Origin: Tausonia pullulans
Lineage: Eukaryota > Basidiomycota > Tremellomycetes > Cystofilobasidiales > Mrakiaceae
Direction: 5' to 3'
Length of the DNA: 64,000 nucleotides
NCBI GenBank assembly: GCA_951802195.1
Contig: OX637625.1
Coordinates: 372,001-436,000, forward strand
Of the stretch, positions 1-64,000 are shown one piece after another (the stretch's first letter is position 1; the number at the start of each line of letters is the position of its first letter). The position numbers and the translations under genes are program-made. The notes under the pieces were generated by a model. The model had not been told where the DNA came from, did no database searches, and was given only the letters and a program-made list of their open reading frames with translations.

Positions 1-1166
1 CGAGGCAACGGAGGAGGCGTCCGGAAGGATAGCTCGCGACGAGGCGGAGTCGAGAGAGGCAAAGTCAAGGGAAAGCGAGGGAGGATTCGAGCGCCTACGG
101 ATGGCGGTGTCGAGAGATGGTTCTGGAGAGAGGGAAGCGTTCGAGTGAGACTCAGCAAGTACGAGATAGGATCGACGAAGACGCGCATCGATCTCCGCCG
201 ACGATCGAGAGGGGGAGGAAGGAGCGCGTGCGGGACTGACCTTGACCCTCCTGGGCGAGGCCAGCGAGGACGAGACCGAGCAGGAACTCGGATTTTGTGA
301 TCCTGGGCTTGCTCGACGAGACAATGTTGGCAATCTATCGACGCGAGGCTGGTCAGCGTCCGTCCGGGCCTTGAGTTTGGGGAAGGCGTCAGACGCATAG
401 GGGAAAGACGGCAACCAGGCGCACGGGGCAGCTAAGGGTTCGCAGAAGCAACAGCCCAAGGCAGACACCCAGAAGACACCCATCGGCGTTCAGCCAGATG
501 AGTGTCTTGGTATTTCGGGGGAGAGAGCAGAAAAGAGGACATGTGGAGCACGCGATGATGATGCTCGGCGATGGCCAACGTCCCATCCGTCTTCCTCGCT
601 CGCGGCCTCGTCCGCGTATCATCCCCTGGTCTCTCTTCCTCGTTTCACAGAGATCTTGCCCAAGCACCACCGGACCAGAATGAACCTGGACTCACCCTTT
701 CGAGATCGCTCGATCCCAGACCCGTGCCTCGAAGGATGCGTCCGAGCTGGACGACGCTCAACCCTCCCTCGCCTCGGCCTCCCGGGTCGGCGCGCTCCAG
801 CGCCTCAATATACACCTCTCCGAGTAGTGCCTCGTCAATGATGGGTCCACTACCATTGGCGTTGGAGCTCGCGAAGCCAGAGTTGCCGTTGGCTCCAGCG
901 GGGGTGTCTACGAAGGCCGGAGCGGGCGTTCGCGCTGGGGAAGGCGCGTTCGACCATGGATCGATGTCTGCCGCCGAGGGCATGGGCGGGAAGCTCGTCG
1001 AGGAGGAAGGCACCAGAGGATCATAGGAGGAGAAGGGCGATGCTCCGCCCTGCTGACGAGGTCGGCGAGGGGCGTTGAACCTGGGGAAGGCGGTGGATGG
1101 CGATGAAGGGGTAATAAGCGATCTGAACCAGACGCACCGAGAGCAATCAAGAGACGACACATACAT
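1..1166 (-). CDS. MVP1: Sorting nexin MVP1/SNX8-like, 5' part (gene runs off the left edge)
   Basis: This is the N-terminal part of an Mvp1/SNX8-type sorting nexin, a PX-BAR protein of endosome-to-Golgi sorting. Exons I can join on the minus strand are about 1166-1138, 1086-696, 334-241 and 122-1, with GT-AG introns between them. They encode a Ser/Pro/Gly-rich N-terminus containing FNAPRRPRQ, then the EH-like region of the family (ALERADPGGRGEGG, then GRILRGTGL), continuing across a phase-0 intron as ERIANIVSSSKPRITKSEF and LVLAGLAQEGQ. The order DPxGRGE, then IVSSSKPRITK, then LAQEGQ is typical of Mvp1. The PX and BAR domains would lie beyond position 1. The start is uncertain: the ATG at 1166 with a first intron of about 50 nt is the only upstream ATG that keeps frame. 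Confidence 0.82.
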
Positions 1167-1765
1167 TAGATTAGGGTATGAGTATATGTGCTTGTGCCTG
1201 TGTGTTTGCTGCCCAGATATGATCGACGAGTTCAAGGGCTGCTGATGAGGATCGTAGTTGGAAGTCAAGAAGCGAAGAGCAAGCGACGTCTTTCGCCCTC
1301 ATCCGGCGCAACGCGTCACCACCTCCGGCCATAGTAGCAACGCACACCTAGTTTGTGACAACAAGGACCGAGACGCTGTCAACATTGAGGTTCCTTTCTA
1401 TCCGAAACTAATCAGCAAACCAGATTGCTTGAGTCAGTGGGCTCTTGACTTCAGTAACCTGACGACGCTCAAGAGAGGGCTGCGGGGTGATAATACCCGG
1501 CCAAAAGCATTGTGGGTTGTTTTCCACCAACCGTATTATTTCCGTCCTCCTGCATTCACCAATCTCGAAGACTGCACGCCGTGACGAGGACGGGATGCCT
1601 TGCTGCTCCCAAAAGTGGTAATTGAGGTACGGAATATGCAAGTCGTCCATCTGGTTCTACCTCGGAAAGCCCAACGCATGCATGCGTCGGGAGGATCCCT
1701 TCTCTGCATGTGAAACGGTCTGCAAGAATTTTATACAAAGCTTGATCTTACTCGGTTTGTAAAAG
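1167..1765. other. Intergenic, no gene seen
   Basis: About 600 bp between the start of MVP1 and the first tRNA-Pro gene. Open frames are short, lack family resemblance and are not supported by splice signals. It presumably holds the MVP1 promoter. Confidence 0.5.
1761..1764 (-). terminator. Pol III terminator of tRNA-Pro(AGG) copy A
   Basis: On the minus strand the tRNA 3' end is followed after one base by TTTT, the RNA polymerase III stop signal. Confidence 0.75.
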
Positions 1766-1921
1766 GGTCCGAACCCGGGATTGAACCGAGGACCTCCATG
1801 AAGTGTGGTTTACAGTCGATGGGAATCCGATGAGATGGCCTACCGAGGGCTCACCATCTCACCTTCATCTCACAGACGTCTGGCACCCTAACATGGCGTG
1901 ATACCGCTACACCATCCAGAC
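1766..1921 (-). tRNA. tRNA-Pro(AGG) with an 84-nt intron, copy A
   Basis: The 5' half is 1921-1886 and the 3' half 1801-1766. The intron 1885-1802 interrupts after position 37. The acceptor strands GTCTGGA and TTCGGAC pair with two G-U wobbles. The anticodon stem CCATG/CATGG is perfect, and the loop TTAGGG+T matches proline tRNAs (anticodon AGG). The T-arm is CTCGG-TTCAATC-CCGGG. The A box (TGGTGTAGCGG) and B box (GGTTCAATCCC) are intact. The first 80 bp of 5' flank match those of copy B, so a larger unit was duplicated. Confidence 0.88.
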
Positions 1922-2001
1922 GACAAGAATCATCGACTCTTCTATACGTTTATCCTCTCCCACGAACATCTCACATCACCGCGCTCACCAGGTGACCCAA
2001 A

Positions 2002-2205
2002 CACCATCCCGGTGGTTCGACCAACCCCCCCCCCTCTCACGGCGCCCATCACGCCGTCCGGCCAACCACCATCCCGGTGGTTCGACCAACCCCCTTCCGG
2101 CCAACCACCATCCCGGTGGTTCGACCAACCCCCCCCCCCCCTCACGGCGCCCATCACGCCGTCCGGCCAACCATCCCCAGTGGTTCGGCCAACCCTCTTC
2201 CCACG
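2002..2205. repeat. Tandem repeat inside E1
   Basis: A unit containing CCATCCCGGTGGTTCGACC occurs near 2003, 2068 and 2107, with a diverged form (CCATCCCCAGTGGTTCGGCC) near 2171. Units are separated by C-runs and GGCGCCCATCACGCCGTCC. ACCACC...GGTGGT inside the unit is an inverted repeat. Confidence 0.75.
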
Positions 2206-2333
2206 GCACCTCGCCCGACGTTCTCGCGCTCGGTCATGTCCGCTCTCCCTCTATCTAGCTACAACTCGCTATCTCTCATAGGGTTACCTCGTTCTCCACG
2301 TATAACTCATGACTTAAATACAAAAAAAACAAA
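2002..2333 (+). repeat. Poly(A)-tailed retroposon copy E1, 80 bp upstream of tRNA-Pro A
   Basis: The element starts where the 5' flank of tRNA-Pro A stops matching that of copy B. It ends in a conserved 3' module (CTCATAGGGTTACCTCG, then TATAACTCATGACTT) followed by AATAC and an A-rich tail at 2321-2332. The same 3' module recurs at 2738-2848, 17500-17562, 27050-27150 (inverse) and 31254-31350 (inverse). Of these, the copy at 27050-27246 matches most closely over its full length. No protein-coding capacity is visible. It could be a SINE or the 5'-truncated end of a LINE. Confidence 0.7.
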
Positions 2334-2737
2334 CGTCGCCTCCAGACGTTTGTCTGCCCGACACCGTCGCCGCCGAGGGCGGTCTTCCTCTTCCACTGTA
2401 TCTTTGTAGCCCGGACGTAATGTTTCGTCCGAAGGCGGAGGTACAGCAAGATCGCAGCCCTCGACCCTGTCACGGACGAGGAGATCCGCAAGATCGCGTC
2501 CACAATCCGGCAGACACACTGGCAATCGAGCACGAGGTGCATGGCTGGCAGTGGCCAGGTGGATAGGGCTGCGGTTGGCGCCGTCATCGATCCTAGGTGG
2601 AAAGCAGGTCAAGGGAGGTGAAATATGGAGGTCCATAGCCACTGCTTGATGTAGCTGGTCATCTTAATATCTTCCCTTTTCTAATGGGCCTATGTCCATA
2701 ACCCATCCTTTGCTTTCCTTCCTCTTCTCCTTTCATC

Positions 2738-2848
2738 TCCGCTCTCCCTCTATCTAGCTGCGAATCGCTATCTCTCATAGGGTTACTTCGTCCTCTACGT
2801 ATAACTCATGAATTGAATACAAATAAATAAATAAATCAAAAATCAAAA
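2738..2848 (+). repeat. Poly(A)-tailed retroposon copy E2
   Basis: It shares the 3' module with E1 (CCGCTCTCCCTCTATCTAGC, CTCATAGGGTTAC, ACGTATAACTCATGA) and ends in an A-rich tail of AAAT repeats at about 2817-2848. It lies outside E1 relative to the tRNA gene, so it is probably the older insertion. The 35 bp near 2660-2695 upstream of E2 also match sequence beside copy E4 near 26955-27005. Confidence 0.65.
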
Positions 2849-2965
2849 AAGTCGGTCGGTCGTTAGGACAGTCGGCGTCTGACTGTGGTCTTTTCTTTTC
2901 TTCCCCCTTGCTCTTCCCTCCCCACCTATATACTCTCCTTCCCCTTCCTCCCCGACGTCGACGGC
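2849..2965 (+). repeat. Repeat fragment shared with the 5' part of E3
   Basis: GTCGGTCGGTCGTT, then GGACAGTC, GCGTCTGACT and a pyrimidine-rich stretch up to CCTTCCTCC match 17393-17500, where the sequence directly follows the 84-bp flank of tRNA-Pro B. Here it is separated from its tRNA by E1 and E2. Confidence 0.6.
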
Positions 2966-3076
2966 GTGATTAGCGACCAGCGCTCGACACCTGGGCCTGT
3001 CTCCGCCATCTCTTTATGGATAGACGCGGGTCCAAGCACGCACAAGAGCAGCGAGACAAAGACGAACGAAGACAGA

Positions 3077-3095
3077 CCCCCCCCCCCCCCCCCCC
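3077..3095. repeat. Homopolymer of 19 C
   Basis: An uninterrupted run of 19 cytosines next to the duplicated tRNA-Met block. Confidence 0.95.
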
Positions 3096-3271
3096 TCCCC
3101 GGTTGCCGATCTGCCTGTATATATCGGTCACTGGATACAATGCGCGAGCTCGCTTTGCGCGCGCGCGTCCCAACGCATCCCATGCATCCCCCGCCTTGAC
3201 CAGCAGAAATTGGGCGACCAAGCGACTGAATGATCACGTGACCAAGCGACGAAGGAAAAGGAAAGAAAAGG

Positions 3272-3276
3272 AAAAA
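3272..3276 (-). terminator. Pol III terminator of permuted tRNA-Met copy 1
   Basis: TTTTT on the minus strand, 21 nt after the end of the 5' half. Confidence 0.75.
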
Positions 3277-3297
3277 GGAAGACGAAGCGCTGCAGCA

Positions 3298-3374
3298 TAT
3301 GAGCCCGACACGCTACCATTGCGCCAGCCCGCAGTTAGTTGCGGGCTCCAGTTTCGATCTGGAAACCTTCGGGT
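3298..3374 (-). tRNA. Circularly permuted tRNA-Met(CAU), copy 1
   Basis: Read on the minus strand, the 3' half comes first (3374-3339) and the 5' half second (3333-3298), with a 5-nt linker between. All stems and loops are identical to copy 2 at 11989-12065, where the parts are described in detail. A TATA-like stretch at 3423-3432 lies about 50 bp upstream. Either copy, or neither, may be the functional gene. The identical sequence, intact promoter boxes and terminator argue against simple decay. Confidence 0.85.
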
Positions 3375-3482
3375 GTCTAGGTGCAAGCAACTGCATCTTC
3401 CTGGGAAAGTTGCTCTAGAGTCGGTATATAACTCGCTCACTAGAATGCCGACCCATATATTCGACACGGCGTGAGTTCATAT

Positions 3483-3794
3483 CCTCAGTCGGTCAGTTCA
3501 GTCCTTGAGTATTTCTTCTATTGCCATAGAAATAATGGTACGGGCTGTGCAAAGGTGGTTGAGCGATACCTGCGTAACTACGCCAGGCAGGGGAAAATCT
3601 TTAGCTCTCAGATCAAGAAATCCTGTATTTCAATTCTTCATCCCTCGATGCAAGTCGCGGATGGGACGAGGTGAAGCGAGAAAAGTGATGTTGAGCGCTG
3701 GTTCTGCCTTACAACCGCAAATCCCTTAGCACCATTGCTCTACTTCGACCTATCCTCGCAAGGAAGATAAACATAACGCATCATGGGTCTGGAC
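3483..3794. other. Intergenic, 3' flank of the PPIL2-like gene
   Basis: No gene seen. It follows the duplicate block and leads into the end of the cyclophilin gene. Confidence 0.5.
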
Positions 3795-6625
3795 CTACCA
3801 AGCCGAGAAATCACCAAACCCTCCACCGGCACCCTTCCGTTTCTTCGCCGGCGCTCCTCCGCCACCTCCGGCTCCGAACCCTTCAGTCACCCTCCCCTTC
3901 GCCGCTGCCAACTCCGCGGGTGTCGGCGGCTTCTCCCCCGCACCTCCAGCAGCAGCCGCCGACCCAGCAGCCAGATACTTCCCCACCCCGCCTCCAACCC
4001 CGCTCAGCAAGACATCCTCCTCAATGCCCCGCTTGTTCGCCGCCTTCTTCTCTTTCATCTGATCAAGATCCTCCCCAAACCACGATGTACGATCAGCTTC
4101 CCTCTCGAGGCGCGTCTTCTCACGCTGAGCGTCGGCCGAGGCGAGTTGGTCGCGGGCGGCAAGGCGATTCGCCAGGCGTTTCTTGCTGTGAGGGGGAGAC
4201 GGATGAGCGAAGAGGAATTAAGTGAGGGGGAGGGGGAACAGCAAGGAGCGGAGAAGGGATGATAAGACGTACAATGCCTCATAAGGGTCTTGGAAGCTGG
4301 AGTTGAGAGCCATCAATCGGCTGCGCTGGAGGGAGGGGAGAAAGAGAAAACGCACATTTCGACATTGAGAATCTTGATCTCCTTCAACGGTCGGTCGTTC
4401 GACCTGTCCGAGGGCACGGCCTCTATCTTGTCGAGGACCTCATTACCGCCGACGAGCGAGCCGAAAACGGTGTCTGATCGAAAAAAATGGGACTGTAAGA
4501 GTTCGCAAAGACGGGGTAAAGCAGAGGGGAGAGAACAGGCCTCACGCTTGCCGTCTGTGGAAGAACAAGTCAGTCAGTCACTAGCATACTTAGTTAAAGG
4601 TAGATCGCTACTTACCAAGGTGGGGCGTCTTCCGGAAGGCGATAAAGAACTGCGATCTAGAGGGGATGACGACGATAACCATCAGACCGAGTCGCCATAC
4701 GTAAGAAAACGCGTACACTCACCCGTTCGTGCCAGCGCCGTGGTTCGCCATCGACAACACACCCCTCTCCTCATGCTTGAGCGCGCCCTTGAGGTCGTAC
4801 TCGTCCCGGAAGGGGTTGCCCCAGTACGACTGACCGCCGGCGCCTGTGCCTGTAGGATCGCCGCCCTGGACCCTGGGTCACGAGGCAGAATTAGGCGGGG
4901 GGTAATAAAGATAAAGAAGAAGCAAAAGACCTCACATGAATCCGGGAATGTTGCGATGGAAGATGACACTGCGACAAGGGCATCAGTGAAAAGACGGGGA
5001 GCGACATAGAAGCCCAACCCATATGACTCACTCGTCGTACTTGCCCTCCTTCGCGAGCATCATAAAGTTGTAGCACGTCTTGGGGGCCTGGGTTTGCAAC
5101 GTGTCAGATGACATGTCCTCCTGTCGAAAGGGAAAGGGCGGGAAACGCACCTTGTCACAGTGAAGCTCGTAGTTCAGCGTCCCGAGGTTGGTGTTGATAC
5201 GAAGGTAGCCCTTGCGCTTGGCACGGTCTTTCTCCTTGACGAAGCCCGAGATCTCGTCGAACATGACTAGGTAGAGCGTAGGGAAGTGAGTTCGAGAGCA
5301 CTATCACAGTGAGGGCTTGCTGACTCACACTCCTCTTCGTCGATGAGCGCCTTCTCTGACTTTGTGTGGAGGTCCACACCCGTCGAGGTGAAGGAAGCTG
5401 CCGCGCGTCCGGTTGAGTACGGCGCAGCATTGTCTTTAAATCGGCTCTCTGTCAGTATCGAGCGCGGGTCGTGGCAAGCAGGAAAAGCTCGAGATTTACA
5501 AGGCGTCGAGGTATCGATCGGTTTTGTGGCAACGATGCCGACCTTCTTGGGCTGCGACGTTGACGCGACCGGCATCGAAGGTGTGTTCTGGTGATATCAA
5601 GACAAAGCTTAAGGATATACACGAGATTGTGCGTGGAAAAAAGAGACACACCTTGGCGGCGACTTGCGCAAGGATCTTGGCCGCACTCCCGCTTGCGCCA
5701 ACGTTAATGCCGCTCAGACGGTCCTCATCCTTGGCCGCCTTTGCCGACTTGTTTGTCTTCACATAATCGAACTCTGAGAGCGTGCGCGTGCTCATGTTGT
5801 GCGGATCCTAAGTGTGGGCGACAGGCGCAAGTCAGAGACTGACTTTGTACACACCTAAACCCTCACCGCTGGAGAAGAAAGCCGTCTGCACCTGGAGATT
5901 GACGATGTCTGCGCGAGTGAACTTCTCGTCCGTGATAAGATCCCGCCAACTCTTTGCCTTGATGCAGAGCCTCTCGATCGACTCGTACGCAAAGACGTTA
6001 CCCGTGTTTGCGATGAAAACGATGTGCGTGTGAGGCGTGAAGGACTTGAAAGTGACCGGGTCCGAGTAGACGTTGTTGGTCGAATTGCGGTGGAAGTGGA
6101 GTTTGATGAGGTCTGATGTAGCCAGGGGTCGACCGGTGACGGGGTCTAGACAGGATGTCAAGGGAGGGAGCAGACGCGTGAGCGAGAGAGACGCGTCGTC
6201 GCTAGTCGACACGATTCAACGTTAACGAGGATGCAACGTACTCAAGCCATACTTCTTGATGTAGGGCAGGATGCTGAGCGTGGGAGATCCTCCGTATTAG
6301 CCAGATGCGTGCTAAGGTTGGCGGCTGACAACTCACTTGAGCAGGTCGAAGACATTGGCCGTTCCGTCGTCTTCCCGAACTGCAACGGGGACCTCGAACG
6401 GCTGGAGACTGAGCGCACAGCAGTCGAACGGGAGCCTCTCGAATTCGTGAGTCTTCTTGGGCCCCTGGAATCCGCCCGAGCCGGCGGTGTGGCCACCAGC
6501 GGCGTGTTCCAAGCTGGGAAGGGAGCGCGCGCGTCGGGATCAGAAAGTATCTGGCGGACATAATGGCACATGCGGGTGTAGAGGACTGACTGGGTTACGT
6601 AGAGCTTGTCCGAGCCGTGTCCCAT
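3795..6625 (-). CDS. U-box peptidyl-prolyl isomerase (PPIL2/CYP60 family)
   Basis: Nuclear cyclophilin with a U-box, an E3-ligase-like protein associated with the spliceosome in other eukaryotes. The ATG at 6625 gives [12 protein letters not shown], the family start. Exons then encode the U-box region ([20 protein letters not shown] and onward), [35 protein letters not shown], then [13 protein letters not shown]. The cyclophilin domain follows: [74 protein letters not shown]. The protein ends in a Gly/Ala-rich stretch and GFGDFSAW, the family C-terminus. At least nine introns. It is divergent from the CorA-like gene, 187 bp from its ATG. Confidence 0.93.
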
Positions 6626-6812
6626 GGTGCCGTCTGTTTGGGCGCGGTGGAGGTTGGGCGTGAGCGAGGGATGCGTCGAAAGGGAGGAGACCTCTCTTGA
6701 GCGTATGGACCGCCGCCTTTCGCCCAGGCGGACTCAAGCGAGAACACATTAAGGACGCGTTTAGATCAGCCGTCAATACCTCCCGCCCTTTCTCTTGCCC
6801 TTCACCCCCATC

Positions 6813-9800
6813 ATGATCCCCTACATCAATACACGACGCGCCCGAGCCCGCAGGTCAGCCGAGCTCCGCCGGCGCGAAGACGAGACACCGAGCCCCCCAC
6901 ACGATGCTGCCCTTGTCCGCGAGTCGCGTGGCGCCGCTGCCGCTCCTGGTGCTTCCTCTTCGTCGCCCACTCGTCCTCCCATCTCTCCTCTCTCCTCGCC
7001 CCCGGCCGCAAACAAGCAGCCCCTTCCAACAACGAGCCCCTCGACACCCCCAGCAAAGTACCCCATCCATCGAGCCTACACTGCACCTGCGCCTGCGCCG
7101 CCCGTCCCAGCCGAGCAGACGGCATCGACGCTAGTGCCGAACCCACGCGAGGGAGAGGCAAGCTCAGCGTCCTCGAGTGACATCATTCCCCTAGCGGACT
7201 CATCCGCCGTCGACGACCCTCATGGAGCGCGTCTCCAGCGGGTGTCGAACAGAGTAAGTGCCCTCCGGGCCGTGAGTTCCTTTGGGTCCGGGTCCCCCCA
7301 TATCGACTGGGCGAGCAGCTCGCTCGGTGCAGAGTGAGTCCTTCGCACGCGTTCGCATGACAAAAGCGCGGCCCGTTTCATTCATGCGCGTCTGACTTCG
7401 CCCCGGTCTCGGCTACCAGGCCCGGCATCGACCCTGAGAAGGCCCAATTCAAGGATATGAACGGCCCGGCCAACGTTCAAGTCATCGACTGGTGTTCGGA
7501 GAGGGTCCAGAAGAGGTCGTTTGGAGCGGCCGACTTTGTGCAGTGGTTCCTCCATCAGGGAGGCTCGCAGCGACCAACTTGGTCCAAGTGTCGGTGGATC
7601 AACGTGCGTAGGGGTCCCATGTACAAGAGAGACCATCACACTGAACCGAACGATTTGTTCAGATGGACGGCCTCCAATGGTCGGTCGTTCGCGAGGTTGC
7701 CCTTCATTTCAAACTGCAGTGTGTCCTGAAACCGCGCTCGCGCAGACCGTTCGTTCCTGATCTGGCCCAAAATCATCCCCAAGTCCCCTCGCGCTCGAGG
7801 ACGGCATCAAGTTTGCCTCCCACTCGCATTCCAAGGCCGACTGGTACGCCGACCAGCTCTTCGTCCGGCTGCTCGTCCACTCAGTCTCCCCCTCGCCGCT
7901 CAACCCTGTACCGGAGGGGGAGAAGCGTCGCCAATCCGGTCCCGTCCAGACGGCTCTTAAGTCTCTGGGGCTAGATCGCTCCTCTCGGCATGCCAGGGAC
8001 GTCTTGAACGGCGATACGGAGAATCTCGGGACGTTCACGGATGAGCCGGAGCATTCGAGGCACGATGACGACGATGACGGGTATCTCCTCGCCAACGGCG
8101 ACAAGAGTGGGAGCCAGAGTGGGGATGAATTTCAGGACGAGAGACTTGAGGAGCAGCTTGCCGCTAAGGCCGTTGTCAACCATCTCTCTGCGAAATTCAG
8201 GGTGAGAAGGACCGCGCTCGTACAGCTCGCTGTCATCGCTTCCTCTCTTACTCAACCTATCCTCACAGGTCCAAGTTGACCGCCAGCAGATGTCCATGTT
8301 CCTCCTACCTCAAGGCACCTTTATCTCTATCTTCACCCACTCAGGCCAGCTCCTCACCGAGTCGATCGTTGAGCGGATTCGAACACCCGGGACGATGCTC
8401 CGATCTTCTGAGGACGCATCGATGCTGCTGCAGGCAATGCTCGACGTCGCTGTTGACGAGTGCATTGAGATTACTGAGGAGTTCAGACGGGAGCTTGACA
8501 TTCTTGAGGGGCGGGCGCTCGTAAGTAGGGGACTCAGGACTAGCTTCTTGTTGCTTCGGTTCATGTTGAGATGTTATCTCTATCCCACCAGATCAACCCC
8601 GACATCAGCGCTGTCCGACATCTCCATGTTCTCTCCGGCCAGCTGCTCATGTACGCATGCAAACCCATCGATGTGAATTTTGCCCCTGCTGACCCATGCT
8701 CCTTTGCACATAGGCTCAAGCGCACGCTCACGCCTGTCCAGTCGCTCCTCAACGGTCTCCGGCACCACGACATCGAGCGCACCCGAGCGGCCCGCAATTA
8801 CACCAAGTCGACACTCACGGTCGATACGGCCCGCATGGAAGGCTACCTCTCTCCGACTGCCAAGCTGTATCTCAACGAGCAAGCCTGACACCTCTTTCCT
8901 TCCATGCATGTTCGGGAGGCTGATATAATCTTCGCTCTCCAGTGTTAACGACCAGTAAGTTTCCCCCTGGGATGAAGGAACGCCTCCGTGCTTACACCAG
9001 CTCTCTTGGTTCGCAAGCATCGAGTCCGTCCTCAGCTCGCTCGAGCTCTTCTCCCAGATGGCCGACAACATTGTCGACTTGTGAATGGCCTTGTCCGTTG
9101 GCGTGCGCTCAATTGCTGACGCCCTATCTCGACCACAGCATCTTCAACTCGCTTTCCTTCGCCAAGTGCGTACCATACCATTGTGTACCTTGAACTTAAA
9201 TAGGAGACTGACTTGAGTTTCTTTCTCCCACAGTAACGAGTCCATGAAGTGCGCTCCGATATTGTGTGCGCGCGCTTTGACTCTTGCTGACTCCTAGCCA
9301 CGACCACAGGTGGCTCACCTTCATCACTATCATCTTTCTTCCCCTCACCTTCATCTCTGGCATCTTCGGCATGAATGCAAGTCCCTCGTTATGGCATCCA
9401 TGACCGCAAGACTGACTGATGCCCTGGGCCGCTAGTTCGCCATCTTCCCTGAAATTGGCCTTTTCCCAGAGGGAACGAAGCCCTACGGACCGAACCAGAA
9501 CGGGGATATTGCCTATTTCTGGAAGGTGAGCAAGCAACCGCATAATATGACGAGTTCGAGCTGGGCTGATTTCCCTGCTCTAACTCTAGATCTGCGGTAG
9601 GTTGCGAGCGATCCCAGTCTCGTTCATAAGCGCACGTGTAGACCAACACCCTCCCATTCAGGTCCCCTCACGGCAGCCCTTATCGGTCTCATCTTCATCG
9701 CCACCTTCGGCACGTCCGTCGTCAGCTGGGGCAGGCGCATCCTGCACCGAATCGAGAAACATGTACATCCCGGGCCATCGAAGTATGGCGGCAAGACTGA

Positions 9801-9898
9801 CTGGCTGACCCTCAATCTGTTCCGACATGTGTGTCTAGAAACACCGCAAGGTCATCCGTGGGATCCGACGGGGCAAGACGCGGAGAAAGCAGGCGTGA
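6813..9898 (+). CDS. CorA-like Mg2+ transporter family protein
   Basis: Fungal CorA-family membrane protein, probably a divalent-cation transporter. The N-terminus (MIPYINTRRARARRS) is basic and then Ser/Pro-rich. The soluble domain begins VQVIDWCSERVQKRSF and RPTWSKCRWINV, then DGLQWSVV. Later exons give VDRQQMSMFLLPQGTFISIF, AMLDVAVDECIEI, HLHVLSGQLLMLKRTLTPVQ and MEGYLSPTAKLYLNEQ. The C-terminus has two transmembrane helices: TFITIIFLPLTFISGIFGMN, with the diagnostic GMN motif, and PLTAALIGLIFIATFG. It ends in a short basic tail (KHRKVIRGIRRGKTRRKQ). Many short introns, some near 50 nt. It resembles fungal CorA domain proteins of the Mnr2/Alr type; which transporter it is cannot be decided here. 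Confidence 0.88.
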
Positions 9899-10276
9899 TG
9901 CAGCTCGATGGCGTGCGGTTGATGATGCCATATGCTCATGTCCCTCGCCGCGCTCGCGCGCGCACGAAGGCAAGCCGGCCTCTCCATATTTTCTTTGTTC
10001 TGATATGAACAGCCGGCCGGCTCCTCCCATTTCTTGGTCCAGTGGAACGCTGAGACGCGAGGGCCGGATTGATAATATATTCCTCACGTGACAAAGCCGG
10101 TTCCCAAGGCCTCCCTCCGGGTCGGGGTCCATGGGCCGAGGGGGAAACACGCTGAAGCGGCGCACGAGCGGCGGCCAAGCGGTCCCAAGCGCCGGCTGGA
10201 CGGACAGGCCATGCCGCCCGCAAACCACCACGACAACCTTCTCTCTTTCTTTCCTTTCTCCTCTCCCTATCTCCTC
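9899..10276. other. Intergenic, FMN1 promoter region
   Basis: 378 bp without a gene. It is pyrimidine-rich just before the FMN1 ATG. Confidence 0.5.
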
Positions 10277-11348
10277 ATGACCACCCCCGCACCAGCTCAG
10301 ATCGACCCCTCCTCCACCGTCGAGCATCACGCTGAGACGGCCCCGATCTCGCGTGCGGACCGGCCTCAGATCGTCGGCCCTACGATCCCCGAGTCGCCCT
10401 ACCCGATCTACCTCAAGGGATGCGTCCAGAAGGGCTTTGGCCGTGGGTCGAAGGAGCTTGGTATCCCGACTGGTGAGTTAGCGGTCGTTTTCTTGTCTGG
10501 GCGAAGGAAGGAAGGCGGAGGAGAGGAGGACTTCGCCGAGACTCCCTTGCGCGAGAGTGCGTGCTTCGCTCTGGTGACACGTCCGCTGACTCGGCCCTCC
10601 TTCTGTCTGTCTATATATTTGTCCGTTCGAACCATCAGCCAACCTCCCAGACGCGTCCATCGCCCCGTTGACGGACCTCGGCCTCCGCGGCGTCTACTAC
10701 GGCTACGCCCGCGTTGTCGCCCACCCTTCCTCGGGCGTCACCACTGGAGGGCTCGAGACGCCGCAGACGAAGCTAGATGACGCCGATATTCAGGTCCACC
10801 CGATGGTCATGAGCGTTGGGTGGAACCCGTACTACAAAAATGAGCGGCTTACGGCAGTGAGTATGAGCGGTGACAAAGGAGATTGGGTGGCCTCGGACTG
10901 ACGATAACGATGCGTTCCTTCCCCACGCTCATTCGTAGGAGGTTCACGTCATGCACGAGGTGCGCTCACTCTCTTCCTCTTTCTCTCGTGTTGTTCAGGA
11001 AGTTGACGCTTTCTATTTACCAGTATGCATCCGACTTTTACTCTCACGAGATCAAGGTCATCGTCCTGGGCTACATTCGACCAGAGCTTGACTATGTCTC
11101 AAAAGGTCGGCTCCTGCTACCCTCACCCTCTCCCCTTTTCCCCCCACTGACTCGCCCAGCACCCACTCAACGCAGAGGCTCTGATCGAGGACATCAACAC
11201 GGACAAGCAGGTCGCCATCAACTCGCTCGATCGGCCGAACTATTCGTCATTCCGGGACGACGCGTTCCTCATGCCCTCAAGCGAGGCTGTAGCCGCTGCG
11301 GGAGGAAAGGCGCCTGTGGGAAAGAGCAAGCTTGGACAGGAGATTTAG
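10277..11348 (+). CDS. FMN1: Riboflavin kinase
   Basis: Phosphorylates riboflavin to FMN, the first step of flavin cofactor synthesis. Exon 1 encodes [18 protein letters not shown] and [20 protein letters not shown]. After an intron at about 10471-10638 the frame restores the riboflavin kinase motif GIPTANLPD, with the T-A junction split by the intron. Then come [59 protein letters not shown] and [18 protein letters not shown]. The protein ends KSKLGQEI. These are the conserved blocks of the RFK fold, and the length (about 230 residues) is usual for fungi. Confidence 0.95.
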
Positions 11349-11880
11349 ATGCGAATATTAGTGTGTCTTCTTCCAGACATCGGACGGAAATTGGACAGTC
11401 GCAGTGGGGAGGTGGCGAGGGCGGCTCAGACTGGGAGGGGAAGCGTTCCGTGTGGGCAGGAGGACTTTAGACTCGAAGCAACGAGCGACGAAGCTTCCAG
11501 TGGATTATTGGCGAATGAGGGCCTCGAGGGGTGCCTCTTGCAAGCAGACTGTAGAACTAGCGAGCTGGGAGCGGGCCACAGTGAAGCGTCTAGTCGCCAG
11601 GTGAACGATGCTGCAGAGTCGACGCGCTTAACTCATCATGATGCAGTGCTCCAGTGCTCTAGCGGTGAAGAACATGGGAGACCATCTTGCAAACCTTCTC
11701 AACCACCTTGATATGAACGTGACATCATGTCTCATTAACATGGTCTGACTGACGAGCATATGCGTCACAACTCACGAGTCAACATCGACAGTACCCCGCC
11801 TCCTCGCCGTGCTTCTCCCCCCTTTCTCTCTTTTCAGTTACTTTCGCTGAGAGAGTGAGAAGAATAAAACCCGATCGAAG
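11349..11880. other. Intergenic
   Basis: 3' flank of FMN1 up to the tRNA-Met duplicate block. No supported gene. Confidence 0.5.
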
Positions 11881-11930
11881 ATATGAACTCACGCCGTGTC
11901 GAATATATGGGTCGGCATTCTAGTGAGCGA

Positions 11931-11940
11931 GTTATATACC
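11931..11940 (+). promoter_or_regulatory. TATA-like element upstream of permuted tRNA-Met
   Basis: GTTATATACC lies about 50 bp upstream of the 3' half. It could help place TFIIIB, because the A and B boxes are in reversed order in this gene. Confidence 0.4.
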
Positions 11941-11988
11941 GACTCTAGAGCAATTTTCCCAGGAAGATGCAGTTGCTTGCACCTAGAC

Positions 11989-12065
11989 ACCCGAAGGTTT
12001 CCAGATCGAAACTGGAGCCCGCAACTAACTGCGGGCTGGCGCAATGGTAGCGTGTCGGGCTCATA
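11989..12065 (+). tRNA. Circularly permuted tRNA-Met(CAU), copy 2
   Basis: The gene order is 3' half (11989-12024), a 5-nt linker (12025-12029), then 5' half (12030-12065). The 3' half holds A38, anticodon strand CCCGA (11990-11994), variable AGGTT, T-arm TCCAG-ATCGAAA-CTGGA (12000-12016), acceptor GCCCGCA (12017-12023) and discriminator A. The 5' half holds acceptor TGCGGGC (12030-12036), TG, D-arm GCGC-AATGGTA-GCGT (one G-U), G26, anticodon strand TCGGG (12055-12059) and loop CTCATA with CAT at 12062-12064. Joined after position 37, the loop reads CTCATAA, that of elongator tRNA-Met. Acceptor, anticodon and T stems pair 7/7, 5/5 and 5/5. The A box (TGGCGCAATGG, 12037-12047) and B box (GATCGAAAC, 12004-12012) are intact but in reversed order. 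Maturation would need cutting and joining at the anticodon loop and removal of the linker. Confidence 0.88.
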
Positions 12066-12086
12066 TGCTGCAGCGCTTCGTCTTCC

Positions 12087-12091
12087 TTTTT
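12087..12091 (+). terminator. Pol III terminator of permuted tRNA-Met copy 2
   Basis: TTTTT 21 nt after the end of the 5' half, in a pyrimidine-rich stretch. Confidence 0.75.
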
Positions 12092-12249
12092 CCTTTTCTT
12101 TCCTTTTCCTTCGTCGCTTGGTCACGTGATCATTCAGTCGCTTGGTCGCCCAATTTCTGCTGGTCAAGGCGGGGGATGCATGGGATGCGTTGGGACGCGC
12201 GCGCGCAGATCGAGCTCGCGCATTGTATCCAGTGACCGATACAGGCAGA

Positions 12250-13231
12250 TCGACCAACCGCTATTCCTCCCCGACGCTCCTCAGCCCTCAACCATCGCCG
12301 CCCTCGCTACCACCACAACTTCATCAGCATCAGCATCATCATGACTGCCTCCGGCGGATGTATCTGCTAGCTCGCTCAAGGACATATCTGACAGGTTGAT
12401 ATTTTAACCTTTAGAGAATCTATAAATGTAAAATAATAAGGTCGAAGGCTTGCTTGCATTGTCGACATGTTCATACATTTGATGCATGCTTGCCATGTTG
12501 ATGCTCGACAGAAGGAGAGCTGGCCTTTGCACCGGAGACCAGCCAGCAGGAACGAACGCCATCAGCATTCATGCATGGGAGGATTGAGGTCAGTGGCGAC
12601 ACGACAGCCGTAGTTTCTGCCAACGGGCACGCGCCCAGGTTCCTCCCACCTGTGCGGCTAGCGGCCGCTCGATAACCGACGCTGGAGTGATCAGCTCGTT
12701 CCGGCCCTCGTGCTCTTCGTTCTCCCTCACAAGAACAACAGGACAGATGCGGGGAATGAAGGCCGAGGAGCGTCCGGGATTGGCCCTTCCGATCCGCCTG
12801 AGGAGCCAAACACGCGTCACCTTGACCACGTGACGTTCTGCCTGACCTCAGCTAGCTGGACCTTGTTGTCAAGCGTCTTGTCATCTCGTCGTCTCGTCAT
12901 GTATGTAGTAAGAGGAGTAATTATATTCGTGTACATGTTGCAAGGGAACGAAGAGACCTCTTGTGCAGGCTTACGCCGCTTGCCCGTCCTTCTGGTTTGC
13001 CATGCTCGATGCTAGTGTCAACCCAAGCCGGAGACGGGGATCGAACGCCGAGTCGGAAGGGAAGCCTCGGCATGACCCCGAGGCTCCCGCGCCGACCCTT
13101 TATTATTCGCTTCTCTTACTCCAAAGAACGCCCAACCATCTTATCAACCACCAAGACCTTCTTCTCTCGCAATCCCAGCCACCTCTCTCCGAAAGCCCAT
13201 AGTACCTTCGTCACCCCGCGTTTTGAGCCCA
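12250..13231. other. Intergenic
   Basis: About 1 kb with no supported gene. A short CATCAG repeat occurs at 12319-12345. The rest is unremarkable and probably includes the promoter of the DUF3533 gene. Confidence 0.5.
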
Positions 13232-15937
13232 TGTCCCAGCGAACGACCGTCGGAGGTTCGCCCTCTCCGGACCATGCGTCTCACGAAGTCAGTCCCGTCA
13301 CCGACACCTCGTCCTGCACTCGCCCGATCATCTAGACGAGAGATGTTCCCGAAGCTGCTGGAGCTGTTGAGTTTAACAGACCCACGTTTTCTCTCTACCA
13401 GGCGCGTGCAAACATATCGCCATCCGAGCTCGCGCGACGTGCTCCCCCGGCCGACGACCACGGCCAGAACGATGATGCCGCCACAGCTGTCGCCTTGAAT
13501 CAGCCTTCACCTTCCAGGGGTCCTCAAAAATATTCCCACGGTTTCTTTGACGACGCAGTAAAGGGTCCTAGGGGAATGTGTAAGTCGAGTCTCGCCAAGA
13601 ATCATGACAAGCAAGACAGGGGAGGGAGGCTTCGCTCAGCGCCGAGGCCCCGACGAACTGGCCCCCCCTCCCCTGCCCAGCCTCCTCACCGTCGCTCTCC
13701 CTCGTTGTCTCCCTGGCTGATGTTTTTGTCTGCCTCCCCGCAGACCTCAAGATTGTCATCATATACACCATCCTGACGATGTGAGCAAAGGATCGGTCGT
13801 CGGTCGACTAGCACTCGACACAGTCTCAACTGACATCTTCCTCCTCATGCGCCGCCGCCGATCGGTTGCAGTATCGCGATCTGGGCGTTCCTCACGTGCG
13901 TCGGCTGGTGAGAAGTTTTTAACATCCTCCAGCTCACCTTAGCATGATCTCTACAGCTTTTACTGGGGAAGTCTCTGGGTCCAGAAGGACAAGTGAGTCG
14001 TGGATCACGGCCCGAGCACAAGATTAACTTGCTCACCATCTACTCTCGGGTTGAAAGTGTATACCGCCTCAGGACATTCGTCGTCGACTTCGACAACAAT
14101 TCGATCGTCTCACAAGCTGTCAACCAGGCTGTCACCGCGTCCATCGCTGGACCGCCGCCCCACCTAGGCTGGGAGGTCGTCTCGGGCAGCCAGTATAACA
14201 CTCCGCAGGACCTTGCGGACCTTGTTGTCGAACAGAAGCTCTGGGCGGCTGTCACCAGTCAGTGTTGACGATATCCTGGATCTTAGCAATATGTTGAGAG
14301 TTTTTTTTGTTGCTCTTGCAGTCAACCCGGGAGCCGCTGAGGCTCTCTTGAGGGCGAGGCAGAACGGAGATGCCTCGTACGACGTGCGCTCCGTTGTCCT
14401 GCTAGATCAGCCACGGCAGGAATTTGCTGACTTTGTTATGGAATTGTAGCCGTTGAGTGCTGTCACCGCTGTTTGTCGAGTCCCTTTTAGCTGTCCCAAG
14501 CGAGCAGCCGCTGATTACTTAACTTCTCAACAGTATTACTCACAAGCCCGCAACGAGCTCGCTGCCTCTAGCTGGATCGTGCCTGGATTCACTGTCGTCA
14601 GCTCGGCTCTTGCCAAACTTTCATCCCAGAACGCTGGAAGCTAGTGCGTCCTTTGTTGTAGGCCTCGAGCCCGATTCGCCCAATTGACCTGTAATCTTTG
14701 CCCTCATTCAGCCTTTCCGCCTATGGAGGAAACGCCACGGCTATGGCACTCCTCGCTCAGGCCCCTCAGACAATTGGTGGTTCCTTCGCTTTACATCTAG
14801 TCAACTTGAGACCTTGTGAGTGCACCATAGCCGTCGCACCGCGCGCCAGAATAAAAACCTGACCTGCCCGCCGTCTCTTATATCAGACACTGCCACCGTC
14901 GCCACCGCGGTCACTCTGGTCGGTCTCATCTACTTGCTGGTCCTTTCTTTCGTTCAGGTGAGTGCGGTGTCGGTCGGTGGCGTGACACGCTCCGCTGATC
15001 ACCCTTCATCCAGACCATGGCCCATCACGCCGCCCGAAGCATCCTCGGCCCTTATCTGCGAAATAAAGACTACCTTATAATCCGTGTCCTTGTCCCGATG
15101 ATCAACTACGGGTAAGCTAGGCTCTGCTTCTTGGCGCGGAGTGGAGAAGGCGCTGACTACGGCCTTGCCCACTTGTCTTCCGCTCGTACTTGCACCGTCA
15201 GCGTGATCTGCCTGCTGTTTTGCATGATCAACCTTCCTTTCAAAGTACCTTTCGATGGTGGTAAATTCAGCTACGCCGGGGGATTCTTTTTGTGGTGGTA
15301 AGTCCAACTACGCGCCCAGAGTGCTTCTTTTTGTCTAATCTTTGCGTTATTTTCCCCTCAGGGCCTTCCTCTGGATGGGCATGGCTGCTCTCGGCCTCGC
15401 CACGGAGTGGGCCATTGAAATTGTGAGTCTTCTTTCCCGCGTTCATCTTCTGGACGGCAGAAGCATTCGTCAGCTGCCGTACTTCACAGCGCCGCCCTGC
15501 TTTCACTCCACGCACAGCCCAATTGATATCTTTTTTTTTCTTCAGCTTACCCCAAAATTCGTCTCGTTTTTCTTGGTCGCGTTGATCGTCGTCAATGTCT
15601 CCGAGACGTCTGTTCCGATCGAACTATCGGGCTCCTACGTGAGTGCTGATCAGCCCGCCAACATAATCCCTTCTGATGCGACCCTCACTTGCGTTTTCAG
15701 ATCTACCGAATCGGTTACGGCCTTCCCTTCTGGAACCTCTCTCAGGCGGTCCGCTGCATCATCTTTGACACCAAGGACATGCTCGGCCGCAACGCCGGCG
15801 TCCTCCTTGGCTGGATTGGCCTCTCCCTCATTACTGTCCCCTTGACGACCTACCTCATGCGCCGGAAGGAGATGCGGGAGTACGAGCAGGAGAAGGTAAA
15901 AACGTCTGCTGATGACGAGGAAGAAAAGGGGGTGTGA
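13232..15937 (+). CDS. SNG1/DUF3533 family membrane protein
   Basis: Resembles the fungal Sng1 family (nitrosoguanidine resistance, DUF3533), plasma-membrane proteins tied to drug resistance. After a polar N-terminus (SPSELARRAPPADDHG) comes a first hydrophobic segment (LKIVIIYTIL, IAIWAFLTCVG, FYWGSLW). A large external region follows: VYRLRTFVVDFDNNSIVSQ, PPHLGWEVVSGSQYNTPQ, VEQKLWAAVTINPGAAEAL. Then several transmembrane helices (TAVTLVGLIYLLVLSFVQ, VLVPMINYGVICLLFCMINL, FLWWAFLWMGMAALGLATEW, FLVALIVVNVSETSVPIEL). IYRIGYGLPFWNLSQAVRCI and NAGVLLGWIGLSLITVPLTT close the domain before a charged tail. About ten short introns. The start is uncertain: ATG at 13232 with an early intron, or a later one. 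Confidence 0.85.
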
Positions 15938-17155
15938 GATGTGGCGTTTCTTTTAACTCAATATGCTTATCTCTGCAGTCGATCTCTTGTTTAGACGTCT
16001 AGTGATGACAAATATTTTCACTGTATTACACAGCCTAGGGCACTAAATTCAACGAGACTGCCTCGCCCATGTCCCTCCTGGCCTCTCATCCGGGCCTGCA
16101 TCACGATGTGCTAGTTGTCTACGCTGAAGCGTAGAACGAAGCTGACCGTCGAGAAGCTCGGCTGTGTCCAAATAGAGGTGAGGTGAGTGGGCATTAAGAG
16201 CAGGCGGCGGCAGCCATGAGCGCCGGGCTAGCTTGCCAGTGTCTTGTGGTGTTTGAGGCATCAAAAGCGAGAGTAAGGCGCTTCGCGTATCACAAGGTAG
16301 AGCTGTCGAGATGGTGATAGGATCTGCTCTGCTCTAAAATAAGGTTGTTGGGGAGAACCAGTGCAGGAGGTGGGACTGGCTCTCCCTCATCTCTCCCAGC
16401 TCTCTCCTCGACCATGTCATCACTGGCCCCTCCTTACCTCCTCTCCTGTGGCTTCTCGATAGTCGATGTCCGTCCATGGCGCCATTCGACCTTGGCGGGA
16501 CTCGACGTCTCATCGGCCGATCTTGTGCGCGATGTTTCACTCTCTTCTCATTGCCCCCCTTATCCTTACCCTTTCGTCGTGCTTTCACCCAGCTCCGTTC
16601 ATCTTCTGTAAGCCCTGTAACGATGAATAAACCATCCATTCTCAGCCTCGATTTGCACGACCTGTATCAGTCAATGTCTTGACCACTCAAGCCCTCCTCT
16701 TTATTGGTCGCCTTCCCTCACGTGGCATTGTGATGCCCTTGAACTGAAGCAGGCTGTATACCGTAGAGCATGGTTCAAGCTCTGAGAGGTGAGACCCCTG
16801 GCATATGAGGGAAGCGTGAATCGATGAAGAGAGGTCCTGTTGGAGCTTCGTTGGTTGAAGGCCTTGACAGCTGAGTCTCGGTGTACATCCAGATTACCTG
16901 ATCAATTGTCATGCATAGAAGACGGATCGACGTCGTGACGGACCCTGGCAAACGATGCCCACGAAGCCAGGAAAAAGGGGGAATGACGAAAGTAGCCGCA
17001 GAGGGAACGTTCAACATAGGTGCATGAGCGCAGATGCCGAAGTGGCAAGGCGTTGAGCCGAGGTGGCGAGTCCGCGAGATGCTGACAGCAAGTGTTAACA
17101 ACGATGCTGCTTTGTATCGCAGCACGGAAAATCTTACTCTTATTCGCAGCAAAAG
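15938..17155. other. Intergenic
   Basis: 1.2 kb between the DUF3533 gene and the tRNA-Pro cluster. Frames are short and overlapping. I see no gene. Confidence 0.5.
17151..17154 (-). terminator. Pol III terminator of tRNA-Pro(AGG) copy B
   Basis: TTTT on the minus strand, one base past the discriminator. Confidence 0.75.
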
Positions 17156-17308
17156 GGTCCGAACCCGGGATTGAACCGAGGACCTCCATGAAGTGTGGTT
17201 TACAATCGTTGGGATTCCGATGAGATGGCCTACCGAGGGCTCACCTCACCTTCATCTCACCGACGTCTGGCACCCTAACATGGCGTGATACCGCTACACC
17301 ATCCAGAC
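17156..17308 (-). tRNA. tRNA-Pro(AGG) with an 81-nt intron, copy B
   Basis: The 5' half 17308-17273 and 3' half 17191-17156 are identical to copy A in the mature part. The intron 17272-17192 differs by small changes and is 3 nt shorter. The 84 bp of 5' flank match copy A. Confidence 0.88.
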
Positions 17309-17392
17309 GACAAGAATCATTGACTCTTCTATACCTTTATCCTCCCCCACGAACATCTCACATCACCGAGCTCATCAGGTGACCCAAACATC

Positions 17393-17562
17393 GGTCGGTC
17401 GTTCGGACAGTCAGCGTCTGACTTCGGTCTTTTCTCTTCTTCCCCCATGCTCTCCCCCTCCCAACCTATACACTCTCCTCCCCCTTCCTCCCTCTCGATG
17501 TCTCCCATAGGGCCATATCATCTTCTATACACTTGATGCATGACTTGAATACAAAAATAACA
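17393..17562 (+). repeat. Poly(A)-tailed retroposon copy E3, 84 bp upstream of tRNA-Pro B
   Basis: Begins TCGGTCGGTCGTTCGG where the flank shared with tRNA-Pro A ends. It runs through the pyrimidine-rich part shared with 2849-2965 and ends with a diverged 3' module (CCCATAGGGCC, CATGACTTGAATACAAAAA). It may be a short full unit of about 170 bp. Confidence 0.62.
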
Positions 17563-17833
17563 GGTTCTGACAGCCATTCGTGCAAACGAGCCTGGACCTT
17601 GAACGCCACTTGTTCCATCTCGTTTGAGATGCTCACGCAAGTCCTTTGCCCCCTAAAGCGAGGCCGCTACTCGACCTGTAACACAGATATATACCCGGAG
17701 GAGCTATGTATCGTTCAGGAGCTAACTCAGGATCATTGCTGGGAGTAAGATGAATCGGACGTTGAGTAAAGAATCGAGCTCTAGCATATCATCCCTTCCC
17801 CAGAATCGATTCATGGAGCTCGGAAAATCTGCC

Positions 17834-17837
17834 AAAA
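17834..17837 (-). terminator. Pol III terminator of tRNA-Pro(UGG)
   Basis: TTTT directly after the discriminator base on the minus strand. Confidence 0.75.
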
Positions 17838-17986
17838 GGTCCGAACTCGGGTTTGAACCAAGGACCTCCAAGATGTGAGAGACTCTGGAGAATGCGCAGT
17901 TGAGTTGAGCTCCAGGAGCTCAACTCTCATCACACATCAATCAGATGTAGCCCAAACTTGGCGCGATACCACTACACTATTCAGAC
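17838..17986 (-). tRNA. tRNA-Pro(UGG) with a 77-nt intron
   Basis: The 5' half is 17986-17951 and the 3' half 17873-17838, with the intron 17950-17874 after position 37. Acceptor GTCTGAA/TTCGGAC, anticodon stem CCAAG/CTTGG, loop TTTGGG+T (anticodon TGG) and T-arm CTTGG-TTCAAAC-CCGAG all fold. The intron is unlike those of the AGG genes and contains GAGTTGAGCTCC...GGAGCTCAACTC, a strong hairpin. Confidence 0.87.
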
Positions 17987-18573
17987 ACTCAGAACGAGAA
18001 AGTTTACAAGGGTGGCAGCATGTTTGCAGCAGTGGATCAAAGGCTGATTGCGCAGTCAGTCTAATACAACGTCTGCGGTTGCCTTTTGCGACCTCGTTGA
18101 CCCCTTTTAACCTCAGCCAATGTAAGCCTACACATGCCCTGACAATCGAGGCACATGCAGCTTCATTCACTGGCATCAAAGTCATGGGGCTGACCTCCCT
18201 TCGACATCGATGGCGCGCATGCGATTCGGCCCCGACTTGGCGTTCAATTACTGTGCGTAGTGCGCAGCGGAATATCGACACCGGCAGAGCACTTATTCAT
18301 CGACAGATACGAGAAGACGAACGGAACGAGGAGAAAAGACGGAAGGACGGAAACGCAGGCGCAAACCCTCATCTGAGGGGGATCAATTAACGAAGACATG
18401 CATGAACGCGACTCAGAGGGACTGTGCTACCGGGTGAGGGGAAGGATAACCAAGATAGAGAGAGAAAGAACGACCTGAGACTCAAAATAAGACAAATGAG
18501 AGTGGATGCAGGGAACACGGGGACACAAGTACAGGAGAAAGAGAGAGGGAGAGAGAGAAAGAAAGGAACACAA
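17987..18573. other. Intergenic
   Basis: 5' flank of tRNA-Pro(UGG) and 3' flank of the glutaredoxin gene. Purine-rich near 18460-18570. No gene seen. Confidence 0.5.
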
Positions 18574-20075
18574 TCACTCCAAAATGCGGATGCCCGCAGA
18601 CTTAAGTTTCTTATGGAGACCACCTTCGGCGAAAAGGAGCTCGATGTCGTCGCCTCCGCCTATCGAGGTAAACCCGAGAACGACGTTGGGGAAGGTCGAG
18701 CGGCCTGTAAGATGGACGAGGAGGGCTTTGATGGCCGCGGTATCCGCTGAACAGGACGCAAAGAAAGTTAGCTATTAATCGTACAGATGTGTACAGCCAG
18801 ATAGACTCACGTCGCTGATCGACCTCGATGATCAGAGGTTGCGGCTTGGGATCAAGCGTGGCAATAATGGACTTGGCCTTCTTGGAGTAAGGGCCTGACA
18901 AAGGGACGCAATCAGTGTCGTTCCAAAACAGCAGCATAGCACAAGGGGACCTACAAAAGGACTAGACAGAGGTAGAGCGCAGACAAGACGTCGTCAGCAA
19001 GCCACACAAGCACTACAGCGAGGAAGACAGTGCACCTTGGAGAAGATGACAAGCGGGTATCGTTGCTTAATGTAGGCCGCCCAGGCGTTCTCGACCTTCT
19101 TGAGGAAGTTCTTGGACGATCCGCCGAACTTGACGAGCTGGTCGAGAGTGATCTCCTGGGAGTAATCGAGATCGTTGGAGACGATCCCGCCCTCGACGAG
19201 GAAGTAGACAAGCGCGACGAGCTGCTTCTGCCGAGAGGCCGGCTCGAGGTGGGGAGGCGTCGGTGGCTCCTCTGCACAGATGGAGGAGGGGTCAGCTGGT
19301 GAAACCTGTAGGAGGAGATAGAGCTAGGGGCCAAGGAAGAATCGTTGGCGTGCGTGCTCGCCCAGACTCCGCCCACGTGGCCCTCGTGGTGCACTCAAGG
19401 CACAAGCGTGTACGAAACCATAGTGAGCGAATGGGAAACGTGTCGGATGGAGGGCGAAGCACAAGAGACACGGACGAGGAAAGCGCCAACCGCAGCCAAT
19501 CCCGATATGAGGAAGAGAGGAGAAGAGAGAGAACGAGGCGAGCAACGAAGCGAGTGTGGAGGACGAGGAGAGACAGATGTGGACTCACCCTTGATGGGTT
19601 CAGGCTCCGAGAAGCCCAGCTCGGCCTCTAGCTCCGTCTCATCCTTCTCCTTGTCAATATCGTCGTCGCCGCTATGCGCCCCAGGTGCGTCGCCCGTGGA
19701 CCCGAAAGATTCGCCGGTCCCATGAGCGTCGTACTCGCCCTCTGGCGGAGACGCCTTGATGCCGCCGCCGCTCGAGAGGCCTGAGAGGCCGCTGCTGCTG
19801 TCCGGCTTCGGCGACGGCGCCCCGCCGCCCGCCGTCGTCGGCGTAAAGGCAGATCGGACGGGAGGAGTCGCATGAGAGAAGAGGAAGAGGAAGAAGACGA
19901 AGCCGCCGAGGGCGACTGCCCAGAGGACACGCTGCCTGCGTGTCCGTAAGAGCGGCGCCGTCGACGGACGCCGGTTATTGAGCAGGTCCGGGAGGAAGCT
20001 GCTCGTCGTCGTCGGGAGGCCACCGCCGTTGCCAAGCGAGACAGAGTCTATATTGATGCGATGCTGGTTTGGCAT
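18574..20075 (-). CDS. Grx6/7-type monothiol glutaredoxin, membrane anchored
   Basis: Glutaredoxin of the early secretory pathway type. The ATG at 20075 gives MPNQHRINIDSVSLGN, then a single N-terminal anchor (VLWAVALGGFVFFLFLF). A Ser/Gly/Pro-rich, then acidic linker (DDDIDKEKDETELEAELGF) follows. The domain reads VALVYFLVEGGIVSNDLDYS, LDQLVKFGGSSKNFLKKVEN, YIKQRYPLVIFSK. The active site is then rebuilt only by splicing in a 7-nt exon at 18955-18961, between introns 18962-19035 and 18895-18954. This gives FSKSFCPYSKKAKSI, a CPYS site as in yeast Grx7. It ends STFPNVVLGFTSIGGGDDI and SAGIRILE. TFPNVV (cis-Pro) and the GG region bind glutathione in this fold. Confidence 0.87.
18955..18961 (-). 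other. 7-nt microexon of the glutaredoxin gene
   Basis: TCCTTTT is flanked by an AG acceptor and a GTAGGT donor. Without it the frame into PYSKKAK fails and the Cys codon (T|GC) cannot form. The flanking introns are 74 and 60 nt. Confidence 0.75.
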
Positions 20076-21309
20076 AGCAGGAGGGAATGCGACAAGGGTG
20101 GATGTCGAGAGAGAGAGAGAGAGGGAGGACCCGGAGTAGGAAGGGAAGCAGAGACAAGGAGGGAGGGAAGGTCGGCCCCAGCTGCTATGCGTCGCGTGGT
20201 TGGAGGTATATGGCAAGAGGATCCGGCCGGATTCTGTCGCGACGTTCAGAGCAGGGAAGGGGGCTGGCTCGTCGACGCTTCTTCAGATCAGGCGAGCAAC
20301 CAACGACCGACGAAGAGGGCGAGAGAGGAAGGATGGCGGTTCGAGAGGAAGGAAGGGGGTGCCGATCGCCCGGTGCTTAGACTCAGAGGACCGGCTCACT
20401 GATGTGGAGGACTAGCCCACGCCCGAAGGCGAGGCGGCACGGAAAGTAAGCTCCACGCCCAAGCACATCTGTGGAAGTTGATTTCGAAAGCGTAACAAAC
20501 CCTGCCGTCAATGCACAGGCGGTCGATCGTCTCGAATGCTCAGCGAGCGAGGCGCATTAACATGCACAGTCTCACTTCCTGTCTTGGCTCATGAGCATCA
20601 TGGCGGTGTTGCTCCGTCTCCCTCGCTTTAAAAGCCGCCGCCACCAGCCAGCAGCTGTTTTGTTCTCGCTTCGGATCCGCCACTCGCTGAGAACGTCGCC
20701 AAGCGCCACCACCAACCCGATCATCTTGACGAATGATTGCACGACGGCACAAACACAAAGCCACCGGGCGCAGTCAACTCCCGAAATCCTTCGGAAGCCC
20801 AAGGACCAGCGGCGTCGTTCTCCTGCTTCCCTTCGGCGGGCTGGCGGCCTGCTACGAATGGTCGTTGCTCCTGTGCCTTAGTCCCGAACTCCCGTTTATC
20901 TTCTGATCAGCCAAGTGCTCGAATTTTGCTGCCGAGCTGATTAAGTCGAACGGAACCCCATTCAAGGGAGGGCGCAGCGGCAACGGCTTTTCCAACTCAG
21001 ATTCGCACGCTTGCTTGACCCGAGGAGGCGAAGTGATCGTTGCCCCTGGACCCTCATTTGTTGTCTCTTCACTTGAGATCATCTGCCTAGAGATAAACAA
21101 CTTCCGCAGAGCGAGCCGACCTCGGCATGCAATGCTGAACTCATCTTGAACGCGAGCGTGGGCAGGTTCCTGATTCGTGATCGGCCAAGGCAGGCAGATT
21201 CCAAGATCATTGGTCGTAGGGCTGTCTTTGGTGAAGACAAACCTCGCGAAATAGAAGAGAAGAGGGAATGACCCGCATTTGATCCTGCATCATTGCTGGC
21301 GCCCACTTC
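20076..21309. other. Intergenic
   Basis: 1.2 kb between the start of the glutaredoxin gene and the end of the aspartyl-tRNA synthetase gene. No frame resembles a gene. It holds the glutaredoxin promoter, with GA-repeats near 20110-20130. Confidence 0.45.
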
Positions 21310-24209
21310 TCAGGCCGACCCACCTCGGCCCTTTTTATTGAGCCCATAGTCCTTGAGCATCTCCTCTGGGACATGACTTGGACTTCGGAAGACGGGGTCC
21401 CCTCCACCAGCGAATTTGGGGAAGGCGATGACGTCCCGGATCACTGAGGTGTCGCAGAGGATTGAGACGAGACGGTCAAAGCCTTGGATGATAGGCGATA
21501 CAAGGCAGATAATGGAAGAAATGAGCTCAGATTTAATCAAGAAGTCGAAGTTGAGAGACATACCGAGAGCGAGACCACCATGTGGAGGAGCACCAAAGGA
21601 AAGCGCTTTCAGGAGATGAGCGAACCGGCCGACCTCGTCGTCCGTAAGCTGGAGGGCAGCGCATGGAGATTAAGTTGGATTCTTGTACTTAGGGCAGTAA
21701 GGCATGCAAAATTACGCACCTTGAGCACCTCCCGCAGGACCCATTCCTGCAGGCGTGCGTCGTGGATACGAACCGAACCACCGCCGATCTCCATGCCGTT
21801 AAGGACGAGGTCGTAGTGCTGGCCGCGAACCTAGCAGCCCCGCAGTATCGCAAAGTCAGTCTTCATCAGTGTGAAATCTGCGGTCCCTCGCAAGGTCGCA
21901 CCTCGGAAACATGTCCAGACTTGAGCGCCTCGACATCCTCAAACACGGGCGCGGTGAACGGGTGATGGGTGGCGGACCACCGCCCATGTGCCTGGAAGTC
22001 CTTATCCTCGTCGGCGAGCGTGAAGAGCGGGAACTCCGTGACCCAGAGGAGTTGCGGAGTCTTCGACAAAGAGAGAAGCCCTGGAAGAGAGAAATGAGAG
22101 GTCAATCAAAACGAACAACGAGTAGCCTTTCGTAAGAGAGTCATGAACCCTTTCCGACCGCCACGTTCATAAGCTGGAGTCGGATCCGGCCGAGCTCGGT
22201 AGACCCTCCCTAAGGAAGGCCCAAAGAAAGTCAACAATGACAGGACCGTGAGATCAAGGGACAGACGACTCACTTCCGGCTCAGCCTTCCTTCGGTTGAC
22301 CCAGATAACTCGGCCCTTGGCCAATCCTAGACCTTGGGCGAGCGCGCCCTCTACACGGAGATCCACCCCGGGCATAACGCTAGATCGTCCGCCCCCAACG
22401 ACCAGACGCTCGACCTGAGGATGCAAAAGTTGTGTCAACGGGATTTCATCGGACTCAGGGCAGGCGTCGAATAGGCGGCCTCACTCCTGCCGGAAGCTCA
22501 TTCGTGGGAAAAAGCGGCTTAGATGGCCATGAGGCAGGCTGCTGAAGCAGGTCGATAGTCTCTTTAGACGCTTGCAGCGACTCGACGAGCTCGGCTGGGA
22601 GGTGTTCTCGAGGGTCTTCAATCTGTGCAGAGGTCTCAGGTCAGCCAGCCGCCTTGTTCTGGCCGGAAGACACCTGCGGTGACCTACCTCAAGCCCAAAG
22701 CGCGTGTCAGGCTTGTCGCTGCCGAAGCGCGACATAGCCTCGTGGTACCTCATGACCGGGAACTCGCCCGCCGACCCCAGGACATCGACGCCCTCGATGT
22801 CCTTCCAAATCCGCGCAATCAGACCCTCGACGACCCGCCTAACCTGTCCTCCTCCAATCCTCCAGCCGGCTGCCCGCTCAGCCTCGGTCGTCCCGCCCGA
22901 GACGAAGCCCATCTCGAGGTCGATCTGGGTGAACTCCGGTTGACGATCCTTCCTGCCTCCCTCATCTCGGAAGCACCGAGCGAGCTGGAAGTATTTGTCC
23001 GTCACGCCAGAGCTTATCAAGAGCTGCTTCGGTTGCTGAGGTGACTGCGGAAGTGCGTAAAAAAGTGGCCGAGGAGCCGTCTTGGCTGGCGGGTGGAGCG
23101 CAGACGCGGGGAGTCGTGTAGGGACGAGATACTCGCGAGCGCCTTCGGGTGAGGATTGGAGGAGGATGGGTGTTTCGATCTCGTTGAAGCCTGAGTAAAG
23201 ACCAAATTGTCAGAACTAGAAGAACCACGACGGGAGACACCTGCGCTCTCACCTTGCTCGTAGAAGTAGGTCCGAACGATATGGGCGATCTTGCTACGTT
23301 TTCGGATGTTGAGCGCGAGCTCCTTTCGTCGAAGATCCAGATACCGGTACTCTGCACGGAGGATTTCGCTCGACTGTTGCAGGTGGAGCGCAGTCACGGT
23401 CAGTATTGCATTGTGGTACGTACATAGCGAGACGCTCAAAGGGCCACATCACCATGGCTTTCCCCGAATTTGGGAGGAATGGCAGGCCCTCGACTGCAGG
23501 GTTGAGGAGCCTCCAATCCTTGACGTCGATCTCGATGCCCTTGTTCCCCCGCTTGTCGGCGTGCTTCTCCTGTACGACACCTTGGACGAGCACGACGCTT
23601 TCGATAGGGAGGTCGAGCAATCGGAGCGCGTCCGAATCCGCATGCGCGTCTTGAACGAGTTGGATTGATCCATGTGAAGAATCGAGTAGCATGTGGAAGG
23701 CGAGTGTCGGGCCCGCTCGTCTTGAAGACGTGTGGAAGAAGGGGGGGGGGAAGGGGTTGGTGTCGGCATTTTGGACAGGAACGCGACGACAGAGCGGCAT
23801 TGACCGCACGTACCGATGCGTGATAACCCAGCCTGTCAGAGTGACCGAATCCCCAATGTTGGAGGATGAGAGGTCCGCGATGAGGTGAGACCGAGGTGGG
23901 AAGGGGCCTGTGAGAGGAATGAACAGGGATCAGACAGGTGGCCGTGACGACGCGACGGGCCGAATGCCGTAGTCGAGTCCACGCACCGAGGTGAGCGTTG
24001 AGCAACTGGCCGCCTTCCTCCGCCGGGTAAGGCTTGACGTGAGTGAGAGAATCGACCCTCGCCGTGCTGGAGTACGCTCGACGGGTCGTTGACCGAGAGT
24101 GAAGCGAGGATACGAGCAACGGCGAACGCACAGCGGCAAGTGAGCAGAGCGGTCGCGTATGGGCGAGGCAAGCGAGCCGCAAAGGGCCAGCTTTGGCGGA
24201 GGCTCTCAT
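21310..24209 (-). CDS. MSD1: Aspartyl-tRNA synthetase, bacterial/mitochondrial type
   Basis: Class II synthetase charging tRNA-Asp in mitochondria. The ATG at 24209 starts a basic, Arg/Ser-rich presequence ([38 protein letters not shown]). After the OB-fold part come [20 protein letters not shown], then [20 protein letters not shown] and [11 protein letters not shown] (motif 2). The bacterial-type insertion contains [29 protein letters not shown] and HHPFTAP follow. Motif 3 (GLALGFDRLV) is formed across an intron with a GTATGT donor near 21555. It ends [16 protein letters not shown] and [15 protein letters not shown]. Around ten introns. Head-to-head with NPT1, 190 bp apart. Confidence 0.93.
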
Positions 24210-24399
24210 CGAGAGCGAGCTGTGAATCTTGCTAAGTGCGTGTTGGAAGTCGGAAACGAGAAAGAGACGCGTTGGACTGAAGCAAGAGGGGGTCCAGGCG
24301 ACGGCGGAGCAGCCGAGCCGACAGATCGTCCGTTTCCCAACCCTCAACCACAACCTCTCTGCCCACTAACGAAGCCCACCAGGCATCATCTCTACAGCC

Positions 24400-26513
24400 A
24401 TGGCATCCCCGATTACCTCGATACTCGACACGGACCTCTACAAAGTTCGTCTTATTATACGCTCGAGGAAGTCGGCTTGACGATTCCTGTACGCCCGCCG
24501 CGTGTCATCAATCTAACACACGACTGACTCAACCACGAGCCTTTCTCTGACTCCTCCTGCCTTCCGGCTCTTTAGTTGACCATGCAACAAGCCATCTTGC
24601 ACCATTTCCCCTCGGATGAGGTCCGATATTCCGATCTGGCTCCCCGCTATTGTCAGACCTTAGGCTGACCTCGTCGATGGTTATCTCTGGCTGCATGCAG
24701 GTCGAATACCGCTTCTATAACAGGCGTCCTGAGCAGCGACTCTCTCGCCAGGGCTTTGAGTGGTTCCAGGCACGTATCTCAGGTGAGATCGACTACGTAT
24801 GCATACCCTAGCTGCCTCTTGCCAGTGAGAAACGGTTAAGACCGTCGGCAACAGCGCGTTGTAAACTGGCTCGACAACGAACGTCAACTCGTGATTGGGA
24901 ATGTGACTAACTTTTCTGACCTATCGCCACTCAGACATCGCTTCTCTAAGCCTACACAAGGCCGAGCGCACCTGGCTCGAATCCAGGTGCCCGTACTTCG
25001 CCCCGAAATACCTCGACTGGCTTGAGGCGCTCCGTCTCGACCCGGCCAAGCAAGTCCGCGCTCGCCTCACCAACCTGGAGACCGTGGACGGAACCGAGTT
25101 TGGAGACGTCGAGATCGACGTTGTGGGCAAGTGGACGGAGACCATCCTCTACGAAGTCAGTCACGGCACTGTTGCCTCCGACGTCCATTCACCCTGACTG
25201 TTGTTTGGTTCCCCCCCCCCCCCACCATAGGTCCCGCTTATGGCTCTTTTGTCTGAGGCTTACTTCATATACGTCGACCAGGACTGGTCGAATGACCGAA
25301 CGACTGGTGCGAGACAGCTAGCTAGCTCTACTTTAGTCCCCAATGACTCACCGATTTACTTTTCTAGACATTGCCGCTGGGAAGTCCAAGCGACTGCTCG
25401 AAGGCGGCTGCGCCTTCTCCGAGTTTGGGACCCGGAGGCGGAGGAGTTACGAGGTTCACGACCTTGTCCTTAAGGGAATTCTCCGGGCACGGAATGAATG
25501 GCAGGCTGGGGGCAATGGCAAGGGCAAGGTTATGGGCACCTCAAACGTGAGAGCCGCTTCCTACTGCCGTGTTTCTTTGTGCCACGACAACCGCTGACAA
25601 GCATGATACTGCAGGTCCACTTTGCAATGAAGTACGACCTTATGCCGATTGGCACGATCGCGCATGAGTGGACCATGGGCATCGCTGCACGCTCTAACGA
25701 TGGCTACGAAACGGCCAATGAGAGGGCCCTCGACCTTTGGGAAGCTGGTGAGTGTCCATCACCTCATCAGTCCCTCCGATGAACCTCGATGCACTTTCCT
25801 CACGCCGGCCATAGTCTACCCTCCTACCCCGAACTCGCCGCTCCACATCGCCCTCACCGACACCCTCACCACCGCGGACTTCTTCCGTGCGGCTTTCACC
25901 CCGTCCCGAGCCCGCGCCTGGCGCGGCCTTCGTCAGGATTCTGGCGATCCCATCACGTACGCGAAGGAGGCCAAGCGCGTGTACGGCGAACTCGGCGTTT
26001 CGATGGAGGCCAAGGTTATCGTTTTTTCAGACGCACTCGACGTCGAGCGCTGCCTGGACATCCAGAAGTTCTGCGACGGAGAGGCGATTGGCTGTTCCTT
26101 CGGTGTCGGAACTTTTCTAACCAATGGTGCTTCGAGTAGGCTGTTGTCTATGGCCGTGTGAACACTTTCCTAACTTATTCATTACCGCCAGACTTTCAGC
26201 ACGTTAAGGCCGAGGGCCAGTCCAAGCCGCTGAACATTGTGATCCTATCTTCCTTGCTCCTCAATGGTCGAATAACAGCAGCTCACACCATTTTTCACCC
26301 CTTTCAGGTCATTAAGCTCTCGAAGATCAATGGCCAAGACTGCGTCAAGATCAGTGATGAGATCACGAAGGTCCGTCGCTATTCCCGAGCTCTGGAGATT
26401 CAAGCTAATTGTTTGTCACATTGCCACAGAACACCGGCCGTGCGGATACTGTCGCCGCTGTCAAGCGCCAGCTCAACCTCTCCGGCCCTCCTTCTCCGCA
26501 GCGTAGATCTTAG
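24400..26513 (+). CDS. NPT1: Nicotinate phosphoribosyltransferase
   Basis: Converts nicotinate and PRPP to nicotinate mononucleotide in NAD salvage. Exons give [177 protein letters not shown], and [20 protein letters not shown]. The AHEW histidine and the RQDSGDP block are typical of the family. It ends [11 protein letters not shown]. About nine introns, with a C12 run in one near 25212. Confidence 0.95.
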
Positions 26514-27049
26514 AACCCCACCTGCTAGCCATTTAATGAATCCATGACGACCCTTCTCATTCGTGACTCGGGTTTTAGATAGATATGCGAGCTAGTATCA
26601 TCGGCTGGAGGTTCTCTTTGTAGTTGAAAATGAACGATGGGAACGCCATCTGGCCGAGAGGCGCGCCGTGAAGCGCGCAGGAGCGCCGCCCTCTTGGCTT
26701 CGCAGGGGGGGTCATTACAGGAAGCGGTGATGCGGCGAGAGGCTCGTCCAATTTCTTCTAACTCCCATCTACCTCTCATGGTTCTCGTACCAAGCTTCTC
26801 TCTGGTCAATCCTAGGCGGGTTGTCATCTTGGAGATTGCGAAATGCCCCTGACCGATGCCCACTGACGCCGTGCACAATCCCTATTCCTTCCGCTGACAG
26901 AATCAATGCAGACCCCCAACTTCGTTGTGAGTATATCCTAAGGGCATGCATTTCATGGTCCAGGCCCATTAGAAAAGGTAAAATATCAAGATAATCTGCT
27001 ATTTCAAGCGGTGGCTTATGTCTAACCATACTTGAGACGACCAGCATTA
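26514..27049. other. Intergenic
   Basis: 3' flank of NPT1. 26955-27005 (inverse) matches 2660-2695 next to repeat E2, so older repeat material is present. No gene. Confidence 0.5.
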
Positions 27050-27246
27050 TATTTTTTTGGATTTAAGTCATGAGTTATACGTGGAGAACGAGGTTAACCC
27101 TATGAGAGATAGCGAGTTGTAGCTAGATAGAGGGAGAGCGGACATGACCGAGCGCGAGAACGTCGGGCGAGGCGCTGTGGGAAGAGGGTTGGCCGAACCA
27201 CTGGGGATGGTTGGCCGGACGGCGTGATGGGCGCCTGGGATGGTGA
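27050..27246 (-). repeat. Poly(A)-tailed retroposon copy E4, 85 bp upstream of tRNA-Lys
   Basis: The reverse complement matches E1 closely from GGCGCCCATCACG to the tail (T-run at 27052-27058 on the plus strand). The 3' module is complete. The tail points away from tRNA-Lys. Confidence 0.7.
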
Positions 27247-27331
27247 TTACAATATTTTTGCCCTTTGTTTTCGGTCGGATACTGTTGGATTTGGAGAATC
27301 TACTAACATCAATTAACGATTTACTGAGTCT

Positions 27332-27435
27332 GCCCTGCTAGCTCAATCGGTAGAGCGTCAGACTCTTAGTCTAAGTGTCTTACTCACTTTCACATGGTGA
27401 TCTGAAGGTTGGGGGTTCGACCCCCCCGTGGGGCT
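27332..27435 (+). tRNA. tRNA-Lys(CUU) with a 31-nt intron
   Basis: The 5' half is 27332-27368 and the 3' half 27400-27435, with the intron after position 37. Acceptor GCCCTGC/GTGGGGC, D-arm GCTC-AATCGGTA-GAGC, anticodon stem TCAGA/TCTGA, loop CTCTTA+A (anticodon CTT) and T-arm GGGGG-TTCGACC-CCCCC fold well. The base at the discriminator position reads T, which is unusual. A T8 terminator lies at 27445-27452. Confidence 0.88.
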
Positions 27436-27444
27436 AATGTTACA

Positions 27445-27452
27445 TTTTTTTT
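27445..27452 (+). terminator. Pol III terminator of tRNA-Lys
   Basis: Eight T in a row, 9 bp after the tRNA. Confidence 0.8.
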
Positions 27453-27793
27453 GTGTGTGTACTATTTTGTGAGTCAGAGATCTTGGTTCCGGACACAGCG
27501 GCAACAAGTGTCGAGGCGGCGGCAGGCGCAGGGTGCGAGCATCTAGATTGGCACTCTCATTGTTTTCCTTAGTCACCCATCGCTGTACTACCATCGATAA
27601 AGGGGCGCGGAACAAACCACGAGGTTACAGGCGACGGCATACGATTGTCTATTGCAAATCAAAAAGTATAGTGAAGCAGGCGCGAGCGGTAGACCACCGC
27701 GCCTCAGTCGGAATATTCCGCGCGGCTGACTTCCTCGATCTCGCTCGCTCGGGACGCATTTGTTACACAGAAAGAAACTAATCGGACAAGGAA
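27453..27793. other. Intergenic
   Basis: Between tRNA-Lys and the end of the pyruvate decarboxylase gene. No gene seen. Confidence 0.5.
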
Positions 27794-30745
27794 TCACTCG
27801 GCATTGGCGCGGGATGTAAGGCTTGCCTGCGAAAGAAGAGCACGTGGAGAATCTCCCCTGGGAAGGAAGACCTCAATGACTGTGGGAGGTCGAAGATTAG
27901 GATACGAACTGCAAAAAGCCACGGCAGCGGCGCAAAGAGAGTAACAGCGACTTACGCTGGATTACCTCCCCCTTCTGGAACGTCTTGTCGCTGAGGAGAG
28001 CGTCGAGCTCATCACGAGTCTCAATGCGGTGGTACTTGTGCTTGACCGAATCGGACTTCTTCGGGACGGGAGAGAGGAAGTCGAGAAGGAGCGAGTGGTT
28101 GTACGGCTGGATGTTGTTGTATTCGGCCTATACACAAGCGAGCGTCAGGGATAGTCAAGAGGGAGTCGCAAAGAGAATTGCCTCACAGTGACGCCGTGGA
28201 TCTGGCGCTCGATCTCGTAGCCGTCGTTGTTGAGGACAAAGATGAAGGGCTTGAGACCTCGGCGGATCATAGTTCCAATCTCCTGGACGGTGAGCCTGGA
28301 AGGAGTGATGTCAATCGCTTGCCCGTGAGATGCATAGGAGAACATCCACTTACTGAAGAGAACCGTCGCCGACAAACAGGATCGTCCTGCGGTCAGGCTG
28401 CTCCGATTCACGGGCGGCGAGGGCGGCTCCAAGGCAGGCGCCGACACTCCAGCCGATGGCCTTCCAGAGAGTAGAAAAACTTATCAGTTAAATGCGCAGC
28501 GGATAAAGACAGTGAATTGCGACTCACGCCCCAAAGGACCTGGGCAAGCGATGTCGCAGTCGCCGGGTAAGGGATGTCGAGAATGCCGAACGCTGAACAG
28601 CAGACAATGTCAGGATACAGACATAGACAGGTAGTGTCGTATGCACCACTCACCGGAGGTACCCGTTTCAGCGAGGATGACGTCGTACTCCTGGAAGAAC
28701 TTGGCGACGCGCGGCCAGAAATGGTCCTGCGAGATGACGCCCTTGCCCCACTTGTTCTCGTCCTCCTTGACCTCCTCCGTCGTAGGGAGCTCGACGGCCT
28801 CCTTGCGGTCCTTGATGGCGCTCCTCTCAGCTTCCTGGGCGGCCTTGGTGCCCTTCTTGGAGGGGATCTTGGCGAGGCGGGCGACGAGGAGCCTGCGATG
28901 GGAGTGTCAGCTTCGAAGGACAATGAAAGAGAGAGATCATGCGTACGGGAGCACATCGCGGAACGAAAGACCGGGGTAGTTGGCATAGCCGATCGAGATG
29001 TGGGTGGAGTGCATATCGACGACATTGGTCGTATCGAGGTGGTAGGTGAAGGATCCCGTGTTAAAGTCGGACTGGAGGCCGCCTATCGAGAAGACGAGGT
29101 CGGCCTTCTCGACGAGATCACGGACGCCCGTGAACGAATTTTCGCCGATGTAGCAGCCTCCGTAATTGGCGTGGTTCTCGTCCATAGTGGCCTTGGCCAT
29201 GGCTGCAGACGGGCGGATCAGGGCATGAAAGCATAAAAAGGACTGGATGATGCTTCTCACGAGTTTCGAAATACGTCATGTCCGTCTTTTCAACGAGTTC
29301 ACGGCTTTGATGAAAAGCCCGTCAGTCTACACAACCAAGATTCAGACGGAAGCGAACAGGGAAGCCACTGACATCCAAGGCACGAGGCCGAACCTGGACG
29401 CGCATGCATCAACGAGGACGATGGGGTCCTCCGACTTCTCGTAGAGCGAGACAATGTTGTCGAGGACGCTCTTGGTGATACGGTCAGGCTCAAAGTCGGC
29501 CGCGGGCGCCTTGGGAGGTTGCGAGTTGGGGTGAGGCTATAACCAGGCGAACAAGTTAGCGTGGGGGAGTGCGCACCTCGAGGCAAGTTTCACTTACAAG
29601 AGGCTCTTTGAGAGGGGCCGCAGAGATCTTGGCGTGGAAGAGGTCGGTAGGGAATGTGAGGTAGACAGGACGGCACTGCAGCAAGTCCCGAGTTCAGGAG
29701 ATGTTCAGGATATCACAGAGGGCGAAAGAGGCGACTGACGTCCTTGAGAGCAACCTTGATGAGCTCGTCAATGACCGCGCCAGCGCCCTCGGTACGAAGG
29801 AGCTTGGCCGAGTGGGTGCTGATCTGGGCAGACATGGCCTCGAACTCTCCGAATCGGCCATCACCGAGGGTGTCTGAGGATCAACGGACAAGACATCCGC
29901 TGCTGGTCAGCTGGCTGGTTGGATCTGACCACTCGTGCGACGTAGACGCACGGTGAAGAAGAGCACCCTTGCCCTGGAGCTTGGTGCTAGGGACACCAAC
30001 GAGGTGGAGAAGAGGGAGACGCTCTGCCATCATGCCGGCGACTCCACAGAGGGCCGACAGCTCGCCGACCTGCCGACATCGCACATACGTCAGCTCACCA
30101 TTGACCGACCGGAGTCACGAGATAGTGCGACCGCAACTCACACCAAAGGTCGTGATAAGAACTGAGAGGCCGTGGCTGACACGAGCGTAACCATCGCAGG
30201 CGTCTTGTGATGGACAGGTATAGGAAGAGGAGGCGGAGGCGGGTACGTCAGCGCGGGGAATCTCAGATGGGCGGGGTGCTGCCCCGTCATCGGGAGGCAC
30301 TCACAGGCGGCATCTGGAGAGGGTAACGTGCGTGCGCGTCAGTAAGGGCGTTCATCGAGGCAAAGCGAACTAAAGGTACTGACTGAGCTCGTTCGCATTG
30401 CCCACCCAGAGGAGATCGGGGTCGCTCTCGATGTAGTCGAGGAACTGAAAGGGCGGAGGTAGGGAGCGGGATGAGGACATCGGCGGCCGGGGGGTCTATC
30501 GGGCTTGAGTAGAGGTTCGTGGAGGACGAAGAGGACTGACCTCAAGATTGAAGTCTCCGGGAACACCGAAGATGGACTTGACCTGAAGCTGTTTGAGACT
30601 GTGTCGGCAATGAAGGAGGATCTTCTCAGCGAGGACGAGCGGGGGGAGGAAGGGGGGGGGGGGGAGGGGGAGTGCCGACCGACGATCAACGGACGCACCG
30701 AGTGAGAATGTACTCCGAGATGGTGATTTCGTCAGAGGATGCCAT
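27794..30745 (-). CDS. PDC1: Pyruvate decarboxylase (ThDP-dependent)
   Basis: Converts pyruvate to acetaldehyde in alcoholic fermentation; cytosolic. The ATG at 30745 gives [16 protein letters not shown]. Exons then encode [40 protein letters not shown] (with the ThDP-activating Glu), [37 protein letters not shown], and [19 protein letters not shown]-like blocks. Then [37 protein letters not shown], and in the ThDP domain [36 protein letters not shown] and [21 protein letters not shown]...NN is the Mg-ThDP motif. It ends LTSRANAE. The last intron splits a codon (C|TC) before [15 protein letters not shown]. The symbol is by family; paralogues cannot be told apart here, and indolepyruvate decarboxylase is possible but less likely. 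Confidence 0.93.
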
Positions 30746-31253
30746 GGCTAGGGAGAGTATTTGTTGCGTTGGTGGGTTGACTGAGATGTAAGTGTGGGTG
30801 TGATGGTGATGGGTGAGGGGGACACAAGATGGGCAAGTTCAGGCGTTTTAGAATGACGCCTCTTCTGGAAGCGCGGCCGTGGACTTGTGCCGGCGGCACT
30901 CCGGCACTGGCCGCACGCTTTCTAGACTTTGTGCGTAGCGCTGGCCACCTCATCTGAGAAGTCGGCAGAAGAGGCTCGAACAAAGGCGAGCGGGGTTGGT
31001 CTCCTCGTCTTCTTACCCCGTCGTACAGGACGCACCTGCACTCGGGGTACTCGATACAATGTTTCCTCAACGGGCAGACTCAGAACACAATGGGAGTTCG
31101 AGGCTCTTCCAGCCGAAGCGGTAATTTGACGTCAGCTGCGTACGAATTTCCGTGTCGCTTTCCGAACGACTGACCGCACCTCCGTCTTTGACTGACGCGC
31201 TTTCCAGAGTTACCGCTCATGAACAGTGTGCCTTCATCGCTTCCGCGCGCCGT
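30746..31253. other. Intergenic, PDC promoter region
   Basis: About 500 bp upstream of the PDC ATG up to repeat E5. No gene seen. Confidence 0.5.
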
Positions 31254-31350
31254 TTATTTTTTGTATCGAAGTAATGAGTTATTTTGTAGAGGAAGAGGTA
31301 ACCCTTTGAGTGATAGCGAGTCATAGCTCGATAGAAGGAGAGCGAAAATG
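31254..31350 (-). repeat. Poly(A)-tailed retroposon copy E5, about 92 bp upstream of tRNA-Pro C
   Basis: Diverged copy of the 3' module: T-run, TATCGAAGTAATGAGTTAT, GAGGTAACCCTTTGAG, GATAGCGAGTCATAGCTCG. The tail is on the left, pointing away from the tRNA gene. Confidence 0.62.
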
Positions 31351-31442
31351 CCGTTAGCAAATTCCTTGCCTAGAATGAATAAAAGTCCTTCAAATTAGCA
31401 CCGACGGGATTAACGCTATATTGGGGTCTTGTACTCCTGCTT

Positions 31443-31598
31443 GTCTGGATGGTGTAGCGGTATCACGCCATGTTAGGGTGTCTGACGTCGGTGAGATGAT
31501 GGTGAGATGGTGAGCCCCACGCGCGCCATCACATCAGATTCCCGTCGATTGTAAACCACACTTCATGGAGGTCCTCGGTTCAATCCCGGGTTCGGACC
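31443..31598 (+). tRNA. tRNA-Pro(AGG) with an 84-nt intron, copy C
   Basis: The 5' half 31443-31478 and 3' half 31563-31598 have a mature sequence identical to copies A and B. The intron 31479-31562 keeps the GGTGAGATGG repeats but has its own middle part. TTTT follows at 31600-31603. The upstream flank is unrelated to those of A and B. Confidence 0.88.
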
Positions 31599-31599
31599 C

Positions 31600-31603
31600 T
31601 TTT
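31600..31603 (+). terminator. Pol III terminator of tRNA-Pro copy C
   Basis: TTTT one base past the discriminator. Confidence 0.75.
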
Positions 31604-33400
31604 ACCTCAGCCGACGAGAAGATTTATACCCATCGCTTCGATGCTGAGGCAAGCAAACCTCTCCATGATCCCTTTCAATCCCCCTCATCTCCAACAACGT
31701 CTTAGCTTTCTTTCCAGCCCGTTTTCCTTCCTCGCCTCCTCAGTCTACCAGTCCCCCAACCAGCTCCTTCGCACAGGTTCGAGTGAAGTAAGCCTGTAGG
31801 GTCCACCGCAACAGGTCGTCGAGCCTCGAGAATCGCAGACATTTATCAGGTCGATGGACTCTACACATCACGATGGCTTCCGACCAAGCCGATCGTTATC
31901 CTCGCTTACTCTGTCGATCGTTGAGGATTCCAGCTCGCCCTGGTCCTACTCAACCCTGGGACTGCCTTATCTTTGGCCCGCTGCGCAGACCTCCGGGTGA
32001 TATCTCCCCTCTACACTTGATTCTTTTCTTCTATTGCTTTACGCCCAACGAAGCTTCATGTACCAAAATCACACTTTAACCATCATATACAAGTGGAGAT
32101 TTCCTTGAGAACTCCCATTTGCCTCGCTCTCCTCGATCAGATTCATCAGATGGACAGTTAACCTCTGACTAGTCTCCTTATCGCTCGATCCAGCCGGAGA
32201 CCGAAGCACACCAGCCTCATATCCCCCGACACAGGCCCCTGGGTTAATGCCGAAGAGCCTGGCTTGGAGTGGATGCGTGAGGCTGCTATGCAAGACAGTA
32301 GACAAAGAGAGATGAGAATACGGGAAGGGCTTTGCAAAGGCTCTGATCAAGAATAGTCAGGCAAGAACTAAGGTTTCAGATAATCGTCCACGGATATATA
32401 ACAGACTATGGGGCTGTTTGGCCATGAAGACAAGGTTGAGTTGGACAGCGCCGAAAGGAGAAGAGGAAGGAAAGAACGGGGGCGGGGGGGTGGCCGAGGT
32501 AACGCGCTGACTACCGATGAGATTAAATTCCGCCGAGATTGAGTCAGACCCTCACCTCACCAGCGGCCCTCATGGCGCTTCCCCCAGTCCTTCCTTATCA
32601 GAAAGCCCGTCGTGCCCAGTCGCAAGGAAGGACTTGTTTAGTCAAGAGGGAGGAAGCCCTCGTCGACGGGATCGACGCGTTGGAGCAAATCATGTTCGTG
32701 AGTTATCAAGCGTTGGCAAGCAAGAAGAAGCACTCGACTGGCTTGCGAAAGACATAGGCCCTGAAGTAGTGAGGAAACTAGACACTGCCAATGGAGAATA
32801 TTCAGCTGCAAGATCAGCTCAGAGGAGGGAATGGAGAAAGAACAAGCTCGCTCTGATTTCAACAGGCTGCAATTCGAATCTTAGAGCATGCACACAAGGG
32901 TGGCCCAGGAATGCATGAGCTCAGGCTCAGACGCAATTGCATGGCGGGTCGAGCTAGAGTGTATATGACGAGGTGATGGTTGAAGGATGAAGGGCGGGGG
33001 GAGATGAGTGAGGAGCAACTCTCGACAGGGCAGCCCACCTCCGAACGGTGGGTAAGGCAGGCAGGCAGGCACCTATTTTGAGCTCGTCTTTTCTCTTTCG
33101 AATCACATCGCCCTCTACAAATTGTATCGACTGAAATTCGCTCAAACCATTCATCATTATCCACGGAGGAGCCTTGTAAGCTCTCGGAAGACCATGATGG
33201 ATGGTAGCGATGGGATGTGTCCGCTGTTGACTCGTCTCGTGACGTCGTGATCGCAGCACTTCTGCCGGTTCCGACCACATTTCTCCGACTCAAGTCAGTT
33301 ATCGCATTCAAGGGAATCTTGTGCGTGTCCATAGAATACCGCCTCTTACCACAGTAAGCTGTCAGGGCATCGGTCTTCCGCCCCTGCTCGTTCGACGATC
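31604..33400. other. Gene-poor stretch with scattered protein-like frames
   Basis: No recognisable gene. Short frames that read like protein are QEEALDWLAKDIGPEVVRK with SAQRREWRKNKLA (plus, near 32705-32850) and PPWIMMNGLSEFQSIQFVEG (minus, near 33090-33170). They may be remnants or exons of unrecognised genes. Confidence 0.35.
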
Positions 33401-33761
33401 GACGTCAGACGCCGCTGTTTTAGGGCCGAGGTTCAAGAGATGAACGATGATTCCCTGGTAGATTTGCCTGATTCCGCAATAATCTTGCTAAAGTTCTCTC
33501 CAAGGATCACCCAGATCTCCAGATCGACGGAGATCGCGTCGGCTTGAGCGGATTTTCATGAGCAGATGCTTCTCCTTTATTGCGCGCGTCATACGACGAA
33601 ATGACAACAGTCTTTACACAGTGCTGATTAATGCTTGTTTCCCATCTTGCAGTGTCCTTGTGCTGAATTTTGAATTTCGCCAACACCCAGGCGCATCAAG
33701 CCATCCCGGATCCAAGGACGGTCACTGTGTTCTGTGGTAGGCGTTTTGAGTCTGATCGATG

Positions 33762-34405
33762 CGTTTCCTCGGCACTGGCGGGCGAGCGTCCATAGCTGCT
33801 ACTCTTGACATTACCAAGATGTATGTCGCTCCAAAAGAACGCCGCTCATCTGGGACTAATGGCCGAGAACTGGCCGAAATCGACAAAGTGTGGGAGGGCG
33901 GAGTTGTGACGGACGCTTCTGGAGAGTGGGTTCCGGCCTGCGACCGTCTTGAGAGACGCTGGACAACGTAAGCTGTTTTATCATGGCTGACTGTGTCCAG
34001 CGGGAGGGAATGATGCTTGCGAGGGTGAAATGGCTCCAGCGGTCCGTCTTTCGCGCTTCCAGTCTTTCACGCCTTGCTTATCCCTCCCTCTCCGTAGGCC
34101 AGGATCTCGGATATTATCGTCGCACATTTACTGCATGACCCGATGCAGGACAACATGAAGGTGAGAACGCTCGCTTCGTTACGGCCTCGTCGCTTATTCC
34201 ACGACGTCTCCGTTGTCTGTGCGCATTGGTTTCTCATAGTTGACATTATTCATGCCGGAGCTTCTGTTGTCGTTTAGCAAGAGTGGTCAAACCCAATTCT
34301 CAATGCTCAAGGTCAGGAACACTTCACCGATGCTGCCAGCGTTGTTCAATCCAGCCCTGCTCTGTCGACCAATATGCATACATTCATGCAACGCTATCCT
34401 CTCCC
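33762..34405 (+). CDS. Possible spliced gene of unknown function (C-terminal part)
   Basis: Three plus-strand exons join in one frame: about 33762-33967, 34103-34160 and from 34278. The introns have GTAAGC/CCAG and GTGAGA/TTAG boundaries. The product includes TLDITKMYVAPKERRSSG, ELAEIDKVWEGGVVTDASGE, WVPACDRLERRWTTISDIIV, AHLLHDPMQDNMKQEWSNPI and LNAQGQEHFTDAASVVQSS. Upstream, LAKVLSKDHPDLQIDGDR near 33490 may be an earlier exon. I recognise no family. The frame would run on into the 3' end of PRP4 on the other strand, so the true end is unresolved. It could be a young gene, a decayed one, or part of a mobile element. Confidence 0.35.
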
Positions 34406-36544
34406 TCAAAGTGATCCCTCGGTCCCGAGCAGCTGGAAATTCCGGTTGCTTGACCCGGCGACGAAAAACTTGCCCTCTGGGTCGACGTCGATGCCCATGA
34501 CCTTCTGCGAGTCTGTGACGACGGTCCGAAGCAGCTGCCAGTCGTCGGACGACCAGATTTTGACAGTCGAGTCGTATCCACCAGTGACGAGATACAGACC
34601 TGACCGCTGGAGGATGGATGACGACGAAGAGGCAGCGACAGGCGCTGCTGGTTCGCCGTCGACCTGCATCTCGCTGTCCGCCGCCGCCGCAGGTGTTGAT
34701 GCTTCTGATAGCGAGATAGTCCCGTTGGTAGAAGGCAGGGAGGGCCGCTCGTTCGCTGCCCGGAAGAATTTGATATCCGAGACGAGCGACTTGTGAGCCG
34801 GGATGGTGTAGGTGCAGGCGAGCTTGCGGATGTCCCAGATCTTGACTGAATCATCGGCCGAGCCCGTCACGAGCTGGTAGCCGTTGGGGGACCAGTCGAG
34901 CGCGGTAATTTGCTTGACGTGGCCGTCAAGGACCCAGACGGCCCGACCCGTCCGAGCATCCCAGACGCGGCCGATGGCGTCGAGACCGCTGGAAAGAGGG
35001 GGTAAGGGGCAGAGGTCCTCAGTCAGGGTCTGCTCGTGAAGACTGTGGGCCGCTCCGCAACTCACCCGGTGGCAACGAGGGCACCGTCGTCCTGCCATCC
35101 GATAGCGTAAACCTCCTTCGAGTGGCCTTCCTGGAGAAGTAGCTCCTGACTCGTGTTGACGTCCCAAAGCCGCCAAGATCCATCAAAGCCTGCCGAGGCA
35201 ACGTAGTCGCCAGAGGGGTGGAACGCCACTCGCGCCACAGCGCCCACATGGCCAGAGAGCGTCGACAGCGGTGTCAGGCTGGAGTGCGCAATATGTCAGC
35301 GAATGCTGTATAAGGAAAAGGCGAGTCTTGACGCACCTATCCAGACTCCAAAGCTTGACGGTCCCCTCTCCTCCTCCAGTCGCGAGGTTGACAGCATCCG
35401 AGCTTTGTCCAAGCGTTGCTCTCGGGTGCCACGAAAGACCTCGACAGTGCGTGTCGTGACCCTTAAGCGCCTTCCGCTCGTTTAGGCTCGGCACATCCCA
35501 CAGCTTGGCTCCTCCACTCCAGCTTCCTGTTCCGACCATCTTGCCATCCGGCGAGAATCGGATGGCCGAAATCGGACGTGTGTCTCCGATCTGACTTCCG
35601 AGCAGCGAGACGGTCTGTCGCGCGACGCGTCGAGTGTCGGTCAGTCGCGTCGTTCTTTCCTGCCTCTTCGCACGCTGACGAGTGGGACCAGACGCACCTT
35701 GAGAGACTTGTACATTTCTTTGCGGACTTCAACAACTTTGGCGAGTGGGAGGGCGGCCTCGGCGCGCTGCTGCTTAAGCCGGACCTGAGCGAGTGGGAGG
35801 GAGAAGCGTGCAATTGACCTCCGAGCGGCGAGAAGCTGTTCTGGGAGTGGCGGCTCGGTATAGAATTCTTCATCAGACTGGTAAAGAGAGACGAGACGCG
35901 TCAGATGATAGACGGAGTGGGCGACAAGGGTCGTCGAACTGACGTCCGATCCCTCGGACGAGCTGGACAAAACACCATCATCCATGTCTTGGTCCATCTC
36001 CTCGCCGGTCTCCTCCTTTTTTGCCTGAAGATCCGAAAGCAGATGCCGCAGACGAAGGTACCTGTCGGCAGCCTTTTGATGGAGAGGCGCAGTCAGATCA
36101 GCGGCTGCACGAACGAACAGACGCGTGACGCGTCGAGGAAGGCTAAGAACGTCGACTGACCCCTTCTCCGAAGAGCGTGACAGGCTCGCCGAGCTCCCTC
36201 AGCCTCGCTCGGACTTTGCGGTCGTCGGTGGGGACGTTGGTGAGTTTACGGGCGCGCTTCTTTCGCTCAAGCTCGGCAAGCAACTCGGCGTTCTCCTGCA
36301 TGAGCCGATCCGGCGCAACACCGTATGCGCCCTCCTCGGCCACTGGGCGAGGTGCACGCGTCACCGGTCAGACTTAAACACGAGACAACTTCGAAAAGGG
36401 CGAATCGGGGAGATGTGCGTACTTAGGGCCTCTAGGGAGACCTGGACAACGGAGGAAGGGACCTGTGGTCAGTCTCACGAGGCTCACTTGTCGTCACGCC
36501 CAGACTCAGATCAGTTCGACACATACAGCCTGATCTCTCGACAT
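34406..36544 (-). CDS. PRP4: U4/U6 snRNP protein Prp4 (PRPF4), WD40 repeats
   Basis: Component of the U4/U6.U5 tri-snRNP. ATG at 36544: MSRDQA, a small exon (VSLEAL), then MAEEGAYGVAPDRLMQENAE and the SFM motif of the family, VPTDDRKVRARLRELGEPVT followed by LFGEG. A helical stretch (LPEQLLAARRSIARFSLPLA, VRKEMYKSLKQTVSLLGSQI) leads to GDTRPISAIRFSPDGKMVGT and about seven WD repeats (SWSGGAKLWDV, GHDTHCRGLSWHP, GGEGTVKLWSLD, AFHPSGDYVASAGFDGSWRL, GLDAIGRVWDARTG, SADDSVKIWDI, GGYDSTVKIWSSDDW). It ends SSNRNFQLLGTEGSL. A Ser/Ala-rich acidic insert sits before the last repeat. Divergent from the PYM1-like gene. Confidence 0.95.
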
Positions 36545-36776
36545 GGCTGGCTGGGCAGGTGATAAGTGAAAGACGGATGGACGCGGTCGCCGCCTGTCGG
36601 TTGTGGTGGTTGGAAGGCAAGGGCGCAAGGGCGCGATTTCGTCGAGGGCTTGAGTCGAAGCGCACGAGGACCTTGACGACATCATCCCTTCAACTCCATT
36701 GTCTCGACTGCTCCTTCTCGGAGCATCCCCCGTGGTCTACTCCCCTCACCTTCCACTCCATCAGCGAGATCTTCCC

Positions 36777-39440
36777 ATGCCGATGGCGCCTGCGTCTCCC
36801 GCTCAAGCGGCGTCGGGCATCGCTCTCGATCAGGCGACGCAAGACCGCGTCGTACCCGTCTCCCGTCGTGCGGACGGCTCGTGAGTGTCTTCCTTGCCCT
36901 CTTGCTTCGCCCTCATTTGAATGTTTCGCTAAGGCATTGGCTCCCAGCATCCGAAAGGAGATCAAGATCCGCCCGGGATTCACCCCGCAGGAGGACGTCC
37001 AGCGGTTCCGCTCGCCCCGAGCGCTCGAGCGCGCTTCGAGGGAAGGCTCGCCCGGTGTCTTCTCTGGCCGAGGAGGTAGCCTTGAGTCGCTCGTCAAAGG
37101 ACTCGATCACCACGAGCAGAGGCAGCGAGAGCAGCCCGACTCGTCTCCCTTGGCTTCCAGGAGGCTTGTGGACACCCGGCTCCTGGCTCGCGAGATTGTC
37201 GCGCCTTCGCCGTCCAAGCTGTTGCCTACGGCTGTCGACTTCCCGTCTCTCAACGGACTTGAGGCTGCTCTCCCAAAGCTCACACCTGGTCCTGCTCCTA
37301 CCCGGTCAACGAAGGCAGCCAGCCCTGCCGAGACGATGTCGCCCATCTCTGCTTCTCCCACAGCTGTTCCTGCCGCTGCCCCTGCTGTTGCTCCTCCACC
37401 TGCAGCCGACACCGACGCCGCCGACATCGCCGCACCGTCCCCAGCTCCTCCCTCTCCGACCCCTCCTTCTGCTCCGACTGCGGAGCCATCTCCTTCGCCT
37501 CCACCTGCTCCACCCTCTCCTGCTGCTGCCGACACCCCCCTTTCAACTTCAACTACTACAACCAACATTACTGGCTGGTCCCAGCGCCGCGTCGCCGACC
37601 TCTATCGCTCCCCCGAAGATCGAGACGCGGCGCCTTCCCCTGAGCCGATCCAGGAGATTGAACCGCCTCCAGTTTCGGCGTACGCAAAGACGCGGACGGG
37701 CACGGGCGCCTCGGAATGGAACGCAGCAAAGATCGGTTTTCAAGGGAGGGACAGACCCTTGACGCCGTTGAGAGGAGGAGGGGGGGGCAAGGGATCCCAG
37801 GGGGGGTCGGCGCTGGGGGTGGCCGTTGAAGAGAAGGCGGCCTTCTCATCTTCGCCAAAACCGCGCGTTGTAAGCCAGCCATCCAAAAACGGCGGAGGAG
37901 GGAAGCAGCAGCGGCAGCGACCTGCCTCGCCCGGGGTCACCAGCCCTCCGCCTGAGGCAGCCAAGGAGAAAAAGGAGGGGGTTGTTACTGCCTCGGCTCA
38001 ACCTGATGCGCCCGCACCTCTCGCCGATAAGTCCTCCGGATCGGTCTCGCCTCGGCCACCAGTCGCCAGACAGGCCAGCGGTTCAAGGCCATCCAGCCAG
38101 CGTGGCCACAAGCGCGGAGAATCGACCTCGAACAGTCCCAAAGTCAAGCTTCCAAAGGGCCGGCCATCTCGCGAGTCTTCTCAGGTCGTCAGCACTCCGC
38201 CTCAGCTGGAAGAGCCTCGCACAATCTTCGACGGCGAGGACGCCCCCATTGTTGTCAAGCTCCCCGCGCCTCGTCGGTCCCAGCACGCTCCTCCTCCCGC
38301 CGTGTTCCCCTCGCCGGTCCCCGTCGCTGCTGCCCTATCTCGTCCTGAGCGGCCGCCCTCGCCTGAACCTGTCCCCATCAAGTTTGAGTCTCTCCCTCTG
38401 GATGGACTACGCCCGGGAGGAAGCCGTGGCAGCTCAGCGTCGATGCATGCGCCGGCGAACGTCAAGGCCATTGCTCCTCTGCCTCGTGCAGTTCAGGCCA
38501 CACCCGTCCTGGCTGGTTACAGTATTCCGGAGCCGATCATTGAGCTCACACCTGCTTCCGTTAAGGCCACCGCTTTTCCGACCGAAATCAAGACGGTGGC
38601 CTCTTCTCCAGCTCCGGCTGCTACTCCCCCGTCGAAGCCTCCGACAGAACCCAAGGCGATGCGCGACGGCCCCGCCGCTAAGCCTGTCGCCTCCCTCGCT
38701 CCCTCTACTCCCAATCCTGCGCCCCCTCCTCAACCCGCCCATGTTGCTGCTGCTTCCTCTCCACCTGCTCCTGTTGCCAGCGCCTCATCCGCCATTCGGG
38801 CGAATTCCTCCTCCCCCGCCGGATCTTCATCTATCTCCTCCCCCGCCCCATCCGCCACCGCCGCCTCATTCACTTCGACCCCTCTCTCACCCCCTCCCAT
38901 CGTCCCCTCGACGATCTCCCCCGCCAAAGCCATCCCCCTCCCATCGACGGACCTCCTTTCTATGGACTGGTCTATCAACGCTCCTCCCTCTCCGAACAAA
39001 ACGAACTCTCAGGGGCCTCCAGTCAGGCAGGCGAGGAGATCCGAAGGCGGGAATTGGGGAGCTGCCGCTGCCGCTGCCGCTGCCGCTGCCGCTGCCGCTG
39101 CCGCTGGTTCGCCTTTGCCTAAGAAGACCGCATCTGCCGCCAGTCGTGGTCAGAAGGGCTCTTCGTCGGCGACGTCAAGGCTTTCTGCAGCTAGACAAGA
39201 GTCGGACTCGCAGCTGAAGCAGCAGGTCAACAGGAATGAGGGGTTGCTGAAGGCGGAGGTGGACTCGGAGGAGTCTGGAAGGCCGCCGATGGACAGAAAG
39301 ACGAGCGATCCATGGGGGGTGGAGCCTTCGTGCGTTGTTAAATCTCCCGTTCCTTTCATTTTGCTGCTCGCTGACGGCCTAATGGCCACATGTTTAACAG
39401 GGGAAAAAGCTGGGCGGACTACGACGACGATGACGAGTAG
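36777..39440 (+). CDS. PYM1-like protein with Mago-binding domain and very long low-complexity tail
   Basis: The N-terminal 60 residues carry the Mago-binding motif of PYM/WIBG, which removes exon junction complexes from mRNA in the cytoplasm: ALDQATQDRVVPVSRRADGS, then IRKEIKIRPGFTPQEDVQRF (split by an intron at 36881-36946). Known PYM proteins have about 200 residues. This frame stays open for about 860, mostly Pro/Ala/Ser-rich: AAPAVAPPPAAD, EPSPSPPPAPP and a 15-residue polyalanine coded by GCTGCC repeats at 39060-39105. A conserved-looking patch, LPSTDLLSMDWSINAPPSPN, and the C-terminus SGKSWADYDDDDE after a last intron (39332-39400) suggest real coding to the end. Codon use and the absence of stops over 2.4 kb support a single protein. 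Confidence 0.85.
39060..39105. repeat. Hexanucleotide microsatellite (GCTGCC)n
   Basis: About seven and a half units of GCTGCC in frame, encoding polyalanine. Confidence 0.9.
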
Positions 39441-39992
39441 GCCGACGGCCTCCTCAAAGTACATAAACTCAGATGTGACTTGCTGTTTCAACGCTTCCGA
39501 TCTCTCTCACTAGGAATTGTTCCGCTTTCTTGACTCGCTTCGGTTTGTATTTAGTTAGTGCTACGTACTCTATCCAAGCTCATCAGACCTGTACGAACAG
39601 GTGTTGCTTGCTTAGCAGCGCTGGCAATATTCAGCGATATAAGGCGGAAGAAGCTTGCCTGCTAAGCCATACTCATACTGCTATGAGATCCCCCAGTGCT
39701 GACGAAGTCTCGTCGGTGTGAAGACAACCGAGAAGCAGGGAAGGAAAGTGCTGAAGTCAACGCTTCGAGCCTTCTCTCCTCAACCTCCACCTTTCCGCCT
39801 CCAGCCCTTCTCCTAGCCTTTTCCTCCTGGAGCGGCCTCGCTCGAAGTCCCTTCCAATTGGATTGCCCACCACTCTTTCAGCTCCCTGTTATCTGCCCCC
39901 ACACTTCATCCCTTCATCCAACGCAGAACCTCAATTCCGCATACCTCTCGTCGCTTCCTGCTCCCTCCCACCCTCACCTCGTCTTCCCAACC
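39441..39992. other. Intergenic
   Basis: 3' flank of the PYM1-like gene and promoter of the small gene. The last 200 bp are pyrimidine-rich. Confidence 0.5.
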
Positions 39993-40241
39993 ATGGCCCT
40001 CCCAATCCTCCCGATCCTTCTCACCATCGCCAAGCAGATCCCGCGTCACCTCCCAAAGATCATAACGGCCGCGACGATTCTCCACCGGAATCTCCCTGCG
40101 ATCCGGCAGATCGTTGACGCCCGAAGGCAGGGCGTGAAGGTACTGCCGCACGTGAGGAGGGAGATTGCGGATCATGTGAGGCAACTGTTGAAGGAGAATG
40201 AGAAAAAGAATGGAGGAGGGCCGGGAATGGGACCGAGGTGA
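39993..40241 (+). CDS. Small hypothetical protein, 82 residues
   Basis: Single-exon frame with an ATG behind a long CT-rich leader, as in the other genes here. The sequence begins MALPILPILLTIAKQIPRHL and PKIITAATILHRNLPAIRQI, continuing with VKVLPHVRREIADHVRQLL and a polar tail (KENEKKNGGGPGMGPR). The N-terminal half is amphipathic or weakly hydrophobic and basic, which could suit membrane association or mitochondrial targeting. I do not recognise a family. Confidence 0.5.
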   Translation: MALPILPILLTIAKQIPRHLPKIITAATILHRNLPAIRQIVDARRQGVKVLPHVRREIADHVRQLLKENEKKNGGGPGMGPR

Positions 40242-40967
40242 GGAGTGGAGACTGGGAAGGAGGAGGGGAGGTCTCGTCTCGCTCTCTCACTCGGGCTGGG
40301 GAGGGCGGAAGAACGGACGCGACGAGGCTCGGATGACACATGGTGCGGGTGAGTTCTCTCTCTCTCTCACTCTCTCTCCTCGATGCTCTCGAAGGGCCCA
40401 TCCTGATACAGAAGTTCATGCCGATTCTAGCCAAGCCTCGCGTTGTCGTCGCCGGAGGGCCTACCGCAACATCGAGCGACGTCGCTGAACGAACGAACGA
40501 GAGGGGCGTGTCAGCATCATGTCCCCTCGCCACCCAGAAGCATCTACGTCTGGCGGGCCGCCCATAAGTTACAATCATGGACATTGGAGGCGTGGAGCAG
40601 GAAATCAGGAGCAGAGAACAGGAGCAGGAATGGTAGTCTGATTTACACATTTCGATCGTATGTTGTATTACTTGCATGCTCTTTCTCTTCATTACGAAAT
40701 GGTAGCTCAGCTTGCATTCTGTCTTAGTCCGGGGTCTCAGAGAGAACCTTTTCCCAACTTATGGGAAGGCCACTCAACATGCATGACTGTCGGCAAGCAG
40801 GCCGAACAGGAGAGTTAAGAGGGTTGAAAGTGAGAGATCGGCAGCGGCACGCCACAGGACGAATCGTCCCGTCTTCCATGTTCTCATCCGCATCGTTTCA
40901 TCGCTTGACTTGCTCGTCGAAACCAGAAGGCAAAGAATGGCATTCGATCCTAATCAGACGCGTCACC
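40242..40967. other. Intergenic between convergent genes
   Basis: Contains a CT-repeat near 40355-40380. No gene seen. Confidence 0.5.
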
Positions 40968-43900
40968 TCACGTGCCGTACTTGCCCGGCTTGAAGTAGCT
41001 CGCCGGCAGCGTCGCCACGAGATCGAGCCAGGGCCTCTCGACAAGCACCAGCTCTCCACCCGAGAGCCTTGCCTTGTTGCTGAGGCTGTTGGTCGCCGCC
41101 GCAGCAATAGCTGCCGCCGTCGGGCTGAGGAACTGCATACCGATGAGCGGGCGTCCCAAGTCGCGGGAAAGCTTCCACCTCTCCGTGTCCTTCAGCTCTG
41201 CCGAAGCAGCAGTCTCAGGAACAGGAGGAGCAGGGACAGTCTCGCCCTTGGCAGCAGCAGCCTCGGCGTTCTCGCGCTCGCGCTTCTTCCTGCGTCGGAT
41301 CTGGCTCATGCTGAGTCCGCCATTCGCGCCGGGTTGACCGAGCTTAACGCGGCAGACCCATGTCGCGCCCCACATGACTGCGACGCCACCGACGGTGGGT
41401 CCTCCCCCACCTGCGAGACCGAGGACGGGGTCCGGGAGCTCGCGGATGAAAGGAGGAGGGGAGAAGGCGAGGGAAGGAGGGAACCGTTTGTGCTCGACGG
41501 AGTAGACGTGCAGAGCGTTGCCGGCTGGGAGGGCGAGGAGGAGGAGCAAGCCCGTCGCGGTGTTGATGTTTGGGAGGACGAACGAGAGCGATGAGGGAGA
41601 GGGACCAGGGAAGGTCGGGAGACGGGCGTGCAGCTGGAGGGTGTCGAGGTTGTAGAGACGGGTCCGAGAAAGCGTGTCTGCGACGGCGAGGTACTGGCCG
41701 TCGGCGGAGACGGCCATGACCGTCACAGTCGACTTCCTGTTGGCGCCGTGCGCTGAGGAAAAGGAGGAAGACGCGTAGGAGGAAGGCTCGCCATCGACGT
41801 CCATGCTGTCGTCCTCGACAGTTGTAGTGGCTGCACCGTTGACGCGCTTAGAGCCCGTGACCACGCGGTCGGAGCTACCGCGCTCAGCGACAGCTTGCTC
41901 AAAGACGCGGAGGATCGTCGGGTCGGAACCCTCCTCGATCGGAGCGAGGTCGACGACGAGAACATCGCCTCGGGCGATGGTTGCAAGAATGAGCTTGGAC
42001 GAGTCCGGCGTGAAGAGAAGCGAGGACGCGCCCGTGCCGTTCGCAGCGAGGGAGAGGGACGTGGACGAGGCTGAGGCGAGGAGGGAGGAGGAAAAGTCGC
42101 GTATCCGATGCGGAGTGATGGAGGAGCCCTGGAAAGCGAGAGGCATATGCCAGTCAGAAGGTGACGCTCGAACGAAGGCAAGCGGTCAACACATACGTTG
42201 TCATCCAGCCGGAAGAGCTTCGTCTCCCCGAGATCGCTGACGGCGAGCCATTGACCGTCCTGCGAGATGGCGCTTGCGAGGAGGTTGCTCGTCGTCTTGA
42301 GCTCCATCTCGAGCACCTTTTCCCACCCACCTGCAATCTCCTTCTTGCCTACACCCTTACCGCCAGCCCTCGACGCCTCCTCGACACGCCAAATTCCTAC
42401 GCCCCTATCGCGACGAAGGACGACGAGCCGACCACCAACGGAGATGAGCCCTGCGTCGGCGCCGTTCATGCCGCCGAGCTTACGGTACCTCGCCTCGGTA
42501 AGCGTCGTCGAGCCAGACTTCTGCTCGCGCGAGCCAGGAAGGTAGAGCGGGTTGTCGAGCCCATCATTCTCGGCTCCGGGAGTCGAACAGGGAACGAGAA
42601 CAACAGTGGTGTCGACTCCGGAGGAGGCGAGAATGGGAGCTCGGGGCCACGACGGCCCGGAGGCGAGGGGGGAAGGTGAGGCGGGAGGGTAAATGGAGAG
42701 GGTGAGGACGTCGTGGGTGTGCAGTCGGCGGGTGGCGGACTGGATCCACTTGGTCGGGGTGGCCTTAGAGGAGGAGGCTGAGGTGGAGGTAGAGGTGGAC
42801 GGGAGAGCGACGAGCGAGAACTGAACAGTCTTCTGGTCGATACCCGAGGTAAAGACGGACCGCTGGTCCGGAGAGATGGTAAGGCAGAGGACGTCGGCTC
42901 CGTGGGCCTTGAACGTCGCGAACTGGGTGGCGGTGGTGACGTCCCAGAACTTGACGTTGCCCATCGAGTCTCCCGAGACAATCGTCCCATCCCTCAAGAC
43001 ACCGACGCACCAGACAACGCTCCTCGCCGGAGCCGTCTTGGCCGGGCCCTTGGTCTTAAATTTCTCCTTCTCGACGACCATGCGCTCGACGACGCGGCCC
43101 GTCTTGAAGTCCCACTTGCGGAGACACGAGTCGGAGCAGCCCGTCACAAGCCAGTGGTCCTCCCACGCCTCGACCTCGTCCTCCTCGTCGTCATCTTCGG
43201 AACCTTCGCTGTCGCTGCTGGCCTTTTTGGCAGCCGCAGCCTTTGGCTTCGGAGGCGAGGGAGGTCCCCAGGCGATGGAAAGCAGTCGGGTTTTCGTCCG
43301 CTCGAAGCGGCGCTCATGCGTGAGGTCCTCATCGTCGAGGAGTGAGACAAGTCGGAGCGAGCCGTCCTCGCAGCCAAGGGCGAGAAGCGTTGAAGAAGGG
43401 TTGGCTGCGAGAGACCATAGCGAACCGGACTGAGTCGGAAGAAGCCGCTGTAGAGGGAGGGGGGTAGGCGTAAGACGAAGGAAGAGTCAGTCTCGTGATC
43501 GGCCCTCGGCCCACAGATCTAAAATGGTCATCGACAGAGTGTACCCCTCGCCCCTCATAGTCTTCTCTGCGAATCTCAAGATTGCAACGACGCGACCTCG
43601 ACGCGTCTCTCCAGAAGAACACGCCCAAAAACTTGTGAGAGACGGCCCATGCGGGCGAAACGAAGAGCGCCTGTCCCTGACGAGATAACCACAACAAGCG
43701 CACTCACGAGGATGCAGCCGCCATGGAGGTCCCACTCGACGAGGTCTGAGGAGCCTCCGGACGAGAAAAGGCGGACGTCGTCGAGCGTCGCGACGTTGCG
43801 GGAGCGTGAGGAGGTCGACGAGGCCGATGAAGGTCGGAGGAAGGACTGCTTGAGCGTGAAGACGAGCGTCTCGACCTTGGTGCCCTTGGGGGAGCGAAGG

Positions 43901-44305
43901 ACCTGTGGACAAGAGAGAGGGGAGATCAAGGAAAGCAGGAATGAGAGGCTTCAGCTCCGAAAGGCTCTTGGAGACAAGTGACAGGGCGGCGGCAACGGCG
44001 GCGCGGCGCGAGCAGGAGGAAGGGCTTTGAGGACGAACGTTGCGGAGGACATAGCCCTGGCCGCCCTGGGCGCGGTCGACCCAGTGGTAGAGGTCAATGT
44101 CGCCGTTGGCTTTGGCGCATGCCATGAGCCCCATCTCGGCTTCGCCCTCAGCCGGGAGCGAGGGGCCGGACGAGCGGAGGGGCAGCGGCGGGAAGGCGAT
44201 GGCGGTGACGGACGACGGCCGGTGGTCGATGAACTTGCAGTGGTGGAGAAGGGCCGTCGGGGCGGCCGAGGGGCCCGCCGGGGGCTGGGTGTCGGGCGGG
44301 GACAT
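40968..44305 (-). CDS. UTP4: U3 snoRNP/t-UTP protein Utp4 (cirhin), WD40
   Basis: Nucleolar WD40 protein of the small-subunit processome, needed for rDNA transcription and early 18S rRNA processing. ATG at 44305: MSPPDTQPPAGPSAAP, then CKFIDHRPSSVTAIAFPP and ANGDIDLYHWVD. The next exons hold VETLVFTLKQSFLR, LFSSGGSSDLVEWDLHGGCI, and after another intron MTGCSDSCLRKWDFKTGRVV, SVVWCVGVLRDGTIVSGDSM, GNVKFWDVTTATQFATFKAH, ADVLCLTISPDQRSVFTSGI and DQKTVQFSLV. The second half has ILASSGVDTTVVLVP, ISQDGQWLAVSDLGETKLF and LVERPWLDLVATLPASYFKP, ending GKYGT. The WD order, the GDSxGxxKFWD block and the end fit Utp4. Divergent from TFB2, 245 bp between ATGs. Confidence 0.88.
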
Positions 44306-44550
44306 GGACGGAAGGAGGTAGGTGTTGGTTGGTGGTCGTCGGGATGATCTCAAAAGTTGAGGGCCGGCTCAGCGGAGAGCAGGAGAGCGGCCGTCGGCCT
44401 CGCGCGCGGCGGGACCACCCCCCTTATGCTACGCGTGGCGACAGCCAAGAGACAGCTTCAACCACATCGTCGCACCGCTCCGTCTCGACAGCTTTCGCTC
44501 AGGCCGCCTTCTCCCTCTCCCAGCGCTCCATTACCAGCGACTAGCAGCAA

Positions 44551-46756
44551 ATGGCCGCTGCCGCCCAGCCTCCCCAGTTCAGCCACTCGATCCATACCCA
44601 CCTCAACTCGCTCTCCTTCTCGAGCCTTGACAGGCTCTACTCCACCCCGGCAGGATGCCTCTCTATCTTCAGGTGCGTCTCGCCTTGTATGCCGCCTTGA
44701 GATGAGCGATCGAGACGCGTGCTCACGGGTGCTCGGTCGTCCCGCTTGCGTCCTAGGCTCCTGCCGCCGATGGCCCGCCAGCTCGTCATGTCCCTCCTCT
44801 GGCTCGAGGGCAGTATGCGGAGAGACGATCTCGACGTCTGGTGGAAGAACGATGAGGGAAAGGCGTAAGTCCCGCTCGCTCTGGCTTTGACAAGCGCGTC
44901 GCTCTCGGACTAAGGAGTCATCGACGCGTCTTACAGATTAGCGAGCGCGGCGACTAAGATCCTTCTTCATCGACACATTCTCGACAATTCGACGTCCAAG
45001 TACAAGCTCACGCCGGCGTTCAAGGAAAACATGCGGAGAGCACTCACAGGAGGGTGCGTCGAATTGTCAATCGGTCATGACGCGACGCTTGACTGACCCA
45101 GGGGCGCCATTGTCCGATCGACGATGACTCTAGCGGGACGCATGCCAGCTTTGGTGTGCCGTCTGAGAAGGAAGACAAGAACTCCAAGACGATTGAAGAG
45201 CTCGATGAGATTGCCGTGACCAAGTGGGAGGTGAGATGGCACACTGTCCGATGATACACGCGCGGTCGCTGACGACAGATGCCATCTCCCAGACGATCCT
45301 CCACTTCATGGTCTCGAAGGGCTCCAGTCTCAACATATCTCTCACGCCTCCAAAGCCGACTGTCCTCTATCTCCTTGCTGCAGCCGGGCTCATGGCGGAT
45401 CCCGCGTCAGCCAGCGTTATTTCCTTCCTTAGCGACAAGCCGCCGATGACTGATCTCCTCCTCGTTCGTTTGCTTCTCACAGGGGAGGCAACGGCATCCG
45501 TGCCGAGAGACTGCAGATTACGTCTCGGGGCTTCCAGTTCCTCCTCGAGGACGTCGGAACGCAGCAGTGGGATCTCATGCTCAACTATCTCCGGCTCGCT
45601 CCAGTCAGTGGTTACGCCGATCGACGGGGCCAGACTCTCGCTGACACGTTGCATCTAGGAGCGAGATATGGATCCCATCGAGGCCCTCTCTTTCCTTTTC
45701 ATGCTTGGATCGTTGGAGCTCGGCAGGGTTCGTCAAATACACTCGTCACCTGCCAACTCTGCCTTCAGACTGATCTTCCTTCGGCTGACAGGGTTACTCG
45801 TCCGAGTCCTTGACGCTCACTCAGCAGACGATGCTTGAGGACCTCAGCGAGACGGGGTTCATCTATCGCCGAACAGTCTGTTGCCCTCGTGTCTCTTCGT
45901 TCCTTCTGGCCGCAAGCCTGACATCTTCCATCCGAAAAGAAAACGTCCAAGCGCTTCTACCCAACGAAGCTCGCCACCTCCCTCTCCTCCACCAACGCCG
46001 CTTTGGACCTCTTCGACGGACCTCAACCAACAAGCGCTAACAACTTCCAGGCTGGTCCCACCGTCCAACACCACTCGACGACGGCGCCAGGCCCGTCGGC
46101 GAACGGATTCGTCATCATCGAGACCAACTTCCGTGTCTACGCGTATACCAGTGATTTTTTTCTTCTTTTCCCGCTCGTTCTCGTTCCCTTTATGGCAGCG
46201 TCGCCTGAACGTTCTCGACCGTCTGTCCGTCCGTGCGGCAGGCAATATTCTCCAGATCTCCGTTCTCAATCTCTTCGTCCAGTTCAAGGCCCGTTTTCCA
46301 AACATGGTCGTCGGTGAGATCACCCGTCGCAAGATGCGTGGGGCGCTCGAGAAGGGCATTTCTGCGGATCAGGTGAGCTAGTTCCTCCCTTGACCTCCCC
46401 ATATGTTTGTCGGCCGACCGACTTCCCTCTGCCCTCAGATCATCGCCTATCTCACTACCCACGCCCACCCCCAAATGCACAACAACGTCCCTCTCCTCCC
46501 CATCACGATCCAAGACCAGCTCCGTCTCTACGAGACGGAGCTCCACCGCGTCCAAAAGACCGAAGGTGTCCTCTATGCCGACTTCTCCTCCGCCCGTCAG
46601 TACGCCGAGGCGCTCGAGTACGCACAGAGGCTGCAGTGCGTCGTGCATGACTGTGGGCGGGAGAAGGGGGCGTTCTTCGTGAGCCTGGAGGGGCATGAGC
46701 TCATCAAGGAGTGGGTCGGGAGGATGGGAGAGGATTCGGGTGGTGGGGGTTATTGA
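44551..46756 (+). CDS. TFB2: TFIIH core subunit Tfb2/p52
   Basis: TFIIH subunit that holds and stimulates the Ssl2/XPB helicase in transcription initiation and nucleotide excision repair. Exons read HSIHTHLNSLSFSSLDRLYS, TPAGCLSIFR, LLPPMARQLVMSLLWLEG, DLDVWWKNDEGKA, ILLHRHILDNSTSKYKLTPA, KWETILHFMVSKGSSLNISL, TSRGFQFLLEDVGTQQWDLM, LNYLRLAPERDMDPIEALSF, FMLGSLELGRGYSSESLT, LEDLSETGFIYRRTSKRFYP and FVIIETNFRVYAYTRSPLQI. The C-terminal part is FPNMVVGEITRRKMRGALEK, GISADQIIAYLTTHAHPQMH and TEGVLYADFSSARQYAEALE, which caps the family fold. About eight introns, one of roughly 45 nt. It ends 61 bp from the end of convergent TAF6. Confidence 0.95.
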
Positions 46757-46817
46757 ACGAGGTTTCTCTCTTGCTCTCTTTTGACAACGGAAGCAAGACA
46801 CCCATGATAATCGATCA

Positions 46818-49141
46818 TCAAGCCTCGAACTCCTCCATGTCGGCGTCCTCGTCGTCGTCGTCCATCGTCGCAAGATGATCCTCGCCCTGATCGACAGCGG
46901 CAGGGGGTGAAGGCGGCGGAGGGGCGTCCCATGCTGAAGGGCCCGGCACCGGAGCGGGCAATGGCGGGGATGAGCGCTGCGGGTGACTGAGGAAGGCGGA
47001 AGGGTCGACGATCTTTGCCTCCTCCTCGGCGGGCAACTCCTGCCCCGCGATGAGCGCAAGCAGCCGGTCGGCGAGCCACCGATCTTCAGCGAGAGCGTCC
47101 CCGATGAGGGGTCCGAACGCTCGTGAGAGCTTGTCGAATGACTCGGAAGGACGGGCGACAGGTAAAGGGAGGTGATACGTCGGTCGTGGGACAGGAAGGA
47201 GGAGGTGTAGGATCGACTGGAAGAGGAAGAGGGGGTGTCAGCTCATCGGCACGAGCAGATGGCGAAAGGGAGTTTAGACTCACCACCCCAGCCTTCGCCA
47301 CAGCGCCCTTCTCCTCCGCCGACCAACTCGCCTGCGCCTCCCACGTCGCGCCCAGCGCCCTCACTCCCTCCGTGTCCGACATCTCCCTCTCAACGCCCCA
47401 AATCCCCCTCTTTGCACCCTCTTTCCCGATCGCCGCGAGTCCCCTCAACGCACCCTCGACACGTCCCGCAGGGGCAGGAAGCTCCGTCGACTTGAGGAGT
47501 GTCTTGGTAAGGCGAGGGATGAGCGACTCATACACGCTTCCAAACTCGGCGGTGAGGACAGCGAGGACCTCGGCGGCGTGGGCGCGGATGGTGGAGGCGG
47601 TAGGGCCGGAAGGGGTGGGGGGGGAGGAGGCGAGTGGGTAAGTAAGAAGGGGGGAGAGGAGGGGAGGGAGGAGTTGGTGCAGCTGCGAAATGAACAAAAG
47701 GTTAATGACTAGGTGAGATGGGACAAGCACAAGAGAGAGAGAGAGAGAAACGCACGTAAGGCTCGAGGAAGAGAGTCTGGTTCGAGAGGAGGGCGTGGAT
47801 CATGTCGAGCAGGGGAGGGAGGTTGGGAAGATGAACGAGATTCTCGGAGATCTGGGCGAAAAAGAGGAGTTCAGCAAGTAGTGCAAGCGAATGAAGTGAA
47901 AGAGACACTGACCTTCTCCCCGATCCATCGCACGAGGTACGCCACAAGTCCCTGGAGACCCGTATCCGCACGAAGACTCGCCAGAGCTGCAAGCCTCGAC
48001 CTCTCCGCCGGTGACAGCTCCGGGTCTCCGCCTGACTCGACGACACTCGATTCAGCCCCCGCGTTCGGAAGAAGGGCGCGCGTCAACCGCGAGAAGTACA
48101 GCTGAAGCTCCTGGCTCAATGGGACCTTGTTCGCCGCTCCAGGTGCACTGCTAACCCCGCCTGCACCCGCAGCAGTCGCGACCGATCCTCCCTTGGTGCC
48201 GTTCGCCGTTGTCGTTGCCGTCGCTGCTGTACCCGAGTCGGCGACGGCAGCAGACGTCGCGGCGCCTGCTCGGTAGTTGGGTGCAACGTTCTCCGGCACA
48301 CGGGGCATGACGCCCTCAACGGCAAGCCAGTGGGCCGTCCAGCGCACGCCTCCGCCTGTAAGAGCTGGAGGCTTCTGGGCGAGAAGTTGGGCAAAGTCGA
48401 TCTCTTTGTCCTGGAGGTAGTAGAACTGCTCCTTGTTGGAAGACTTTTTCGCCGTCTCGGCGAGCTTGAGTGGAACAAAAGCCGGTTGGGAGGAGCTAGG
48501 GATTGGGAGATGGCCATAGAGAGGCTACAATGGGGGGCCCAATCAGCATTCAATGTTGTACGGCCGGAGGAGGGAGGAGGGTGAGGGACGCGACAACGAC
48601 GCGTCTGTTCTAGCGCGCAAGGCTTCGACTTCGGGACGTGGCAAAGTGCCAGAAGAAGAAACCAATCTTCTTCGGAGACATACCTCGACATTCAAGGCCT
48701 CCAGGGCATGGTTGATGTCCGTCGGGAGCATCGTCAGACGCTTGGAGTGTCTCATGAACTTCTGGGCCTCCTGTGAGGCATTAATAGCGCACCGTTCAGA
48801 CATCCAGGATCAGTGGAGTTTCAAGGAGATATGACAGTGCTATGCTATGCAAGCAAGTGCGCCAGCTCACCTCGATGACTTGATGAATGCGGAACTCGAC
48901 GTCACCAGCGAGCGTGGCGGCAACGCGGTCGTCGAGCTTGCTGATTCCGATCGACTCCGCCGCGTTCTGACAGAAGCAAGTAGCAAATGAGTCAGAGATC
49001 AACGCTTGACCTCAAGATAGGCTACTGATCGCTGACCTTGACGGATTCAGCCGGGTAAAGACCGGAGGCGACGGGTGGGACGCGTTTCGAGGTCGACGGA
49101 TTGCCGGCCGCGTAGGGGCCAGCCGGGTTGGAGGACGACAT
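46818..49141 (-). CDS. TAF6: TFIID subunit Taf6 (histone-fold and HEAT domain)
   Basis: TFIID/SAGA-type TAF that pairs with Taf9 through a histone fold. ATG at 49141: MSSSNPAGPYAAGNPSTSKR, then SGLYPAESVK, NAAESIGISKLDDRVAATLA, GDVEFRIHQVIE, EAQKFMRHSKRLTMLPTDIN and HALEALNVE: the histone fold. The family linker follows: PLYGHLPIPSSSQPAFVPLK, then DKEIDFAQLLAQKPPAL, RWTAHWLAVEGVMPRVPENV. The HEAT part holds LSQELQLYFSRLTRALLP, LRADTGLQGLVAYLVRWIGE, ISENLVHLPNLPPLLDMIHA, LLSNQTLFLEPYLHQLLPPL and LTAEFGSVYESLIPRLTKTL. The C-terminus is acidic (ATMDDDDEDADMEEFEA). An Ala/Thr/Gly-rich insert near 48150-48270 is lineage-specific. Confidence 0.95.
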
Positions 49142-49357
49142 CGCGAGCAAGTGCGCTTCTGTGTGTTGACGATGTGAGATGAAGAGGAAGCCCCAGAGGA
49201 TGGATGAAAGTGGACGAAGATTAGCGGTAACGGCAAGAGTGGCGTAGTGGTTGACGGGCAACCGACGTTGCGCGTCGAGTACCGTTGAGGCGGCCCGACG
49301 GGCGTCCCCTTTCACGGGTTCGCTCCCGACGACCACCAACGAACGATCGACGACACG

Positions 49358-50362
49358 ATGCAGCACTCGCCCGCGGTCGACGCCAACGGCACCACAGAAG
49401 CAGGAGCAGGAGCGGGTGGACTGCCGAATCAGGCCCTCGAGATGCGGCTCCTTGAGCTCTACCAGTCACTCACGACGATGCAGACGGTCGCGGGCGATGT
49501 TCAGCCAGGCCAGGAAAGCCTCGTCTCTGACGCCGTGTAAGTTTCAACCATTGTCTCCCTCCCTCAAGCACATTCCCATGCTAGCTTGCAACGAGGGCAG
49601 ACCTTCGGGTATGCACGCTCTACAGAAGGCCGCGCGGCACGCGGCTGTCGGCCGTGGCCCAACGTGAAGACTTGTGCGACGATAAGGCATACCACATATA
49701 AGAGTGCGAGCGAAGGGGACCCTCGGTGCTGGAATATTCTCGATTCAATCGATCCAAGCCTATGGGGGAAGGACGTTGGCGAGGGTTGACGCGTCGCAAC
49801 AGGCGCTCGCGCTGACTTCACTTCATCGCTTGTTCCCAATAAAAAACAAGCGGACTGACCCAGCTATGCCCTATCATACAGCTCCCAAACTATTCAGTCT
49901 ATCGGACAGATAGCAGCTCTCAAGCCCCATATTACTGGTCGTGTTCCCTTGCCTGTCATCGAGTGAGTCGTAGCCCTGCGGCCGTCTCGTCTCTGCGATG
50001 GAGAGCTTAACATATGACCGCCCCCGCACTCAGAGCTATCGACGCGAACAAAAATCCTCACCAGTTCACGCGCAACAAAATTGAGGAGGCTGTCGGCTCG
50101 AACCAGCTCACGCACGGCAAAATCGACGCCGTCCAGGTCAGCCTTCTTTCTCCTTTTCTCACTCAAGCCTGCAGCTGATGCCGTCTGTTCGGGTTTGTAG
50201 GACTACGCCAAACAGCTTGAAACTTCTCTTTTCGAGAGCTTCCCCGAGCTGAAGGCGCATGCGGCCGAGGCAAGTAGTGACGTTGCCCCGCCGCCACCAT
50301 CACCAGCAATGGCGAACAGCTACTCCGCGTCCACGGCGGATGGGTCCCGGCCTGTCTCCTGA
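49358..50362 (+). CDS. MED10: Mediator subunit Med10/Nut2
   Basis: Subunit of the Mediator middle module. Exons give MQHSPAVDANGTTEAGAGAG, ALEMRLLELYQSLTTMQTVA and GDVQPGQESLVSDAV. After a 320-nt intron, long for this genome, come SQTIQSIGQIAALKPHITGR, VPLPVIEAIDANKNPHQFTR, NKIEEAVGSNQLTHGKIDAV and QDYAKQLETSLFESFPEL. The order helix, then LPVIExIDxxxNPxxFTR, then LKxxY/DYAKxLE is that of Med10. It ends in a Ser/Pro-rich tail (ADGSRPVS). Divergent from TAF6, 216 bp apart. Confidence 0.93.
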
Positions 50363-50958
50363 AGGAGCTCAACTGGAGGGAACATTGTTGCAGCAAGATT
50401 GATTTCCCTCCCACTTGGAAGAGGGTCAGCCGCACCGACGTCCACGCCTGCTGGAATGCGCGTACATGACCCGTTGTCAGCTTTGACGCACATGTGATCT
50501 CACAACTACGCCGATGATTTATACAGTGAGTCCTGTCTTCTCCCTAGGGCCTTCCAAAACCTGACAGCCTGCGTTTTTGCTTTCATGTAGCATCAGTCAG
50601 CGTCGGAGACAACAGCCGATGGACGGGGCAGACGGATGCGCATGGAATGCAGCAGACTCAACGCGATATAACATTTCTCCGCTGTCGCCTCACAGAAAAA
50701 TGGATGAGAGAAGAGACAAAGAGGCAAGAAGACATGCATACGGCCAAGCTTTAACGAAATAATAATATCTACCTGGAAGGGTCAAATCGCTACTAACTCC
50801 TCGCACTAATATTTGTAAACAAGCATCAGGATCGGCTTCGCCGTCTCCCCAGTGTTGGTGATGTGAGCGATTTGCTTTGTTCTTCTTCTTCCCGATCTCC
50901 TGACCTCCTTTGTTCTGCTCCCGATCTCGTCCCCTGCCTTCTTCTTCGGCTCTAGCGT
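50363..50958. other. Intergenic between convergent genes
   Basis: No gene seen. 3' flanks of MED10 and of the unrecognised gene to the right. Confidence 0.5.
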
Positions 50959-52530
50959 CTAAATCTTCGCAGGGCGCAGCTGCGCCGGGTCCTTCACGAT
51001 GAGCCTCTGCTTCCTGACGAGCTTGGAGACCCTCACGGTCGCGTCTTCCTCGAGTGTCATTTTCTCGTGGATCGACGAGATGCTCGTGCGGTGTGTCAGC
51101 CCACATGTCAGATGTCGCGGCGAGCTGGGATGTTGAAGTCGCCAGGGGCGACAGACAAGACACGACGCCGGGAGAGGGGGCGTTCTGTTGTCGGCGACGG
51201 AGTCGAGAACGAGGCTGGCTTAATGAAAGAGGGTCGTGAGCTGGCTGCGTTAGATATCATCTCGTCCTGTAGCGTCGGTACCGGCAGTTATCGAGTCCTT
51301 GAAGTCTAACAGTCTCTCATTCGCCCCGACAACCGTCTCCTCTTCCTGGTCCAGATGGTAGTCGCCTCTGCTTCCGAACGGCCTGTCATCTGCCTTGCAG
51401 GACTCCCAGCACTTCTAGTCGATCCCACAGACCTTGTCCCAAGTGGCTCACCCTCGACCATGCTTGCGGGTGCACGGGCAAATCGAGATATCGTCGATGA
51501 GAAGTATCTCTCGTCATGGGAAAGGATGTTAAGTAGGTTGTCTAGGATCTCGACGTGGAGTTCGCGAGGGAGAGCGGGATACCTGTGCTAGTAGGGAGAG
51601 GGTCGCCATCGGGGGTGCGATCGCAGAAGCGAGGAATGCGGAGGGGAAGTGAAGGAAGTCTCGGCATAGTCCATGACTTCCTGGAGGCACGAGCGGCATA
51701 GTAGAGAGCGATTGTGTCGAATGGGATCGACGTGAGTAGAGGATACAGTGGATGGAGCAGGCAGGTGGTGGGACGACATCACTGAGGAGAAAGACGCTCC
51801 TTCCAGGCACCACGCGAGGGTGGCCCTAGAGCCTTCTTCAGCCATGTTTACTAGAGGGAGAGAGGGAGCGGCTTTGTTTGCTTGGGAGCGAGAGATAAGA
51901 GAGACGTGAGCTGGCAGAGGAGGCGGACGTTGGTGGCAAAAGAACAAGTGAGACGGGCTCTCAGCTTTCATCCTCCTTCTACGCGGCGTCACCTCTTGCC
52001 TGGAGCACCTTGATCAGAGATCCCCTCTCTTTGCACGATCTGCTTCTCCTTTACATCAGACATAGATACAACTAGCCCAATCCTTGATTCGATGTTACAT
52101 TCGCCCTCCTGGAAAAAGGATGCGATGAACGACTCTCCTCCCTCCTTCGCAGCCTGTCCTTTTACCAGCCGCGCGCTGGCGTGTCGCCGCGCCTTCGATG
52201 GCTCTTCTGGCTTGTTTGGATAGCTGAAAGCCTTTGTTGTGATGCGGTGGATCCGAAAGCAGAGCGCTAGGGCTTCGGGTGAACACGAATCAGCATGGGG
52301 TCCGGGTGACAGATGCACAGGGGTCCGGCTCACACACTGCATCGAGACTGGAAACGCGGACCTCGTTGTCGCGTGCCGTCGCCGTTGTATAAATAGAGTG
52401 TGGCGAGGGCTTTCCTCCGATGCTCGAGATGGTGGTGAATGAAGAGCGGGAGAGCGTGAAGAGTTGAGGAGCCGAGTTTGAAAGACGAGAGAAAGGGAGC
52501 GCTGCGGATGGCCAGAGGGCGCGTCTGAGA
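50959..52530 (-). CDS. Unrecognised multi-exon gene
   Basis: The minus strand carries several protein-like exons with intron signals. The last one ends EKMTLEEDATVRVSKLVRKQ, RLIVKDPAQLRPAKI and a stop at 50959. Upstream are YPALPRELHVEILDNLLNIL, SHDERYFSSTISRFARAPAS and MVEG (51450-51590), CLEGASFSSVMSSHHLPAPS (near 51770) and FRIHRITTKAFSYPNKPEEP, SKARRHASARLVKGQ (52150-52260). The 5' end is not fixed; a first exon near 52400-52530 is likely. I cannot assign a family. The basic C-terminus and Leu-rich helix suggest a soluble regulatory protein, but that is only an impression. Confidence 0.45.
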
Positions 52531-52633
52531 CGAGAACAACCGAGAGGTTAGATAGAAAGCTGGATAAGAAATTTGGGCATGGCTACTCACCCAAAGAGAG
52601 ATTGAGAGAAAGACAACCGCGACAAGCCCATGT

Positions 52634-54443
52634 CTAGTTGTTACGCCCGCAGACGTCCCAGAAGGAGACAGCCGTCTGCTCCCTCAGAAGACGAGAGGCC
52701 CGCTGCAGCGCCTTGCGAATGCGGTCTGCCGTGACCTGCCGGATCGCACCCGTGCAGTTCTGGACAAGGTCCTCTGGGTCAGCTTAGCATCCAGAGTGTG
52801 CTCATTGGAAGAGGTTGACAGCGCACCTTTTTCCGCAGAAAGGGGTCCTGAACGACGATGGGCTCAGAGTCCCAACGGACCTGCTGGTCCGGGTGGTGAA
52901 TGTCGCGGAGGAAGATGCCCGAGTGATGAATGGCGCAGATACATTCTGACCAGAGCCAAAAGTCGCCTTGGTGGGCGTCCTGACAAGCATCGTCCTCGCC
53001 GTACCAGAGGAAGAAACCACGGAGGAGCTCGCCGAGGTCCCGACCGTCGTTCCTTTGTCGCCAGGCCTCAGCGATCTCCTCAGGCAGGCTCTCGACGCCG
53101 TCTGCGGCGGCGCGCTCGAGGTCTCTCTCGGAGAAACAGAGGACAGGCCGGAAGCGGACGTCGGCGCGTCCCTCGTTGCGCGTCCAGACCTCGGTCTGGT
53201 GGGTATGCGTGCCGTCGAGCGGCTCCTCCTGGAGATTTGGCAAGAGGTCGATTGCTTGGAGGTAGGCGATGCACATGAGCTCGAGGGCGTAGGAGGAGAA
53301 GGAGGCTGCTTGTGTTCGGCCCGATCTGTATGGAAGAGAAGGGGGAAGAGGAAGACCTTGCCGCGTCAGACAGGCGACGGTGACCAGACAGGAAGGAGCA
53401 AGGGCGCTTGCTCGCTCCCTCGTTCGCCCGCAATGACAAAGACATACGGGTCGTTGAGGCCATTGTGTCTTGCCCAACGCTTGACGGCGTAGATGAGAGG
53501 TCGGAGAGTGAAGGGAGCGAGCGAACAGTAGCTGATAATGAGACTGGTGTTGATGACGCCAGCGAGACCGTTGACACTAGAGGGGAGCAGGGAGTGACGA
53601 CGCGCGTCATGCAGATCAAGGGTGTCAGTCGAGGAGACGCCGACGACCTCCCTCCTCCCAAGCAGCCGAAGAGATAGGACATACTTGACGTCGGCGTCAA
53701 TGCCAGAGGATGGGTCCTTGAATTTGACGATGGGCGTCCTCGCTCTCGAAATGGCTCGACAGTTTGTGAAGCCCTCCTCGCGAAGCTTGCTAGAGAGACG
53801 GTCGACCGAATATATATCCGCGAGGTGGTCGGCTGTGATGAGCCGGAAACCGTCTGGATGCCGCTTGTCCTGCAATCGAGAAGGGATACCCCAAAGGATT
53901 AGAAGACGCCCCGAGCTGCGATCTCGGCGAGAGACATACGACGACGCAAATGTCGAGGTCGCTCTTGCTTGTGTCAAGCCTGGCCTCGGTTGAGCCGAAG
54001 CAGGCGACCTCGTAATGCCGGCCGTAGCTCGAGACGACGCGCTGGACCCTTCTCAGGATGTCCTTGCGAGCCTGGAGCTCTGATGGGTTTGGTCGAGAGC
54101 TCTGATGGTGAGCGCATGAGGCAACTGTCAGTCAGGCCAGAAGACGAGAGAGAACGGATACGCGTGAGACTTGGTTGGCCGCGCGCACCTCCCAGACTTT
54201 GAGGATCTCCTGATGCAAGGCTGAACCGGTGGTGCGTGTGATATCGGGGACATTCCCTCGGTCGTCTGGCTGCTCGTCGTAGGATATTGGCGTTGTTGGC
54301 GGGCGGTAGGGCATCCTCGGCGCGGAGGAGAGGAGGCGGACGACAGAGGGAGGAAGGAGAGGTCGACGCTCTGGGAGAGTGAGCGGCCTGGCCGTCGTCG
54401 TCGTCGTCAAGGCGGCAAGTATCAGGCGGCATGGCGTTACCAT
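52634..54443 (-). CDS. Cid1-family non-canonical poly(A)/poly(U) polymerase
   Basis: Nucleotidyltransferase adding A or U tails to RNA. ATG at 54443 gives MVTPCRLILAALTTTTTARP with few acidic residues and VVRLLSSAPRM, possibly a mitochondrial presequence. Then TGSALHQEILKVWE, ILRRVQRVVSSYGRHYEVAC, and the catalytic motif FGSTEARLDTSKSDLDICVV (the GS and DxD carboxylates). Next come FTNCRAISRARTPIVKFKDP with SGIDADVK (third carboxylate), VINTSLIISYCSLAPFTLRP, LIYAVKRWARHNGLNDPY, and in the PAP-associated domain FSSYALELMCIAYLQA, LLRGFFLWYGE and VQDPFLRKKNCTGAIRQVT. It ends AVSFWDVCGRNN. Mitochondrial location is inference. Divergent from the rhomboid-like gene, only 101 bp between ATGs. Confidence 0.88.
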
Positions 54444-54544
54444 CGCTGAATAAACATGTTTACTGATCTATTGTTCATTCATAGTGCAGATTTTCACTTA
54501 TGATTTATTTGGCATCTGGAGAACGGTGACGGCGGTGACGGCGC

Positions 54545-56136
54545 ATGGTCCCACGCTTCTCCCTCTGCCCTCTCTCGACCTTCGCCCTTCTCTCCGACCT
54601 GTCAACCTCCACCTCCAACCGCTCCGCTATGAGCACACACGGCTTCCTCTTCTCCACAGCTCGGCTATCTCGGGGCGTCTCAAATTCGAGTCTCGCGTCT
54701 CGGCCACCAACAGCGTCGCTAGCGCGGGTCTCCGCCTTAACCCCCGCCTTGAACCTCGCCTCCTCGCCGGCGCGAACAGCCTGTCTCTTCCCGAACCTCT
54801 ACGCCTTCCGTTCGTACGCTGCCCCGCCAGCCCGCCCTCCACCACCAAGGGTTCCCGTGGCGCCAACATACGCTCCGAGGCAGATGGTGTCGCCATCGAG
54901 CTCGGCCACAGCGCCTCTGAGGCCAACGGCGACGCCCACAACGACAGCAGCAGAGGCAGGGCAGCAGGCAGCTCGACAGAAGCAGCAGGCCCCTTTGGAA
55001 GAGGAGCGCCCGGAGGGGATGAATGTTGTCGACGGTCTAGTGTGGAGTTTGCGGCTGAGAGTGATTCGAGCATTCACAACGAAGGAGGGCCAGATGGTGA
55101 GCTCATGGCTCTGACCTGAGGGAGCGACAGGCATTGGATTGACTTTGTTCTATGTGATATAACAGCTCTGGGGAGTCATTGGAGGTGGGTCGCTCGCTTT
55201 GTTGGACGGAGCTGAGACTGCGAAGACGCGCGCTCCCGAAGCCCGCGACTGATTACGCCGCCACACGCCTTTCGCAGTGAACACGCTCATCTTTTTCGCC
55301 TGGAACATCGGTGTCGTCATGCTCAACGATGCTCCGGATGGGGAGGGCGAGGAGCCGCAACTCAAGGCCCCTGGCTTCATGGAGCGACATTTCACGGTCT
55401 CGTTGACCAACATGGAGAACGGCCGCTAGTTCGTTCTGCAATTACAATTCTAGAGGGATCTTTTAGACTTATATGTCCTTGCCCACAGCTGGACCCTTTT
55501 CACCAGCAGTTTTTCCCACGTCGTCCTCCCCCATTTTGCTTTCGACATGTTCCTCTTTTACTTCTACGGCAAGCGCCTTCTACGGTCCGTCCTTCCTTCC
55601 ATCTTCCCCTTCTCACATCTCTATCTGTATCTGAACCCCTATGTCGCCATCACACAGGGTCGTCGGTCCTCTCAATTTTATCACCATCTACCTCGCCGCT
55701 GCACCCGTGAGCGCGCTCGCTGCGGTTCTCCAGCAGCGCTTCAGCCAGACAGACAAAGTCAATCTCGGGTCGATGGGCCCAAACCTGGCCGTGATGACGG
55801 TGCGTGTGGGCAGACTGCTACGTCGCAGCATCCAATTGCTGAAGACGAACGATCGACCACCAGTTTCTCACGGCGCTTTGGTCCAACTCGCCCGTCCGGT
55901 TTATCGGCGTTCCGATCAAGTACCTTGCGCTCGCTTTCCCCGTTGTACGTCCTGCTCTCCTCTTTCCTTATCTCTCTCCTGCGTTGAGAGCCCGGGTCGC
56001 TGATGGTTCCATACAGTACGAGGTCTGGTCGTGGTACGCAGACGATGGGACGGACCAGTCGCAGGCGAGCGATGTGGCGAGCGTCGCATTGGGGCTGTTT
56101 TCTTTCTGGCGTTACAAGAGGGTGCTCGCCTATTGA
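54545..56136 (+). CDS. Rhomboid-like membrane protein without catalytic residues
   Basis: The long N-terminus resembles a mitochondrial presequence (Ser/Arg/Ala-rich, few acids: STARLSRGVSNSSLASR, NLYAFRSYAAPPARP). After NVVDGLVWSLRLRVIRAFTT and LWGVIG comes VNTLIFFAWNIGVVMLNDAP. Then FMERHFTVSLTNMENGRYWT and LFTSSFSHVVLPHFAFDMFL, the rhomboid loop-1 region. Next VVGPLNFITIYLAAAPVSAL, LGSMGPNLAVMT where active enzymes have GxSG, FLTALWSNSPVRFIGVPIKY and SQASDVASVALGLFSFWRYK where active enzymes have a His before GG. The Ser, His and the HxxxN Asn are therefore replaced (M, D, D). Seven exons. Probably a pseudoprotease, possibly in the mitochondrial inner membrane. Confidence 0.78.
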
Positions 56137-57032
56137 GTATGGGGTCGCTTGTTTGGCACTACTGTTTGGTTGAGAAAGATTGAAGCGGCAGCTCTGGAGA
56201 CAAGCGACCTTGTCTAGGCGTGTGATGCATACCCAGCTCACGACACCGACGATAACGGCCAACCGAGTTTGGCCAGACAATGCCGTTCTCCTGCGCGCGA
56301 AGGCGAGGGATTGCTGGCTGCATTTTGAGCTGGACCAGGGTCTGGGGGTTGACCTTCAGGGCTTTGTCCTGACCCGCTCGCATGCTCGTACGTCCTCCAC
56401 TTCTTATGACCGCGTACTCTGAGGAGCCCCAAGGAACGACTCCTCCTGTCAATCGATTGAGCCTTCGCTCGCCATCGGTGCACAGGCACGTGGAAGCCCA
56501 GCCGCAAGCGGGTCATCCCACCTGAGGGAGGACCAGTTTGTCAGTAGCACCCTCATTTGCTTGCCGCAGTCTCACCACTCCAGGACGGCTCTGCCCCTTC
56601 TGCTGGACCTTCCTGGCCTGCGCTCGGTCGGAGATCCCTGTCCGAAGGCGTCAGCTTTCCTTCGGACCTGCTGCGAGAGATCGAAAGAAGGAGGGTTGGG
56701 GTCCCAGACGACAGAGGAAGGGGGAGGGCAGGGGCGGAAGCAAAAATCAATCAGATTGAGATAGGCGAGAGTGGAGGAGGGAAACCAAGAGCCAAGTGAG
56801 GGCGGCGACTTTTCCAGGTCCTCTTAGCATCGAACCACCACGCCTCTCGCCTCCACTCGCCGTCCACGGTTGCTGCACACACTCCCCTCGAGACCAGCCT
56901 TCGCCCTCCCCTCTCTCCTGCTGCTGCCGCTGGCGTCTCTCCTCCAAACGGGCTTTCCCTTCCCCAGAGCGCCCACCCTCCGCCCTCCGACCCTCTCGCT
57001 CCCCCCTTCCCTTCCCTCCCGCTCCGCCCAGC
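56137..57032. other. Intergenic, HAPX upstream region
   Basis: About 900 bp without a gene, pyrimidine-rich in the last 200 bp. I see no clear iron-regulatory (GATA-type) site. Confidence 0.5.
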
Positions 57033-59465
57033 ATGCCTTCTCCGGCGATTGCGGTTGCAACTACCCGGGACACCTCGAGCTCGGACGGCAAGAGTGAGTG
57101 CTTCGTTCGTGTGGCGTGGGCGGATGAGGGGGGCCTCGACTTCCTGTGTCCCCCTCCCTCCCATTTCCCCTCCCGTCTCGCGCGCCTGCGTCTTTCGCTC
57201 CCCCGTCCTCTGCCCCGCTGCGGCGGGAGGCGTCGGTCATCCGGCCTCCGCCTTCTCTCGCTCACAGGCGCACGCAACCCTGCCAAGGAAGACCACTCAC
57301 CACTTTTCCTTCCCGGCCCAGTCTTCGCCAAAGCCAGCAAGGAATGGACCATCCCCCCGCGACCACGGCCCGGTCGCAAGGCCGCCGAGGTTCCCAAGGC
57401 CGTAGCGGCAGGCAAGGGGAACCAGAACCGGGAGGCCCAGAGGTCCGCTCGCTGCTTAACCCCCCCCCTCCTCTCCCTCGCCCACATGGGGATTTCAGGG
57501 GCTGATGTCAGTTGTCGCTCTCTCTTTCGCTTCTCATTAGGGCTTTCCGGGAGCGGAAGCAGGACTATGTCGCTGAGCTCGAGCAGAGGATCCGGGACTG
57601 TGAGTGGCCGAGGGAAAGACTATCGCAAGTAATTGGTCCTTCAGGTGGCTGACGCCATATCATTGTCCCTCCGTCTGCAGATGAACAGCAGGAGGTACAG
57701 AAGAACATCTCTCTTCAGCAAATTTCGCTCGTCCTCAAGAATGAGAACAAGGCCCTCAAGGCGGAGAACAACCGACTCAGAGAGCTCGTCGTCCAACTCG
57801 GTGGTGATCCGACGGTCACGCCCGGCAGCACCACCAGCTCACGCTCGACCCGGGCGGGCACAACCTCGGCGACCAGCAAGAAGCGCAAGGTCAAGCCTGA
57901 GCCGGGGCTTGACGATGAGGCTGCCGCTCGCGTCCTGGCGCATGCTAGCACGAGCAATGCATCCTTGGCGATGTCCTCGACACGCCGCAGGCAGTCGAGC
58001 GTCTCCTCTTCGGTCGGAACGGCACCTGGCAGCCCCTCGGCGTCTACGGCGTCGAAGCCCCCTCTCAGCCAGTTCGACTTCTCATTCCAGCACGAGCAGG
58101 CGGGTCGAGGCTCTGTCTCGCCTGGCAGATTTACCTTGTCCAACTCCGACTTCAACGCTGCACCAGGCTCGCCCTTCGATCAGCGGATCCCCCAGTCGCC
58201 TGTGGCACGAGCGAGTTCGCCGTCGTCCCACTGCCACTCGGCCTCATCCTCGTACGGCTCGAGCACGATGTCAAGCTCCGCCAAGAGCGTCGCTTCATCC
58301 TCCTCCGCCGCCACCCAGCCGGCATTCGACTGCTCTTTCTGCTCTGTCAACGACTCGCCGTGCATTTGCCGGATGGCTGCCGAGGCGTCCTCCTCCGCGA
58401 CCAAGCCTGCCCCAGCGACGCCTACCAACAGCCCTCTCCCGACGAGCCTCGAGGGTCTCCTCAATGTTGAAATGATCGCACCGACGCTGTCCGATCCGGC
58501 ACCCTCCTTCGGGATCGACATCCCTGCGGCGAAAGCCTCCCCGTTCTCTTCTTCCTCTTCTACGGGAGCCGTTCGTCTCCGCCGACACGCTCAGCCCTCA
58601 ACATCGTCGCCGGTCATCCGGGCGTCCATTTGGACTGTCACCTCAGCATCCCCTTCTCTCTCCAACAACGACGCCGAGTGCACGGGTGACCCCTCTTCGT
58701 GTCCTGCATGCAAGGATGACCCCTTCGGCAAGGCCTTCTGCGAAACGCTCGAAGCCAGCGTCTGCGCTGGTGACCCAGAGAACCGGTGCGACAACTGCAA
58801 GGCTGGGGCGGATGCGGGAGTGGGGGAGGGAGAGATGAGGGCCGCATGCTGTGGTGTTCCCGAGGCATGCGGGGCGGCATTGGAGACGACAAAGTCGGAG
58901 CCGTGCATTGATGAGGTGGCGGCCAAGGCGGCGGCGATGATGGTGGGGCCATCGCCTCCGACGACCCAGGTGAACGGCGAGATGATCAGCGCGAGTGATG
59001 CATGGCGGCAGTTCAAGGTGAGGCGCTGTCTTCCGGTGTTTCTGTGCAACCGGCCCTGCTAACTCGCTTCATTACTAGTCCCACCCGAATGCCACGTTCG
59101 CCGACCTTTCCCTTCTCGCTGAGGTCGTTTCTCGACGAACCAAGTGCTTTACCCCGCACCTTCCTCTCTCCCCATCCCCCCTCTCCCAATCCACGACGCT
59201 CGGCGCCTCCAACTCTATGGACGACCTCCCAGCGTTGGTTTCGGCCCCACCCGCTCGACCAGCCAAGAAGCGTCGCCTTGAAGTCGATGCCGAGGGCGTC
59301 AAGGAGGCGATGCGCATGCTCGACGCCCGATCTGGCGTCCGTGCCCTGGGGGAGGTCGGCGTCGTCGAGGAGCTCAAGAGGGGCAGGAGACTGAGTGATA
59401 TCAGGGGGACTCTGGATAGTAGTATGATGGAGACGGAGGAGCAGGAAGTGGTGGCGCTTGACTGA
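57033..59465 (+). CDS. HAPX: HapX-type bZIP iron regulator
   Basis: Iron-responsive bZIP factor that works with the CCAAT-binding complex. ATG at 57033: MPSPAIAVATTRDTSSSDGK. Exon 2 carries the Hap4/HapX CCAAT-complex-binding motif SKEWTIPPRPRPGRKA. The basic region GNQNREAQRAFRERKQDYVA leads to the zipper (ELEQRIRDYEQQEVQ, LVLKNENKALKAENNRLREL), spanning two introns. The long C-terminal part has four Cys-rich patches: CSFC-x5-CIC (58331 on), CTGDPSSCPAC, CETLEASVCAGDPENRCDNC and AACCGVPEAC. In HapX such regions sense iron, probably through Fe-S clusters. It ends SWRQF-like (DAWRQFKSHPNA), then RPAKKRRLEVDAEGVKEAM (nuclear signal) and METEEQEVVALD. Confidence 0.93.
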
Positions 59466-59964
59466 TGATGAGCGGGCTGGGCGCTATCTGTCTTTTTCCT
59501 CGTTTATTTCTCTTCCACGTTGCCCCGGCCCTGGATGACCGACTTTCCCCCCCGTTTCGATTGTACGAATTTTATTTGTCTCTTTTATCTGTTGACCACT
59601 ATTGATACATGTCCACATCTGAGAGGTGTCCTGTGCTATATGTTGAAAGACGACCAACGCCCTCGTTTGGTGTTTGTTTTCCCGTGTCGAACACGCCAGT
59701 GTCTTGCACTCTCCCTTTTTTACTCCCTTTCATGCGCTTCCAGCGCGAATCGACTTGAGTCAACCTGCCGACGGGTAGAGAGACCAGGAACAAAATGAAG
59801 AAGCCTCTAGCTCGCTCGCGACGCGTGCGCTTCGGGAAAGAAAACCAGGCGCGCCCTCCGCCCTCCGCCTTCCTTTCAACCCTCACAACCTCACCTCACT
59901 CTCATCCATCCGCCTTCCTCCGCCCATCCTCACCACTCATCCTCCTGCTCTCTGCCTCTCTTCG
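59466..59964. other. Intergenic
   Basis: 3' flank of HAPX and CT-rich leader of the SPO12-like gene. No gene. Confidence 0.5.
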
Positions 59965-61111
59965 CCATGTCTGCTCCCTCCTCCTCGAACTCGTCCCCGA
60001 CCGTCCTCCCGCTCCACCACCCGGGCCAGGAGGCCAAGGTCGTCCTTCCTCAGGCTCCCCTCGCCAGCAACGGAGGTGCGTTGTCGTCGTCCTTCGCTCC
60101 CTCGTTCAGCATGGTCTTTTCTCTCGACTTGTCCTCGTCGAATGCCACTACAAGCACAAGCTTGGTCGGAGCTTGCTAGCAACCAGGCGGATGAAGGCAG
60201 ACCGGCTCGCCCGCTTGTTTGCCCTCTCCTCCACCCGCAAGCGGCGGCGCACGGTCGTCGTGTTGAGTGAACACGGTGGAACCGACTCATCATTCACCAT
60301 GCTCCCGCCTGCGTCTCGACCTGCTCAAAAGATCTCTCCGCGTTCCCACCTGACCCATGCCCGTCCTGAGCACCGAAGGCTGACTCATTGTTGCTTCCTC
60401 TCGCCCACCCGCCGTCGCCTCCCTCCACACAACTCAATCAACCCGATCTCTCTCTCCCCCCTCAGGCAACGTCGCCACCGAGCACACCATCACCATGAAC
60501 TCTGCCATGGGTGCCGGGCAGAAGGCTCTCCTCCAGAAGCGTCTTGCTCCTGGGTGCGTCGTCCTCTCGCACTTCATCAGTCAGCCGTCGACCTAGCGTG
60601 CTGACAACCGACCAACCCACTTCACGCTCCTTCCTGTCCACTCCGCCTTCCCTCTCCGCCTTCTCCCCTCTTTGTCCCTCGCTCGTCTTCCCTCTTTGTC
60701 CTCCCTCGTTTGTCTGGGCACTCCCCCCCCCCCACCCCACCACACACACACAGCCACCCCTCGATGGTCTCGCCGACGGACAACATGATGTCGCCCTGCA
60801 CGGCGAAGCTCGCCGGCACCAAGAAGAAGAACTTTGTCAAGTCAGTCTCTACGGCGCATGCTGGCGCGCGGACGAAGGCTCTTAGCTGATCAACGCGCGT
60901 TTCTCTCGCTTCTCAGGGGCAAGCCGTTTGCCCTTGCTGGGTCGTTCGCCGCCGCGGCCTCGAACCCGGAGGACGGCGTACGTCTCTTCGTTCTGTTGTG
61001 CTGTCTATCTGTCGACGCACCCGGCTCACCGTGTGATCGTTCCATTCTCCCCAGGACGAGAACGCAGCTCCGGCCAGGCGGACCGCGGCGACTCGCATGA
61101 TGGAGTTCTAA
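59965..61111 (+). CDS. Spo12-family protein
   Basis: Small nuclear/nucleolar protein of the Spo12 family, linked to mitotic exit in yeast. Four exons: MSAPSSSNSSPTVLPLHHPG to PLASNG; GNVATEHTITMNSAMGAGQK and ALLQKRLAPG; HPSMVSPTDNMMSPCTAKLA then GTKKKNFVK; GKPFALAGSF to DENAAPARRTAATRMMEF. The SPTDNxMSPCTAKL block is the family signature. The first intron is about 370 nt, long for this genome. About 130 residues. Confidence 0.88.
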
Positions 61112-62085
61112 GCTAGCCGCTTAGTATCCTTCATGCCCGCCTGCCGCCTCGTCCCCAAGTCTCCAGTTCTCCATCCAGTTCAAGCCCTTCTCTGTAACGG
61201 TGTATCATCAAGCCGGTGCGTCGGGGCCCTCGCCTTCTGCTCTGCCCGGAGCTCGTTCCTGCATCCTGATCTCGTCTTCGTTTGTCTCTCCTAGATGATG
61301 GCGCTCCCTTCTGCTCTCCTTACTCCCATCTTCATCCATATCACTCCTCTCGTCCTTCTTTCTGCCGGCGAGGTCCGTCTTCTTTATCTACGTAAACATG
61401 CACGACGACCCCTTCTTTCGCTTCGATTCTCTCCGCTTTCATCCATCTTCTCTGGCTCGCCCGCTGGCCATACTTGCCCCCCTTTTTTTCCTTTCTGCGG
61501 TTGCGTTTCGCTTTGTCAGCTCCCACTCCAGTCGCCTGCCTTATGCTCATGCACCTCTCTGCGAACATGCTCCGAGCAAAAACTGAACGAAAGAGGAGAC
61601 CGACCACGCGGCCGGAAATGCGCAAGAGAAGCAGGCAAGCTCATATCCTCCTCATGCATACTCGTTAAATGAGAGGTCGAGACTCCAGATTACCCTCCCC
61701 GGCAATGAAGTCATCTTCTCTTCTCGTCACTTCAAGTGGCAGAGAGAAGGAGGACCAAACAACACCTCCGCATGGCGTGCATGGCGTGCATGGACTCCAA
61801 GATGAGGCCGCGGTGCTGATGATGAAACGTGAAACGCGCCTCGACGTCATTTCTCGCCTTCTCCACCAACTCCAAGCCTCCCCCCTTGAACTCCGCAAAT
61901 TATGACCCTTTCCCTCGTGATGCACATGGTTGTCTTGTGATGACGCGCTATCTCTCTGGAGAAGAGGATAAATGAACTTTCTTGTGAACTGCTCTTCAAT
62001 CCTCCATCCACACCAACGAACTCCTCTCATTCCCTCTCCTCCGTCTCGCTCCCCAGCACCCCCAAACTCTACACATTTCTCCAAC
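61112..62085. other. Intergenic
   Basis: About 970 bp without a supported gene, including a possible long 3' UTR of the SPO12-like gene. GCATGGCGTGCATGGC at 61771-61790 is a short direct repeat. Confidence 0.5.
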
Positions 62086-62553
62086 ATGCCCTTCCGCAAC
62101 TCTCGTTCCACCCGTCGGCACACCACCGCCCACTCCCTTTCAACCGACGCGCCTCGCTCCGGTCGTCGCCACTTCTGGAACCATCGTGCGACCACTGCTG
62201 GACGTGTCAGCGGACTCAAGGGGTGAGGACTCACCGGCCTCTACTTCGGCGCGCCGCTTGCTGATCTGTCTTGTTCTCCTCTCCAGTGCCATCAACAACC
62301 CCAATGTCACCCCGACTGGCCGTAAGCAGGCCAAGAGGGAGCTCCGTGGCATGTAAGTCTGCCACTTTCATCTCTGCGCTCGCTTGAGAGCTCCGCCCGA
62401 TCCCTGAGTTCGTCCGCTGACCACATTGCCCTTTCTTCTCTCTCTTCTCGTAGGGGTGTCAAGCCTCCTCGCGAGCGTCTCGGCACCAAGCTCCGCCGCT
62501 GGCTTCATCTCGGTGGCAGGCGCGAGAGCCGCACCACGCGCTCCAGGATTTGA
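62086..62553 (+). CDS. Small very basic protein, about 100 residues
   Basis: Three exons join in frame: MPFRNSRSTRRHTTAHSLST, with GRRHFWNHRATTAGRVSGLK; AINNPNVTPTGRKQAKRELR; GVKPPRERLGTKLRRWLHLG then GRRESRTTRSRI. Introns 62225-62286 and 62355-62453 have GT-AG ends. Very rich in Arg, Thr and Ser, with almost no acids. It resembles small basic stress-type or nucleic-acid-binding proteins seen across fungi, but I cannot name a family. Confidence 0.6.
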
Positions 62554-63338
62554 GCCTCAGAAGCCCTGTTTGGTTCTTCTGCTTAACGAACAATCATGAC
62601 CCACACTCGTCTTACCTACTGTAGCCCATAGCCTTTTCCCTTCTCTCTCCGATCCATGATAATAGTCAAATATCTGCCGCCGAGACCGCTTTGAAAGTCA
62701 GGCGCGTCGAGAGCCGCCGGCCGCAGTCGATCCTCCTGCGAGCGTTTCAGCCGTTCACTCGCTTGACCTCGTCCGGTGACCGCCCTCCTCTCCCTCTCCC
62801 TTCTCATTTCCGACGCCAACCAACCCGCCGCCACCTCTCTCATCAAGCAATCAAATTCTTCCGTTGCCACTTCTTTTGTTCGCTTAGCAAGGAGCCCACG
62901 ACTTTCTCATCAGGGCCTGCTCTTTTCCCCTCTCTTCCTCTCCTTCTTCGGGTTCTCTCCGACGGTCCGTTCCCCCCCTTTCTCCCTCGAGGCCCCTCAA
63001 CCACTTCTCTCTCCATCTTACTCTTCCTTGCTCTTGCCTTCCGCCTTCTTCATCCTCCGCCCGACCTCCAGTCGGACAGCCTAAACCATCTCGACCTCCC
63101 CGCCGTTGTTCTGCCCGGCGAGCCCGCCTCCCTCAACCTCCTCGTCTCGATCAGCTACCACTGCGGGGGCTCCCTCTCATTCCCGCCCCTCTCCTCCCTT
63201 CTCTCGCTCGACCTTAACTACTCGATTTCGCCGCCAGTCCGGCACCACGCTCCCCTCTACCACCTCCTCTATCACCTCCTCTTCCTCTCGCAACACGTCT
63301 TCTGCACCCACGAGCGACACACCCTCTCTCCCTCTCCT
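62554..63338. other. Intergenic / long CT-rich leader
   Basis: The frame of the GTPase gene stays open upstream from 62691, but no ATG precedes 63339, so this is taken as promoter and 5' leader. Confidence 0.5.
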
Positions 63339-64000
63339 ATGACGTCCCGTCATCAGTCCCCCCCCGTCTCCACGTACTCCTCCAAGCCCACCTTCCCCTC
63401 ACGCTCCAAGACCTTCGGCTCCCCGACGTCAACCTCTCAAGCCGCCGCCTTCCCGACGCTCACGAGTGCCGCCTCATTCTCCCCTCACAACCAGTCCCAT
63501 CACCCTCTCCACCTCGCATCCACGCTCCCCCCCTCACTGGGCGCGGGAGAGGACGACGACCGCATCAACCGGCCGACAGCGCGACGCGTCCGCGAGATCA
63601 CCCAGGGCGGCGGGTCTCCCACGTTCGATGACGGGCTCGAGGCGAAGTTGGTCATTCTCGGGAGTCAAGATGTCGGCAAGACGTCGATTTGCCATCGGTA
63701 GGTGCTTGCTCTCTCTCTCTCCAGGCTTGAACGGGTGGAGGAGACGCTCGCGATGAGACGAGACGAGCCGAGCCAAACAAGCACGCAAGAGGCGCCGCCC
63801 GTCGCTTGCCTTCGCTCGCTCAATTCGTCCCGTCGCCCGTCCGGCTCCGTGGTCTCGTGGATCGCTCTCAAATGACCGCCTCCATCCGACCTGCGCTGAG
63901 TCATCGCTTGATCGCTTGTCTGTGCCCATAATAGGTACACATCCAAGAAGTTTGTCGGTGGAACGCAGGCGACCGTCGGCGGGAGCCTCTTCACGAGGAA
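63339..64000 (+). CDS. Rab/Ras-like small GTPase, 5' part (cut by the right edge)
   Basis: Exon 1 is 63339-63697 and exon 2 starts at 63935; the rest is outside the window. A 90-residue Ser/Thr/Pro-rich extension (MTSRHQSPPVSTYSSKP on) precedes the G domain: LEAKLVILGSQDVGKTSICH, then RYTSKKFVGGTQATVGGSLF and TRK. GSQDVGKTS is the P-loop, and TQATVGGSLFTRK corresponds to switch I of Rab5/Rab21-like GTPases. The long extension is unusual for Rabs but known in some fungal members. Confidence 0.82.

What the first reader, a model, noticed from the sequence alone, without database searches (positions are those of the whole stretch)
11989..12065. Circularly permuted tRNA-Met(CAU) gene in a fungal nuclear genome
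The two tRNA halves are present in inverted order with only 5 nt between the acceptor strands. Seen directly: acceptor 7/7, anticodon stem 5/5 and T stem 5/5 pairs form only when the downstream half is placed first. The restored loop is CTCATAA with CAU, as in elongator tRNA-Met. A box, B box and T5 terminator are intact. Known: permuted tRNA genes occur in red and green algae, a nucleomorph and some archaea, and mature through a circular intermediate made by the tRNA splicing endonuclease and ligase. I know of no fungal case. A complete copy with perfect stems on both sides is hard to explain as random breakage.
Basis: partly seen in the sequence, partly recalled or inferred. Interest (0 to 1): 0.95.

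Follow-up and report, generated by a model that had tools for sequence, protein, structure and literature searches.

The report
Fungal start-tRNA genes with swapped halves
A basidiomycete fungus appears to encode its translation-starting transfer RNA only as genes whose two halves stand in reversed order, so the RNA probably has to be cut, joined into a circle and reopened before it can work, an arrangement otherwise described from algae and archaea.

Summary
Window 11989-12065 is a circularly permuted tRNA-Met(CAU) unit: bases 38-73, a 5-nt linker, then bases 1-37. A second copy lies at 3298-3374, minus strand. The own genome holds 14 units in 11 distinct contexts; mature parts are identical except for one compensatory T-stem change. 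One point is wrong: it is the initiator, not the elongator (A54, A60, GGG:CCC); the elongator has 13 ordinary intron-bearing genes. No intact initiator was found.

The units look like working genes. Leaders pair with their own trailers better than with others' (0 of 20,000 reassignments as good), though two copies pair weakly. Leader base G(-3), which could pair with C32 as in tRNA introns, is invariant. TATA near -55 is in 8 of 11 contexts, against 3 of 75 sampled conventional tRNA genes. All 11 have T-runs. Sen2, Sen34, Sen54 and tRNA ligase matches exist. My searches of a held open-access library listed no fungal case. Expression and the circular intermediate are untested. Most likely mechanism: the algal type II pathway, here supplying a fungus's whole detectable cytosolic initiator tRNA.

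The parts
11933..11938 (+). TATATA box, 56-51 bases upstream of the unit (copy 1)
11961..11988 (+). Leader arm of the leader-trailer helix; G at 11986 is the invariant -3 base that could pair with C32
11989..12024 (+). 3' half of initiator tRNA-Met (bases 38-73), holds the B box region
12025..12029 (+). Linker CTAAC between the acceptor strands
12030..12065 (+). 5' half of initiator tRNA-Met (bases 1-37, base 17 absent), holds the A box and the CAU anticodon
12066..12087 (+). Trailer arm of the leader-trailer helix
12087..12091 (+). T5 run, likely Pol III terminator
3298..3374 (-). Second permuted initiator tRNA-Met unit, identical in sequence to copy 1
3425..3430 (-). TATATA box of copy 2
3272..3276 (-). 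T5 run of copy 2
3100..3492 (.). Arm of an inverted repeat holding copy 2; the other arm is 11871-12260 (97% identity)

Best explanation
These are functional, circularly permuted genes for the cytosolic initiator tRNA-Met, and they are the only initiator genes detectable in this assembly. Inferred working: RNA polymerase III, recruited in most copies through a TATA box about 55 bp upstream, makes leader, 3' half, linker, 5' half and trailer up to a T-run. The transcript folds into a cloverleaf closed at the acceptor end by the 5-8-nt linker and open at the anticodon loop, where leader and trailer pair into a helix that stands in for a tRNA intron. The ordinary tRNA splicing endonuclease cuts after base 37 and before base 38; tRNA ligase joins 37 to 38, giving a circle; RNase P and tRNase Z remove the linker; CCA is added. 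Shown by sequence: gene order, family, no detectable intact copy, own leader-trailer pairing, invariant G(-3), TATA, T-runs, enzyme gene matches. Inferred: transcription, cutting, circle, maturation, use in initiation.
For: 14 units in 11 distinct contexts, mature parts identical but for one compensatory T-stem change. Model R2, trained without initiators, finds the units 18 bits or more above anything else held. All 14 exact initiator-type 3' halves of the genome are in permuted units, and the undivided arm GGGCYCATAACCC is absent. Own leader-trailer pairing: 0 of 20,000 and 0 of 50,000 reassignments as good. G(-3) in 11 of 11 contexts, 14 of 14 copies. TATA at -60..-51 in 8 of 11 against 3 of 75 sampled conventional genes at -60..-50. 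T4 or longer within 35 nt in 11 of 11. Sen34, Sen2, Sen54 and tRNA ligase matches.
Against: No RNA data. Pairing is uneven: the own trailer ranks first for only 6 of 11 leaders (30-nt arms), and L045 and L046 pair weakly; in free folding 13 of 14 precursors form the permuted cloverleaf, L045 does not. The lowest-energy folds shown do not draw the C32:G(-3) pair. 3 of 11 contexts (L008, L045, L048) lack an exact TATA. Two yeast initiator features, A1:U72 and A20, are absent. The absence of an intact gene rests on this one assembly.
Confidence: 0.9

Rival explanations
1. The units are dead: a tRNA-derived repeat, or relics of tandem initiator genes that lost their outer halves. The true initiator gene is missing from the assembly or too diverged to be seen.
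For: No expression data. The assembly may be incomplete. Some copies are recent duplicates. A full tRNA census was not possible (63 of 897 candidates scored).
Against: Dead copies would not keep mature parts identical in 14 of 14 but for one compensatory pair, nor flank-specific helices, invariant G(-3), TATA at a fixed distance and T-runs amid otherwise unrelated flanks. Three searches found no intact initiator.
Confidence: 0.05
2. The product stays in two pieces or a nicked form: leader and trailer are trimmed but 37 and 38 are never joined, as in two-piece tmRNA, or the RNA has a role other than tRNA.
For: Permuted rRNA and tmRNA work in pieces (PMC3978253 section 9). Ligation is not shown here.
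Against: The break lies inside the anticodon loop, exactly at the splice position of this genome's introns, with the intron-like -3 base. A tRNA ligase with kinase and phosphodiesterase domains is encoded. Algal permuted tRNAs are ligated.
Confidence: 0.02
3. The permuted genes encode a second elongator-type tRNA-Met and not the initiator.
For: A1:U72 and A20, present in yeast initiator tRNA, are not found.
Against: A54, A60, missing base 17 and GGG:CCC are found; 42 of 72 columns are invariant with three recalled eukaryotic initiators. The intron-bearing tRNA-Met family has the T loop TTCGAAT and is the natural elongator. No other initiator candidate was found.
Confidence: 0.03

Closest known systems
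Type II (37/38) permuted tRNA genes of green algae, incl. iMet of Micromonas pusilla and Micromonas sp. RCC299 (Table 1 of PMC3978253)
   Same: 3' half before 5' half, junction 37/38, short intervening sequence, and in Micromonas the same tRNA (initiator Met).
   Different: Fungal host; 14 copies; linker 5-8 nt here against 47 and 12 bp in Micromonas iMet; no intact copy found; TATA strong here, only 'ambiguous AT-rich' in green algae.
[quoted passage not shown]
   Same: Upstream TATA, T-stretch, processing expected through a circle; permuted iMet there too.
   Different: There iMet is split at 50/51 with a 74-bp linker, and TATA is found at permuted and non-permuted genes alike; here TATA is enriched at permuted genes only.
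Permuted tRNA genes of the archaeon Thermofilum pendens (PMC3978253; PMC3218864 seen in listing only)
   Same: Permuted iMet.
   Different: Junction 59/60, CCA encoded, archaeal.
Ordinary 37/38 intron-bearing tRNA genes of the same genome
   Same: Same splice position; 32/-3 pair possible in 16 of 25 intron entries under ARAGORN's boundaries.
   Different: Normal order of halves; few have TATA at the distance seen here.

Membership tests
Circularly permuted tRNA gene (type II) | 3' half upstream of 5' half on one strand, intact cloverleaf when rejoined | tested here: met
   14 of 14 units
Circularly permuted tRNA gene (type II) | Short intervening sequence between the acceptor strands (1-74 bp in known cases) | tested here: met
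   5-8 nt in 14 of 14; range
Circularly permuted tRNA gene (type II) | Junction at 37/38 with an intron-like helix of the flanks | tested here: met
   Own leader-trailer pairing 0 of 20,000 and 0 of 50,000, G(-3) 11 of 11; weak in L045 and L046; a formal bulge-helix-bulge score was not computed
Circularly permuted tRNA gene (type II) | Upstream TATA-like element and downstream T-stretch | tested here: met
   TATA 8 of 11, T4+ 11 of 11 contexts
Circularly permuted tRNA gene (type II) | Transcribed, matured through a circular intermediate | not testable with these tools
   No RNA data
Circularly permuted tRNA gene (type II) | tRNA splicing endonuclease and ligase present | tested here: met
   Sen34, Sen2, Sen54, ligase with kinase and CPD domains; Sen15 not searched
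Eukaryotic cytosolic initiator tRNA-Met | CAU anticodon, A54, A60, no base 17, three G:C pairs at the anticodon stem end | tested here: met
   A54 criterion; A54, A60, no U17; G:C pairs recalled and seen in the recalled sequences
Eukaryotic cytosolic initiator tRNA-Met | A1:U72 and A20, as in yeast initiator | tested here: not met
   U1:A72 and U20. How far these define all fungal initiators was not established; the assignment rests on the other features and on the absence of another candidate
Elongator tRNA-Met | U54 T loop as in other elongators | tested here: not met
   A54 here; the elongator is a separate 13-gene family

The most novel reading that the evidence does not exclude
A fungus has moved its entire cytosolic initiator tRNA supply to circularly permuted genes, so that all translation initiation depends on tRNA splicing and a circular RNA intermediate. 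The family spread to 14 copies whose flanks each evolved their own intron-like helix, and most acquired an upstream TATA promoter in place of the scrambled internal one.
Probability: 0.8. Interest if true: 0.93.

Novelty: new variant of a known kind. Interest (0 to 1): 0.9.

Why it matters
The 2014 review lists permuted tRNA genes from six unicellular algae and one archaeon and says most eukaryotes lack them; a later paper adds another green alga. A fungal case in a multicopy essential tRNA would show that a yeast-type splicing system can sustain them and that they arise independently. It makes old questions testable: why initiator Met is permuted again and again (red alga, green algae, archaeon, now a fungus), whether Pol III can drop the internal promoter gene by gene, and whether tying initiator tRNA to splicing gates translation. 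It also shows that standard tools can miss essential tRNAs.

Tried and rejected
Rejected: (1) elongator identity. (2) Chance or scrambled repeat. (3) An intact initiator elsewhere: restored-tRNA search, 3'-half pattern with up to 2 mismatches, GGGCYCATAACCC and an intronless tRNA-Met arm found none. A gene far diverged from all of these, or absent from the assembly, is not excluded.

Led nowhere: the exact 3' half in viral contigs and a looser unit pattern in prokaryote genome contigs. Species: Utp4 (best-scoring named hit Flammula, 45%) and mitochondrial cytochrome b (best 67%, unnamed; named hits 61-64% mostly in basidiomycetes), both with only the 8000 best candidates scored, point to a basidiomycete; a tree did not place it firmly, so the class is open. 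The whole-genome Rfam tRNA search scored 63 of 897 candidates, so neither a full tRNA census nor a genome-wide search for other permuted tRNAs was possible. In the 45 sources given to nothing but the initiator units scores above 35.9 bits. The control for the 32/-3 pair in conventional introns is partial: 16 of 25 distinct intron entries pair under ARAGORN's boundaries; the other 9 (2 'Ala' that look like misread elongator Met, 5 Pro, 2 Ser) do not, perhaps because the boundaries are ambiguous. The -60..-50 window was chosen after seeing where the TATA boxes lie; the wider -70..-20 window gives 8 of 11 against 11 of 75 (p = 1.6e-4).

Full report
What is there. Window 11989-12065 reads, on the plus strand, bases 38-72 of a tRNA, A73, the linker CTAAC and bases 1-37. 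Rejoined, it is a complete tRNA with anticodon CAU: acceptor 7/7, T stem 5/5, anticodon stem 5/5, D stem 4/4 with one G.T. ARAGORN without introns finds no tRNA in the window; with introns it finds five conventional ones; Rfam finds one conventional tRNA at 27332. None reports the unit. As a test against chance I permuted 9 conventional tRNAs of this genome in silico and built a covariance model from them, with no initiator in it. A second unit lies in the window at 3298-3374, minus strand, in the other arm of an inverted repeat (97% identity over 394 aligned columns).

A gene family. The own genome (23,855,473 bases, 21 contigs) yields 14 units on seven contigs. Thirteen have identical mature parts; one has a compensatory T-stem change. 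Linkers are CTAAC in 7 (the changed one included), CTAAAC in 2, CTAAACAA in 2, and CTTAAC, CATAAC and CTAAAAC in one each. Setting aside three near-duplicates (L040, L044, L050), 11 contexts remain, whose leaders and trailers are 27% and 31% identical on average, about what chance gives.

Which tRNA. The T loop ATCGAAA (A54, A60), the missing base 17 and the GGG:CCC anticodon stem are initiator features. A54 is the criterion in PMC3978253 (section 4); A54, A60 and the missing U17 are named in passages of PMC10602860. The GGG:CCC rule is recalled. Two yeast features are not found: A1:U72 (here U1:A72) and A20 (here U20). In an alignment with recalled human, yeast and wheat initiators 42 of 72 columns are invariant. 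The elongator is a separate family: ARAGORN finds a tRNA-Met with a 10-nt intron and the T loop TTCGAAT, and 13 places match it at 93-100% over nearly its whole length, intron included. Two mitochondrial tRNA-Met lie in the first 10 kb of contig 21.

No intact initiator. The restored tRNA gives 28 matches, 14 to each half, all in the permuted loci. A pattern for initiator 3' halves matches exactly at 14 places, all permuted, at none with 1 mismatch and at 5 with 2 mismatches; the backward control gives 3. GGGCYCATAACCC occurs 0 times, and an intronless tRNA-Met arm of either kind 0 times (control 1). So in this assembly every initiator gene that I could detect is permuted.

Signs of function in the flanks. 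Leader and trailer form a helix whose sequence differs from copy to copy; in free folding 13 of 14 precursors form the permuted cloverleaf with it, L045 does not. Own pairs average -17.2 kcal/mol, swapped pairs -10.2 (30-nt arms). None of 20,000 reassignments is as good, with arms of 25, 30, 35 or 40 nt; with the cloverleaf held, 0 of 50,000. The effect is uneven: the own trailer ranks first for 6 of 11 leaders (30-nt arms), and L045 and L046 pair weakly. The leader base at -3 is G in 11 of 11 contexts (14 of 14 copies), about 1e-8 at leader composition. It could pair with C32, the anticodon-loop to intron pair that the yeast-type endonuclease reads (A-I pairs: PMC3978253 section 8; the positions 32 and -3 are recalled). 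The lowest-energy folds shown do not draw this pair. In conventional introns of this genome 16 of 25 entries allow it under ARAGORN's boundaries: all Asp, Leu, Lys and those called Met; 9 do not. TATA lies at -60..-51 in 8 of 11 contexts; L048 has TATGTA at -56; L008 and L045 have neither. Among 75 conventional tRNA genes with distinct upstream DNA in the loci held, a sample rich in Asn and Trp, 3 have TATA at -60..-50 (Fisher p = 5e-7; window chosen after seeing the data) and 11 at -70..-20 (p = 1.6e-4). All 11 contexts have T4 or longer within 35 nt, against 6.7% of random 40-nt stretches of the window. Since A and B boxes are reversed, a TATA that recruits TFIIIB directly is the simplest promoter, as the review argues for C. 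merolae.

Machinery. Matches exist to Sen34 (its Pfam score is just under the cut-off, just over), Sen2 (one exon), Sen54 and a tRNA ligase: ligase domain, kinase and phosphodiesterase domains. Sen15 was not searched. The permuted unit at C6:345176 lies about 0.4 kb past the last open frame of the ligase gene, on the same strand.

Mechanism. Best supported is the algal type II route (PMC3978253: abstract, sections 5, 6, 8, 9 and the first parts of 4 and 10 read): cut at the helix that replaces an intron, join 37 to 38 into a circle, remove the linker, add CCA. Gene order, family, pairing, promoter-like TATA and enzyme genes are shown by sequence; transcription, circle, maturation and use in initiation are inferred.

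Origin (inference). The units share a linker core, so they probably descend from one permuted ancestor, perhaps tandem initiator genes that lost the outer halves, a model in PMC3978253. Some spread was by local duplication: in the window the two copies form an inverted repeat, and the two C14 copies, on opposite strands, share long near-identical flanks.

Literature. Six searches of the held open-access PMC library (permuted tRNA with fungi, Basidiomycota, yeast, initiator tRNA, split tRNA or fungal genome, or alone since 2015) list no fungal case by title or abstract start; some lists were shorter than the number found (for example 20 of 44). Passages read in PMC12633428, PMC8450103, PMC4090602 and PMC4501094 report no fungal case. 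Subscription papers and most preprints are not held, so a report elsewhere cannot be excluded.

Organism. Utp4 and mitochondrial cytochrome b point to a basidiomycete without a close named relative among the candidates scored.

Noticed in passing
window 1765-1921(-), 17155-17308(-), 17838-17986(-), 31443-31599(+): Four conventional tRNA-Pro genes with introns of 77-84 nt, unusually long against the 10-31 nt of Met, Leu and Lys here; a tRNA-Lys with a 31-nt intron lies at 27332-27435.
   Followed up: no
G000 contig C6:341837-345252 (L070, L041): A permuted initiator unit lies about 0.4 kb downstream of the gene for the tRNA ligase that would be needed to join its product, on the same strand. 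May be chance.
   Followed up: partly
G000 contig C6, about 684-710 kb, 808-829 kb, 990-1021 kb: Clusters with the tRNA order Leu-Lys-Asn-Glu(-Ala) recur on C6, some in opposite orientation, and 10 of the 13 elongator Met matches lie on C6.
   Followed up: no
linkers of the 14 units, e.g. window 12025-12029: Linkers keep a CTAAC-like core although the flanks are unrelated; descent or a constraint on end processing is open. The core resembles a spliceosomal branch point (recalled).
   Followed up: no
G000 contig C21 (L075, L081): An 18.8-kb contig with cytochrome b and other mitochondrial-type genes and 49-52% GC in the first 10 kb, high for a fungal mitochondrion (recalled).
   Followed up: no
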